Under the pieces are notes generated by a model. That model was not told the origin of the DNA, made no database searches, and worked only from the letters and a program-made list of their open reading frames with translations. From Allacma fusca (Eukaryota; Arthropoda; Collembola; Symphypleona; Sminthuridae): a DNA stretch of 64,000 nt. The stretch is taken from NCBI GenBank assembly GCA_947179485.1, contig OX359247.1, forward strand, positions 1,765,060 to 1,829,059. The letters run 5' to 3'. Positions within the stretch are counted from its first letter, which is position 1. Every line of letters starts with the position of its first letter. The translations under genes were made by a program, and so were the position numbers. This document shows positions 1 through 64,000 of the stretch, piece by piece.

Positions 1-1
1 T

Positions 2-793
2 GGGGCAAGTTTAGGCATCGGCAGAGGTATCTCCATAGAATTCGCCAAGAATGTAGGACCAGGGTCTGTGTTCCTCATCATTGCGAGAAATGAGGCCAAT
101 TTGAATGAAACCAAATCTTTAATGGAAAAGGTGGCTCCAGAAGTTAAAGTACGAACTGGAAGCTTGGACTTGTCAAAGCCCAACGAAGGAGATTTTTTGA
201 AAGCTATCGAAAATACTGCGACTGTCAATGGAAATGATCCAAGTGCCTTTCAGCATGCCATCCTTGTTCATAATGCTGCCAGCATAGGAGACGTCAAGCT
301 GTTGTTGTCACAATATGAAAATTTGGAGTACCTACAAAAATATTACAATTTAAATGTGATTTCAACCATTTTGCTCAACTCGTTCTTCCTCAAAGTATTC
401 AATGACTCTTCCAAGCAACGAAGCATCATTCAAGTCACATCACTGGCTTCAAAGATGCCAGTAAAGTCCCTTGGAATGTATGGATCCGCCAAGGCTGCAA
501 GGAACATGATGATGTCAATGTTAGCAATGGAAGAGCAGAATCTAAGGACGCTTAGCTGGGCTCCAGGAGTAGTTGCTACGGATATGTACTCCGAATGTGA
601 AAGAAGTATTGATCCAGATGTTGTCAATTTATTCTTGAGCATGAAAGAGCGAGGGAATTTAATTACTGCTGAAATGAGTGCTAGTAAATTGGTGAAAGTA
701 CTGGAAGACGGCAATTTTGAAAACGGAAGTTATGTTGATTGCTATGAATTAATTGAACAATACCATCCAGTGTTTAAAGGTGTTAAAGTATGA
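2..793 (+). CDS. SPR: Sepiapterin reductase, 5' end cut by window edge
   Basis: NADPH-dependent short-chain dehydrogenase that makes tetrahydrobiopterin in the last step of its synthesis, in the cytosol. The frame is open from base 2. It starts with GASLGIGR, the glycine-rich nucleotide loop, so only about a dozen N-terminal residues lie outside the window (human SPR has 261 residues, 263 are visible here). Later motifs follow SPR order: ARNEANL, the HNAASIGDV version of the NAGSLGDV block, TSLAS with the catalytic serine, MYGSAKAARN with the catalytic Tyr and Lys, SWAPGVVATDM, SIDPDVV, and a C-terminal GSYVDCYE. These blocks separate SPR from other short-chain dehydrogenases. No intron is visible in this part. 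A GTG at 68 could be mistaken for a start, but the domain clearly begins upstream. The gene looks intact. Confidence 0.93.
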   Translation, partial: GASLGIGRGISIEFAKNVGPGSVFLIIARNEANLNETKSLMEKVAPEVKVRTGSLDLSKPNEGDFLKAIENTATVNGNDPSAFQHAILVHNAASIGDVKLLLSQYENLEYLQKYYNLNVISTILLNSFFLKVFNDSSKQRSIIQVTSLASKMPVKSLGMYGSAKAARNMMMSMLAMEEQNLRTLSWAPGVVATDMYSECERSIDPDVVNLFLSMKERGNLITAEMSASKLVKVLEDGNFENGSYVDCYELIEQYHPVFKGVKV

Positions 794-1920
794 TTTCTGA
801 CTCTAGCATGAGATCTTTTATTTGTAGCATACATTCTACTAGTGTGAATCGCACTGAATTGAAAACGTAGTGAACATTTATATGTATCTGTCTCACCTAT
901 ATGTATATACATAGAAGCAAGATTATAATTTAATTTTTTCAAACGTTGGGGATATGTTGCTTTTCTTCTTGAAGTATTTTCTAAATTATATACCTATACA
1001 TAGTTTCAGTAGTTATAAAAACAATATTTCCTAGGTGTGCAAATCTAGGAAATGCTTGTATCTATGTGTACAGTTGGCATTATTTAAAATAAATTTATTC
1101 TCAATAGACATATATCAGATAGCTCCCCAGAAGGTACATCGAATTTTATAGAAAAACGTATGCTTCAAAAAGAATTTGTGTCGAAATAAACAAATGTTGT
1201 TCCAAGTTTTTAAAACAATTCCGACTTTGTTTCAAGTTCGCGGCCCCTGTGACTACTGAAATTGGCGGAGGTCACTGAAACAAATTTTATAAAATCTGGG
1301 AAAAAATACTACTAATTTGGGGGATCAAAATATTTCATGAGATATTCCCTTATGCAAATTCTTAAACATTGGATTCATGGAGCTATCTACTATAACCGCG
1401 TAAATACATCCCGTATATACCTATCCCTTATAAAGAGACTTTACTCCATAAGCATGTTCCTTTTCCCCCCAATAAAGGAATAGAACTAAAATATCAGGAT
1501 TCTATTTCCAATATGATTCTAAAAGTGCACTCCCAAAAATGTTTCTTCCAGCGTTAATATGAGTAAAATCATGTTTCCGAACTTGTACTGAAATTTGTAA
1601 AATCTCCCAAAAATGTTGGACAATCCCAAAATATGATTTTAGCATAAATTGTGTACGAGCGGGCACGCGGGCCCAAACATCTATAATTTATTGTAAATAC
1701 TAGTGACTTTGAAAATTATAACAAAATTGTGAAATGTTTCCACGATTTTATCTTAAAAGCATTAAAGAAGTATACTGAATCAGGAGTAATGCGTTTTAAG
1801 TATCATATATCATTCTGGAAATATTATCGATTGAAAGTTATCCAGCAGTAGTGGATGTCTGATTGAAGTTTCCTGTACTCCACACTTGACCAAATGTGCC
1901 CTAAAAGCATCACTTCGTTT
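794..1920. other. SPR 3' UTR and AT-rich spacer
   Basis: No coding exon, RNA gene or clear repeat recognised beyond the two poly(A) hexamers. Stops are frequent in all frames. Confidence 0.6.
1088..1093 (+). terminator. Candidate poly(A) signal for SPR
   Basis: AATAAA about 295 bases after the SPR stop; a second AATAAA lies at 1185-1190. Either could end the transcript. The 3' UTR is AT-rich with no other gene signal. Confidence 0.4.
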
Positions 1921-1924
1921 TCAA

Positions 1925-2745
1925 CTCATAATTAAGTTTCGCAATTTTTTTAAACTCATTTTTCTAAATATCAAGTTGAAAAATGTCTTTATATAAAATA
2001 TTTTTGCTCTAGTCTAATTTGTTACTTACGATTCTACTGTTGTAAATACTTAATTTGCTTAATTGCATGGGGCTAAACGGAACAATATCTCTCCCGAGTT
2101 GTCCGATTGCTTTTTCGTAGAGGTGCACTAGATAACACCACATTGCATAATTTCACATAAAAAATTACTGTCAATTCAATATATTTCATGCTAAGATGGG
2201 ATTTTCTAATATCTTGACAACCAAAAATCAAACGGAAATTTCGAAAATTTATCTGACGTTTGAGCACACTTACAAAATAAAGACAAACAATTTCGACTGA
2301 TTAAAAAATCAAAATTACATACAAATCCACGACTTCTGTATCGTTTCTGAAAGTCGAATTTTCTAGTTATAGGTTCCTGAATCTACTGCAAATCCCCAAG
2401 CTCAAATGAATTTAAAATAATTACTGAAATCACAACAATTGTCTTCTAAAGTAAAAGAACGTTATGATATCGAAAATCCTATGATTTTTTCTATTAATTG
2501 TAAAAAGGAAGTTTACTTTTACTACATTTGTCGGCGTATGGAAATGGAACAGCAATCGGACGAGATATTGTCCCGTTTAGCCCCACACTGAAGAAAAGTA
2601 CTTATTTAAAGTAGGATCGTAAGTAACATTAGACCTAGAGCAAAAATATTTCATATAAAGATATTTTTCTACATGGCATTTCGAAAAAAGGAGTTAAAAT
2701 AAAGATAAAACATGATTCGCATTAAAACTGAGCATGTCTTAAAGT
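1925..2745. repeat. Foldback (long inverted repeat) element
   Basis: Two arms of about 200 bp face each other. The inner ends are the clearest: GGGGCTAAACGG near 2069 on the + strand, and its reverse complement CCGTTTAGCCCC near 2574. Both are followed, reading inward, by ACAATATCTC and GTCCGATTGCT. The arms continue outward through matching TTACTTACGAT, AAATATTTTTGCTCTAG and CTTTATAT blocks to about 1930 and 2740, with growing divergence. The spacer is about 400 bp and non-coding. This is the shape of a non-autonomous foldback or MITE-like DNA element. I could not find a target duplication, so the family is open and the outer ends are approximate. Confidence 0.7.
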
Positions 2746-3462
2746 GCTTGTAACGTAACAAACCCTAGATTAATGTTTTTAATAACTTGCTATTATATTT
2801 AATTTGTAAGCATTCGAAGCAGTATTAACTCTGAGCATTTTGAAATAATTATACTTAATTATATTAATTTAATTAATTCATGGTTAGTTTTAGAGTTGAG
2901 CGTACTTAAGTAATTACATTGGACAGGGATACATAATTATTATTGTCAGTTGTCGTTGTCAACCTTTGTGCCTTGACTGGAACTCCGTGGAACTAAAGGA
3001 ACGGAGTACGGGTAGAGCGCCAATTTTGAATGTGTTGAAGTCGAAACGCCGTCCCCGCACGATGAATGCATTACATTTTGTGACGCTTCGCTATAGCTTA
3101 GTCTGCTACTGTCGTACGTGTAGTTGTATCAAACTGTATTGCAGTATAACACGAAAGGTTAGAGATACATTTGCAGGCATATTTCATAGAGATTGACAGC
3201 GGGACATACTGCAATTTAAAGCACTCGATACCTTAGCAGTATACTTTTGAATGTATAAATACGTATCTAAAAGTAATATAACCAACTGCAATGTGACGGA
3301 GGGTAGATTCATCAGGTACATTTGCAATCATGACTAACAATTATAAACAACAACCAACGTATAATATTTATTCATATCATGTTTTACTAATCATTTTTCA
3401 CGTTAATAAATGTAATGACAAACGGTGTGGTAACCAAGGTTCTGGTCTTGACCGGAAAGGTA
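2746..3462. other. Left flank of the two-gene transposon
   Basis: No host gene seen. It contains a half copy of the element's palindrome (CTTGACTGGAA, 2972-2982) and a near-complete copy at 3440-3457. Part of this stretch (from roughly 2950) probably belongs to the transposon as its 3' flank, but the terminus was not resolved. Confidence 0.45.
3440..3457. promoter_or_regulatory. Degenerate copy of element palindrome
   Basis: TTCTGGTCTTGACCGGAA, two changes from the perfect palindrome at 4573-4592. It lies just downstream of the transposase stop codon. Role as a protein-binding site is inferred. Confidence 0.4.
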
Positions 3463-5847
3463 TTATTCTTTGTAATTTTCAGTTCCACTCAAAAATTTTA
3501 CAAAATAAACATCGCCCCTACATACAATTTTTAGTACAACATCAGCTATATCATTAATTGAACAATATCCTTTGCAGTTAGAGATTACTTTGTTGTAGTG
3601 CCATAAATTAAATGCGGGAACCAGTGTATTCATTGTTCCAATTGCAAACACTTCATCGTTGCAGGCAGTACTCACAAAGTATTCTGCTTCAATTACACGT
3701 GTGTCATTAAGTATGTAGCAACAAGAATTTCGTTTGCTTTCTTTTCCACCAAATAATGACACCAATGGAGGGCCTTTAGAAGTTCTTGCTCTTATTAGGT
3801 ATGTAAGTGTGCATGAGTCTTTGGGGCAGCAAAATGTGTTTTCGTTGGGAATTCTCCTAGCATGCAAGAAGGTTCGACCCGTTTTTTTGGGCATTATGCG
3901 CGATGAACTATTCAAAAATTTACACTGCAGATTTCTAAAATACCGTTTCGCAATTTGCTGACCCACTTCGTAAGATGATGAAATATATGACCTCAATGTC
4001 ATATTAAATGTTTCAAAAGGAGCCATTGAGTAGTGTTGTAGTGGACCAATTTTTGATGCAATGTGAGCCAGATGACTTGTAAGATGGAAATTGTATTTGC
4101 AAGTGGTTTGACCGTATAGCCTGAAGGTCATTGCATAGAATATTTGTAATTCGCATCTTGATTCCCGTATGCTTGCTTCTGTTATATCTTCTGTAAGTAA
4201 CAAACTCAGGCCACGAATTAAATTCAGCCAATGTTCAAAATATTCTTGAGGTAGTATTGATTGCAGTATCGGTGGAGAATAATAAAGAAGCCACATGGAT
4301 AGTTCGTGTGCTTTGTACCATGCCAACAATTTTAATGATCTCGGCGTTCTTGATACTCTTGAGGGTGGTTTGATTGCGAGTAAGTAGTTGTCTATTTGCT
4401 GGATTTCATTAGGCGATATATAGTAATGACCGTCTGGCTTGCTCGTCAAAAGTTTTTCAGTCAAAGTTCGACATACACCAAGATATACAGTATGCATGAT
4501 ACAAGGAGGAAAACCTACAATAAATGCAATTTATTCAATTATTATTATTAATTTTATTTAACTTTAACTTTATTTCCGGTCATGACCGGAAAATCTAGTA
4601 TTATTGTGTTACCTAAAATCATGTCGAAGTATGTCAGTTCAGTAAAGGGGGATGCATAACGTACTCCAAATGTATTCACTGGAACATTTCTTGAGATCAT
4701 TTGACATATTGTTCGGTATTCTTCATTACTTCGTAGATCACTTGTAATATGTGGGGAATAGTAATGTCCACTTTCTTTATGAAGACAATAAGAACATCCA
4801 TAAAGCCCATTCCACTGCATAAGACCCTGAAATACTGGTCTGGCCACGCTGTCGCATAGACAAGCAGAAATTATTACCCTCGAAGTTCGACAAATGTCAT
4901 TTTTTGTCCATTGGAAGCCTTGCTCACCGAGATGTTTTATTTGCGTAATGACAGGTTTAAGTAACATTTCCACGTCCGGTTTCCCCCCTGATGGCCCAAG
5001 CCAAAATCCGAACATTAGAATATTTTCATTTTCCATACTACGTGTTGTCCCATCAAAAAATCCAAGCAGGGGATATAAAGTGCTTTTTGAACTTGAAGAC
5101 AAGTTAACTCCGTCAATGTTAAGGGTTAGAGACACATCTTCTGCATTGAAATTCATTGTTTGACGTAACTTGCGGAGAAACGGTTTTCTGGTCAACAAAT
5201 CATCTAGTTGAATATGTTCAAACACAGAGTATATATTTTTGGCGAGGATTTGAGCAACGTTAAAGTGCACGTAATGGTCAGTTCCAGGTTTCATCTTATT
5301 CCCACAACAGCTGCGTAAAATATTTTTATCGAAGATGTCGTAACTTTTATAGTTTTGGCACTGACGGCATTTCCAAGTCATTCCGCAGTCAAACACCGGT
5401 ACAGATGGAATCCTCTAAAACACGTATATTTTTAGGAATACTTGTGGGGTAGAACATGGTCACTTCCGACATTATTTTCAGCATAGCGTTGATTGTTACA
5501 TCTGTGAGCTTATGTTCATTTGCTAAAGTTGCTAATTTTAGGCTGACAGTATGAAGCGGTGTTAAATCGGTACCATTGTCATTTTTTCCAGTCCTGACTT
5601 GAGAAACAGAACTTGCTATTTCTTCCAGATTCCCGTCGATAGTTACTTCGCATGTATCTATAGCGCACGATTCATTTTCTTGAACGATTTGAGCTTCGTA
5701 ATTAATTTCAAGAGCTTCCATTAATCTTGTATCGAGTCTTTGCGGTTGAGGTAAACTTGGTTCAACAAGTTCTGCATAAGCCCTTTCGACAATACGTTGT
5801 TTTCTTTTCCGGTGTCTTAATGTCCGAGGAGAAAATTTAGAAGACAT
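3463..5847 (-). CDS. tnp2/CACTA-like transposase (Transposase_21 type)
   Basis: Cuts and moves the element; expected in the nucleus. The core frame (5396 down to 4613) has the family order: a cysteine-rich stretch (CRQCQNYK, then SCCGNK), VSLTLNIDGVNLSSSSKSTLYP, NILMFGFWLG, KPDVEMLLKP, a CLCDSVARP block, LMQWNGLYGCSYCLHKE and ASPFTELTYFDMIL. A 98-bp GT-AG intron (4515-4612, phase 1) then joins GFPPCIMHTVYLGVCR and the C-terminal part. The N-terminal frame starts at ATG 5847 (MSSKFSPRTLRHRKRK, basic) and ends with TGA at 5389 in a different frame from the core. A frameshift near 5395 or a missed small intron must join them; I found no intron whose phase fits. Otherwise long open frames and a clean intron suggest a fairly young copy. 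Family call from motifs only. Confidence 0.75.
4573..4592. promoter_or_regulatory. Perfect 20-bp palindrome in transposase intron
   Basis: TTTCCGGTCATGACCGGAAA equals its own reverse complement over 20 bases. It lies inside the 98-bp transposase intron. Related copies occur at 3440-3457 and 6309-6326, with half sites at 2972-2982 and 5989-5998. A dimeric DNA-binding protein, possibly the element's own BEN-like product, is the natural reader, but that is inference. Confidence 0.55.
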
Positions 5848-5859
5848 ATTATTTATCAA

Positions 5860-6163
5860 TGTTGAATGAAATAGTTAATAATGATAATAATAGTTAGTAA
5901 TGAAAGTTAATTTCCAGGTGGAATTACGAAATCAAAGTTATGTAATAGTAAAAAATACACTGTTGATAATATTCAAGTAAACGTTGGCTTCCTGTCATGC
6001 CACCTATGTGGAACTTTCACAAGTATTGGTTGCATGCTCGGCATGGTACCATACACTTTCGACCAGCTTGGTGAAATTGTTCCAGATTTTTAATTTTTTG
6101 TAAATCATTTATTGGTTGCTGTGTAGATATTATCTAGAGAGAAACACTTATAATTGTATCGCA
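5860..6163. promoter_or_regulatory. Divergent promoter region of the two-gene element
   Basis: About 300 bp between the starts of the minus-strand transposase and the plus-strand BEN-like gene. It must hold both promoters and 5' leaders. It contains TTCCAGGTGGAA (5912-5923) and a TTCCTGTCATG half site (5989-5999) resembling the element's palindrome. No clear TATA box was assigned. Confidence 0.45.
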
Positions 6164-7466
6164 ATGGACGGTGTATTTCATTTCACGGATGAGAATGGTC
6201 AATCCGCGTATTTTGGTCCATTACTGAAGGTCACCGACGTGGAGCGGATTTTAGTAGAGAAGGTATGACCAGTATATATGTAATATGTATGGAGGAAATA
6301 TGTAATACTTCCAGACATGACTGGAAACTCTTGAGTATTTTGTGGTGTTAACAAATATTTTTTAAAGTTGTATTAACAGAAATATTTGTTAATTTTCTGT
6401 ATGACAGTTGAATGTTGATGTGGTTCCAGCTATTAATTCTTTGAATGAAAACATCGAAATTCTTGCAGGAGGTACGCACAAATATCACTGTTTATTCTGT
6501 TAAAGTTTTGGAATTAAAATTCACATCTATTAACCTCATTATATAGCCCTTGAATCATTGAAGCAATCAACGAGAAATGTGGTTGAAGGAACAAATGCTG
6601 CTATTGAGGAGTTAAGTGAGAAGATGGGAGGATTATTGATTTCCCTAGATGCGAATGTTACTATTTTAAAGGACAAGTTTGAAAGGTCAGAATCTGTGGA
6701 ACGGTCCCATGATTTGGAGAACCCTCCAACATCTATGAAAAATTCACAGATTTCACAAGAGGTATTTTTTCCTCCCGCATCCCTGAAGGATTTTGTACAT
6801 TTGCATATTTGCAATAAATAAATGTTTGGATTTATTCCAGCCATATGTGAATGTTCCTGTGGGTGAAAAAGATTATCCGTATTTCATGAGCCATAATGTT
6901 TGGTCCCAAATCTCTGGTTCTGAAATTCCACGCACGATTGCTAGAGTGGTGCTTGAAAGTCTTCACTCTTTGGAAGATTTGCGTGGCTTTACTCTCACTG
7001 GAAAGGGTCTCGTGTCCAGGTAAATTACAGAATTGTTTTTATATTGTGGAACATTGTTTAAAATTCTTTTGTAGCAGGACCGAAGTGGGGGCGTTGACAT
7101 CTACGGCACGAGTTCGGAAGCAGTTACCACCAGAGTCGCTAGCAATTGCTCAAGGTATATCGCAGATTAATTGAATAGTTTTCACATTGAGAAATGTAAT
7201 TCATTCATATATTGTGTCTAGCTGTCGTTGTCAAAACTTTGCGAACCGGAATGCTGAGGAAATTCGAAGACAAATTCAATTGTGAGGGCTTCAACCCTTA
7301 TCAAGCAAAGGTAGATGAGCTCAAGAAAACAATTCGGGCTGACGTACGTCCAATTCTTCAGTCGTATCGAAGTGATTACGACGAGTTTGGTCACCCCAAA
7401 AGGTCTAACAAGCGTGTCCGGAGTTCTTTAAATGTTAATGATAACATTGAAAACGAGTCAAACTAA
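6164..7466 (+). CDS. Coiled-coil, BEN-like DNA-binding protein of the element (6 exons)
   Basis: Spliced model: 6164-6262, 6408-6471, 6547-6761, 6841-7019, 7078-7154, 7222-7466. All introns are short GT-AG, all phases agree, and the product is 292 residues ending with TAA. Residues about 34-110 are heptad-rich (ALESLKQSTRNVV, AAIEELSEKM), probably a coiled coil for dimerisation. Residues about 130-250 resemble a BEN domain: an early Trp (SHNVWSQI), IPRTIARVVLESLHSLEDL, a FTLTGKG block, then KQLPPESLAIAQAVV. The C-terminus is basic (KRSNKRVR), a possible nuclear signal. It is transcribed away from the transposase, so it may be the element's second, site-binding protein. The splice signals and open frame show no damage. 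BEN assignment is tentative; the function is inferred. Confidence 0.6.
6309..6326. promoter_or_regulatory. Near-perfect element palindrome in intron 1 of BEN-like gene
   Basis: TTCCAGACATGACTGGAA is palindromic except for one base pair and matches the pattern of 4573-4592. It lies in the first intron of the plus-strand gene, mirroring the intronic copy in the transposase gene. Confidence 0.45.
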
Positions 7467-8563
7467 TCGAAACGTCCACCTGGCATTCCAAATGGGAAGA
7501 GACTAATTTCTTAGGACAAACAACTATTTTCGATTGTAATGTAATGCTATATCTGATTTAATACATGGATGTTTTTATACTTACAATTGATTGTATGGCT
7601 TTATTTGTATTTTTTACAAATGTAAGTAAATCGTACGGTAGAATGAAAAGGAAAAAATTCATTTAAAATTATCTGTCCTTCTACAAGGCGTTACTGAATG
7701 TATAGATATTAAGCATATTTGAGTATACTGGGTGTGGGTATACTTCTAAATATATTTCATGAAAATATATTTCCATATACTCGGCAACGTTATATTTGGG
7801 CATTTGCTGCACATTGTCATGTTACATACGACGGAGCGTAAGCATAGCTTTCGGCATAGCGAGATGTATGTGAAGATGTTATATATACGACGCTCGTTCG
7901 TAACTCGATGTACGTTGTGACGGTATAACGTGAAGTGGCGAATCTTGCCGTTTGGTACAACTTTCAAGCTATTAAGAGGTATAGTTTCGTCATGTACTTC
8001 GACGTACTTGAACCACCGTGCGGGGTGTGTTTTAGATACGAAACGTCCGGATTCGGGTTGTCGGAAAGAGGCGGAATCTTTACGGAAAAAAATCTCGGAT
8101 TATGCAAGATATTAATAACAAATAATTCGTTATTATTTTAGTTAATTCACAAAATGTCATCGTTGCGTTGTTTTGAAAGTTTATCGAATTTTTGTGACGA
8201 GTATCTTAGGTCGAAACCATTCAAAAACTGAAAGTACGTAGGTCCGGTTTAAATTAAAAACTTTATGTATTTGATTGTGGAAATTGCCCGAGTATGTCAA
8301 AGTTGAGTGAAATGAAATGTGACGTGAAAATAGTACATTATTAAAGAAGAGTTCGAAGAGCACCTCAATTGTACGAAGGATTAATAAAGGATCCATATAT
8401 CAATTGATATTTGTGAGAGTATTCAGTTGAGACACGTTGAAAGGAGTACTTGAAAGGGAAACCTGCGGAAAAATAATCGACTTACACTAATATTTAAATA
8501 GTTACAATCAGGGTAAATTGTTAATTGCCAAATTCCTTTCCAAATTAAGGAGAATCAAATACA
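7467..8563. other. Right flank of transposon and EAPP upstream region
   Basis: No coding exon seen. From about 7790 to 8060 the DNA is richer in CG steps (TACGACG, ACGTTGTGACGG, CCGTGCGGGG) than its surroundings, which may mark the EAPP promoter or the end of the element. The EAPP 5' leader must lie in the last part. Confidence 0.4.
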
Positions 8564-10040
8564 ATGGATACCAACTACTTAGATTTTGGGTCTGATACTG
8601 ATTCAGATGGGGATGGAATGGATGACCTAAGGCTGGATAGGTAATAATTATTATTATGGGTCTATTCTTATTATGAATTATTACTATTGTATATAGGAAT
8701 TCATCACGCATGTAAATTGAGCACAATAAGTTGCCACACACCATAATAAAGTACATTCAACATTTCTGTGAAAAATATGCAAAACTGAGTAACATCTTAT
8801 CGAAGTAACATCTTATGTCATTTTAATAAAGCATATGCTACATGATTATCACCCGATGACGTTTGTTAGAATTTACGTACAGTTAAATTGCTACAGATAA
8901 GAGTGTTGCTCATTTTGCTCTGCTGCACTAACGGTTTATAATTATGGTTCCTATAAATTACAAATACTGACACCAGAAACTGTTCATTGATGCCACATTT
9001 TCATATGATGATGTTATGACTTAATGTTTTAAAATTATTGTAAATAATTATTTTACTATTACTTTAGTGATGAGGAAGAGGAAAGAGATGACGTCAGACT
9101 ACTGAAAATGTTGTTTACGAAGTCAACAAACCCAGTGCCGAAGAAGGTACGGGACGTGGATGATTTTGAGGCCGAGATGGAAGCTGAATTGGACAAACGA
9201 GCTTTAGAAATTGAAACCCAAGGAGGCCTTCCTCATCAAAAGTCGTTGAGCAGGTCATCATCAACATCATCTCTCAATCGAAAATCCCCGACGCCTTGCT
9301 CATCTCCGAAACCTGGCAGTAGTAAAAGGGTTAGGTTTGCACCAGACTTGAAAGCAATTACGTCAAGCCAACCCGAGTCTTCATCCGGCATTTCCAAGGA
9401 CGTCGATAAAATGGATACTGGTTCTGTGCAAAATTCATCGGGAAAATCCATTGAAGAATGTAAATTCACCACTCCGAAGGCATACGATCCCATTTATTTT
9501 GATTCCGATGAGGAGGAAGGGGAAGATGAAGAGGCGAAGAAAGCCAAAAAGAGCAAGCGGTCTGTGTTGTCTAATGATGATCTTTTTTATGATCCTGAAT
9601 CTGATTCAAGAGACCAGGCTTGGATTGACGACCATAGAAGAACCTACAGCGACCCCAACTCCAAACAGAAAAGTAATACTTCCGGAATAAATCCGTTGCC
9701 TAATTCTGATGCAGTTCTCAACTGCCCCGCCTGCTTTACATTGCTCTGTTTGGATTGTCAGCGGCATGAGTATTATTTGAGCCAGTATCGTGCTATGTTT
9801 GTTATGAACTGTGTCATTGCTAAAGATGTTACTTTAAAAGTTCCCTTGAAAGAGTCTAAATGGAAGGGTCGTCGGCGAAGGAAACATTCTGAATCAAATG
9901 ATCCAGAATCGAATCCAGGGAATTTATCGAGTGGAGATGAGTTTAATCCTGTCCGGTGCAAAGTTTGTACCACTCAAGTAGCTGTTTACGATACACAGGA
10001 GGTATATCATTTCTTCAATGTTCTCGCCTCACATGCGTAA
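8564..10040 (+). CDS. EAPP: E2F-associated phosphoprotein
   Basis: Nuclear phosphoprotein known in mammals to bind E2F and affect E2F-driven transcription. Two exons: 8564-8640 (from ATG, MDTNYLDFGSDTDSDGDG) and 9068-10040. They are joined in phase 2 across a 427-bp GT-AG intron to give 349 residues (human 285). The N-terminal half is acidic and serine-rich and includes DDFEAEMEAELD and YDPIYFDSDEEE. The conserved core follows: DDLFYDPESDSRDQAWIDDH, then PNSDAVLNCPACFTLLCLDC, a double CxxC, then QYRAMFVMNC. A further CKVC pair and the family's VYDTQEVYHFFNVLASHA end complete it. The extra length compared with human lies mostly in the serine-rich stretch before the core. AATAAA at 10090-10095 ends the transcript. 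It lies tail to tail with AHSA1. Confidence 0.93.
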
Positions 10041-10089
10041 AAGTTTCAATATTTCGTACTTTTTTGAAATTGTGAACATGTATAGTTCA

Positions 10090-10095
10090 AATAAA
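10090..10095 (+). terminator. Poly(A) signal for EAPP
   Basis: AATAAA 50 bases after the EAPP stop codon. Confidence 0.6.
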
Positions 10096-10590
10096 TACTT
10101 CATATTTCCAAGCAACATTAACTCCGATTTTAACAACTGAAGTGCTTGAATGTTTTATTTCGCATCACTGATACAAGTTTCATTCAGTGCAGGCTGTAGA
10201 TCACAAACACAATTTTGCCAGCAAAGTATTGATAACATATGATATTTAGGAAAAATGTTTAGAAATATCTCCAATAGTTCAGAGGTTTCTTCAATTTACG
10301 ACTATGATTACTGGGAGTTGAGTTCCTAATATAAATCATTCGTTGACTACCCGACAATGCAGCTACGAAACATTGCGCAGTTTAGCATTTACCATGGAAC
10401 ATAATGCTGGTGTTAACCGGAAAGAATAATAATTCTATCATTATTCAATACAAAAGCTACATCTTTCTTCATTTTCTGAGCATACTCAAACGCAAGAATA
10501 AGTATTACATAAATTCAATTGTATGTGTCTGCATGCGTATGGTCTAGTTTAGGCTTCAATTTTTGAGAAGATTAAGTATCCAGACCGCTA
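10096..10590. other. Tail-to-tail spacer EAPP/AHSA1
   Basis: About 0.5 kb between converging genes. TTTATT at 10154-10159 reads AATAAA on the minus strand and could end AHSA1. Nothing else recognised. Confidence 0.5.
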
Positions 10591-12570
10591 TTATAAAATG
10601 TATGAACCGAATCCGAAGGTTCGTTTCATAGCATCCCAATAAAACAAATCCCATCCCTCTCGTGTTTTCTCTTGGTCACTGAAAATTATTCCCAACAAGA
10701 TTATTTAAAATAATGAATATCAAAATACGAATAGTTTCGCTTAATGTGAAAGGGAAATTGAAAGGCACCTGGCAGGAACTCCTTGCTGATTCACTTTTAC
10801 TTTGGTAGTGTCCTGTTTCTCGTCGATTGTAAATGTGACCCTGGAGTAATGACCTTCAGGCCAATGCTTAAATCGCCAATCCTGAACTATTTTCTTTGGT
10901 GGATCCTGCACATTTTGTTTCCAAACGGTTTCAATAATCTGATTAGTTATTTTTGCAAACATTTGAATCGAAAAATGCCAAACTGTAAAAGCTATAACTC
11001 GTCTACCTCTTTCACAGTTCTACTATTACGGTTTTATATCAAGCAAATTTAAAACCTTACCAGCTCCAAAATTTTTCCATGAACGTTGCCTCCAAACATG
11101 TGAAATTTCCCTCCAACTTTCGGCTCAATTTGTCCAGAGCCATTTGTGAAAGCCACAAACATCTGACGTAAAAAAGTTATAGGTCAAAAAGAATGCCAAG
11201 GTAATCATTCTAAGGGCAAGATAAAATTCCGATAAAATCCACTATACCTCGGGTCTCGTTAGAGCGTTGTAAACATCATTTGCAGTGCACTTCATACTGG
11301 CTTCCGTGTTAATATCACAAAGGTCTAGCTTAACTCCCGTATTACTAATACCATTTACTTTAGCCGGGCCCTATGAATGAAATCAATTGCCAGATTCAGA
11401 CAAAATCACTGTATACAACTACATTGTCTGTCAAGAGGGCAGGAGTGCAGTTACGCAGCATAATTTAAGAAATTATTAACTTACAGTGGATACAGCAGCA
11501 ACTTGCCCTTCATCATGTGACAACGAGAGTTTTGACATAGTCGAACTAACTGATGTATCCTTTTTCGGAAGAATCATTCCCTTGGTGTACTCTGTAATTG
11601 AAAGCGCAAATTAATCAATTGTCTCAATAAACGACGCAGAAATATTAGCAAATGAAGTGAAAATGTGGTCACACCATCTTTAAGGGCGATAATATATTTA
11701 TTCAACGTCTGTCTTATGATTTCTGTTCCTTCCGACCTCAGAGCATCCTTCATTGTTTGAGCCTCGTCGGATTTATCCTCCGTTCGTATTTGAATCTATT
11801 TTAGAATAAGAATACAATACATTATACATAAACTACGCTAAACACTTGCTACAACAACCCAAGCTACGCAAAGTCAATTAACGTAACGTATACACAATAT
11901 ACAAAAAAATCTTACGTCGAGATCAGCCGCAGTATTCTCATCGCTCAAATTTGGAATGGAAATGAAACCCTTGACTTCCTTATCTTTGACTTTCCCGACC
12001 CATTTCAGTGACAACTCCCATTCATAGAATACAATTATCTTTGCTTTACGATTATTAGCAGATGCATCTCCCTCGCATTTTTCAATGCTGGTTATTTTGC
12101 AAGATCCTATAAATTCCACCCGAATAGATCAAAAGCACTCCACAATTTATTGTTACACAAACAACTTCCTTATCCACCGACAAAGTGAAATATGAGAAAA
12201 TTTAAAAGTTAAATTAATATATTCAACCCTTACCAGCGGAATTCTTCAAATTCAAGCCCACGAGTAAATCACGTAAGTAATCCTTCGACCAGCTACAAGC
12301 ATTCTTTTCCGTCCTGCCATGGTCACCAAAAAAAAAACATTACTTCCCCATGAACATCCATCACAACCACCAAGTAGCTTACGAACGACTACCAAAATGC
12401 TCATCCCAAAAACAACATCTATCCTCCATCCTTTCCAACATTTAATCTACCACATTAAATCACTCCACCAAACAAAATCCGGTAGCATACCAATGCCAAT
12501 TATTCACATTCGTCGCATCGGGACGTTCTTCCACAATCCAACGTGGGTCCCCTTCACCCCATTTAGCCAT
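10591..12570 (-). CDS. AHSA1: Activator of Hsp90 ATPase (Aha1)
   Basis: Co-chaperone that binds the middle and N domains of Hsp90 and speeds its ATPase; cytosolic. Nine exons on the minus strand: 12491-12570, 12234-12313, 11916-12106, 11675-11795, 11485-11591, 11248-11370, 11061-11162, 10769-10905, 10591-10678. All are GT-AG with matching phases, giving 342 residues (human 338). The start MAKWGEGDPRWIVEERPDA and the NVNNWHW motif are near identical to human. The Aha1_N domain has NNRKAKIIVFYEW, KGFISIPNLSDEN and a long helix ending NKYIIALKD. The C-terminal AHSA1 domain has ALTRPEMFVAFTNG, KFHMFGGNVHG, DWRFKHWPEGHYSRVTFT and GWDLFYWDAMKRTFGFG. The linker carries the TKGMILP segment. The last exon is short (88 bp). 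The gene is complete and unbroken, head to head with RCOR and tail to tail with EAPP. Confidence 0.95.
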
Positions 12571-15431
12571 TCTAGTATATAGTCAAGTGTCAAAGCACAA
12601 TCCAACTGCGAACCGGATTCCAGAACCGACGAGTCTGTATTCTCCAACTTCCTCAAGTAATCCTACCAGTTACCAGTCCCGTATAGTCCCGTAGTAAATC
12701 TAAACCAAACAAAAATATCCACGTCAATAAACTATCCTCAACACTATTTCCAATTACCAAAACTCACACCAAAATTCACACCAAAATTCACACACCCACA
12801 CACACACACATGCTCCAACAAAACAACAAACATCCAATTACCCTACATTCCACAAACATATTACAATTCCTCGAACTCAACCACCGACATTGTCAAAATT
12901 TTTATGAAATCATCATCTCAAACTTACAAGCTCTCCAACTCCTTCCAACTTTTTTCTTTGACGAGTTAATCTCAGAATTTCCTTCCTACTACGAAATTTC
13001 TCCAAAGATCTAGAACTTTCCCATACATCAAGGACCAACCCGCACGTTCACATACACATGCCTCTTGTAATATTACAATTCAAAACAATCCCAACTTACT
13101 TTTCAATTGCGAGTTGGTAGAGTCAGACTTCGTTTCACGGGATTATTCCTTCCACGGATTTAGAAATAGGGCACGGAAATGCACGGAGCTAAATTAATCA
13201 ACCGGGGACTCAAAAGTGTAGTAAAAAATAATTTGTCGGGACACCTCACTCCAATGTTGTTAGGCTGCTGATCGGTAGAAAATCAAATCCAGTCTGTGAT
13301 CCTAGCACATTCCCACACTCACATCACAGCACTCACAGCACTCACAGTACTCACACACAGTTTACCTTCAGTTTCAGTGCCTTATATGTGACAGTGGTTC
13401 CTGTGTATAGATATACTTGTGAATACATACATGTAGTTAATAAATCCTTAAGTATTCTCATTGTAAACCGAGCAGTGTGTATTGTGTATATAGAATAAAA
13501 AGGGAATGTATATGTATACTGAATAGGGACAGAGGATAGCCAGCATGTGAAATTTCTAGAAACGGGTTGTAGTGCGCAGTCGTGATGGAATATGGAAATA
13601 TAGCCAACCCCCTCTCGGTCCTCGGAGCATCAAGTTGATGGTAAAAAGGGCGATCTTTCAATGCTTTTTCCCTATACTTTAGTTATACGTTTATTTTGCC
13701 CGAAGAATCCATTTTTCCCAGCGTAACACAATAAAGGCAACGTATCTCTAAGGGCTCGTCTCCGACATATTCTACTCAAGGAACCCAAACCTCCCGGACT
13801 TTGGACACAAGGCAACTCCAACCGTTTGACCTCCCCCAGTCCGTCAAGTGTCAGGTCAGGGTTAATTTCTGTCCTGGAGAAAATGAGGAGAATCCAAATT
13901 CTGTAAGTAAATTCAAAGATCCGTTTTGTCAAACCTTCCTGGACACCCTGTCCATATACTCTAGTGCTAATCTATGGCTTGTACTTATTGGGGCTTTAGT
14001 TAGGGAATAGTGTGTCTGTGTGATTTCGTGACCCTGTCTATGTCTATGTCTTCGTAGGCTCTAGGATATGCATATATGGGATTATATATGTGCTCTGACT
14101 CTATGCTTTGTATAATATAGACGAAGTGAACGTGTGTGTGTGTGTGAAATGTGTGAAGGGATACTTATATATAGATTGTCGTTGCGGTATGGAAGAGTGT
14201 GCAGTGTGTCTTGTATGTAGAAGCGTCTGCATTTAATAGTAGACCTACCAAAGCAAAGTGGTGCTTCTAAAACTGAAGGTAATATGCGGGGTGGCTCGGA
14301 ACTGGTGGTTAAGCTGTCTTTTTCTTCTGTCGGGATTTTAAAGTGATTTTTTAAAATTATTTTCAAATTTTAGAAATCCCTTGTTTCGAAAAAGGAGGGT
14401 GTCAACGGTATTGCGGGGGGTTCATTTTTTTTCGGCGGCTTGTAGTGTGCTAAGCTTTGTATGACCCCAGAGGGGTCGGGTGTAGTGTTTGGTTGGTTTA
14501 TGTATTTCGGATGGAACATTTTTGTATTTTGTTGATTGTAAAAATATTGTTTTGGGGCTTCTGGGGTTCTTTTGGAGGTATTTAGTGACTATTTTTAGTT
14601 TTATGTTTTTGCTGTTATTATGAACTTTCCTGGGTGGAATATTTTGAGGGGGTAGGTTGTTTAGTTGGGATTGGAACGATCGGTTATTTGGTTGTGATTG
14701 TATTTGGTGTAAATACGTGCTATTGTAATTGTAATATTTAATTGAAAGGTAATTATTACAATGCATGTTGATTTTGAAATTATTAATGTTTGTTTCTAAG
14801 AAAATATTGAGTGAAGAAAGTGCAAAGGTCAAAGGGGAAAGGGTAGCTCACACACATTGACGGGTAGATACATACTACGCCATACAGGCAGACGCAATGG
14901 GAGAAAATTCGCAGTTCAGGTTACCTCTTATTATTTCCTTGATTTTTGTTTCCTATTTTTCATTCATGTGATTCTCTCACTATTTTTTCCGAAGGTTCAG
15001 GTGCCAGTTATAGATTGTATATTGTACGTATTATGTAGGTGTTTCACGCGATATCAATAATTTTATGGGATCAGTTTTGGGGTTTAGTTCCAGTTTGGAT
15101 TTGACTTTTCTGTTTGTTTTTCATGGTTGCTAGGAAAGGTTATTTTATTTTATTTTGTTTTTGGGGTGACTCTATATTTCTGAGGGGACTCGGGTGTCAG
15201 TACAATAGTTTATTTTTGGGGGTATAACTGTATAAAAAAGACAGTATATAGTGACTTGTTTATGTATGTTGAGCCGGAGAGAAGTGGAGGTTTTGTGAAG
15301 TTGATATGGAAAGTTTTCCAGTTGGAATTTGAAGGGTAGATGCTTTAGGGAGAGTTGAGGTTCTGTGAGAGGTGACATTATGTATGTACTTACTGGTATT
15401 TGATTGTGCGACTTGGTAATGCATGTGATAG
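12571..15431. promoter_or_regulatory. Divergent AHSA1/RCOR upstream region
   Basis: Non-coding leaders and promoters of AHSA1 (leftward) and RCOR (rightward). The + strand is C/A-rich from about 12320 to 13100 and becomes G/T-rich from about 13450 to 15400, so the promoters probably lie near 13100-13400. Short CA and GT runs occur (12794-12810, 14133-14146). Two possible RCOR first coding exons have the right phase (2) to join the exon at 15432: ATG 13883 with donor GTAAGTAA at 13903, and ATG 14897 with donor GTTACC at 14920. No TATA box assigned. The long minus-strand frames here look like chance effects of the base skew. Confidence 0.45.
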
Positions 15432-18400
15432 TGGGAAATCCCCTCGGAGTTCCAACGGTCTCGGGCACGGTAATTCCAATACACATACGATCTGGGTGCC
15501 ACCGAATCGGCAGCAGCAGCATCATCATCATGACACGGGAGGAGGGAACGAGAGGGAGAGAGATCGTGATCACTCCATTCAGATCCTCAACGCGTACTCA
15601 TCCAGTCCGAATCCTAATGCAAGTTCTAATAAACCATACATGGATTTCTTCGAGGACAGGGAAGGAGGTATGGTTATCTAATTTGTGTTTTAGTACGTAA
15701 TTTTTTATGCTCTCCATCCGTCTCGTTTTTTTAGGGGTTTGTGAACACTGCATTCCCATTAATATGCAGGATGTACATATGTTTGTGCTTCTGGTCTATG
15801 GTAATTATATATGTAAGGTTGACATTGTATGTTCACAGTGTGGGAGTTGATGTGGAATTTTCTAGTAATAATAATAATTATTTAACTTCGGTAAGATTTA
15901 TACTAACAGTGTTTCGTTATTTTGCAATGAAGGACGCCACGTTAGACGTAGAAATTTGACCAGCAAATAAGTGTTGATTGCTGTTCCCACGTCCAGTTTA
16001 CATTAGTCCGACGGCATTGCATGGCATACCTAGCGTGAATCATAAAAAGATACTATGGCTGGTATGATGGGCTTGAGTATAAGTATAAAACCATATTATA
16101 ATCTGGAATTCTATCCAAACCCTAGTGGAATGTAATGTCATTGATTATAAGAACAAGCTTTTGTTTTGTGGACTATGACTTCCTTATTGTTGATATGTAT
16201 AACCATATAATAGTAACGGACTGAAATGAAGTCTGTTGGTTTTTACTGAAGTATGTAATTTATAACTTATAACTTGCCGCAAATCGATTATTCGTGAAGG
16301 GGCTGTCGTTAAATAACGTCATACAGACATTGAAGTTTTGACCCGGTACCCCTTCATCCCTCGTTTTTTTTACAAACAAGAATAATTGAAGAACCATACA
16401 GCCGTTCCTTTGACTTTATTATCGCGTTTTTACCAAAAATACTTAGCACCAAGCAAGATAAAATTTTGACGGGGTTGAGCGGGGGGGGGGGGTGTATTCA
16501 CGGAGTATCCGAGAAAGATGGTCGATAATTTAAAAATATTTTTAGGTTGATAATTTAAACATTTTTAGATCGATAGTTTCAACATATTTTTAGGTCGATA
16601 ATTTCAACTTATTTTTAGGTCGTAATTTGAAATTATTTTTTTGGTTTGCCAACGCCGCATTTAAGCATATTTTTTTGCCGGAATTTATAACGCGGGAAAA
16701 GGGCATTCTAGACACCTATTGCTGACATTACGTATTACATTACTTGGACAGGAGTTTTCAGAAAATTTTTACTTAACATACCAGTCAACCATTCACTAAA
16801 ATATGCTGTCCACTATGCAAGTGTTAAACTATGGATCGTATGTACGTTATTTTCAAACGTTGAAATCGCTTATGTTTTAATTTAGATTCACTATTATCTC
16901 GATTAGTATTTATTAAATTATCAATAAAATATTAGTTCTTGCCAGATTGAATGTTAGTAGTTGATAGGGCCTTAACTTGAGAGACGTCAGAATATGAGTC
17001 CTGCGCAAAAATTATGAAACACATTAGATTGATGAACTTAAACCTAAGACTTTGGTGCATTTAATTAGGGGTTATTCTATTATTTGTTTCTTCAGTCTTC
17101 ACATTTCAATAATTTTGGTCTCCCGCCCCGTGACCTGAAAATCATTAATGAAAATCGTTTTTGCCATCCCCCATCCTCTTGATTAGAGAGTTTGTGCTTC
17201 GTTGAACCATAACGTAAACGTTAACACCAACCCTAAAATTTTCACTTTATGTTTACGTATACGAATACAAAAAGTGATTGCAATTTTACGTTTGATCGCG
17301 AACGGAAAAACTTTTCTATTGAATTTAATTGTAAAAAATATTTTTTACAAAAATTATCATAAAGGAAATAATTATTATTAAAAACCCTATCTCAGTTTTA
17401 TTAGCTATTATAATAAATTAGCAATAATTAAATTGTCTTACGATTTTGATGGCAACATCCGCAATTACGTCCCGCGTCCGGAAAGCCAACATAAGAACCT
17501 AATGTAATTTAGATGCTGCTTCCAAAATCGCACGGCAGATGGAGTGTTGTGGGACAGTATTTATAGTATTTTTCCGTTCAAGTAATTTGTACATGATTAA
17601 AGCTTGCTTCTAACTAAATCACGACAGATTCTGTTAACTTATAAATTCATCCGAACGATTTTTCTGATTCAGTTAGGATCAACTTTTAATAAAGTATCTT
17701 GAACTATAAAAAGAATACGAGCAAAGAGCTTATTAGAGAAAATAAATTGAAAATGACGAAATCAATAATATTTATTTTATTTATTGTTATTAGAATCATT
17801 AATATTAGAATTCTAATGCATTGTTGCATCTTTTGCACTAATTGTATTAAGATATCCCAAGAGCTTTATTGTTTTTCGTTCCTATTGTTTTTATAGATAT
17901 ATTAGGATTATTTTAGTTCATAATTAAAACTAATAATTGAGACCATACAAATAGGATCAACCAGAACATTTCACCATCTCTGAATTTGACATAAATTCAT
18001 ACTAAATCTATTAGGCGGTACTTGGGGGATGCCCGGAAAAATAGTGGAAAAAATCTGAATTCGCTACCCCAGGTTGGGGGGAGTCGCAAAGTTTGATGGT
18101 GGTCATAGCCGTAACTCCGCAACGGTTGGTCCGATTTTGTTGAAATTTGGTATCCAGGTTCCTTAGATGATTCTAATAGGGGTCCGTGCTTTGAGAAATC
18201 CGAAAATCCGAATTTTAGATTTTCCGGGTATTTTCGGTTTTTTTGGATTTTGGCACTTTTGTAGTAATGGACCTCCCTGAAATGCTTTAAGAGATCGCCA
18301 TTTCAAATTTCAATCGATTCCAACCTCTATTGTGCATGCAATTATTCAGGACCAATATATGGAAAGTGGTCATAGCTGTATCTCAGAAATTCCTGTTCGG

Positions 18401-21400
18401 ATACCAAATTTCAACAAAATCGGACCAACCGTTGCTGAGTTACGGCTATGACCACCATCGAACTTTGCGACTCCCCTCACCCTGGGGGAGCGAATTCAGA
18501 TTTTTTCCACTATTTTCCCGAGCATCCCCTAAGTACCGCCACCGCCTAATAGATTTAGTATGAACTTATGTGAAATTCAGAGATGGTGAAATGTTCTGGT
18601 TGATCCTATTTGTAAGGTCCCAATTCTAATTGAATCAGAATAATTATTCTGATGAATTGAAAGGTTGACACCGAATCTTTTGTTATTTAATTTGAATTAT
18701 GCTTAAGTTGAACTAAATAAACTGAAAAAACAAATCTAAATATACTTGTACTTACAATCATAGCCCGAAACCCTGTATTGCCAGAACAAATCGAGACCCC
18801 CCTGGGAAACGGGTCAGAAATGAGACCCATGTCCGGCCGGAGGCCGGACATGGGTCTCATTTCTGACATCGGGTTTCCCGAAAGACCCCAGCTTTCTCCG
18901 GGTGTCCGGACAAGGGTCTCATTTCAGTCCCAGGGTGTCTCGAACGTCCACAGATTTCCCAGAATGACCGGACAAGGACCTAGGGTGTCCCGAAAGAGAC
19001 GCCAGCTGACCCAGAGTGTCTGAATATGATCACAGCTCTCACAGGGTCTCCGGATAGACCCCAGCTAACTTAGAGTGTCCGGACATAACACCAGCTCTAC
19101 CAGGGTTTCCTGACAGACCCCAGCTGACCCAGGGTGTCCGGGCGGACCCACAGTATCTGAATATGGTCCCAGCTCTCACAGAGTCTCCGGAAAGACCCCA
19201 GCTAACTTAGAGTGTCCGGACATAACACCAGCTCTACCAGGGTTTCCTGACAGACCCTGGCTGACCCAGGGTGTCCGGGCGGACACACATTATCTGAATA
19301 TGGTCCCAGCTCTCACAGAGTCTCCGGAAAGACCCCAGCTAACTCAGAGTGTGACCCCAACCGGGTGTGGAAAAAGTTCCCGATCCTGCGATCCGGGATC
19401 GTTGACAAAATGGGCCAAAGTAGTTGGGCTACATTGAACGGCGGGATAGTTGGCCATTTTCAAAAACACTGGCGGGTTATTTGACCAAAATATTTTTCGC
19501 TACCCAGGTAGTTGACCAACAATTTTGGGTAGTTGGGCAAATTATTTTTTCGATACCCAGGTAGTTGGCCAACAATTTTAGGTAGTTGGTCAAAATGTTT
19601 TTTCGATACCCAGGTAGTTGGCCAACAATTTTGGGTAGTTGGGCAAACAATTTTGTCGCTACCCAGGTAGCTGGCCAAAAATTTTTGCTTACCCAGGTAG
19701 TTGACCAAAAATTATTGTCAGTTGGGCTGTTTCAGACGGGTCTGGAAAAAGTTAAAAACACCCGACTAACCAAAATAGGGACTTCCCCGACTCAAACACG
19801 AAATTTCCCGACTACCATTTTCAAAATTTTTTCGAGTGCGTCGTTTTCCCCTGCGACACCGCAAGGGAAAATTGCAAAAAAATCCGACTTCGTCGACTTT
19901 TTCCGGCGACCCCCCCTAAGGGAAAATTCCAAAAAATTTCCGACTTCATCGAGTTTTCCTAACGACCCCGCTGGGCAAATTTTCGGAAATTTTTCGACTT
20001 CGTCGATATTACCCAGCGACCCAGCCAGGCAAAATTCCGACTTTTTCGATATTTCTCGACGTCCCAGCCAGGGAAATTTCCAAAAAATTTCCGACTTCAT
20101 CGAGTTTTCCTAACGACCCCGCTGGGCAAATTTTCGGAAATTTTTCGACTTCGTCGATATTACCCAGCGACCCAGCCAGGCAAAATTCCGACTTTTTCGA
20201 TATTTCTCGACGTCCCAGCCAGGGAAATTTCCAAAAAATTTCCGACTTCATCGAGTTTTCCTAACGACCCCGCTGGGCAAATTTTCGGAAATTTTTCGAC
20301 TTCGTCGATATTACCCAGCGACCCAGCCAGGCAAAATTCCGACTTTGTCGATATTTCTCGACGTCCCAGCCAGGGAAGATTCCAAAAAATTTCCGACTTC
20401 ATTGAGTTTTCCCGACGACCTTTGCCAGCCAAATTTTCGAAAAATTTTCGACTTCGTCGATTTTACCCGGCGACCTATCCAGGGAAAATTCAGACTTGGT
20501 CGCGTTTTCCCGACGACCCCGCGGGGGAAAATTCAAACAATTTGCTTACTTCCCCGGTATCTAAAATCCCCGACTAACCGGGTTCGCAGGTTAGGAAACT
20601 TTTTCCAGACCCGGCCTCACAGTACTATATTTTGACACCCCTCATACGGCGACTCTTTTTGGTACATTGAGACCCCCCTGGGGACAGCCCCGGTTTCGGC
20701 CTATGCTTACAATTAGATATAATTCCTAAAAAGTACATCCATAATAATTATAAATCATTAGTAGTAATTAATACATGCATGAATAATTTCATTTTTATTA
20801 ATATTTAATGAATATAATTTTTTTACAACCACAAAAAACTGAGTTCTGAGTTGTCACGTTGTCAGTCACAAAAGACAATTGGGATACAAAAAGTTTTAAA
20901 AATTACGTACGTAAAAACACAATTTGAGCAACATCGTTTTGTTATAAACTACATAAAATCTGAAAGGCCAGCTTTTCCTCGTCCTGAACTAAGTTCTAGC
21001 ACAATTATAGTCAATCATTAGGTACTTTAGTACTAATTTCAAGATGCCGTGTTGAGAACGTTAAATGGGGCCATTTTAGCCTTTGATTTAGCATTTACGT
21101 CCGAACGCGTACGTAAACGCAAGGAGAAAGTGGCACCACTTGGGAAGAATCTCGGCGCGAAGTGGCATGTAAAGTTCTTTTACGGAACGTTTTTTGCGCA
21201 AGCACTCTATTACCTCATCACCGTAATTCAATGAATTCTAAATTAAAACTTCGATTACGGGATACCGGATGATTTAAAATTTATATTTATGATTAATACT
21301 GAGGTACAAATTTACTAAGGGGCGAAGCGACATCTTCTAGCGTTAGGGCGAGTACTTGCCATCGATTGCGTCTTTGGTTGTATAATTTCGAAAATTTCAC

Positions 21401-24400
21401 AAAGTATCAACTGTTTACGGGCAACTAAGATATGTGGCCCAAAAGGTGAATATTCCGAACTGGAAGTTTTGTTGAAATCAGCGGTAGTCGGAATGCAAAT
21501 GAGAGTTTCCGCCATTGTGTTCAAAAAGCTCGTCAAGTTGGTACGGGCTGTACGTCAGTGACGCCGATTCCATGAAATACAAAAACGTCGGAGAGCAAAT
21601 TAAGATATGGTACGACAGAAAGGAGCGAAAGGAATTATTTAATCAAAAAATGTGAGGAATTTGGAAGGGTCTTGTTAGTATTATGGAATTTGTGACCTTG
21701 GCACGAGTGAGCACATCTCCAGTCGTCCTCAGCGTCACATGGCGTAATTCGCAACATGGACCACATATCTTTAGTTCATTGTAGTTCGGGACCACTTATC
21801 CTAGTTCGGAACATTGACGTTTTGGGCCACATATCGTAGTCAAACAACCAATGTAATGTTGTTTATTAAATAGTAAGCCCTAGTCATGGAGACATCTAGT
21901 GGTCGCCCCCGTTAATTGCTATTTCAGTGAAAGCCCGTACTTGTGAATTTCAGCTGCATCTAGCGTTTGATGACGCGTATATGTGAAAAAGAAATCATAA
22001 AAATCCTGGGTTCCTTGACTTTAAGTGCAAAGTGACTTTAAGGGGTGTGACGGGATACACGGAAGTGTAATCTAGGTACACAGAGTGACAGAGTAGCCAA
22101 TGTTAGGTTTAAGTACGCGTTTAAATTACAAAAAATTAAATATGACAAGCATTAATGATAATCAAAGCTATATTGTAAAAATTCAAATTAATTAATATGA
22201 TTGGATATGGAAGGTATACACGGCATCTATCGGTTGATGTTATGACAACGCTCATTGTTTTGACCAGTAAAAACATCTGGTGGCTGTGCCACCTGGCGGA
22301 GACGTATGTATTAGCCTGTGTTCATATGTGATATCTTAACTTTTTGAGGTCAAACAGATCTCAAGAGTCAATAGTCTTCAGGCTGTTTGGGCAATGTGTG
22401 GCTGTATAAAGTTATTGTCTGGTGACATTGTGGCACGGATCAAGGATTAGCAAACATCATGGTGTTCACAATACAGAACTTGGTTTCAAATTGGTATTCA
22501 GCATATCAGAAATTTGATGGGGTATACTGTGCTTGTTTATTTGTAGCCTCTTTGAATTTCAAAGGTCAAGCGGATGATCCGTTATTCTTTAAATTCAGTT
22601 TCCTCAAAAATCAAGTTCACAGACACTTGTCAGAAAGCTTGATTGAATTCAGCATAAGTTTCTTGCCATGTTAAGACTACCACGTATGAAGGTTTTAGTT
22701 ATTGGATGACGGGGGGAGGGGGTAGCAACAAAGCAGGATAAATATTATTTAGTGCTTATTTACCGGGTTAGACTGTACCTGAGGCCTGCGCTTACATTTT
22801 TCCAGATAACATTCCTTAAGGGAAATGATCTCACTGGAAATCAATTAATCTACAGCACACTGTGTACAATTGCCTGTAAACGAAATGTTCAGGGAAGAAA
22901 ATATAAACATGGCGGTATCAGTGTTTACAAAAGAAATAAGTTGAATATTACTGAAGAATTATGCATTGTTGGTAAAGAAACAGTATCATCAATTATTGTT
23001 TTATTCGTGGCACTCGTCAGTACCAATGGTTTTTTTAGCCAATACGGGAGTCGAAGTGAGAGCTAGTAAGGAACTAGTTTATGGAATGTTATTAATTTTA
23101 GAAAATATCTCGACCTTACAATTTCATTGTTGATTTTTCAGCCGGAGGCATGAGAGTGGGCAGGGATTACCAAGCTAAAGTTCCTGCGTTAGTACCTAAG
23201 GAAGATCGTAATGTGCAAGGTGACCCGGATCGTGCTCTCCTTGTCTGGTGTCCTACGGAGAGACTTAATGATGACCAAAGTATGCTGTCATTTCATAATA
23301 TACTGATTGTAATATATGCGTTTAAAGTTTCAAGGTGTTGGGTCACTGGATATTTGTATACAACCAATGTCAACAATGGTTGAAGCTACAAGCTCTATTT
23401 TGATATCTGGTTTAGTTGAGCAGTATCTATCGGTTGCTCGGGACAAGTACCAATATTCAGGAGAACAAGCTCTAGGCTTACTGTTTTGGCATCGGTACGA
23501 CATCAGCCGGGCACTACATGACTTGGGTAACTTCACGCCGAATCCTGAAGAATGGACCATCGAAGATAAAGTGCTATTTGAGCAAGCCTTCCAGTTTCAC
23601 GGAAAAGCGTTTGATCGAATAAGATCGATGGTTAGGCCGTAGTGCTTTTTATGTTCATGCTTTACATATTGCACTATACTCCGTCAAACAAATAATTATA
23701 CTGCCAAAGTTAAAATATAGCACAAATTATTTTCAGCTTCCAGATAAATCCATGTCGAGTTTAATCCGTTATTACTACAAATGGAAGAAATTGCGGTGTA
23801 AAACGAGTGTGATGGATCGTCAAGTTAAGAAATTTAGTCAGGAGGATGTTGGCGATGACCAGAATGCGCCCCCGCTTCCAAACAATTCAACAACAGCGGT
23901 CCCGCAGCAACAACAACAAACAAACTCTCATTCAAATTACCTAAATATGCCGCTGCAGCCAAACGCGGCGAGTTTACATCACCACGATAATGCTTCGGAT
24001 TCAGATAGTGATGATATCATTGTAATTGACTCTGGCTAAATTACATTCTAATTCTAATAATAATATTTAATACAGTTATTATATATATCATATTCAAAGA
24101 AACACTATCCAGGTTCTTCCTAACTTTAATTTCTCGGGGCGACTTTTCTTTAGCCATTCGCCTTTATTAACACTGTGGAGATGAACCGTTTGTATTCTGT
24201 TTAAAATATCTTGGCGTCGTTGAATTTTCTCATTTAATTTTTACAGTAATCATTATCCTATCATAATAATTGCGTTAGTTGTTACAAACACGCCTCTTTT
24301 TATTCAGGTTTTTAGCATGTAACTGCTACATACATCACACGTGCATGTTCTGTTTTTTGAACCTGTCTTGTACTTCCTTTTTTGGTTATTTGTTTTTTGT

Positions 24401-26962
24401 TGTATTGTTTTAACTCTGTTCAAGTTTTGTAAAGTAATTATTATTAATAACTATTTTTCCGGAACATGGTTTTTTAAATATTCTTGTGTCGTCCTGTTTT
24501 TTGTGAGTGCCTCATATTATAAGTATTTTACCGAATATGTTTTACTAAAAACCCTAAGAATGGCGATTCCCTGAGGCTTTGGGGTGGACAGTTAGTTGTA
24601 GTAGGAAAGCGATGTAGTTTTCTGAGCTGGTGTTTATTAATTGTTACGTTTTTGTTTTCTAATTATGTAAAGTCTTACCACCAAGTAAAGAGGTAACAAG
24701 CATTTCTTAAGTACTTTTTTTAGGGCTAAAAGTATCAGGGTTGATTTTTTTATTTAATTATCCTTGAAAAATTTGCGTACAATTTTCTATAATCAGATAG
24801 TTCATCGTCTAAGAATCTGCCGATTTGTAGGCATAACACTTGCATTTAGTTTTTGAGCTAAATATATGAATTATCTATATTTAACTAGGTTCCTTCTTTA
24901 CGATTAAGTATTCTGGTGAAAGTGCTATAGTTTATGGATGAGGTTTACATTTCCACAGTTTCGGAGATTAAGATCCGTTATGTCACAAGAGTGCTTCCGT
25001 GTTTAGTTACGTTTTTGTAATTTGTGAACTATAATTTAACCGTTAAGATTAGTAACGCTCTATCTATAAACCAATCAATTATATAGGGTGAAGAATCATA
25101 ATTCTTGCTAACAAATGTCTGAAATTGTCATGCTTCCTGTATCAGAATTATACAAGGACTTCTTTGTTTTAAAAGCTACGTAAGAATGATCAGAGAATTG
25201 AAAAATAATTAAGGACAAGACAAATTTTAACCGTTATCTATAAGTATACGTTGAGTTATTTTGGTATGAAAGAACGGAAAGTACTGAAAAATACATAAAT
25301 TACCATGAATTCTAAAGAACTTGTTTATATGCTATTGATTCTACATAATGATGGGCTATTATGTCACGATTTATTATTTGAAATAATTTTTTCTATGAAC
25401 TCTCACAGAAGGCAAGTGCGGAATCGGGTCTATGTGGGAATTGTGGTGTTTCCGTTACCGAGTTACACACTAAGGATAATAAGGAAAGCATGTGTAAAAC
25501 ATGCTTTCTATACTGGAAGTATGTCCAACATATTGTAATAGTAATACTATCTAGTTATTACAAGTAGTTTCTTTTTATAATTCTTCTTCCACTTTGCTTT
25601 CATCAGGTCAGATATTTTGACCTGATTTGTAGTCGTGCACGAAACAATAACCGTTATTGTTTAGCAGAAAAAAAGACAGTGTTTTAAAAGTGACGTGAAT
25701 CTTTTTTTTGCGTTTGAGTATATTTAAAATAAAAGAAAAATGACATGAGCAAACTTATTTCTCTGTGGCTGTAGGAAGACTGGAGAGATGCGTCCATTGA
25801 CTGGACCCATACGACGGGGTGACCGACAAATGATGATGGGGTTGGGTTGCGTTCGTCAACGTCGGACTCCACCCAAAGGGATGTTTATTAATCATGACGA
25901 CCTTACCATGCTTGCCAGTGCCCCACCTCAAGCTGAAAATGTTACACTCCAAAGTCTTGAAAAAGAAGTACACGAGATCAAATGTCGGGTAGGCCACACT
26001 ATCACACTAACTCATGTCCTGCAAAACAACTTTTAGAAAAACGTCACTTTTTATACACTGTCTTTATTTGCATGGTTTATTTTTTTTTTGATCATTATTA
26101 GTGCTATTGTCGTAGGTATTCTGTAGTTTAAGTTTTTCCACTTTTTATTTCTTTTTATGAGTGCATTCATTATGCAGTACATTAGGTGATTAAGCGACAT
26201 ATTTAGGTGTATGTTTAGTATTTGTACATATAATGTATATATAAAATGTTGGGCAGCGCTTCATGCATAGCAGTTGGGTATTTTGAAATTTATGCTCAGA
26301 TAATGTAATTATTAACGTACGCATTAAAATGGTTGCATCTCATCCGTTCATATACATATATCACCCACTGGGTTAGTGTGATTGTACATGCCCCGTACTG
26401 TGATACATAATTTATTTCATATTATAAAAATTATGGAAATTCTTAGGTTCAATTAAAAAAGCAAGGCATTGAAATGCTGAAAGCTAGTATTCCACCTAAT
26501 GGAATCAATTCCTATCGTCCTACTGAGACTTCGTCAGGTTCGGGTAGAGTGACAGCTCGTTGGTCTCAGGAAGAACTTCTTATGGCTGCTCAAGGTCAAT
26601 TATTATTCATATTTTTAGAAACAATGGAAGAATACCTATATAGATGGTCATACTTACTAGATATTATTGTTGCAGGTGTTCGCCGTTACGGTAAAAACTT
26701 TCAAAAGATAGCGGAAGTAATGGGAACAAAATCGGAGTCGCATTTGAAATCTTTTTATGCTAATTACCGCCGTCGGTATGGCTTAGACAGCTTAGTTCAG
26801 GAACACCTCCTCGAACAGATGAATCTGGATGAAATGATGCAGGATAACAACAATGGCACCACACCATCAACTCCTTCCACTCCTGGTGGTGTCAGTAGCG
26901 TTAGCAGTACTGACGGTAATAAAAATGGTTCGCCAATCAAACCACGCTGCCTAGAATTCTAA
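15432..26962 (+). CDS. RCOR: CoREST / REST corepressor; first coding exon not settled
   Basis: Scaffold of the LSD1-HDAC co-repressor complex in the nucleus. Exons: 15432-15667, 23142-23279, 23416-23630, 23737-24021, 25409-25518, 25775-25988, 26447-26594, 26676-26962; all phases agree. Order: Ser/Asn/His-rich N-terminus (QQQHHHH); ELM2 beginning GGMRVGRDYQAKVPAL and ending LHDLGNFTPNPEEW; SANT1 (WTIEDKVLFEQAFQFHGK, then LPDKSMSSLIRYYYKWKK); KTSVMDR; a Gln-rich and acidic linker (DSDSDD); a small CxxC-CxxC finger on its own exon; the LSD1-binding PPKGMFINHDDL helix; and SANT2 (RWSQEELLMAAQG joined to VRRYGKNFQKIAEVMG). The start is upstream: the 15432 exon has no ATG in frame before its conserved part, and two candidate first exons exist. 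The 81-bp intron before the last exon is open in frame. Intron 1 holds several transposable elements. Confidence 0.9.
16521..16645. repeat. 25-bp tandem repeat, about 5 copies
   Basis: Degenerate units of the form GTCGATAATTTAAAC followed by ATTTTTAG repeat about five times in RCOR intron 1. A run of about 12 G lies just before, near 16480-16492. Confidence 0.6.
17590..18710. repeat. Large inverted-repeat (foldback/MITE-like) element
   Basis: The inner arms 17936-18168 and 18393-18624 are about 230 bp each and more than 90% alike by eye. They run from GACC(A/T)TACAAATAGGATCAACC inward to GTCCGATTTTGTTGAAATTT and enclose a 224-bp spacer. A weaker outer match continues on both sides: AATTCATC plus CTGATTCA(G/A)TTAG, and AGATTC further out. 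About 260 bp of extra sequence interrupts the left arm between 17676 and 17935. No open frame of interest. It looks like a non-autonomous DNA element whose left arm took a later insertion. Target duplication not resolved (AATT on both sides is ambiguous). Confidence 0.75.
18751..18758. repeat. Left 8-bp target site duplication
   Basis: CTTACAAT directly before the element at 18759; the identical octamer follows the element at 20706-20713. Confidence 0.85.
18813..18867. repeat. Perfect 26-bp-arm hairpin
   Basis: Arms 18813-18838 and 18842-18867 are exact reverse complements with a 3-base loop (GGA). The arm starts GTCAGAAATGAGACCC and ends TGTCCGGCC. It lies just inside the left end of the transposon. 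Confidence 0.9.
18999..19360. repeat. 137-bp tandem repeat array
   Basis: The landmark CTCTCACAG recurs at 19036, 19173 and 19310, exactly 137 bp apart. Each unit contains sub-copies of a shorter motif (GACCCCAGCTGACCCAG, GGGTGTCCGG), which also appear degenerately back to about 18890. Confidence 0.85.
19477..19712. repeat. About 54-bp tandem repeat array
   Basis: Four to five copies built on ACCCAGGTAGTTGGCCAAC and TTTTGGGTAGTTGGGCAAA. Open frames on both strands here are by-products of the repeat. Confidence 0.8.
19790..20560. repeat. 151-bp higher-order tandem repeat array
   Basis: The landmark GAGTTTTCCTAACGACC recurs at 19951, 20102 and 20253, with a diverged copy at 20404, each 151 bp apart. 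Each 151-bp unit is made of three related monomers of about 50 bp (CGACTTCATCGAG, CGACTTCGTCGA and CTTTTTCGATATTTCTCGACG versions). The inner copies are nearly identical and the edges diverge. Confidence 0.88.
20706..20713. repeat. Right 8-bp target site duplication
   Basis: CTTACAAT directly after the element's right terminus, identical to 18751-18758. Confidence 0.85.
20714..23141. other. Rest of RCOR intron 1
   Basis: AT-rich intron sequence. Open frames at 22459-22674 and 22752-23066 show no recognisable domain. A cluster of CATCTAGTGG-like words lies at 21892-22300. It ends at the acceptor TTTTTCAG (23141). Confidence 0.6.
21892..22300. promoter_or_regulatory. Cluster of CATCTAGTGG / CTCF-like words
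   Basis: ACATCTAGTGGTCGCC (21892-21907), GCATCTAGCGTTTGATG (21956-21972), GCATCTATCGGTTGATG (22223-22239), and ACATCTGGTGGC followed by GCCACCTGGCGG (22272-22299). Read in reverse, several approach CCACTAGATGGCG, the animal CTCF core. Function not shown. Confidence 0.3.
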
Positions 26963-28125
26963 GTTCGGCCACATATCTTAAAATTGCTTCATTGTAAAAG
27001 ACACAAAGTCAAGAACTATTTTAAGTCTTCGTCGGTCGTCATCACAGATTAAGTTTTTATTTCTCCAAGTTAGACAAACACAAAGATGAAATCGTTATTT
27101 TTTCATTCATGCCTTCGATTTATGTGTACTTCTTGATACGACAGTGTTTTTATACGATCTGAACCTGAAAGTGGTAGTTGCTTGGGATATTGTATATCTG
27201 ATTCAGAAAATGTTGCAGGCTGTCCGATGTTTGCATTGTTGTATATTGAGTAATTTTACAATACCCTAGTTATTTTCAGATTTAATGGCATAACTTATGT
27301 AGCCAGTGTAAGTGCTTCACACAAAAATCAAGCGATGAAAATATTTTAAATTTAAACAAATATGTAATGACCTGGAATAAATTGGTTACATTGCTGGAGA
27401 AATATACTTGTTCCGCTTAACGAGAAGCAGCGTTAGCGAGGGTATTCAAAAAATGTTGTCTGCAATAAAAAAAATTATGGAACCGTTATAACCTTTGTAG
27501 AATGTATTTATGATATAAAGCCAGTCAGCTTACATAGTGTACATAAGTTACGTACTGTTGTTAAGAATGAAGCAATTATAATTTATAAATGTCGTTTGTG
27601 TTGACAAAAGTTTTTTGACCAGGCTGGACATAGAGACACTGGAGGTATTGAAAAACATGCCTTACTTTATGTTTCTGTGTTGTTGAGGCCATGCAAATAA
27701 ATAATATCCTACAAACAACATACATTTTTAGTGCGTGCTTCCATAATTTTGTGCAGATTTTTTCCTTATCGAAATGTGTGCCTACAAAATGTACTTAAAA
27801 ATTACAAGTGTTGCATGATGCATTGGAATACACTACATGAAAGTTTGCGCTCACCTTCGTCGCTCAATTTACTATTTCAGAAAAATTGTAGAAATAAATA
27901 TTTTAGACGAACAATTTTAAATTGAAGTTTACTCCAGCAAAAAAGCCCTATAAAATATTCAGATGTGATAGCAATTAGCAATTACATCATTTAAAATATA
28001 AAATCCTAGGAGTCCACGTAATCGCTTACTTAGTAAAACTTTACACGGGGAAATAATCTTCATACAGAATGCACAAAGTTAGTCATATCAGAGTATTTTT
28101 CTAGTTAAATAATGCTCCGATGAGA
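26963..28125. other. RCOR 3' UTR and tail-to-tail spacer with VPS39
   Basis: Non-coding, AT-rich. AATAAA at 27464-27469 and 27696-27701 are candidate poly(A) signals for RCOR. No clear minus-strand signal for VPS39 was picked. Confidence 0.6.
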
Positions 28126-31100
28126 CTAAATAGTAGACAAATTCTTCAAAGAACGGTCCATCTCATCAGAATAGGCTTGTTGTTGACACATGTAATGAAC
28201 GATGGAACCGTCGGGAAAACGAGCGAACGCGCTGAAGATTCTAAATGATTAAATTCAGTTAATGCACTTTGTTTAAAAGAAAAAGTAAACAAGGATGTGC
28301 CCATGTGAAGTAATTACGAAATACCTTTGGTTGGCAATTCTTTTCCCACAAACAGCGCAAATGGAAGTGTCAGGAACAGCGAATCGCTCCGATTCACACA
28401 TGGCTTTATCAGCGTTTGCCTAATAAGCATACCAAATAATGATTTCCGGGTATGAAATTGCTATTAGTAATATTAAGTAGTATTAAATATATTATACGAA
28501 ATACTGAAAATTCGGAATCACTTTTTTATATTCTGCTTCAGCTAGGCCCTTCATTATGAGAAGCTTTCTTTTCTCCGCGGAGTGGTTTTGTACGCTTGTT
28601 TTCAAGAAATTTTCTATTTGCTTGACCTCCACGTCATCAGGGAGACATAACAAAGCCTAGAAGAAACATGCCTCAATTATTAACGCAGCATTTCCTGCTT
28701 GATAATTTATAAAAAGCAGATAAGTAAGCATTAATTAAATGGTATGAAACATTTAGTCTTTTATAGCAAATAATAAATTAAGTAAAAGATCATTCTTCTA
28801 CTACGTCACCAGATTTTCCCCATTTTAGACCTGCCACAAAGTCATCAACAAAAATCATAAGCTCTTCCCCACCTTCCCCTTTCAACTACGTCCTTAGTAA
28901 TATTCAATGAATTCCAAATTCATGTTTCGATTTCAGTTAGGATGATATAATTTGCCGTTTTGCCCTCCCTTCTACAAGTAATCTGCCATTTTTTGCTATC
29001 CCCAATTTGTGATGACGTATGAAAAAAATCATCCCTTACCCGTAAGAAAAAACATTAGTGTGGATTTTAAATTCGAAATTCAAAATCGACATACTCTCGA
29101 CGGTTCAATGTAAGGTGCGAAATCGTGCAACAGTTGAACAGCGCCAACCAGATCAGGTTCAATGCTCTGCTCACTTGCCTCCAGTGCAATACCGGGCATT
29201 AATGATGTCGGTGGATTAAGCAACATACGCATTAAAATTGTGTAAACTTCCTTGCGATCGCGGTCATTTTTCTTGTAGACACGCTTACAGTAATCAAAAG
29301 CTTTCTTTCGATCTTTCAATATTGTTACGTAAATAGACAACGCTTGATCGTGACGCCCCAACCTCTCTAGAATCAGTGCTCGCTCTTCAAACATGTCTGC
29401 AAATCAGACATTAATATTAATTAGAAACAAATTATAAGGTCTGTAAAAATGGTTAATCATACGTATAAACCTTTAAAAAATATTAACTCGATGAATTATT
29501 ACCGTTGTAAGGAAACAAGGCCAGGACATTCTCCGGAGTATAAAATTTGGAATTTTTCAGAAATTCTCGCAAAAGAACCCTTGCTTCAGCGGCTGCTGAA
29601 GGGTCATTATCCGTAGTTGCTCTTTCACGGTACTGATGTACTAGAGCATTGTGAAATAATGAGTTTTTTTCCTTCCAGTTAAAAATCACATGCCGAAGGT
29701 ATGGGATGACCAAATGTTTGAAATTTCTGTCCAAGAAATCGTATATTCTCGGCCTTGGTAAAGCTTCTACCTCTGGGTAATCCTCCGTGAATATTTTCAA
29801 TCCTTCTTCAGGATTACTGTGGAGTACTGACTTCGAGAAGTCTAATATGACTTCAATGTGCTCAAAGCTCAAGTTTTGCAAGTAATCGATGGTGCCTCTC
29901 ATATTATTGTGACGCTGAAGAAGGGACAGCGCTTTACGGTGATCTTCCTTTGATCGATAAAATATAATTAATTCTTCAATCTTATTGTGATGCTTTAGAA
30001 TCCTTTCCGTCTCGTCTGGGTGGCAATAATTTTCTTTCAACCGTAGCAATGATGCTACCAAGGATTCATTAGTCTGTTCCAGGATAAGATAAATCATTAG
30101 TACTTTTATCTAAAACGTTACTTGTTTGATAATACAAAGATACTTTACTTCTGCACCTTTAGATAACATTTCAGCAGCGTCGTGTCAATTATTTGCAGAA
30201 CCTTGCGTTTATTCACCATAGGAGCAGCACCCTCCACCATAGACGCTGAGTCAGTGACGGTTTGATTCGTATTATTACGAACAAAGGTGACTCTCATCTG
30301 AAATAAATTGGGAACGACGTTTTCACATATTAGTTGAAAATACTTTCATAAAAATTAGCACATGACATTTTAAACTTGGCATTTTATCAGTGATGAATTC
30401 AATTCGATTCTACCCCCATTTAAAGGAATAAACGATTACGGGGAATCAAGCCTAGGAGATTACTCTGATGCAAGCCTTGAAATGAATTTTAACATAAAAC
30501 AATAGAACCGCATTCAGCATTCAGTTAACGCATATTTCAATTATCCAAATCTTTTTGCACATGCTGAATGGTAAATGCTCGTACAGTATATAGTATAAAT
30601 GTACATTAATATTTTTAAGTCAAATCGAGTTAAATCAGTTAAATCGTTTAAGAAAAGGAAAAGCATGCACAACAAATAAATTTGAATGAAGTAGCAGGGG
30701 AGCTTACATGTGTAAGAAATACTTGAAGGGCAGCAAGACCTTTTTCTAAATCACTGCCTTCCAGTTCAGGCAGCTTCCCCGAGTAAACCATTTTTTGTTG
30801 ATATTCCGGGGGCAATAAATTCGGAAACAAACCAATGACTTGAGGAACATCTGGAATTAATAGTGTACATAATTATTTAAGAGTAATAACTAACGTATAA
30901 ATTTTTATTTTTGGGGTCAATGTAAACTTCTTTAAGCTTAGTACATATAATAATTCACAAATGATTACCAGTTCCCAGCTTTTGAAAAATTGTTAAAGAT
31001 TCCTCGAACTTCTTTTGGCAAAATAGAAAAAATGCATGTTGCATTTGAATTCGATTAATCATCACGTTCCGATCCTTTTCAGGGATGTCGTAAATATTCT

Positions 31101-32602
31101 AAAACAAAAAGTAGCAATTGTGTATGTGCACATCGAGAGTAGTCTCGAAATACAAAACCTTTTACGTACCGCTAAACTTAAAGCAAGTTCAAACTGTTGT
31201 TGTTTTAAAAATGCATCAATTTGTGTATCCACAGGAGTTGATTTAAGGCACCAAACATTATCGACGGAAGCAATATAGACTGTCCCACGATTGGAACATG
31301 TCATTAATTTTGCAGTGGTAGTGGGTAACTGAAACGAATCGATCTTCAGCTTTGGTGTGATTGTCTGAATCTCGACAGATTTACCGGCGTAAACAGCGAG
31401 CATGTAGGGCTCGTCGTACACTGCAAGCAGAAGGAATCAATTTAAACTTACAGAACTTCTAAGATCAATCTCTCTTGCTAAACGCATGCAAAATGCTATC
31501 ACCTATTGATGATGGTATTTCTGACCAAGTTATCAAAGTTGGGGGAGTTGGGTCACCGATCTTTTTCAATACAGAGGATTTTTCTTGTACAACGGCTATA
31601 GTATCCTCTGAAATTTTAGCGATTATGGCATCTCCTTGCCTTCCGGTAGAGCAAACCTCTTTCTGCTCGCCAGTTTGTACCTATGGAAAATAAATAAAAT
31701 ATGATTGTTTACTTTCTCTAACTGAAACTAAATTACAAACACGAGCATACATTTTCCTTACCGAAACAGTTACGTATTCATTTTTAAGCCCCAGACAAAG
31801 TGTTTCCTTACACCATGTTATTGCTCGCGGAATGTCAGGTACATACAAATCATCCCTTAAATCGTAGAAGCTCCGATTTTTCCAATAAAATAATTGCAGT
31901 CTCTTTCCCACTACAACACACATCCGAACGGTTACCACAGGGTTCAAGGTAAGAGTTAATTGTCTCTATAATTTAAGCAGAATTTGTTCATTAGTTCAAT
32001 CAGAATAAACACGACAAAAGTCACTCTATAATAGCAGTGACGTTCTTACTTGTATATCCAGTGAAAACAAGGTTGCACCTTTGGTTTTTTCTATTGTAGC
32101 AATCGATGGACACGTGTAAAGTGCCATATCATGAACAGAAATTCCATTGTCTATACAACAAAACCAATAGCTTAGTGAGTATCCTTGCTTAAAATTCAGA
32201 TTACCAGACAGTTTTACAAGATTTTTTTTAATCCAATGTACCTGCAGTTAAGCTTATTAAAACCTTATGCTCTGGAATGACATCCAATTGAATTATAGGT
32301 TTTTTCGAGAAGTGCTTATTTGAGTGAGTGATATGTACATCAACAGGAATTGGTGGTGTCAGGCCAGTCTCAATAATCACTTTGTAGATCAATAAATGTC
32401 CTTCCTTCGTACCTACCAATAAGTTATTATCGTAGCCACACAGGCTTTCAATAACTAGGGGCAAACCGCTGAGCACGACCCGGCATTCATAAGCTGTGGA
32501 CTTGTTATTGAATGAAACTGTATTATTAAAACTGGATGTTGGCGATCGCGAGGTACTCTGACTACTGCTGCTACTGCTACTATTTCCCAAGAAAAACGAC
32601 AT
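28126..32602 (-). CDS. VPS39: VPS39 / Vam6, HOPS tethering subunit
   Basis: Part of the HOPS complex that tethers Rab7 late endosomes to lysosomes. Thirteen exons on the minus strand: 32242-32602, 32050-32150, 31762-31965, 31503-31680, 31170-31420, 30969-31098, 30708-30850, 30157-30297, 29503-30073, 29095-29396, 28522-28656, 28325-28419, 28126-28240. Phases agree throughout, giving 908 residues (human 886). CNH beta-propeller: NNLLVGTKEGHLLIY, DVPQVIGLFPNLLPPEY after it. Helical Vps39_1/clathrin-repeat part: VLQIIDTTLLKCYLK, GLKIFTEDYPEVEALPRPR. FEERALILERLGRHDQALSIYV follows. The C-terminal zinc-binding Vps39_2 domain has CAVCGKRI and FPDGSIVHYMC. One donor (after 30157) is GTGCAG, weaker than the rest. 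The first exon adds about 35 Ser/Asn-rich residues (MSFFLGNSSSSSSS) before the usual AYECRVVLSGLPL start, and no ATG lies at that usual start. Confidence 0.95.
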
Positions 32603-34920
32603 GGTTCACATATCCTGTCCCCCGTTTGAAGGCCCAACACAACTTAGCCTTTCATCTCCCTGTTCCAACACAGATTTTTCACTGTATGCAGTTTCTCCTC
32701 TCCGCCCTCCACTGGTCAGGTTCTTTAAGTTGAGACTATATCAAGTAAATTTGTTAAACTGTAGTAAGTAAAGACTTAAAGCATTAGTAAAACCTAGTAC
32801 TTACAAGTCAATTTTTAATTCGGTAGTAGAAAAGTCTCCGAAATAATAGTTTAGTACAAATGATAGTTTTTTTTCTGTGTCCGAATACCAGTCACCCCCA
32901 CCTCGTAAAAGGCCATAACAAAGTATGAAATATTTGAACGTCATAATACCTTATATGGTAAAACCACGATAATTTCGGTGTTACAAATATAAAAAAATCA
33001 ATCATTGTATAATCAAAAGTACAGCTTGAATATTCGTCCTTTTGACGATCCAAAATCTCTCCGTTTTAATTCCGATTCCCCGAAAAGTTTACATTCTAAA
33101 AGGGCTTTCAGCCCCGACTCCCTTAGCATTGCCTACATATTCATTAGATCCAATAAGCCCAGTCGATGCTCTCCAACAATTACCGTCAACATCATAAGCT
33201 CAAACTACAGCTGGTTCTAGCAGACCTTACTGCTCAAACAAAAAGTCCCACAAAAATTTATCTCTAACTATAGTTGATAGTTACTAGTGTTACTACAGTC
33301 CGGAGATATTTTCCTTCCAATCGTACATAAACACCCCAGTCAATCCTTATTTATTGAAGCTTTATGTCAAAAATTTCACATAAAGAATCCTTGAAAATTC
33401 AAATAGCCCTACATAAGTACCACGTATCTGAAAATTTGCTTACAAAGTCGGAAACTACAAGTTCCTGTCAAAGTTCATCTATTGAAATTATTACAGTCCC
33501 TTCTTCTCGCCTTTCACTTCAATCTTAGTATTTCTTCCTGCTACTCAACTTCGTCCAAACAGTAACTATAACTTAAAACGCACCAAAAAAAAAATCAAGA
33601 AATTAAATAATTACAAAACACGCAAGCAACTTCCAAATATTTCCTATCCCACGTACCTTTATTTTTTACTACTATCACCCCCTCTTCTCCCAAGCAGGAC
33701 CAATGACCTGAAAAACGAAACCCTTTGCATTATTTACGCAAACCATTGTGTCATCATTTCATAATTTCCTATCCCATCAGATAATTTTTTAAACGTTAAT
33801 AATAATTTAAATCAAATCATTACAATTACAATTCAGTCGATATCTCCAATAATTATTCCCGTCCCGTCCGTATGAACACAAAGTGGGGAATTGAGGGGCC
33901 AAGTATTTAATTATATTTATTAAAAATAATTACAATTAAGATCCGGAAATCATGCGTCCAGTCCAGAGCCCCAGATCCGTCCAGGTATGATGTCAATGTG
34001 GGGCATTATTTGTTCACAGGAGAGATATTTATGTGGGACAGTCAGGGAGTCAGGACGTCAGGACTAAGAATTTTTTTTTTGTTTGAAAAATCATATGACT
34101 GGGATTCAAAATTAGCGCCACGTGTCCAGCTGACCAAAAAGATGAGTCACCATTTGGAATGAAAGGAGACTAGGGCGTGTCGTTGGGCATGTGACGCTGT
34201 CGAGGGGTGTCCAGGAGGATTTGTGTGCTTGTCTGGGGGGCCGGAACTTTGTCGCTTGTAAAAGCCTGGACTCAGTTGAGTAGCGGCCTTGGTTGGGCTT
34301 GGTCCTTCCAAATCCATAACAATGGCGTTGTGATATCCGTTTAAAAACTCGACTTGTTCCTCTTGTGTCCTGGATTTTTTGTGTGCACTGCAGCTAAACT
34401 GCAGCTTAAATTTGTCCATTTGAGAAGTGACAACGAGTAAGTCTCCCTTTGACCCTTGTCTGTACAAAAGAAATTGACACCTGAGATAAAGGCAATACTT
34501 GTGTCACACTATACCGGAGGCAGCTAAGCTATATCCAAATCAAATCAAATTCTAAAGTCGGCGGCTGTCAAAGATAAACCCCACCGCTAAAATATAGAGT
34601 ATAGAAAAATACGTATATAAATACATGCACTACCTATATATTAGGACGGGAAGAAAAGGACGCAGCTCTTTAATTTTAAATATTAATTTTCAATAATAAA
34701 GTTCAATTCAAATACACCCCGAGACATTTTTGACATTCAGTCTGGTCCAATAATTGGGAAGTTGTGAGTGAAGCGTGAGTGTCTAAATAATTATATATAT
34801 CAAATCGCATGACCTGACTTGACCCGGTCCAACCAAGTTATATCGGAGAAGGGATATTACCAGCTAGAGCGGATTATCAAAATCGAGAGATTCCTATTTT
34901 GTGTGAGCGGAAAAAAAAAG
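32603..34920. other. Head-to-head spacer VPS39 / beta-spectrin
   Basis: No recognised coding exon. The + strand is C/A- and C/T-rich from about 32600 to 33850, matching leftward transcription of VPS39, and changes to G/T-rich after about 34900. It probably holds the VPS39 leader and both promoters. A 106-codon minus-strand frame (34147-34467) could not be linked to any family. Confidence 0.45.
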
Positions 34921-34928
34921 TATAAAAG
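34921..34928 (+). promoter_or_regulatory. Candidate TATA box for beta-spectrin
   Basis: TATAAAAG, preceded by an A-rich run and followed about 50 bp later by a strong donor. This would place the transcription start near 34950. Inferred from position only. Confidence 0.35.
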
Positions 34929-34944
34929 TACATAAGGCCACCAA

Positions 34945-34978
34945 GTTTTTTTTATTTTTCTCACCGAGAGGAGTGGTG
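34945..34978 (+). other. Candidate non-coding first exon of beta-spectrin
   Basis: The stretch CACCGAGAGGAGTGGTG ends at a textbook donor GTAAGTAC (34979). It lies about 25-50 bp after a TATA box, with no ATG. It would splice to the acceptor TTTTACAG at 62235. The 5' edge is a guess. Confidence 0.35.
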
Positions 34979-37818
34979 GTAAGTACATGTCTTGTTTCTT
35001 CTGTAGTGTCATCACAATTTGGTTATTTTTAAGCATGAGGTCACCCGAGAATGTTGTCTAAGTCATCTGTGCACACGTCTGTGTCCTCCGATCATGTTTA
35101 GTTTCGAAAGCATTGGCCCACAACTCTTTGCCCTTAATTTAATGATAATTTTGTAGGGGTGGATTAAAGTGTTTTTTTTATTTATTTTACATTTTGGAAA
35201 TTTTTAAAACAACGGAACTTACATGTTCTGAGAGTCTGTAGTGACTGGGGCTCAGGAGTTACAGATGAGGTCTGGAACATTTAATTTGATTTTGTGGTAA
35301 GAATTAAGTTAATAAATATTTTGGGAGAGCGAGGCTTGAGTCAGAGGTAGTGAATGGTGTGTTGTGTCAGGCGTGGTTGGGATAATTCGTTATAAACTTA
35401 ACTTTTTCGTTTTGTTTTAGTTTCGAAAGAGAAGCAAGGGAAAGGCAAAAAACGGTTTAGTTTGAAAACTCCGACATGTAATATCAACTAAAGCTCGCAC
35501 CCTTTTACTATAATATGAGAATGCGGAATGAATCAGCGAACTCCGACAAAAGTTGTCTGGGGAGGGACTTGAATCCAAATTGAATTAATTCAGATTTTCA
35601 AATACAGCGATAGAGCATAATTTGGGACCACCACCTCTCTCAGTGGAGTGTGTTACTATGATTTAGTAGATGTGTTAATTAAATTGGAAATGTATTTCTA
35701 GTGAAACCACCGAGATTAGAATTTTTACGTCGGTAAAAGTACGGGAGGAACCTATCATCAGAAATAGTGAAGACATAGATTTGTACAACTATGGGAGGAT
35801 TCTGTAATTCTGTAGAATGTTTGGTTCCTGGAGAGTCAATGAAGAAGTCACTAAGACGAAAAAATTTTAAAAATTTAGATACAAGAAGTTGTTAAAAGTA
35901 TTTTGTTCGATTAAGTACTCCAGCTTGTAGCCGGTAATTCATCTCCGTATGTATTGTCTAAATTCGGACGAGAGGTGACTAATAAGATTTTACGTACCGT
36001 GACATTATTTATTAGTGTCTTTGTGAAAAGGATACCTAGATGCACGAAACGGAACGTCAAAACAAAATCTAAGATGAATTTGGTAGTTAAACAGATTTTA
36101 ATTGCTCTGAGCCTTATAAAAAGAAACAGCAAGTAATGTTTATTGCCTGTTACCCACAAAATTTCATTGAATGAAAGTGTTCACAATGAACTCAATATTT
36201 TTGTGGTCATAATTTAAATTTTTTGTCCCCGTTCCGCAAGGGATTATGATGTTTTCTCTGACCAGACATGTGCAGATTGAGATTCCAGTGACCCCAAGCC
36301 TCAAGTACATAAACGTGTCTTTTTCTCTGTGTTATAGTCTACCGGCTTTTCAACTTGAATTGGCTCATTGAATTTCAATGGTTGCCGGAGTTCTCGCGTT
36401 CAGAGCATCCTTAAAAGTTTTGTAGTTTGACGCCAGCGTTGCATTGATTGTTATCATGTTTGAATAAACTTACATAATTAGAATAAATAAGGTCCTGCAC
36501 TCATTTGAATTAACTAGCTGCTTGTCAGTATTGCTACTGCTGTAGTTTTTTTTAATAGCCTCCTATCTTCAACCAGACAGATTACAGACAGGGAGAAGGA
36601 TATGCGGAACGTACTGTTTCCTTTGATTAGGGAGGGACTACATATTACACGACATACAAATTAGATATGTGATGGCATGGGAATTTCGACCTGAGGTACG
36701 GAGAATATTGCCAAATCAGGGATTACATTAACAAATGTGATGGAAGTTCCGCCATTTCTCACAGAGTGTAGAACTGCCATGTTGGAATTGTTGTGATGCT
36801 GTAATTATTGGAAATTAGGTAATTCAGAGAATAGTACAATATATTAGATATAAATTTAGATTTGAGGGATGGGACTGTCCCGATAATTTCGAATAATGTG
36901 ACCCAGAAAATACACCAAAATTTGTGTATTTATTTTGAAAACGAAAACAGAGTTGAGTGCTGGGATCAAGACATGTGAAATACTTAATTTTGATTTTAGA
37001 ATGACCAGTTTATATAAGTGTGCATTGATTGGTCGGAGTATATTTTGATGCTGTGCTGTAGTAATTCACTATATATAATTAGTGACCGTAACGATTGATT
37101 TTGGGAAGAGTAAATCTGTAATTACTGATAAGTTTTGGAAGGGAACACATTTTGAGCTTTGGCGAAATTGCATTGATTATGGTGGTAGACCATTCCCTCT
37201 ATCTCTTTAGTAAGTAATTTAGTGTTTTTTGAAGAACATATATTTCTATTGAATGAAAATAAAAATATTATGAAGATCTTTGGTTCCTTTTGAGGAAGGG
37301 TAATGTGTAACTACAATCCTAATCTCCGGTCGTCTTAGTTCTCGCTCTTGAGATATCCCAATCTGATATGGTTAGACGACATATTGACCAAGATTTTGGA
37401 TTTAATTTGGGAAAAAGCTTCTCGATATCCGTCTGACGTGACAATTAGTCATTCGTAACCGGAAATTTTTCTCCCCTCTTCCTTGCATTTCGACAGACAC
37501 AGACTAACTGTACTCCACTGCATGTCCAGTGCCCATCCCACGCGGGTTCATAGTTCATTCTTATACGTTACGTAGATACATAAATACTTTTATACTTACA
37601 GTCTGACTCTTAAAACATGTTGGCACATCTATCTCAATGCCTCTTACTTCTTCTGCAAGATTAAATTATAAAAATTTCATGAGATACCTCCCTTCCTTCA
37701 CCATGGTGCTTTATCCCCTCTCTGTATCCCATCCTAGCTCCATTTTTGACGCAAACTCAATAAAGGAGTCATACATTTGAGGTCCTTCCTTATTTTCTGA
37801 ATTTATTTTTATAAGATT

Positions 37819-37856
37819 GCAGAGAGAGAGAGAGAGAGAGAAAGAGGGGGGGGGGG
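37819..37856. repeat. (GA)n microsatellite with G run
   Basis: Alternating AG for about 22 bases, then AAAGA and a run of about 11 G. Confidence 0.95.
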
Positions 37857-40069
37857 AAATATACCTCTACAAGTACTTTTTTATATGTAATTAACATAGA
37901 AAGCGTCAACCTGGAAATTCTTCTGGGTGTAACTTTTGAGAAACATTAGTCACAGCGAGGGAAGGATACAGTATCTGGGAGTATAGCCTTACGTAACGGT
38001 AGTAGTTATGTCCGCATGATTTAATTTGTTAAATTCCTTGAAGATTTGTAATAATCGTTTCGCTCGATTGCCTCCAGTCAGATATGATTCATGTTCACAC
38101 AGAAATTACTTTGAGATGTTGCATGTCATCATTAAAAATGGACCAATCTAAGGTTAGAGGTCTTTCTCCTACTACTTACTACTACAACTACTTTAATATT
38201 CTCTTCATAGTAGTACCAGTGGGCAGTGAGGAAATATGGTATTTCCAACTCCAAGAAAAAAAAATCACCTCTACGGCAGTCATGATTTTTAAGAGTAAAT
38301 TAAATTATTGGCTATATATTTTTTTATCACAAGATTTTATCTCACATATTTTTTTAACATTGAAGCGCCTTAAGCCCTATATTCAAATCCCTACCTATGG
38401 ATGGACAGAACTTACTAATTTTTCTGCCAAGGCACACCGCAGTAGTTAGTTACAAAAGCCGAAGACAAAGTGGGCGCCAAAACCGGATAAATGTATTGGG
38501 TTCAGAAGCGAGGTCTCTAATAAATAGGTCACCACGAATATAGAATCAGTCATCCATTTTCATATAACATTTTTCGTCTTTTTTTTTATATCCTCGCACC
38601 GGCAACGGTAACAACAAGTTCCTAAATTTTGCAAAGGTCAGTCTAGAGCTCAGTTGCCTACATGGTCAATCCACAATAAAGGATTTTTGTATCCTGTGTA
38701 TGCATACTGTAATAACTGAATAGTTCTTCCAGCTGTAGCATTTATTACATGTTCATTCGGGGTATTTGTATGAGCATGCATAAATTAAATAGGGTTCTTA
38801 AGTCAAAGGTGTGTTCTCAGTGGATATGTGTTAAACTAGATATATGGTGCCATAGTATACTTACTGTTCACATTCAAATTTGCCTAGAAGTTAATTAAAC
38901 TTGAAATTCCTGACTCGGACTATGCACACTTAAACTATAAAAATATGACTAGAAAGAATGAAACAATAGGAAAAGAATAGCTCATTTCCCCCATATAGCT
39001 GTACTTATAATTCTCCAAATGCCGGCTTATAGAATTTCAGGAGCAGGCAGGAGAGTCTCTTTTCCTCTGCCTCTCTATACATATTCAAATATAACACCAC
39101 ATGCTCTCAAGGTTTTCTATGTGAGCCTTGATTGATTCAGCCTTGATTCTCCTAACCACACGAGAGTCACTGCGTTTATGTTAGTGTAGTTACTTGTTTT
39201 TTTAGGTGTTGAAAGAAATTGAATTGTATGGATGGATACTATGGATAGAATTTTTCAACGGGAATATTTTTCATTAAGATTATTATTTTTACCTTTGAAA
39301 ACTATCATAGTTTCTCCAGTTTCCCAGACACTATACGACATTATATAATTATTCTCTTTTCCTTTATACTTCTTTTTTGTAACCTAGAAATGACCAAAAA
39401 ATGGTATAGGGAGTACTACGTGAAACAAAACATGCATACAAGATAAAGATAGAGAGATATAATAAATTATACGTGCACAATACCTTCCGGGGCATTTCCC
39501 GTCTGTTGTAATTTTGTGGAATGCCATTTTCTATAAAGTTAATTGTTGGGCAATTCACCCTGTAAGAAATATACATACGTTAGGAAAAAATTGAGTCTGA
39601 TGGGGGGGAAAAGGTCTTGTTTTCCATTTTAAAGAGTTGTGAAAAAGTTCCAATGGAATTTGAGACTAGCTTTTATGAATGGTAAGGTCTGAAGGAGATG
39701 TTTGAAATGAAAGGGATGAAAGGTTATATGCATGTGTGTGTCGTTGTGTATGTGTGGATGGAGAGAGGAAAAAAATCTTTTCCAGGAGTTGGGTTGTCTC
39801 TGAGAATATATATAATACTTACTTACTTTTAAAATCACATGAATAAGTATATATACCTATAAGATATAGTTTTATAAGTGCACGCATAAAATCCGAGGCA
39901 AGGTAATAAAAGTTGAGGAGCCACCTTTAAGTTTTAGTCATATTCCCTTTAAAAAAGAAGTTCTTTGGCTCATTCATGTGGGATTAAAGTTAGGAGAAAA
40001 AATAGCAATGTTTTCTTTAGCAATGTACTCTCTGTCTATGTAGTTGTGGATATCTCATCCCCTGAGAAG

Positions 40070-40071
<2 letters not shown>

Positions 40072-40113
<42 letters not shown>
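40072..40113. repeat. (CT)n microsatellite
   Basis: About 21 uninterrupted CT units. It creates spurious Ser-Leu and Arg-Glu repeat frames. Confidence 0.95.
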
Positions 40114-40118
<5 letters not shown>

Positions 40119-41682
40119 CTGTTACGTAAATTATATTCCGTGTTGTTTCATTCCTTTTTATATTCCCTGCATTCCAAAAGAGAGATAAATTATAGCTTTT
40201 GCCCATGTCTTCCATCATGTTCCATTTCAACATAGGGCAGGGAGAGGTAAAGGAGTAAAGAGTAAACCGGTAGAACTATGTACATAAGTATAAATTCTGT
40301 CGTAGCTCCATTTGAAGTAAGTGCATTGAAAGAATTTACAAGGCTGGCAATTTATTAATTTTAAATTCAAAAATATTCCATTGAATAGAAAATGATGATG
40401 GTTTAAAAATGTTATACTTGTGCATTAGTATGTGTATCTACATGTAAATTTATATATCTATTCTAACTCAAATTAGCTTGTAATAAAAATGTGTCTTTAA
40501 ATTATATTTGATCCATGTTAAGATCTTGTAAGAGTACTAATTGCAAGATGTAGGGGGAGGGGAGAGAGAGAGAGAGAGAGAAAGTGAATTCTGGTCAAAT
40601 AAACAACAAGGATGATGGTAATGATGGTATTATGACAGCATGACCCAGCCCGAACGAAGCAGTACGAAGCATTTGATTTTTTAGTTCCATATACTCTCAT
40701 GGATCTTATACTATACATATAGATAAGCATAAGTAGGTTTAGGTGGAGGTGTGAATGTAAATACATATGTATATGCATGTATCCATGATAGGATGCCCCT
40801 GCATTAAAAAGCAGTGACAATGATCATCCAAGATTTCGTAATTTGTATAATGAGACAAGCCACTACTGGTGAATAATATACATACTTGAGTTAGCAAGTC
40901 CAAAGAAATCTAATGTCTCACAATCCGTCAGTCCGTCCGCTCAGTTCTGTCTCTGCCTCTGTCTGTATGTATCTCTGTCTCTGTCTATGCACATGTGTGT
41001 CTAATTGTATATCTTATATGTATGTAAGTAGTGATGTAGGAATGTATGAGAGTGAGGAGAATTTGCAATGTATGGTGGGAATGCTAAGGGAATGAAGTCA
41101 TGTTTATTTCTTGCTCTTTTTACTGTAACTTACTTACTGATTTACTGCCTCCTTCTCCTTCTTCACTGTTCAGAAATGTGTGTGATTGCTGTTTGTATTA
41201 CTCATTTCTGAATGTTTTGAATGTGTGGTGCAGCTCTTGTGGATATAGATATTTGTACTGTGTAAGTAAATATTACGTATGCATATAATTACTTATACGT
41301 ATACTTATATTATATAAGTACATCTATAACTGCTGTCCCTCATCTCTGTTCCTATGGTATAGTAGTACATAGTAAGTAAGTGGGACTGGAATGATCCGAA
41401 GGCCGAATGTCTTCACACAGTCTGTCTTGTAGCTTCTCTAACTATATGTGCATGGATAATTTCACGCAGCACTTTTACCAGCTCAGAAGTAGCTAGCTGT
41501 AGTAGATTCCGTAATAGAGAAGGGAAGAATTATTAAATCCCCAGCTCTGACTCAAGTGTTCCAGTTTCCAGTAGTTTGGGTGTGTCTGTACTATTTTATA
41601 GAGGTGCTCCTCGGAGGGAAGATAGTTTTCTGGGTTTTAAGGTAAAAGGTCGGGCATGATGACTTTAATTAGTTTATCGTGT

Positions 41683-41745
41683 ACTCCCCCTCTTCCCCTC
41701 CCCCTCCCCCTTCTCCTCCTTCTCCTCCTCCTCCTCCTCCTCCAA
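41683..41745. repeat. Polypyrimidine tract with (CTC)n
   Basis: About 60 bases almost wholly C and T, ending in seven CTC triplets. A mirror-like homopurine/homopyrimidine tract that could form triplex DNA. Confidence 0.9.
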
Positions 41746-43461
41746 CCACCCAAGCTAAAATTATACTATCTACATATCAACAATGATTTTGAATGGAAGG
41801 ATTTGTCAAGAGCCTTGTCCTTCTACAAGCATTATTACTTAACCAGCCGTTTCTTGTCAAGAAGTGAATCAAGATTTGGAAGATTCAGCAGATACTAGTT
41901 AAGTTAGTTGTGTGTGTTTGTAGGGACTGTCGAATGCAAGAGAAGAGATGAAGAGAAAGAAACAGTGAGATGGAGAGAGAGACAGACGGAGAGAGAGAGT
42001 GTGTGTGTGAGTGTGTGAGAGAGAGAGAGAGAGAAAGAGGGTGAGCATCCGGATTTTTGATTGTATGTACCTATGTATGTATGTGTATCTCTAAAAGTAA
42101 GGCGCCTCACCCAGAAGTTTCAGAAGTAGGGATCTTACTACTCCTAGTGAGGAATTGAGAGACGGAGAGTCTAAAAGGCGGGATGATTTTTTCATGAGGA
42201 ATTCCTCACTCAGAACTCTGATGTTGGTGTGTGTGTGTGTGTGTGTTAAAGTATCTACGTCTAGAGATACATAATAGATACATACATATTTCGGTTCGAT
42301 GGTGTAGAACTCCTTTTTCCTTGGGTGGATCGGGGAAGAGTCACAAGCTATTTTAAGGCGACCCAAACTCTTCCTCAGTGCTGAAGGCTTCCATCGTCTT
42401 TTTCTTCGTTTTTTTCCCTATCCATTGAATTTCCCTTGTATTTTCTAGGACTGGTCCGTTGTGGAACGAGGTGCTGCATATTATTATTATTATTATCTTT
42501 GGTGAAACTCCCCAAGAACTCTCGGAAAAAATCTGTACATTTGTGCATGTGTGTGTGTGTGTGTGCATGTGTGTTACGGTACGGCGTGACGAATAGTTAC
42601 TAGTTGGCCATACAACGTCACTACGTCACCTAGCCCCAGATCCTTGTAGTTGACTGTACGACAGGGTGTGTGAATTCTTTCAGTTTAAATTGAACTCCCG
42701 ACCCGACGGTTTTCCCAATATGAGGAATTCCCCCGGTTTCCATTTCCATATCTCTAGTTTTCCCAACAATTTTCCCCTTTAAATTAGTTCTTCCTTCTCA
42801 AGTTTTATTATTTGGTTTGGGAGGAAAAGTCTTTCAAATTTCCTTGGATGTAAATATGTTGGGAATCATTATTTTACGGAAAACAGGGATTTGAAAAAAT
42901 TCAAAGAAGTAAAGGAGGAAATTGATTTTTAGGATGAAAACTTTTTTTTCACTCTTCCCTCAAAAACTGTAACCTCTACAAGACAGTTCCGTACATGCTT
43001 GTAGATATGTATGTATGTATGTATGTATGTTAGGAGCGGATTACAAGTAGTTCGTGCAAGACATGGCTTTTTTTTTTACTGCTCCTGCTTATTTAATAGT
43101 ACGATTATGATTGTGTTACTCTTCACACTCGGGTTCTTCGGATATGTACATAGTATACACATCTTGCAAGGCTAATTATATAACGGTGAAGTGTATGAAT
43201 AGACCTACATACGTAGATACTAAGTTTAAAATGTTATTATTACGGTCTTCATCATTTTGTGTGTGTGCATGTGCTATATATTTTCATTGGTCTATGTCTG
43301 TGTCTCTGACGTAATGTTCTAATGGTGTTTGTCGGGCATTAACTAAGTTCCTCTCTATACACATTAGGATTAGGATGTGGACGTGTCATGTGCTTCTGTT
43401 TCTGTTGGAAGTATGTACTAGTAGTAGTAGTAGTTGTCGGCGGCGGTGGTGGTGATGGTGA

Positions 43462-43466
<5 letters not shown>

Positions 43467-43528
<62 letters not shown>
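43467..43528. repeat. (GA)n microsatellite
   Basis: About 27 AG units followed by AAAGAGAG; preceded by GTA and GGC/GGT triplet runs (43419-43460). Confidence 0.95.
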
Positions 43529-44544
43529 GCTTGAATTTATTTACTAGTTGTTGTTATTATCGTCGTCGTTCCTTGGGTCGTTCGACTTGAGTCTGTTTTT
43601 TCACAAAGTCCCTTCGACTTTTTCCTCCATGGTCCTCGAACTGAATTTAGAGAGTGTGAGGAGCAAAGGAGGAAGAGGGGAATCAATGGGCTTGATCTGA
43701 ATTGATGTTATAGGCAAAGTAAATGACGTCCCATCATGTCAGTTTTACTTTGCAACATGTCTTCATCTCTATCTATTCCCTTGACTTCCTATCCTATAAA
43801 TAAGTAGTAGTAGTGGCAGTTGGTCTGGCTCTGGGCTCCTCTCTCTCTCTCTGTACCTTCACTAAATGCATGCTTTGTAGTACAAGTAGTGCACTAGTTG
43901 GGGAAATGTACACCGACAAAACAGTCATGTTACATCAATCTGTTCTCTCTACTTATAGGTATGTACACCAACGGGCTTTTTACCGGGATCTAGAGATTAT
44001 ATAGTTCTATAAAAGTAATTGCTTATCTATGTTATATGTAAAGAGTGCTGTGAATGTTGAGCTTATTATTGAGAGAGGTAGAGGGAGAGAGAGAGAGAGA
44101 GAGAGATGTACACGTAGAGATAGAGGAGTAAAGTTCTCATTCATTCATGTTGTGGTTTTCTTTTCATATGGATACTGGGAAAAATATATGGAATATGGAA
44201 TGAATGAGAAAAAATTAAGAATCTGCTGATGACTCTTCGTTCTTATTCCTACTGTATTTTGTCCTGCTACCTTGTCGCTTGTAAAAGTACATGTGTCGTG
44301 TATACTTTAGGTCAGAGTACGTGTACTATATACTTATATTTATGACTGTAGCCTCTCCTTAAGTACAGTTTTGAAATGGAGTAAAAATGTAAAATAGATT
44401 TTTTCTCTAATTTGAGTATTCCAGATGCGTAGTGGTGATAGTGTTTATTTATCGTGATTGGTCTATAAAGACCATTACTATTTCCTGCTCCTTGAATAAT
44501 TGTGAGAGACAAGTCATGTACAGAGCACAATATGGACTTATGAC

Positions 44545-44552
44545 GAGAGAGA

Positions 44553-44594
<42 letters not shown>

Positions 44595-44600
44595 AGAGGA
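44545..44600. repeat. (GA)n microsatellite, interrupted
   Basis: GA repeats broken by GGG and AAG interruptions. Confidence 0.9.
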
Positions 44601-46073
44601 AGGAAGGGAAGAGCGTTATGGGAAGAGAATAAGTTGACTTTATATGTGACTAACCTCGTAAAAGTTAATGTCATTTACTAATCGGTTGAGAGGAGACCTG
44701 AGGGCAGGGCATGGGCTACTAACTCAATGAAAGGAGCGTCATTCCATGTGAATTTCATGGATCATCACTACTTCATAGGAACCTCGGCTCTCATTCCGAG
44801 ACGACGTCAAGTCATTGGACAGTGAATGATGGTCGTAAAATACAATGGATATTTTCCTTAATTTTCTTTTTCTGGGTGTCAGTCTTTTTAACGTCATATC
44901 TTCAATATTATATTATAATATTAAACATCTACACACACACACATTCTCTCTCTCTCTCTCTCTTTCTCTCTGACTGAATGACTGACATGGAAATTTCTTT
45001 GCTAGGGAAGATTCTTATATAGTGACTGATCCTACTAATTATATGTATCTACATATTCCAAAAAATGTATGAATGAATTTTGAACTATGAGCTATTTCTG
45101 CCTCAAGGTTTTTCAGCGGTTTTTCAAAGGATTGTCATGATATGTACAGTCCGGTATTTATATAAGGGTTAGTATCATCCTACCTATATGTAACTATTTA
45201 TCTCTATCTCTATAAGTACAACTACTACTTACGGTATGTTTAGAAACTAGGCTAATCTCTTATATGACGACTCATTATAATGATGATGTCAGCGTTAGTT
45301 ATATGGATACATTTGGAATTTATTTTATATTTCATTTTTATATTTTTTGTTTATCTGACTCGAAGTATCTTTATTTAGTATCTGTAGGTATACATACATA
45401 CGTACACTACACATGCGTAACCGTGTAGCTAACAATAAGAGTAAGTATCTCTATTTTACCTTGTTCCTTGTTTTTTGATAGTATCTCTGTATATTCTGGT
45501 ATCCGCATTGTGGTGCACACCACCATGGATCAAGTTTAAGTTTATTTCATAAGTGAGGACGATACATTGCGGTTTGACTCTCGACGACTCCTTTTTCTTA
45601 ACTGGATTTTAAAAATTGAGTTATGTTGTGTACATACATATATATAATTACATACATATGTATAATTCCACGTATGATAATATGTAGAATATGAAAAGAA
45701 ATGGTGGAATATGTGCTGGAGGGTATTTGAGAGATGAGTTTAATGAAATCTTGGTGAAAGATTCGTGGCCATAAGGGATCTTTCTTGTGAAGGATCTCAG
45801 GCCCCGAAATATGTATGTATGTAGTCTCTCATCTCTCACAGGGTAACATCAATAGAGATAATGGATGATGGTGCGGGGCCAGAGCACATGGACACTGTTC
45901 GTAACAATTTTGACAGAGGTTTGCACTTACTTACATCAAAGTACTAGTCTTATAAATGTTGATGGGTACGTCCGTAGTACGTACGTGTGCTGCTTGCATG
46001 TCAATTTTTTTCCACCTCAAAATGTCTAGTCATCCTTTCAAAAAACCTGACTCTACGTATACATACAGAGAGG

Positions 46074-46108
<35 letters not shown>

Positions 46109-48814
46109 TATGATGCTGCTTGATGATGATGCTAGGAGCCAATAATGTAGACAAGTCTGACTAGTTTCCCGAGTGGATTTTTATGTAGGATTTGAAAATG
46201 AACATGGGCTTAATAGTCGTTATATATGTAATTGAGGTATGGAGTTGAAGTGATACTATGTGTTCCCATGTAATTGTAATAATTTTGTAAGGCGAAACCA
46301 TGCCATGGCAAAGCTGATAATAATAATAATTATTATTGTAATTTTTATAAATGAAAAGGAACAAATCGCTTGAAGTGTATGACTTCACAAGTAATAATGA
46401 TAATATTTAAGCTTTAGCAAATGTTAACTATATGTTGAGTTTAAGCGGAACACCCTTGCTCTCCTCTGAGTAGTTAGTCTCCTCTTGTATCTCCTTACTT
46501 TTATGTAGGTATGTATGTAGGATGTGTTGTTATTGGGATAAAATAAGTATACATATATACATAGCTCTGCTCAGATAAATGAAGTGTAAGGTGTACCTAT
46601 ACTCTCTCACTAACTATATTTTTTGAAAGATAAGAAAAGTGAGAATTTACTATTACAGCTATCTCATCAAAGCTTTTGTTGGGAGTGTTGAGTGTTGTTG
46701 GCACACTGATGGACTTATTACTCCTCTATGAAGAAGCAACTGGTATCTATGTATCTAGTATTATCCATCCTGTAATTAAATAGTCTCCGGGATATTAAGA
46801 ACTGACTTTGACTGGGGAAGGAAATGGAAATGGGTCTCTCTCTCTCTCTCTCTCTCTCACTCCTTCTCTCGAGGGAGTGACAGGAGAGGAGGATTGAGAG
46901 AATTGTTGAGAGTTGGCTGATGAAGATTGAAAATTATTTTAATGACACTAACTTTTTGCTGAAGGAAGCACGTGTCAAAAGATACTTTGATATATTCACG
47001 TACATATATAACATACATATACGTATAGATGTATAGAAAAAAGTTGGCTTGTTTCGTTTTGATTAGTCAGTGGAGGTAAGTACTTACATCGTAGGTTTAG
47101 TAGTAGGAAAGAGAGTCAATAGAGTGACAGTAATTTCGTATCTGGAGGTATAAGTAGGTATGTAATTTCTATGTATTTTAAAAGTTGGGTCGGAGAGTGG
47201 ATATGTACGTAGTATGTGGAGACTATGGAGAGGGAGACCAGGGAGAGAGATGGATGATTGGACGGCGTATATGCTAATCCAGGGGAAATAATGCTAATCA
47301 TCATGTGCTCATCTGGGTTGGTCCTGCATTTCAATTACTTCGCCACCACTCTGCTAAATTATTCTTGACAATCAGCATTGTAAATTCCGGGTTGTTTGTC
47401 TACCTTGAAATGTTGTGACACATTTTTTTTTCTCTCTCCCTTTTTTTTAAATTTTAGTTTTAGTAGTCGTCATATTTTATGCATGTGCAATTTTTAAATG
47501 TTTGTTTTGAAAAAAAAAAGTCTTTTAAAAAAATAAAATAAAATGAACGTGGTCACATACATACATAGCTCAAAGTCATAGCGCGGTGTAATTTTTATTC
47601 AAACTCTTGAGAGCTAAATGTACATTAGTTGAATTTATAATTATTCACTTGAGAAAATTAAATCTCAAATTTCAAGACGTGTTGTTACGCTACCAACTCA
47701 TGTTTTCAGTTGGGACATTACCATTACCATATGAGCTGACACTGTGTACTTACAGGTAGGTATAGGTATAGGTATACCCAATGAGGCATTTCCGAAGGCT
47801 CTTTTCTCTCCTTCTTATGTAATTACTTGTATGTAGGTATCTAGATATAGGTATATAAGTAATTATGTGAAGTAGTGGAGAGTGAGCGAGCAGTGTCGTT
47901 ATATTATGATGATTAAGATGTGAGGATTAACAAAAGGGAAGCCACTTTCGGTCATTTGTTATTTCCTCCTTGTGTTCTTCTTCTCCTTCTATAGGTACAC
48001 TTCTCCATGATATCTACATCTTGGGCTTGTGTATTATGTGTGTAACTGTAGATATGTCTCTCGTTCCTGGGACGACGGAGAGTCTAGAAAGGATTGGAAA
48101 TAATATCATATACCTACATATAAGCGTAACATCATACACTAGGACAGGGGTGAAGGGTGTTTTCCCTTTGTGTCATCAGAGATGGTGATGGCCGGAATGT
48201 ATTAAGTATAAGGTAAAAGGAGAGTGAGAGAGAATGGGTTTCCGTACATTGTTCGGGATGTCATCTCCAAACCATTTAAGTAAAAGAGCCCATTTTGTAT
48301 CCCCTGAGCTTTATTATTGCAGAGCCAATCATTTCCATGAAAGTTATTCTGGAAGAGGAACAATAGAATCCTGTAACTATAACTATAACTCTCTCTCTCT
48401 CTCTGTCTCTCTGCCCCTTATAATTACTTATGGAATGTATATTTAAGTGAAAGGGTAATTTATGGAAATCCTCTCTGCCTCCCTCAAATTAATCATTATT
48501 GGATATTATTTGGATAATCTCACAAAAAAGAGATTTATTGTGATTCAAGATTCAATGCTACATGTATAAAGGCATAATAATCAAGAGCAGTTAACCTGGA
48601 GCATTGACTGGGAGTGATGAATTCAGAATGTCAGAATTATCTCAAGGATTTAATATTTCAGTTGGCTTATAATGGGATTCAGACATTATTGTAAGGAAGT
48701 ATACATATATATATATGTAAGTATAGGTTTTGGTAATTAAGGTGTGATGCGAACCAGGAATCCCATCCTATTTTTGCTTCAAAGGATATTATTTTTTTTT
48801 GGTCTCTGTGACTC

Positions 48815-48815
48815 C

Positions 48816-48887
<72 letters not shown>
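48815..48887. repeat. (CT)n microsatellite, longest in the intron
   Basis: About 36 CT units without interruption, ending CTTAC. Confidence 0.95.
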
Positions 48888-48890
<3 letters not shown>

Positions 48891-50206
48891 TCGATGAGTT
48901 CACTCATGCCTGTGTTTTTGTAAGGTATTGATTTCAACACTTCCCTTCTCTCTGCTGGAATTCAACGTTTTCCCTCAAGTAGTAAAGATTAGATATATAT
49001 GTGTATGTATGAGTCTAGGTTTATGTTAGTTTAGTGTAGCAGCCAGCCACCCGGGTAGTACTGGTTTCTTCACGTTTAGAATTTCAATGTGTAGATATAC
49101 GTATGTGTGTGTGTGTGTGTAATGTGTGTGTGTATGTAATATGTATGTGGAGGTGAGTGTACTGATTGCATGGAGTAGTTGCAGGGGTATTAGTAGTCGA
49201 GTAATATATAATAGTTGTAGTGTAGTAGTAGTTTCCGTCTGTTGTATATATTTGAAAATAGTAGGGTGCATTTTCGGGCGTTTGCCGGGAGTGAGTGAGT
49301 GAGTGAGATGGAAAAGGTAAGTAAGGTAAAAGTGGAACGTGTGAGAAAACGTTGAACGTTCTCGCTCAAGGGAACTTTCTACGAGTACTTTGATATGACT
49401 ATATGGGAAGGAACATGGGGATAACTTTTGTTGCTAAATTCTGAAATACTTGTGAAGGGAATTAGGGATGCATATCTCTGCTTTTATATTTATATGTCTG
49501 GGGGTGTGCATATGTCCTCAAGTAGGGTGAAATGTCCATGTAGAGAATATATTTTGTGATGCTTGACTCTGGGCTTATAGCTCTAGTCCCATATGCATAC
49601 TATCTCTGTATGTAGGTATAATGTACATACTATACTATGGTAATGGTAAATGTAAAGAATTCAAGCAGACACGGCACGGCAGTCGTCGGAAGGAAGCTCG
49701 ATCAATACTGGTAGTCCCCACTCTTTCTCTCTCCCTTGCTCTTGCTCTCACTATTCCTTCACGTTATACCTATATATGTAATAGGCTAATAGGTACAAAA
49801 TACAGAGTTGAATTCTCTCTGCTACCTATTTCTTTCCACACTGATACATATAGGTATACTTACATACGTTACTTACACATTGCGGTCGTTCATTTTTCCT
49901 CCAATACAAAACTAAACATACAGATATAAAAATATATAAGTATACAGTACGTGCGTTTTAATACACACACATGACATAGGATGGATCTTGTAAGTCTACA
50001 GATTTGGTTAGGGAGGTATTTAGGTGGTACATTGTCCAGAGACATCTCTATTGCTGGTACTATGTAGGGCTTGGGTTAGTTTGAAGTTGTAATCATACAC
50101 ATTTACATACATATCTACATGTAGTATTGGAGAGGAAAGGAGGAGGAGGCTCTGTTGGTAATGTTTTATACAGGGGAGCTAACCTATGTATTTTATAGGA
50201 GCTTAA

Positions 50207-50214
50207 AGGGAAAG
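50207..50214. repeat. Left 8-bp target site duplication of P-like element
   Basis: AGGGAAAG before the element; the same octamer follows it at 51545-51552. Confidence 0.88.
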
Positions 50215-50296
50215 CAAGGCTATAGATAGTAACAGGTTCGGCCAAATCGCACGTAAGAATGAATAGGGCGGAGAGGTGGACAAATGTAGGGGGCTG

Positions 50297-50304
50297 TGAC
50301 GTCA
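50297..50304. promoter_or_regulatory. CRE-type palindrome TGACGTCA near left end
   Basis: TGACGTCA, a consensus CREB/ATF site, in the left subterminal repeat of the P-like element; matched by 51478-51485 near the right end. Confidence 0.45.
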
Positions 50305-50390
50305 GTAAAAGTGATCTCAGCGCGCGCTCTACTTGTCTTTAATTGACAATCTGTATAGAAGCAAATAAAATTATTTAATGTGAACTTTAT

Positions 50391-50618
50391 TTGTGCAATA
50401 GCGAATGTAAAAACACTAAAAATATTAAACAGAGTAGACGATCAGATTTAATATTTTACAAGTTCCCTAAAAATTCTCAAACGGCTAAGGTTTGGGTTGT
50501 TAAGTGTAAGAGGAAAGAAAATGTAAATTGTGTAACTGCTGGGATTTGTTTACATCATTTCAGTGAAAGTGATTATGTCTGCGATTTAAAAAATGAACTT
50601 TTGGAATTGACACATTGA
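50391..50618 (+). pseudogene. THAP-domain fragment of P-like transposase
   Basis: 75 codons with the C2CH order of a THAP domain: CNSEC, then FYKFPKN, a Trp (KVWVVKCKRK), then ICLHHFSESDY with the last Cys and His. It ends at TGA soon after (LLELTH), before the AVPxxF motif usual at the domain's end, and no catalytic RNase-H-like part follows. No ATG precedes it in frame (TAA at 50376), so it is either an internal exon or a remnant. It would bind the element's ends if expressed. Domain call good; expression doubtful. Confidence 0.65.
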
Positions 50619-51477
50619 CACCTAAAATAATATTAAAAAGTACGACCGTTTCCAATGTGTTTCCATTCAGAACCCAGCCAGTTTCCATTCAATTAATTCG
50701 AAGTAACTGTGTACACAAAAAAAGAATTTAGAGATGAAATTAACAACTTATTGTAAAGCATATCAAATTTAAGGTGATCATAATTAGCTTATGAAGAAAC
50801 TTCGATCAATTAATTCAAAACAGAGAAGTGAAATCGTGAAGATTATTTGTGTGATTCTAAAGTTCTGTCTAAAAGCTGCATTAAGTAAACACAAACCACT
50901 TAAATATCTCTTTCCCCCGACCAAGCCAAATTAATTAGTGGCCACAAAAGTGTCAACTGGAGCATAGGGGATATTTCAAAGGCATTGACAATCAAGTACC
51001 TAAGTACTAAAACCTCATGTGACCAAGGAAAATTTGCAAATTCCACTGCAATAACAGAACTTTATGAAGACGAACGACCAAGTTGACTTTTGACGAAGAG
51101 ATTTTTACCTAACTTCCCGTTTTCAATTTGATTCAAAAAATAATAATTAGTCGGGATTTGGTGTTCACATCGAGTTTCACACGATGTCGTTATTCAATTT
51201 AAAGGCATTGATGGAATAAGCAAGATCCAAATTTACAGAAACAGCAAGAAACGCAAGTGTCAGCTGGGATTTTTAATCTTAACTAATTCCCTGCTAAAAA
51301 GCAGAAGTCACGGGTTAATTTTGTGAACAGGAAACAATTTGTTAATAGCTCTGTTGTTGTCGTGGGTTAATTTTAAATTTAATTGTAATACTTGAAAAGA
51401 ATTAAAATCTTATTCAAACTATTGTGCGAATTGTTTACATACTTTGTGTAGTATGTGTAGTAAGAAATGACTTTTGA

Positions 51478-51485
51478 TGACGTCA
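51478..51485. promoter_or_regulatory. CRE-type palindrome TGACGTCA near right end
   Basis: Mirror partner of 50297-50304 in the right subterminal repeat. Confidence 0.45.
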
Positions 51486-51544
51486 CAGCGAGGGGGTTGT
51501 TTCAGCATACGCTTTGGCCGAACCTGTTACTATCTATAGCCTTG

Positions 51545-51552
51545 AGGGAAAG
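51545..51552. repeat. Right 8-bp target site duplication of P-like element
   Basis: AGGGAAAG, identical to 50207-50214. Confidence 0.88.
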
Positions 51553-54351
51553 TTAGATGGTAACGCTAAGATACCTTTCCGGTACGTATGTTTTTCCTCT
51601 GGTCCTAGCTCTCCATATGGATTGGGTCTTTTATGTCTAGTAGCTCCGAAAAGTTTTTCTAGGTGGGTTTTGTTTTTACGTTTGACTCACTCAACTCAAA
51701 CTTGTTCCGTATGCGCTTGCTTTTTTTTATGTATAGGTATATATATATGTGTGTGTGTGTGTATTGTTACATTATATATATATATGTACTTAACGTCTTA
51801 TAATTTTCCCTCCATTAAAAGTAAACATCCATCATCGTAATAGTAATGGTCTAGAGACTGAGCAGCTTTCCGTTCTTTCCTCCTCTCCGCTCAAGTCTTT
51901 TCCCTCATGCTCATGGAAACATATGTCAGTCATGTACTTTTACATACAAATTCCCAATGTAGTACAGAGTTGATGCAGAGTGCCTGCCTGGACCGGGAAG
52001 AATGTAACTTAACTTGTTCTTTCCTTTGCTTACATTTCTTGTGAATACTTACTATAAGTACACAGAGACTGTGGGTCTGGAGTCTGGAGCCTACAGAGGT
52101 TTTTGCATTTATAGTAGTTTCTTGTCCGCTCCCCCTGTGTCTGTCCTCTGTATATGTGTGTAATTGCATACATTATTGTATTGGGGTCTATCTGACGGAG
52201 AATATTGAAGAAGTAAGAGCAAACGCTAGGGAAATATGTATGTATTGACTTGATCCTTTCGATCGGGATGACATATATGTACATATATATGGCCATTCGT
52301 TACATATTAAATGTACCGGACAGGCAGGACTCTCAGGTTCTCAGCTCTACAGTAGAAGCTCTCAGCTCTGTTGTTTTAAATTGTGTCCATACATTACATC
52401 CCATGAGACTGGAGTATGTATTACTATATAATATAGGTACGGACTTTACTTTTACCTTCTCCATTGGGTGATTTTTACCAGAAGGCAGAAGGTTTAGTTT
52501 AATTAAGTTGCAACTCGGAACTCTTGTGTGTTGGGTTTTCATTGGCCGTCATATTGAATAATGCGCCAGGACGGGGACGGTAAATACATTGGTTTTTTTA
52601 TAATGTAGTCTTATCTTCCCTATATATGGGTCCAAAATGGACATAAGTATGTGTCATGGAATTATGTATTATTAATGTTATGCCGGGCTTTTTACACTCA
52701 AACTATAAAAGTATCTACTTACATGTCAATTCAGGGACACCACCACCGGGACGGTGAAATGTGTTATTATTTGTTATTACTCCTGGGTGTGTGAAGAAAG
52801 AGAAGGTACATTTTCTGGAGTAAGCCTACTTTCTTTTGAGAACGCGTTGACCCTGACCCATGAAATAGGAATAGTAAAAGTTGTAGTTGTTTTTTGTATT
52901 ATGCATGGACCATTGGACCTAATCCTATGGATATATTTATCCCAGGATTATGACTCCAGATTGTCAGCAAGGGCATAATATTTAGGGTTGTAAATAAATC
53001 ATCATCTGGGTAAAGATGGTAGGTGTAGTTTCACTAGTACGGTAGTACGTACTCAAAGTGACCGTTGGTGAAAGCCAATCTTATTATTCTGTACATGCTC
53101 CCACGTGTGCTGTACTACAGATACTATAAGTAATTATTTATATATTTATATACTTATTGTTGACCAGGAGGAGTGTCATGACGTTCAAGGGACGGTTCCT
53201 GGTACGCTGACTATCTGTATCATACAATTCCTACCCTCTGCATATGTCACTATACTATAGATGGATGATGCACTTTCCATCATGTAGTGCATATACCTAT
53301 ATGAGAAAAATCTGTGGTGTAGAGACATATGATACAAATAAAAATTATGACTTAATATTATTCCCTAGGAAATTGTAACTGTCACAGCGTCACTGCAGGA
53401 TCAGCTGATTCCAAAGAGAGAAAATTGTACTGGATCTTGTGCACAATGTTTGTGTAAAATGCTTACAATCGTGTGTACAACATTTCATTATAAGAAATTA
53501 AATTGTTCCTTGTTCTTCTTTCCTGCAAAATTTATTATATTGTATCTATGTATACTTATAGTGGCTCACATTTTGATGTGAAAAATAATTATTCCTAATT
53601 ACTAGTTTATCGTTCAACAGTAAATATATGCATAGAAATGTAAAATAATGGGTTAAAATCTACAACTGTGGCTGCTCATAGTATAGTATATATAGAAGAA
53701 AAGTGTTCATTTGTTTTGTAAAGGATGGGTCTCAATTTTGATATTGGGGAGACGGATTGTGAGTTGAGGAAGGTCTGACAAGTTATAGTCTTCATCATAC
53801 ATATACATGTGTGATCAATGTGGAGCATTTTTTTTTTCGTGTTTGTTTTTTTTTTGTAGGGGAGGAAATAATTGACATTGACGTTGCAGGTGCTCCACAT
53901 TTTTTTAAATTGATGGGTCATGCAAAATGCAAAAGTATGTATTGTTTCGGAAGTTGTGTTTATATGAGGTTTTGACGAGGAGGAGGAGGATGTGGTGTGT
54001 CAAGTCAAATCATAGTATGAGGGAAGTCAAAGGGGTGGGAAGGAATGCTAGGGATTTGGAAATTATAAAATGTTATTGTGCAATGTAAGTAACTACATAT
54101 AGAATATAGGAAATTTCACTGGGAAATAGACACTCAGGAACATTGAGGTAGAGGGGGGAGAATGCTTTTAAGGATGCACTTGATTTGGTGAGGATTGAGA
54201 GGAAAAAGAGCGCTCAGATGAGTTTAGTTAACTAACTCTCTATGCATATTTACAGTATTATTATTAGTGAGTGAGCAAAGGGAATATAAGTGAATCAGAG
54301 AGTGACGGGAAATTTTCGGAACAATTTTTGCATGTCATGTGGAAATGATGT

Positions 54352-54355
<4 letters not shown>

Positions 54356-54391
<36 letters not shown>
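54356..54391. repeat. (GA)n microsatellite
   Basis: About 18 AG units. Confidence 0.95.
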
Positions 54392-54394
<3 letters not shown>

Positions 54395-57300
54395 TGTTGA
54401 ACTGGAGTAAAAGTAAGTACTTACTGGTGAGGCATTGAGAGATATTACTTCACTGCACATGTTGGCATGCATCAGAGCAAATATAACTTGTGTTATAAGT
54501 ATATTTAGAGATGTATGTTCCATTGGTGTAGATTGGGAGAGCCGAGACTGGTAATATTCTTTCCTGTCATGGAACTTTCAGCCTTCTATGATATTGCTAT
54601 GGCGTGACATGGCAGTTTATTATACAAGGTTGCTCTCATTTTGTTTTCGTATGTTTGTGAATGTGTGTGTGTGTGTGTGTGTAGCCCAGGATGCACAGGA
54701 TGGTCTATAATATAGTAATGGTGTAATATAGATAGGTATACACATATATGATAATGATGGACATGCCGACATGTTTTTAAGCGTTATTGCAATATCACTT
54801 TGTCTTTAGCACATTGGAAACTGAACTTGTCTTGTCGGTATATATGGTAGATAATGTGCCTTTAAAAGATGATGAAATGAATCCTGAAGGCGGGGTGATT
54901 GCATTTTGTTGCATCCATGGATGTCATAGAAGGTATACTACTTACCTGCCTATGTATACATATATCTATCTCTATATTTTCCTTTTACTACCACTACTAC
55001 TACTACTGCAAATCTTCTTTTTTTTAAATAAAATTCTTCTGTCTCACTGTTACTTTTACGTACTTAATTCCCAAACTTGAATTGTCCTAGGAGGATTAAG
55101 CTCCCGTGTAATGCTTTTTTTATGCCTACGAGATGTGAAGATGAGTATACTGTGTCTCGTATGGATGTGTAGGAAGTAGGGAATAGATTTTGATGGAGTT
55201 CACTTCCCATTGTACACAGCTAAGAAGTGTTTGGATGCATTTTGTATTTTATTTTCCTCGACTACACACAGATGTTGTATTGAGATACGACTTAGAAAGT
55301 ATTTTTAAAATGCACATCTATGTATCAGTATATACATATATAAGTAAGTATGAAAGGAGATATACACTGCGTGTTATTGAGGGAATGCATACATACATAC
55401 GTAGGGATATAAAAATCCATGGAACTATGGGCTATAGTTACGAAGTTGTTACTTAATTATAGCTATACTTATAATCTTAACACGTTACTTCATGTATTAT
55501 GTTTTTCCCTGTCTCCGCTTGTTATAGATACATGGAGTAGATAATTATTTTCATGTAATTATATCCGTAGGTATAATTAAATATATGTATGAGAATAGCT
55601 TGGGATGTTGTGATGAATGCTCTTTTGAGGACATGTAATCCGCTCTGTACATGAGAGCGTTTAAGGAACATACACATGAATGATAATAATACTGCTTGAC
55701 TTGGTCCTGCTGAATGAGGAGGCTGGGATGTTACAGATGCCTCCTGTATAGGCTCTGCGCACAGACAGCCTTACTTTATATACTACCTCTGGCTTCGGTC
55801 CGTATGCCTTCATGTCAGTTGTTCAAAATGTGGGGAGTCTTGGAAGATTTTTTTGGCAAGGAGTTCCGTTATTTCTTGTTAATCTGTGAGTTAAAGAAGT
55901 ATCTCTATCTATGTATGTATGTAGATACTTGTATGATGTCCTACGTCTGTTTAAGTATATTTATGTACACATGCTCTATCTTTCTCTCTCTCTCATGTCT
56001 CCTGTCTCTTTTGTGAGTTCAATTCCAAGCTTCCACCATCATCAACCATTGAATACATTTTTTCTGAGAAAGAACTCTATAGATCCGTTTTACCGTGATT
56101 CACTTTGAAGATGAACGTATATATTGTGTGTTAAATTGGCAGGGTGAGAAGGGGGAAAAAATCTCATTTTTTTAATATCTCCTCCTCGCTCCGACTAATG
56201 TACGTTGTAGTTTTTCTTCATAGTAGTAGTAGTAGTTGTAGTAGTGTCATCCTTTACAACTCCGCACATTGACAAGAGAAAAAAGGGAATGCAGGAGCTT
56301 TTTTTGGTGAGGGAAATAATAGATTAATAAAATAAGTGAACCGAAGAGGAGATATAGGAGAGATACGTGGGAAGTTGATTGGCTGGTGGACAGTTTTTTT
56401 TCTTTCATGTGTGGATATTATTTTGCAACCACGAATTGCGAATTACGGTTTATAACCAAGTAGTAGTATTATTATTAGTAATATGTGTATATACATATAT
56501 TAATTACTTATAGAACGGTGGGGGATGGAAATGTTCAAGGGAAATAATACATCACTACTATCTATACCTACATATATGTATATATATAGTAATATACATA
56601 GTATATATAGTGTATTTTCACTAATTTCATCTTTTAACATGCTCTCATGTAAATATACATTAGAGGTGTGATACATAATGTGATATGTAATTTTGTATTA
56701 GTACATGAGGTTGTTTGGAGAGATTTGGATTTTAAAAAGTCAGTACTTGAGTATACTATACTTACATTGGTGCTTATCTACCAGTTAGGAGTTAGTGGGT
56801 ATGAGCATTATTAGGGAGTACTAAGGCTCAACTATTACTATTATTATGATTACTTTTGCCCTTGATTAAAATTTTTAGTGGTTTCAATGGAAGATAATTA
56901 GGTTACATGTCCTTTTTTTTTATGCCGGTGGGGGATTGGAAGGGGAAACGAGTTGATCAAGTCGGTTACTCTTAACTGTACCTATATCTCTACAAGTGTC
57001 ATAGACATATATATTGGACCTTTTGGTCCGTTCGTTCTCATCGAGAGTTGTTATACCTATATATATGTACTTGTATATGGGATCTTAATTGTATACTAGT
57101 AGTTATCTATCTCTGTGTAATATCATTGCAAACAGTGTGTATGTGTGTGTGTGTGTGCGTGTTGGGCAGTTGGGTATGTGAAATAGCAACCATATGTAAA
57201 GGGATCGGAGGGAATTAGTTGTCTTGGAGATGTTTCTCAAGACAGGATATATTTTTGCAATCTCTCTGTGAAAGGGAATATTATAATTTACAATTACTGA

Positions 57301-60300
57301 CTTATAAGTATGAAAAGTTTGTGTGTGTTTGTGAGGGTCTTTGTTATATTTTTTTTTATTTTTAATAATAAGGACTTGAAAGTTGTCCTGATACACAAAG
57401 TGAATGGAGATTTTCCAGATATTTGATTTATTTATTAATAATCTCAGAAAGTTTCTACTTCTCCTGTCCCCTGCTCCCTGAGTTATTGTCATACGTATGT
57501 GTAAGTAATTACATATGAACCGACTCTGAAGTACTGAAGGAGGAGGACAAAAGGGCATATAGACAGCAGGCATGAGGCATGCAGGAGATGACTTGATTTT
57601 GCTGAAATTGTCAGTTGAGTTGTTGGTGTGAGCCATTATTATGTTTGTGTATGTATGTAAATTATGTAGACTTATATTTACATTCAACTTGGCTCAAGTT
57701 ACCGTAAGATCTGCAGTAAACAGATGGACGGACGGCAACGGATGACAAGTAGAAGCATAATTATTGTATAAAAGTATGTACTACAAATGTATCCACACAT
57801 ACATACATCAGTATGGTTGTATCCTTATAGCGCTCTTTTGGAATTAGTCAGTCGGTGTGAAGAAAAGTTGATATAAAGTTCCATTTGTAAAAGTGGGAGA
57901 CGTGAGCGTGTGTGAGTAGTGAGTAGTGAGTATATACTTACTTATAAGTGTACTGTGTCTATGTATGCAAGTCAGTACTATTCTCCTGACTCCACAGGAA
58001 AGCTTGGCCTTGCATTTTATTATTGGGACATCCTCTTCTAACTCTGTATGAGAGAAGTTTTTATTGAACCCACGGAGGAACTGTGTCACATTTTGGCAAA
58101 TTCATGCTTTTACGGAGGTGGATTTCTCCTGAAGTTTAATAATTCCCAGAATGGTTTAGTTTTTTGGGGTTAAAGGGCCTTAAAAGTTTATCTGGGCGGA
58201 AATTAAATTAGTGATTGGAAGAAAGTTATGGAGGGGAATTAAGTTGTGGTGAGAGGAAATTTTGGGAGATTTGGGTTTAACGTTTTTGTTGCAGAAGTCC
58301 CAAAGTTTTTTTTTTTTTTTGCTACTTCTGCCAACTGCTGGTGGAGTAGTGGAACAGTGGATTAACAGTTTCACAGTTAACAGTATAGGAAGAGAATTGA
58401 CAGTACTTTTTTTTGGTCTGATAATATAATACATGAGATGAGAGAGGGACGAATTGGAACTATTCTGCTCTCTCTCTCTCTCTCTCTCGTTCTCTCTCTC
58501 TGTGACTTCATTGCTGCCTATCTATTCACAGTGTTCACTGCTGCTACTATGTACTAGAAGAGTAGAGTAGATTTTGTCGTTTGCTCGATCCTTTCGTTCG
58601 TGTGATGAGGTTAAAGTGAAGACGAGCCCAGTTGAAATTGACTCGCAAGTTGTGCATATAATATTGCTCCACATTTGCCTGGGCGGGACCCTCCGTTACA
58701 GAATTGTTTTCTCCTCACAATTATTATGAGAGAGAGACGGGGCTCAATGGATGTACACGGAACTGTGCCTAAAAGAATGTTATTATCTGTTATCTCCTGT
58801 GTATAGGGAGTTCGCGGGGTGTAGTAAATAAATATAAAGTAAAATTGTCTGCACATTATGGGAATTGGGAAGAAGATGGGATGGACGTATGTGTACGACA
58901 TCAATGACTAAATGAATATGAAGAGATACAAGAGTACAATTCCAAGTACATTCATATGTAGGAGATGTAAATAGAGTTGTATACATCACATCTTTTACAG
59001 GTATGGGACTTATAAGGGAACTACAGCTGTTCTTCGAGCATAGCATCATTGGCCTTTTAAGGATTTACTTTGAAGTTTTTGAACCCTGTCGGTTGTATAT
59101 CTTCCATTATATGTAGATATGTCTGTAAGGAATTCTGCTGTATACGTATGGGATGGACGTATGTATGTATTCAAATTGTAGTACCCAGAAGCGTAGAGTT
59201 GTTGTGTTGACGTTGAATGTCGATGCTGTTGTTATTATTATTATTGACGCATATATCTATGCATACTTTTACGTCCCATACTAAATAGTAAATGCTAGCT
59301 CATTCCCATGGCAATTTCCAATGAGTTAAGGGTTCTTCCCATAGTGTACATACATAAGTTCTGACAATTGTTCTTTCGTAGTACAGTAGATATATATATC
59401 AGTAGATATATGGATTAATCATAAATATATTTCCATGTACATATGTACAGACATAAGTATGACCTTCCTGCATTTTACATCTCTCTGTCTCTTGTCTGGT
59501 TGTCTGTTTAAATGGATATTTTATGTATTATTGCGGGCTGAAGGAACTTGAAGGAAAGGAACCGGTGTAGTGAAGTGTATTGTAGTGTCTGTAGATGAAG
59601 ATTGGAGAGAGAGAGATAGGAGCGGCAGTTTTAAATAAGTAATGATTGTAAAAGTGTACGTAGAAGCAGAGAAGATTCGTGATCTTGAAGAGAACAAAAA
59701 GAAGAAATAGAAGAAGAAGAGAGAGAGAGAGAGAGCGAAAGAGAACGAGTGAAAGAGAATTGAATGAATTAAGTATTATGACATTCGGCTTGTTGTAATT
59801 TTGTCAAAGGTTTCTTCTTTTCTTTCTACTATGCGATTGCTAGTAGAAATGTTAGAATTGGAGAGGAACGACATTGTCACGTCTGGTCGCTTTCTGAGGT
59901 CTTGTTTGGTACCTTTGAGTCTTTTAGACGCTTAATAAAATTGACGTCACTTTTAGCCAGCTCATCTTTATGAACGGGCATCACATTACTCTTGAGGAGG
60001 ATAAATAAGTGGGAATCCGAGATTTGTATTTGTAAGAGTAGGAGAGGATAAGAATTTACAGGTACTACTTGTGTGAAGATCTTGACTTTGAGACTGTTTC
60101 TTCCAAATAGTTCCAAATGATGGTGTAGTAGGTTGAAGAACACTATTTTAGTTTTTCGGAGAAAGAAATGAGGAAAGAATTGTAAAAAAACAAGGAAGAT
60201 CTTCGTCACACTGTGATGGTATGATGTGAAGTGTGTACTTACTACATGTGTCTATTTTTTTTAAATGAAGGAAGGTTAAGTAATAGGTAGCTCTCTCTCT

Positions 60301-62235
60301 CTCTCTCTCTCCTTCGCTCTCTCTCTCGACTTACGGTATTTGTTTGAAGGAAGTATTGGATTAAAAAACAGAAGCTAAGTTGATTATTTGTAATGTTTAA
60401 GTCTAATGATGGGCTGTTGGAAATTTATTGCAGTATTTACTTCTTTGTTTCATGATACGTTAATAATGGTGATGATGGGTGCGGGCCGAGGTAGGGATTT
60501 TGTGTGTAATATCGGAATGTGTACTTATTTCTACTTGGGAGAGGAAATGACATTATGTACTGATGTGTATCTGTCTCTGTGTGTATGTGTGTGTTTCTCT
60601 CTCTCTCTCTCTCTCTCTCTTTCTACCGTCTAAAAGTGCTTCTCTTATGTTTGAAAAAGATACGTGATTTGCTTGATGTTAATGAGAAAAGAAGGAATGG
60701 ATATTGTCTGAAAATGATGTGTAAGTATGCGACAGTGTGTGGGACTCTGTTTTTGTAAGTAGATATAATTACTTACGTACATACATACATACATAGCAGA
60801 ATATCAGCTACTGCTATTAACTTGTGTGTGTGTATGTTTGTCTGTCCATGAGTTTGTGTGTGTGTGTGGGGTTAATGGTACTTGAGCTAATGCTGTGTGT
60901 TACGCTCTTAATGGGATTCTTTACTTGAGTTGTTGTTGTGTGGTTGGTTATGTGTGTGTATGTGTGTGTCTGAGAGAGTGTATTTACTAAGGTGCACATG
61001 AGTATGTAATACATCCGCAGAAATGTCTGGTTTTCATTTAAGATTTGCTCCTAGCATACATAAGTATGTATATGTATGTATACGTGCCTCTTCCTCAACT
61101 GGGAAAGGAAGTGTTAGGAAAGTGTCTTTTGTCATTTTGGACGTCAAGATCTTATAAGGTCCTGGGTTATATCCCCATTTTGGGAACTGAACTGTGTAGA
61201 TGGTAGATTATTTTTCTCCATGCCTTTGGTTTTTTTGTCTCTCGAAATGAAATGAAATGAAATGGAATTGGGAATTAAATTAGTCCCTGGGGTTGAGCCT
61301 TGTTTGTGCACATGTCTCCCAGTTTTTAGTACAACATACAGTACACTTGGGATTTTTCCCTTGTTTTCTAGTGTTGCCAAGAGTTGAAGTCTAAATGAAG
61401 TGTACTTTTATAAAAGCTTGCTCCTCACCTAAGTACGTCCTCCTCCTCATCATCATCTTCATCTCTCTTTTCTCCCAATTGACCCAATGACTATGCTCCA
61501 TTATTATTGCTCATTTTAGTTATTACACGTCTCCTTATACAAATAGTGTTGGAGTTGGCATACGTATAGCTGGAGGGCATTCATATTATGTATGGATTTT
61601 GCTTTATATTTTGGTTCTATTATACAAACTAAACTAATGTATAAGTGCAAAACTCGGATATAGTCAAGTGAGGAGAGAGGTGAAGGGAGAAAGATAGGGT
61701 GATGGGAAATTAATTTGGAAATGTAATCAAATGATGCAGTGATATTGTCATTTCGAATGCTTTTCTACTATATCTCTACACATAGATACATACATACTAT
61801 GTACAAGTAATTGAGTTAATTATGAGTGACGGAGGTATGCACTTGACTGGCGGATGACATGGTAGACAATGTAAATAATTAAGTACATACATATACCTAC
61901 ACATACATAATTATATTATGCCTACACATGTAGTGAGTCGGAGGACTTTAGCAATAGGAAGTAAAATTTTGAGGATTATATTCTCAAGTCGTATATGTAA
62001 TTAAGTATAAGTACTTTGATATCTCTACATGTAAATATAATAATAATTATTATGTATGTGTGTCAAACCACAATGATCTTCAATTGTCATAGTTTGTGTA
62101 GGGCTCGGACGTGACTACATATGATAAAGTTAGAAAACCGCGTACCTTTTGACTCTTTGATATTTGAGAGCCTCATACATTGAATTTTTAATGAGTCCTA
62201 CACAGTTTGAAACCTTGATTATTGTCGTTTTACAG

Positions 62236-62389
62236 GAACAGCCGTGAACTGACAAGATGACTACGGACATCAGCGTGAACGTCCGTTGGGATCCAGTCCT
62301 TCAGCAGGACATCATTGAGGATTTGGAGTATGATGGAGGAAACTCTTCCTCACGTCTTTTTGAACGATCTCGTATTAAGGCTCTTGCTG
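62236..62389 (+). CDS. beta-Spec: Beta-spectrin, first coding exon (coding 62257-62389)
   Basis: Beta chain of spectrin, the actin-crosslinking membrane skeleton. The exon starts after TTTTACAG (62235). It has 21 bases of leader and then ATG at 62257. The 44 complete codons begin MTTDISVNVRWDP and end YDGGNSSSRLFERSRIKALA, the stretch that precedes the first calponin-homology domain in beta-spectrins. The insect protein starts with nearly the same words. The donor GTAAGT follows at 62390 in phase 1. The next residues of the family (DERESVQKKTFTKW) do not appear before 64000, so intron 2 runs past the window edge. A stretch of VLQQDIIEDL replaces the usual SQGPGNEYIDEY. The exon lies about 30 kb from VPS39; a distant promoter is proposed at 34.9 kb. 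Confidence 0.92.
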
Positions 62390-63274
62390 GTAAGTTTCAA
62401 TCCACTCTTTATTTTTTTTATATTTTTTTATATTTTTTAAATATTTTATTACATCTGTGTAATAGAAAGGTTGGCCGGGGACAGTCTAGACATTTTATTT
62501 GTTCTGGAAATAAAATCTGGAATAAAATAAAAAAGAATGAAGTTGTTTTTATTACATATTCCGGAATTTTGTGAATACCTCCTTATTATAAATATCTAAA
62601 TGTGAGTGAGAAAATATGAAAGGGACGGGGGAATATATGTATATGTAAGTAAGATGTATATACGGGTCGTTAAACCTAACCATTTTGTAGTTTAGGATTA
62701 TTTTGATTTGATATACTGACGATTAAAGTGTAATGAACTGAAGGAAGAACTAGTAATGTGGACATTGGAGGAGTGTACCTTGTGTATCTCTAGCTCTATA
62801 TCTATGATTTCTGTCTCACTGGGCCAGTAGTGAGTGGGAGAGTATGGTAGGAAAGTAAATAGTCTTAGTATATATAATATGTATAATAATGTAATCATCT
62901 GATCGTCAATACTACTGGATGGGATCCTTTATTGGGTCTCCAGTTGGTTGGGACTGCTGGGACTTGTGCTGTAAGTTAAAAGGAAACAAAAGCCGATGCT
63001 TTAGCATTCTCTCACGAACGGGGGAATATATTTGCGAGAGACTACTGCTCCTACACTACTGACTACTGTAGTGTGCAATCTTGAAGTCTTCACAGCTGTT
63101 GCCCCATTTTCTCTCTCTCTCTCTCTCTCTCTCGTCTCGTCTCCTTTACTATGGTAGAAGAAAGAATCAATAACCGGAAGATTGGGAATATTGATTGAGT
63201 CTGTCTGAGTGAGCTACTGGCACTGGTCTGTGTATGTGAGAGCACATATTAATCGTTGCTGAGCGTGCATTAAA

Positions 63275-63335
<61 letters not shown>

Positions 63336-64000
63336 TTTCTTGTGTGTATGTGTGTGTGCCTCTCTCTCTCGTAAATCTGGAGTTAGTAGATGCTGGACTA
63401 TTTTATTCTATAAATTAGAGATACATGCATTGATAGTAGCATTAAACCACTGTGACTACTATAGTGGTTGGAAGGGACGGATCTTGTGCTTTTAGAAGTA
63501 TCATTTTGGAGCTAGCTCCTCCATTACACGTCCTATCTTGCGCTGTGATTATCTTTCTCTCACTCCCTGAGTCACTGCCTCTCTAACTCTCTACACATTA
63601 ACGTACTCGAGCGGTTAAAATGAGATTATGAAGACGAAGTTACAGCTCTATATTGAACGTGAATTTCCCTGTATATGAGATTTGGACCATTGAATTGGTG
63701 GTGGTGGTTGGTGGTAGTGGGAAATGGAGGAAGCCGAACCTTTTTATTTGAGAATATTACTAGTAGTTAAATTTTGGGGTTGTTTAGCGAATCTGTAAAC
63801 CCATCCGCTCTTTTCCTCCCGTATCAAACGGTTTCCACAGTTGTTAGTCATAGCGGAGGTAATCAGAGGAGAGGTAGTTAGTATGTATGTATGTATGTAT
63901 GTATGTATGTAGTTGTAAGTTCTCCTCATCTAAACATACAACGTTTATTTATGGATGTGCATGGACGTGTCAGATATACAAAATAATAGTATGCATATAT
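62390..64000 (+). other. Beta-spectrin intron after first coding exon, incomplete
   Basis: No coding exon seen. It contains CT tracts at 63112-63133 and 63276-63332 and a GTAT run near 63880-63910. Confidence 0.7.
63276..63332. repeat. (CT)n microsatellite
   Basis: About 28 CT units. Confidence 0.95.

Follow-up and report, generated by a model that had tools for sequence, protein, structure and literature searches.

Introduction

Plant En/Spm transposons encode, beside the transposase TNPD, a second, site-binding protein, TNPA, whose sites crowd the subterminal regions of the element. VANDAL elements are Mutator-like, and to our knowledge transposons with a second, sequence-reading protein (TNPA, VANC) have been mainly a plant story. 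PMC5735166 describes VANC of the Arabidopsis VANDALs as an element-encoded protein with family-specific short motifs that occur in noncoding sequence, introns among it; these motifs form tandem arrays in one orientation, and VANC binding was measured. BEN proteins are described as host chromatin factors and BANP as oligomerising via a coiled coil (PMC11472053), and the BEN domain of NACC1 as binding CATG palindromes (PMC7764960).

Here we describe, in a window of 64,000 nucleotides from Allacma fusca (contig OX359247.1, positions 1,765,060 to 1,829,059, assembly GCA_947179485.1), one decayed copy of a cut-and-paste DNA transposon with two divergent genes. We propose, with a probability that we put at roughly 0.68, that it is a CMC transposon whose BEN-like protein binds the palindromes of its own element and controls that element's own chromatin and transcription.

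Structure and copies of the element

Comparison with other copies in the genome placed the whole transposon copy at window positions 3054-8024 (4971 bp, no strand assigned), where similarity to those copies begins and ends and where terminal inverted repeats are present at both ends (CCCGCACG at 3054-3061 on the plus strand and CGTGCGGG at 8017-8024 on the minus strand). The original prediction had drawn the bounds at 2960-7520, which do not correspond to this repeated unit, but it was correct in describing a two-gene transposon with a tnp2-like transposase and a plus-strand gene: all three of the other full copies that we found carry both genes, and in one of them both are open (a 789-aa transposase and an open plus-strand gene). 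The presence of the plus-strand gene in 3/3 copies therefore contradicts the alternative named at the outset, that copies of the transposase never have this gene beside them. The window element and related elements have the terminal inverted repeats CCCGCACG, CCCACACG, CCCACACC and CCCGTGCC, none of which starts with the CACTA or CAC by which CACTA/EnSpm proper is recognised. Among eight insertions the target duplication was a 2-bp match in four, a 3-bp match in one and absent in three; PMC12730594 gives a 3-bp duplication for fungal EnSpm. Apart from the full copies, a search with the left end matched just one fragment and one short piece in inverted orientation, so no short non-autonomous derivatives of the window family were found in it, and a scan of viral contigs found no relative.

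The transposase gene lies on the minus strand at 3463-5847 and is broken in the window copy. As predicted, its long frame is tnp2-like; three open frames (3463-4530, 4554-5414 and 5389-5874) make up one gene, with an intron at approximately 4515-4612. Other copies revealed a 2-nt deletion near 5392 in the window copy, and the frame break near 5400 was therefore no longer read as an intron; they also revealed a 174-nt deletion at approximately 5779, by which the window copy lost intron 1 together with some of exon 2. Neither the L010 protein nor the L044 protein reached the cut-off for Pfam tnp2 (PF02992), with sub-threshold scores for the former of E 0.065 (Transposase_21) and E 0.0039 (DUF4218) and for the latter, to which the transposase is linked by 32% identity over 418 aa, of E 3.5e-5 (Transposase_21). 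The catalytic residues D273, D360 and E607, together with C379/C382 and H583/H587, are kept in all five families aligned. By these sequence motifs the transposase belongs to the CMC (EnSpm/CACTA-Mirage-Chapaev) superfamily, for which PMC12730594 gives as definition a DDE triad whose second D and E have the motifs C(2)C and H(3-4)H between them. The elements resemble CMC transposons in these catalytic motifs, in sub-threshold tnp2-type similarity and in short target duplications, and differ from them in ends of the form CCC...GGG rather than CACTA, in 2-bp duplications (4/8), and in having a second, divergent BEN-like gene and dispersed palindromes.

The plus-strand gene is intact, with six exons at 6164-6262, 6408-6471, 6547-6761, 6841-7019, 7078-7154 and 7222-7466 (stop codon at 7464-7466); all introns are GT-AG and the 292-aa product has no internal stop, in keeping with the clean splice sites and undamaged frame first reported for it. 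Exon 3 encodes a helical part that looks coiled-coil-like by eye only, and a conserved domain begins in exon 4. The same five introns are found in families with plus-strand proteins 38-44% identical to that of the window, and a conserved C-terminal block ends near YRSDYD..G. Some elements also carry a 3'-5' exonuclease gene.

Probable relation of the plus-strand protein to BEN domains

The Pfam BEN model (PF10523) matched neither the window protein, nor any of seven members of its alignment, nor their consensus; a sequence search of the PDB with the window protein gave no BEN match, and no PF10523 match in the genome, of 39 in all, lies within 5 kb of any of the 51 places with plus-gene sequence. 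Profile comparison by hhalign with solved BEN domains gave a score of 19.6 (probability 9%), or 31.6 (68%) with the two swapped, where the controls reached at most 5.3 (60 column shuffles) and 8.8 (25 transposase blocks), and a profile run on eight members scored 25.2 (20%). This comparison, although the match is modest, leans towards a BEN relation, and we consider the product to be probably a BEN-like DNA-binding protein, with a BEN fold predicted. The BEN-like character proposed for the spliced product thus finds favour in the profiles, at the three probabilities given, and in Pfam-BEN matches beside other tnp2 transposases, but not in the Pfam model, which missed the product itself and the 51 places.

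Weak profile similarity across the protein core is shared with Insv, Bsg25A, NACC1, BANP and BEND6, whose known targets are CATG or CG-type palindromes; BANP also combines a coiled coil with a C-terminal DNA-binding part. The plus-strand protein differs from BEN proteins in lacking a Pfam BEN match and in its extra conserved C-terminal block near YRSDYD..G.

Palindromes in the window element and its relatives

Shared palindromes had been noted at this locus, and their enrichment is clear: at up to 3 mismatches TTCCGGTCATGACCGGAA has three matches in the whole window, all inside the element (3440, 4574 and 6309), whereas 100 shuffles averaged 0.01. One palindrome follows directly past the transposase stop codon (3440-3457), a perfect one of 18 bp lies in the transposase intron (4574-4591), a weak one in the transposase coding sequence (5586-5603) and another in intron 1 of the plus-strand gene (6309-6326), and a degenerate palindrome-like site follows directly past the stop codon of that gene (7476-7493). 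Clusters exceeding all 100 shuffles were found in the window element, L010, L018 and L019; an unbiased repeat search ranked the palindrome first in L018 and L019, and in L010 it was not top-ranked. The palindromes differ between clades, with motifs specific to each of four families (the window family, L018/J, L041 and L019/M) in noncoding parts. Several occupy corresponding places, in introns and directly past stop codons, and further sites lie between genes and in coding sequence. We infer that these palindromes are candidate binding sites of the plus-strand protein. A palindrome cluster in every family was considered and rejected: no clear cluster was found in L015, L016, L017, L020-L023, L024/L023 or L025, although two or three sites of L015-L017 are related to one motif, which was chosen after inspecting those sites.

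The position of the sites bears on what the protein might do with them. Were it an architectural factor like TNPA, joining the element ends for excision by binding the palindromes, the two-gene logic of plant En/Spm, the several sites per element and a helical N-terminal part that by eye could bridge sites would all be expected. However, in both genes sites occur within introns and after the stop codon, and the ends are free of them: the window element has none in its outermost ~390 bp on the left and ~530 bp on the right, and element J has none within ~520-550 bp of its ends. This makes the role unlikely. A counterpart of TNPA, as first suggested, is therefore apt only loosely, for a transposase accompanied by a second, presumably site-binding protein; in contrast to En/Spm this protein is BEN-like, and its candidate sites are spread along the element, the outermost some 390-550 bp from the ends in the window element and J. 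Because they are dispersed and away from the ends, a self-regulator or anti-silencer of the VANC type fits better than a TNPA-like end-binder, and the arrangement would look more like the VANC system. The likeness to VANC (PMC5735166) is of an element-encoded protein with family-specific short motifs in noncoding parts, introns included; the differences are that VANC motifs are tandem and in one orientation, and that VANC binding was measured where ours is predicted. The two also belong to different superfamilies, VANDALs being Mutator-like and the Allacma fusca elements CMC.

It is improbable that the palindromes instead work at the RNA level, forming hairpins in introns and at 3' ends that serve RNA processing or protection, with the plus-strand protein unrelated to them. 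Many sites do lie in introns or directly past stop codons, a transcribed site could fold into a short stem closed by a 4-nt loop, some elements encode the exonuclease, and the centres of two of four window sites (3440 and 5586) are not self-complementary. Yet the would-be loop is itself the self-complementary CATG in 11/11 sites of J and 7/7 of L041, and CCGG in eight L019 sites, though these were selected for palindrome likeness and the L019 site at 4559 differs; sites are also found between genes and in coding sequence.

Pairing of the two genes across the genome

The pairing of transposase and plus-strand gene is general in this genome. Plus-gene sequence was detected at 51 places (24 at E <= 0.001 and 27 weaker), and at 27 of these a transposase lies within 15 kb, among the 116 tnp2 matches listed, where random placement gave a mean of 0.44; the other 24 places have none nearby among the same 116. 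The genes are divergent, with the transposase upstream, at 25 of the 27 paired places and at all 13 strong ones. Twelve Pfam-BEN matches adjoin other tnp2 transposases, every one in the same divergent layout. That the plus-strand gene is a captured host passenger with no role in the element life cycle is very improbable: BEN proteins are known as host chromatin factors (PMC11472053), but the same divergent place is kept in families with domains 21-51% identical to that of the window, and other tnp2 transposases have their Pfam-BEN matches there too. L043 and L044 had served as tnp2 negative controls for palindromes free of the plus-strand gene and were withdrawn, a Pfam-BEN match (C1:36143262) lying just outside the L044 stretch.

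Proposed mechanism and genome-wide palindrome search

In the self-regulation that we propose, the plus-strand protein would be a BEN-like DNA binder with a helical N-terminal part, probably oligomerising. As a dimer or higher oligomer it would bind the palindromes of its own kind of element, which lie between the genes, within introns and immediately after stop codons. Binding along the element would control the element's own chromatin and transcription, and its most likely effect would be to keep the element active or to limit its expression. More tentatively, a BEN-type factor may have co-diverged with family-specific palindromes and may mark its own DNA against host silencing, while the exonuclease of some families may blunt RNA-based silencing; we think this possible but on balance doubtful.

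One animal genome thus holds several families of this two-gene layout, and since four carry their own palindrome, protein-site co-evolution is directly testable across related pairs. If the more tentative reading is true, such a self-recognition code would represent an independent counterpart, in animals, of the VANC system of plants. The Pfam-BEN matches beside transposases bear on the origin of BEN chromatin factors, of which transposons would then be a suggested source.

The genome (393 Mb) was searched for exact palindrome sites, with reversed motifs as control. For CAACACACATGTGTGTTG the search found 46 exact sites and the control none; 45 of the sites fall into nine clusters, and seven clusters, holding 33/46 sites, contain plus-gene sequence. 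TGSACTCCGGAGTSCA has 19 exact sites (control 0) in five loci, and plus-gene sequence is present in all five (19/19 sites). TTCCGGTCATGACCGGAA, at up to 2 mismatches, has 27 sites (control 4), only part of them in known copies, and is less specific genome-wide than CAACACACATGTGTGTTG and TGSACTCCGGAGTSCA. Such elements can be found by palindrome alone: the three loci so retrieved (L045, L046 and L047) all contain plus-gene sequence.

Copies, ends and insertion sites

When the 392.7 Mb genome of origin was searched with window positions 2960-7520, three further full copies were found (C10 at 6.08 Mb, C12 at 28.85 Mb and C12 at 47.87 Mb), together with one fragment on C1. Aligning the copies placed the ends of the window element at 3054 and 8024, with the inverted ends CCCGCACG/CGTGCGGG. 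Identity to the window copy is 99.84, 98.8 and 94.2% for the other three, and the two genes that the original prediction had joined in one transposon, a minus-strand transposase and a divergent plus-strand gene (the plus gene), were found in varying state in all four. A search with the left end hit five places plus one short inverted piece, which suggests that copy number in the family is low. Eight insertions from four families showed 2-bp target duplications at four, a 3-bp duplication at one and none at three, the window insertion among these last. The insertion of L010, another copy of the window family, is flanked by TATAGTT and AACTATA, which are inverted repeats of one another. In the window we also noted an EAPP host gene frame at 9048-10040 (plus strand; PF10238, E 4.6e-47), roughly 1 kb beyond the right end of the element, and a tandem-repeat array at 20017-20530 with units of CGACCCAGCCAGGCAAAA type. 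The EAPP gene and the introns indicate that the genome belongs to an animal.

Transposase

The window transposase carries two deletions, one of 2 nt near 5392 that L009, another copy, shares, and one of 174 nt at about 5779 that is absent from the other three copies. In L010 the transposase is open over 789 aa and the plus gene is also open; open transposases of 718-792 aa were found at four other loci (L015, L017, L018 and L019). Pfam matches stayed below cut-off (DUF4218, E 0.0039; DUF1258, E 0.019; Transposase_21, E 0.065). The motifs by which PMC12730594 defines the CMC superfamily are present in all five aligned families (D273, D360, E607, C379 with C382, and H583 with H587). The CCC ends of these elements do not match CACTA proper.

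The plus gene and its pairing with the transposase

The 292-aa plus-gene product has 51 homologous places in the genome, 24 of them at E <= 0.001, as read from 90 match rows with E up to 10. Pairing was counted over 15 kb against 116 listed transposase matches (114 scored of 990 candidates). At least 27 of the 51 places have a listed transposase within this distance, against a mean of 0.44 and a maximum of 4 in 1000 trials of random placement. Among the matches listed, the transposase lies upstream and divergent at 25 of these 27 (13/13 strong, 12/14 weak) and on the same strand at two (E 4-9), and 24 of the 51 places, 11 strong ones among them, have no transposase nearby. The list understates the pairing, since two transposases without a listed partner, at L041 and L042, proved to have a plus gene. 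Homology-guided spliced models share the same five introns in L010, L015, L016 and L017, with protein identity of 38-44%; in the copy L011 the plus gene contains a stop codon and has lost an acceptor as well as parts of its exons. Two weak homologues, at L020 (G000:C8:72616200-72620800) and G000:C10:39267835-39270010, share their strand with a tnp2 match and perhaps represent a tandem layout instead of a divergent one.

Palindromes within elements and across the genome

Clusters of an 18-bp palindrome exceeded all 100 shuffles in the window element (3 sites), L010 (4), L018 (7) and L019 (8), and no cluster did so in L015, L016, L017, L020-L023 or four window control stretches. An unbiased repeat search ranked the palindrome first in L018, L019 and, at 14 bp, the window element; in L010 it was not top-ranked. 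The sequence of the palindrome varies with the clade: the window family carries TTCCGGTCATGACCGGAA, L018 and L041 share CAACACACATGTGTGTTG, and L019 has TGSACTCCGGAGTSCA. Its centre is CATG in L018 and L041 and at two of the window element's four sites. Element J (L039/L027/L018, G000:C10:35827193-35835951, 8759 bp) holds 11 sites of CAACACACATGTGTGTTG at <=4 mismatches. L041 has seven near-perfect copies of the J palindrome, apart from which its sole DNA match to J is a 221-base patch at 69%.

Palindrome places correspond between clades. A transposase intron holds the palindrome in the window element, J, L041 and M (L040/L031/L019, G000:C10:55814150-55824311, about 10.2 kb); it lies past the plus-gene stop in seven of eight loci checked (degenerate in two of them) and past the transposase stop in three of six; L041 additionally has both. 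A motif selected post hoc has relatives beyond the plus-gene stop in L015, L016, L017 and L021. Sites in the window element and J occupy introns, intergenic stretches and positions past stop codons, are few in coding sequence, and are absent from the terminal few hundred bases on either side. Copies inside transposase coding sequence were seen at L041:2869, J element:5854 and L042:2829, where the translated peptide resembles QHTCVL, QHACVL or QHTCEL.

Genome-wide, CAACACACATGTGTGTTG has 46 exact sites (reversed control, 0), one single and 45 in nine clusters. Seven clusters, with 33 sites, contain plus-gene sequence, directly at L041, L045, L046 and J, and at C5:44.06, C12:21.7 and C12:32.6 by matches scoring like J's own (E 0.69); the other two (12 sites; C10 at 52.95 Mb and C12 at 14.75 Mb) repeat the spacing of L045. 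The 19 sites of TGSACTCCGGAGTSCA (control, 0) fall in five loci, each of which contains plus-gene sequence: it was seen directly in L019 and L047, and in the other three through matches scoring like L019's own (E 0.63). L045, L046 and L047 were fetched on palindromes alone and all three contain plus-gene sequence, which is partial: the last part of the domain alone in L045, and a domain without its start in L047. No transposase match was found in L045 (G000:C8:21242800-21248200, 5.4 kb) or L046 (G000:C8:17720400-17726000, 5.6 kb), and both look like internally deleted, apparently non-autonomous elements.

Relation of the plus protein to BEN domains

The original prediction had described the plus protein as BEN-like. 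HMMER gave no Pfam BEN match in any of seven plus-protein members. An hhalign-type comparison of the plus domain with four solved BEN domains scored 19.6 (probability 9%) in a collinear register, the swapped comparison with BEN as query 31.6 (68%), and a separate run with eight members 25.2 (20%); control maxima were 5.3 with 60 shuffles of the columns, 5.95 on reversal and 8.8 with 25 transposase blocks. The profile comparison leans towards a BEN relation.

Position is a line of support for BEN independent of that comparison. PF10523 has 39 matches in the genome, 14 over cut-off. Among the matches listed, 12 of the 39 have one of the 116 transposase matches no more than 15 kb away (0.48 expected at random, maximum 5 in 2000 trials) and 27 have none within that distance. 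Every one of the 12 has its transposase upstream in divergent orientation, at a distance of 2.9-4.0 kb in 11 cases and 8.6 kb in the remaining one; the 12 cover the profile in part and are known as profile matches alone. Six of the 14 over cut-off are so placed beside a listed transposase. Other tnp2 transposases thus have a Pfam-BEN match where the window element has its plus gene.

Proposed function

We put at about 0.68 the probability that this is a CMC element whose transposase is accompanied by a BEN-like protein that would bind the element's own palindromes and control its own chromatin or transcription; the figure is 0.68 rather than 0.70 because none of the 39 PF10523 matches lies at a plus-gene place. 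The protein, as an oligomer, would bind its own family's palindrome and, once bound, could act on the element's expression or silencing in either direction. Known BEN domains target short palindromes (PMC7764960, PMC11472053): NACC1 selects ACATGT (PMC7764960), NACC1/2 bind CATG, and BANP oligomerises via a coiled coil (PMC11472053). A role in pairing the element's ends is less likely than control of expression or silencing, because in the window element and J the sites avoid the ends and occupy introns, intergenic stretches and past-stop positions. Such control would resemble that by the anti-silencing protein VANC of Arabidopsis, whose motifs lie in noncoding regions, introns included (PMC5735166). 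No paper listed by searches of the open literature described the pairing of a transposase with a BEN-like protein in its title or the opening of its abstract.

A third gene in two elements

In both J and M a third gene lies beyond the transposase on the plus strand, convergent with it, and encodes a 3'-5' exonuclease (PF01612, E 4.3e-17 and 2.1e-10) with a CCHC-like stretch recognised by eye; the exonuclease presumably resembles Rrp6/EXOSC10. L045, L046 and L047 match this exonuclease, so that L045 and L046 bear it together with palindromes and plus-gene sequence. To the left of J, at L039:3-2903 (minus strand), lies a 967-aa open frame that by eye resembles a GBP/atlastin-type GTPase.
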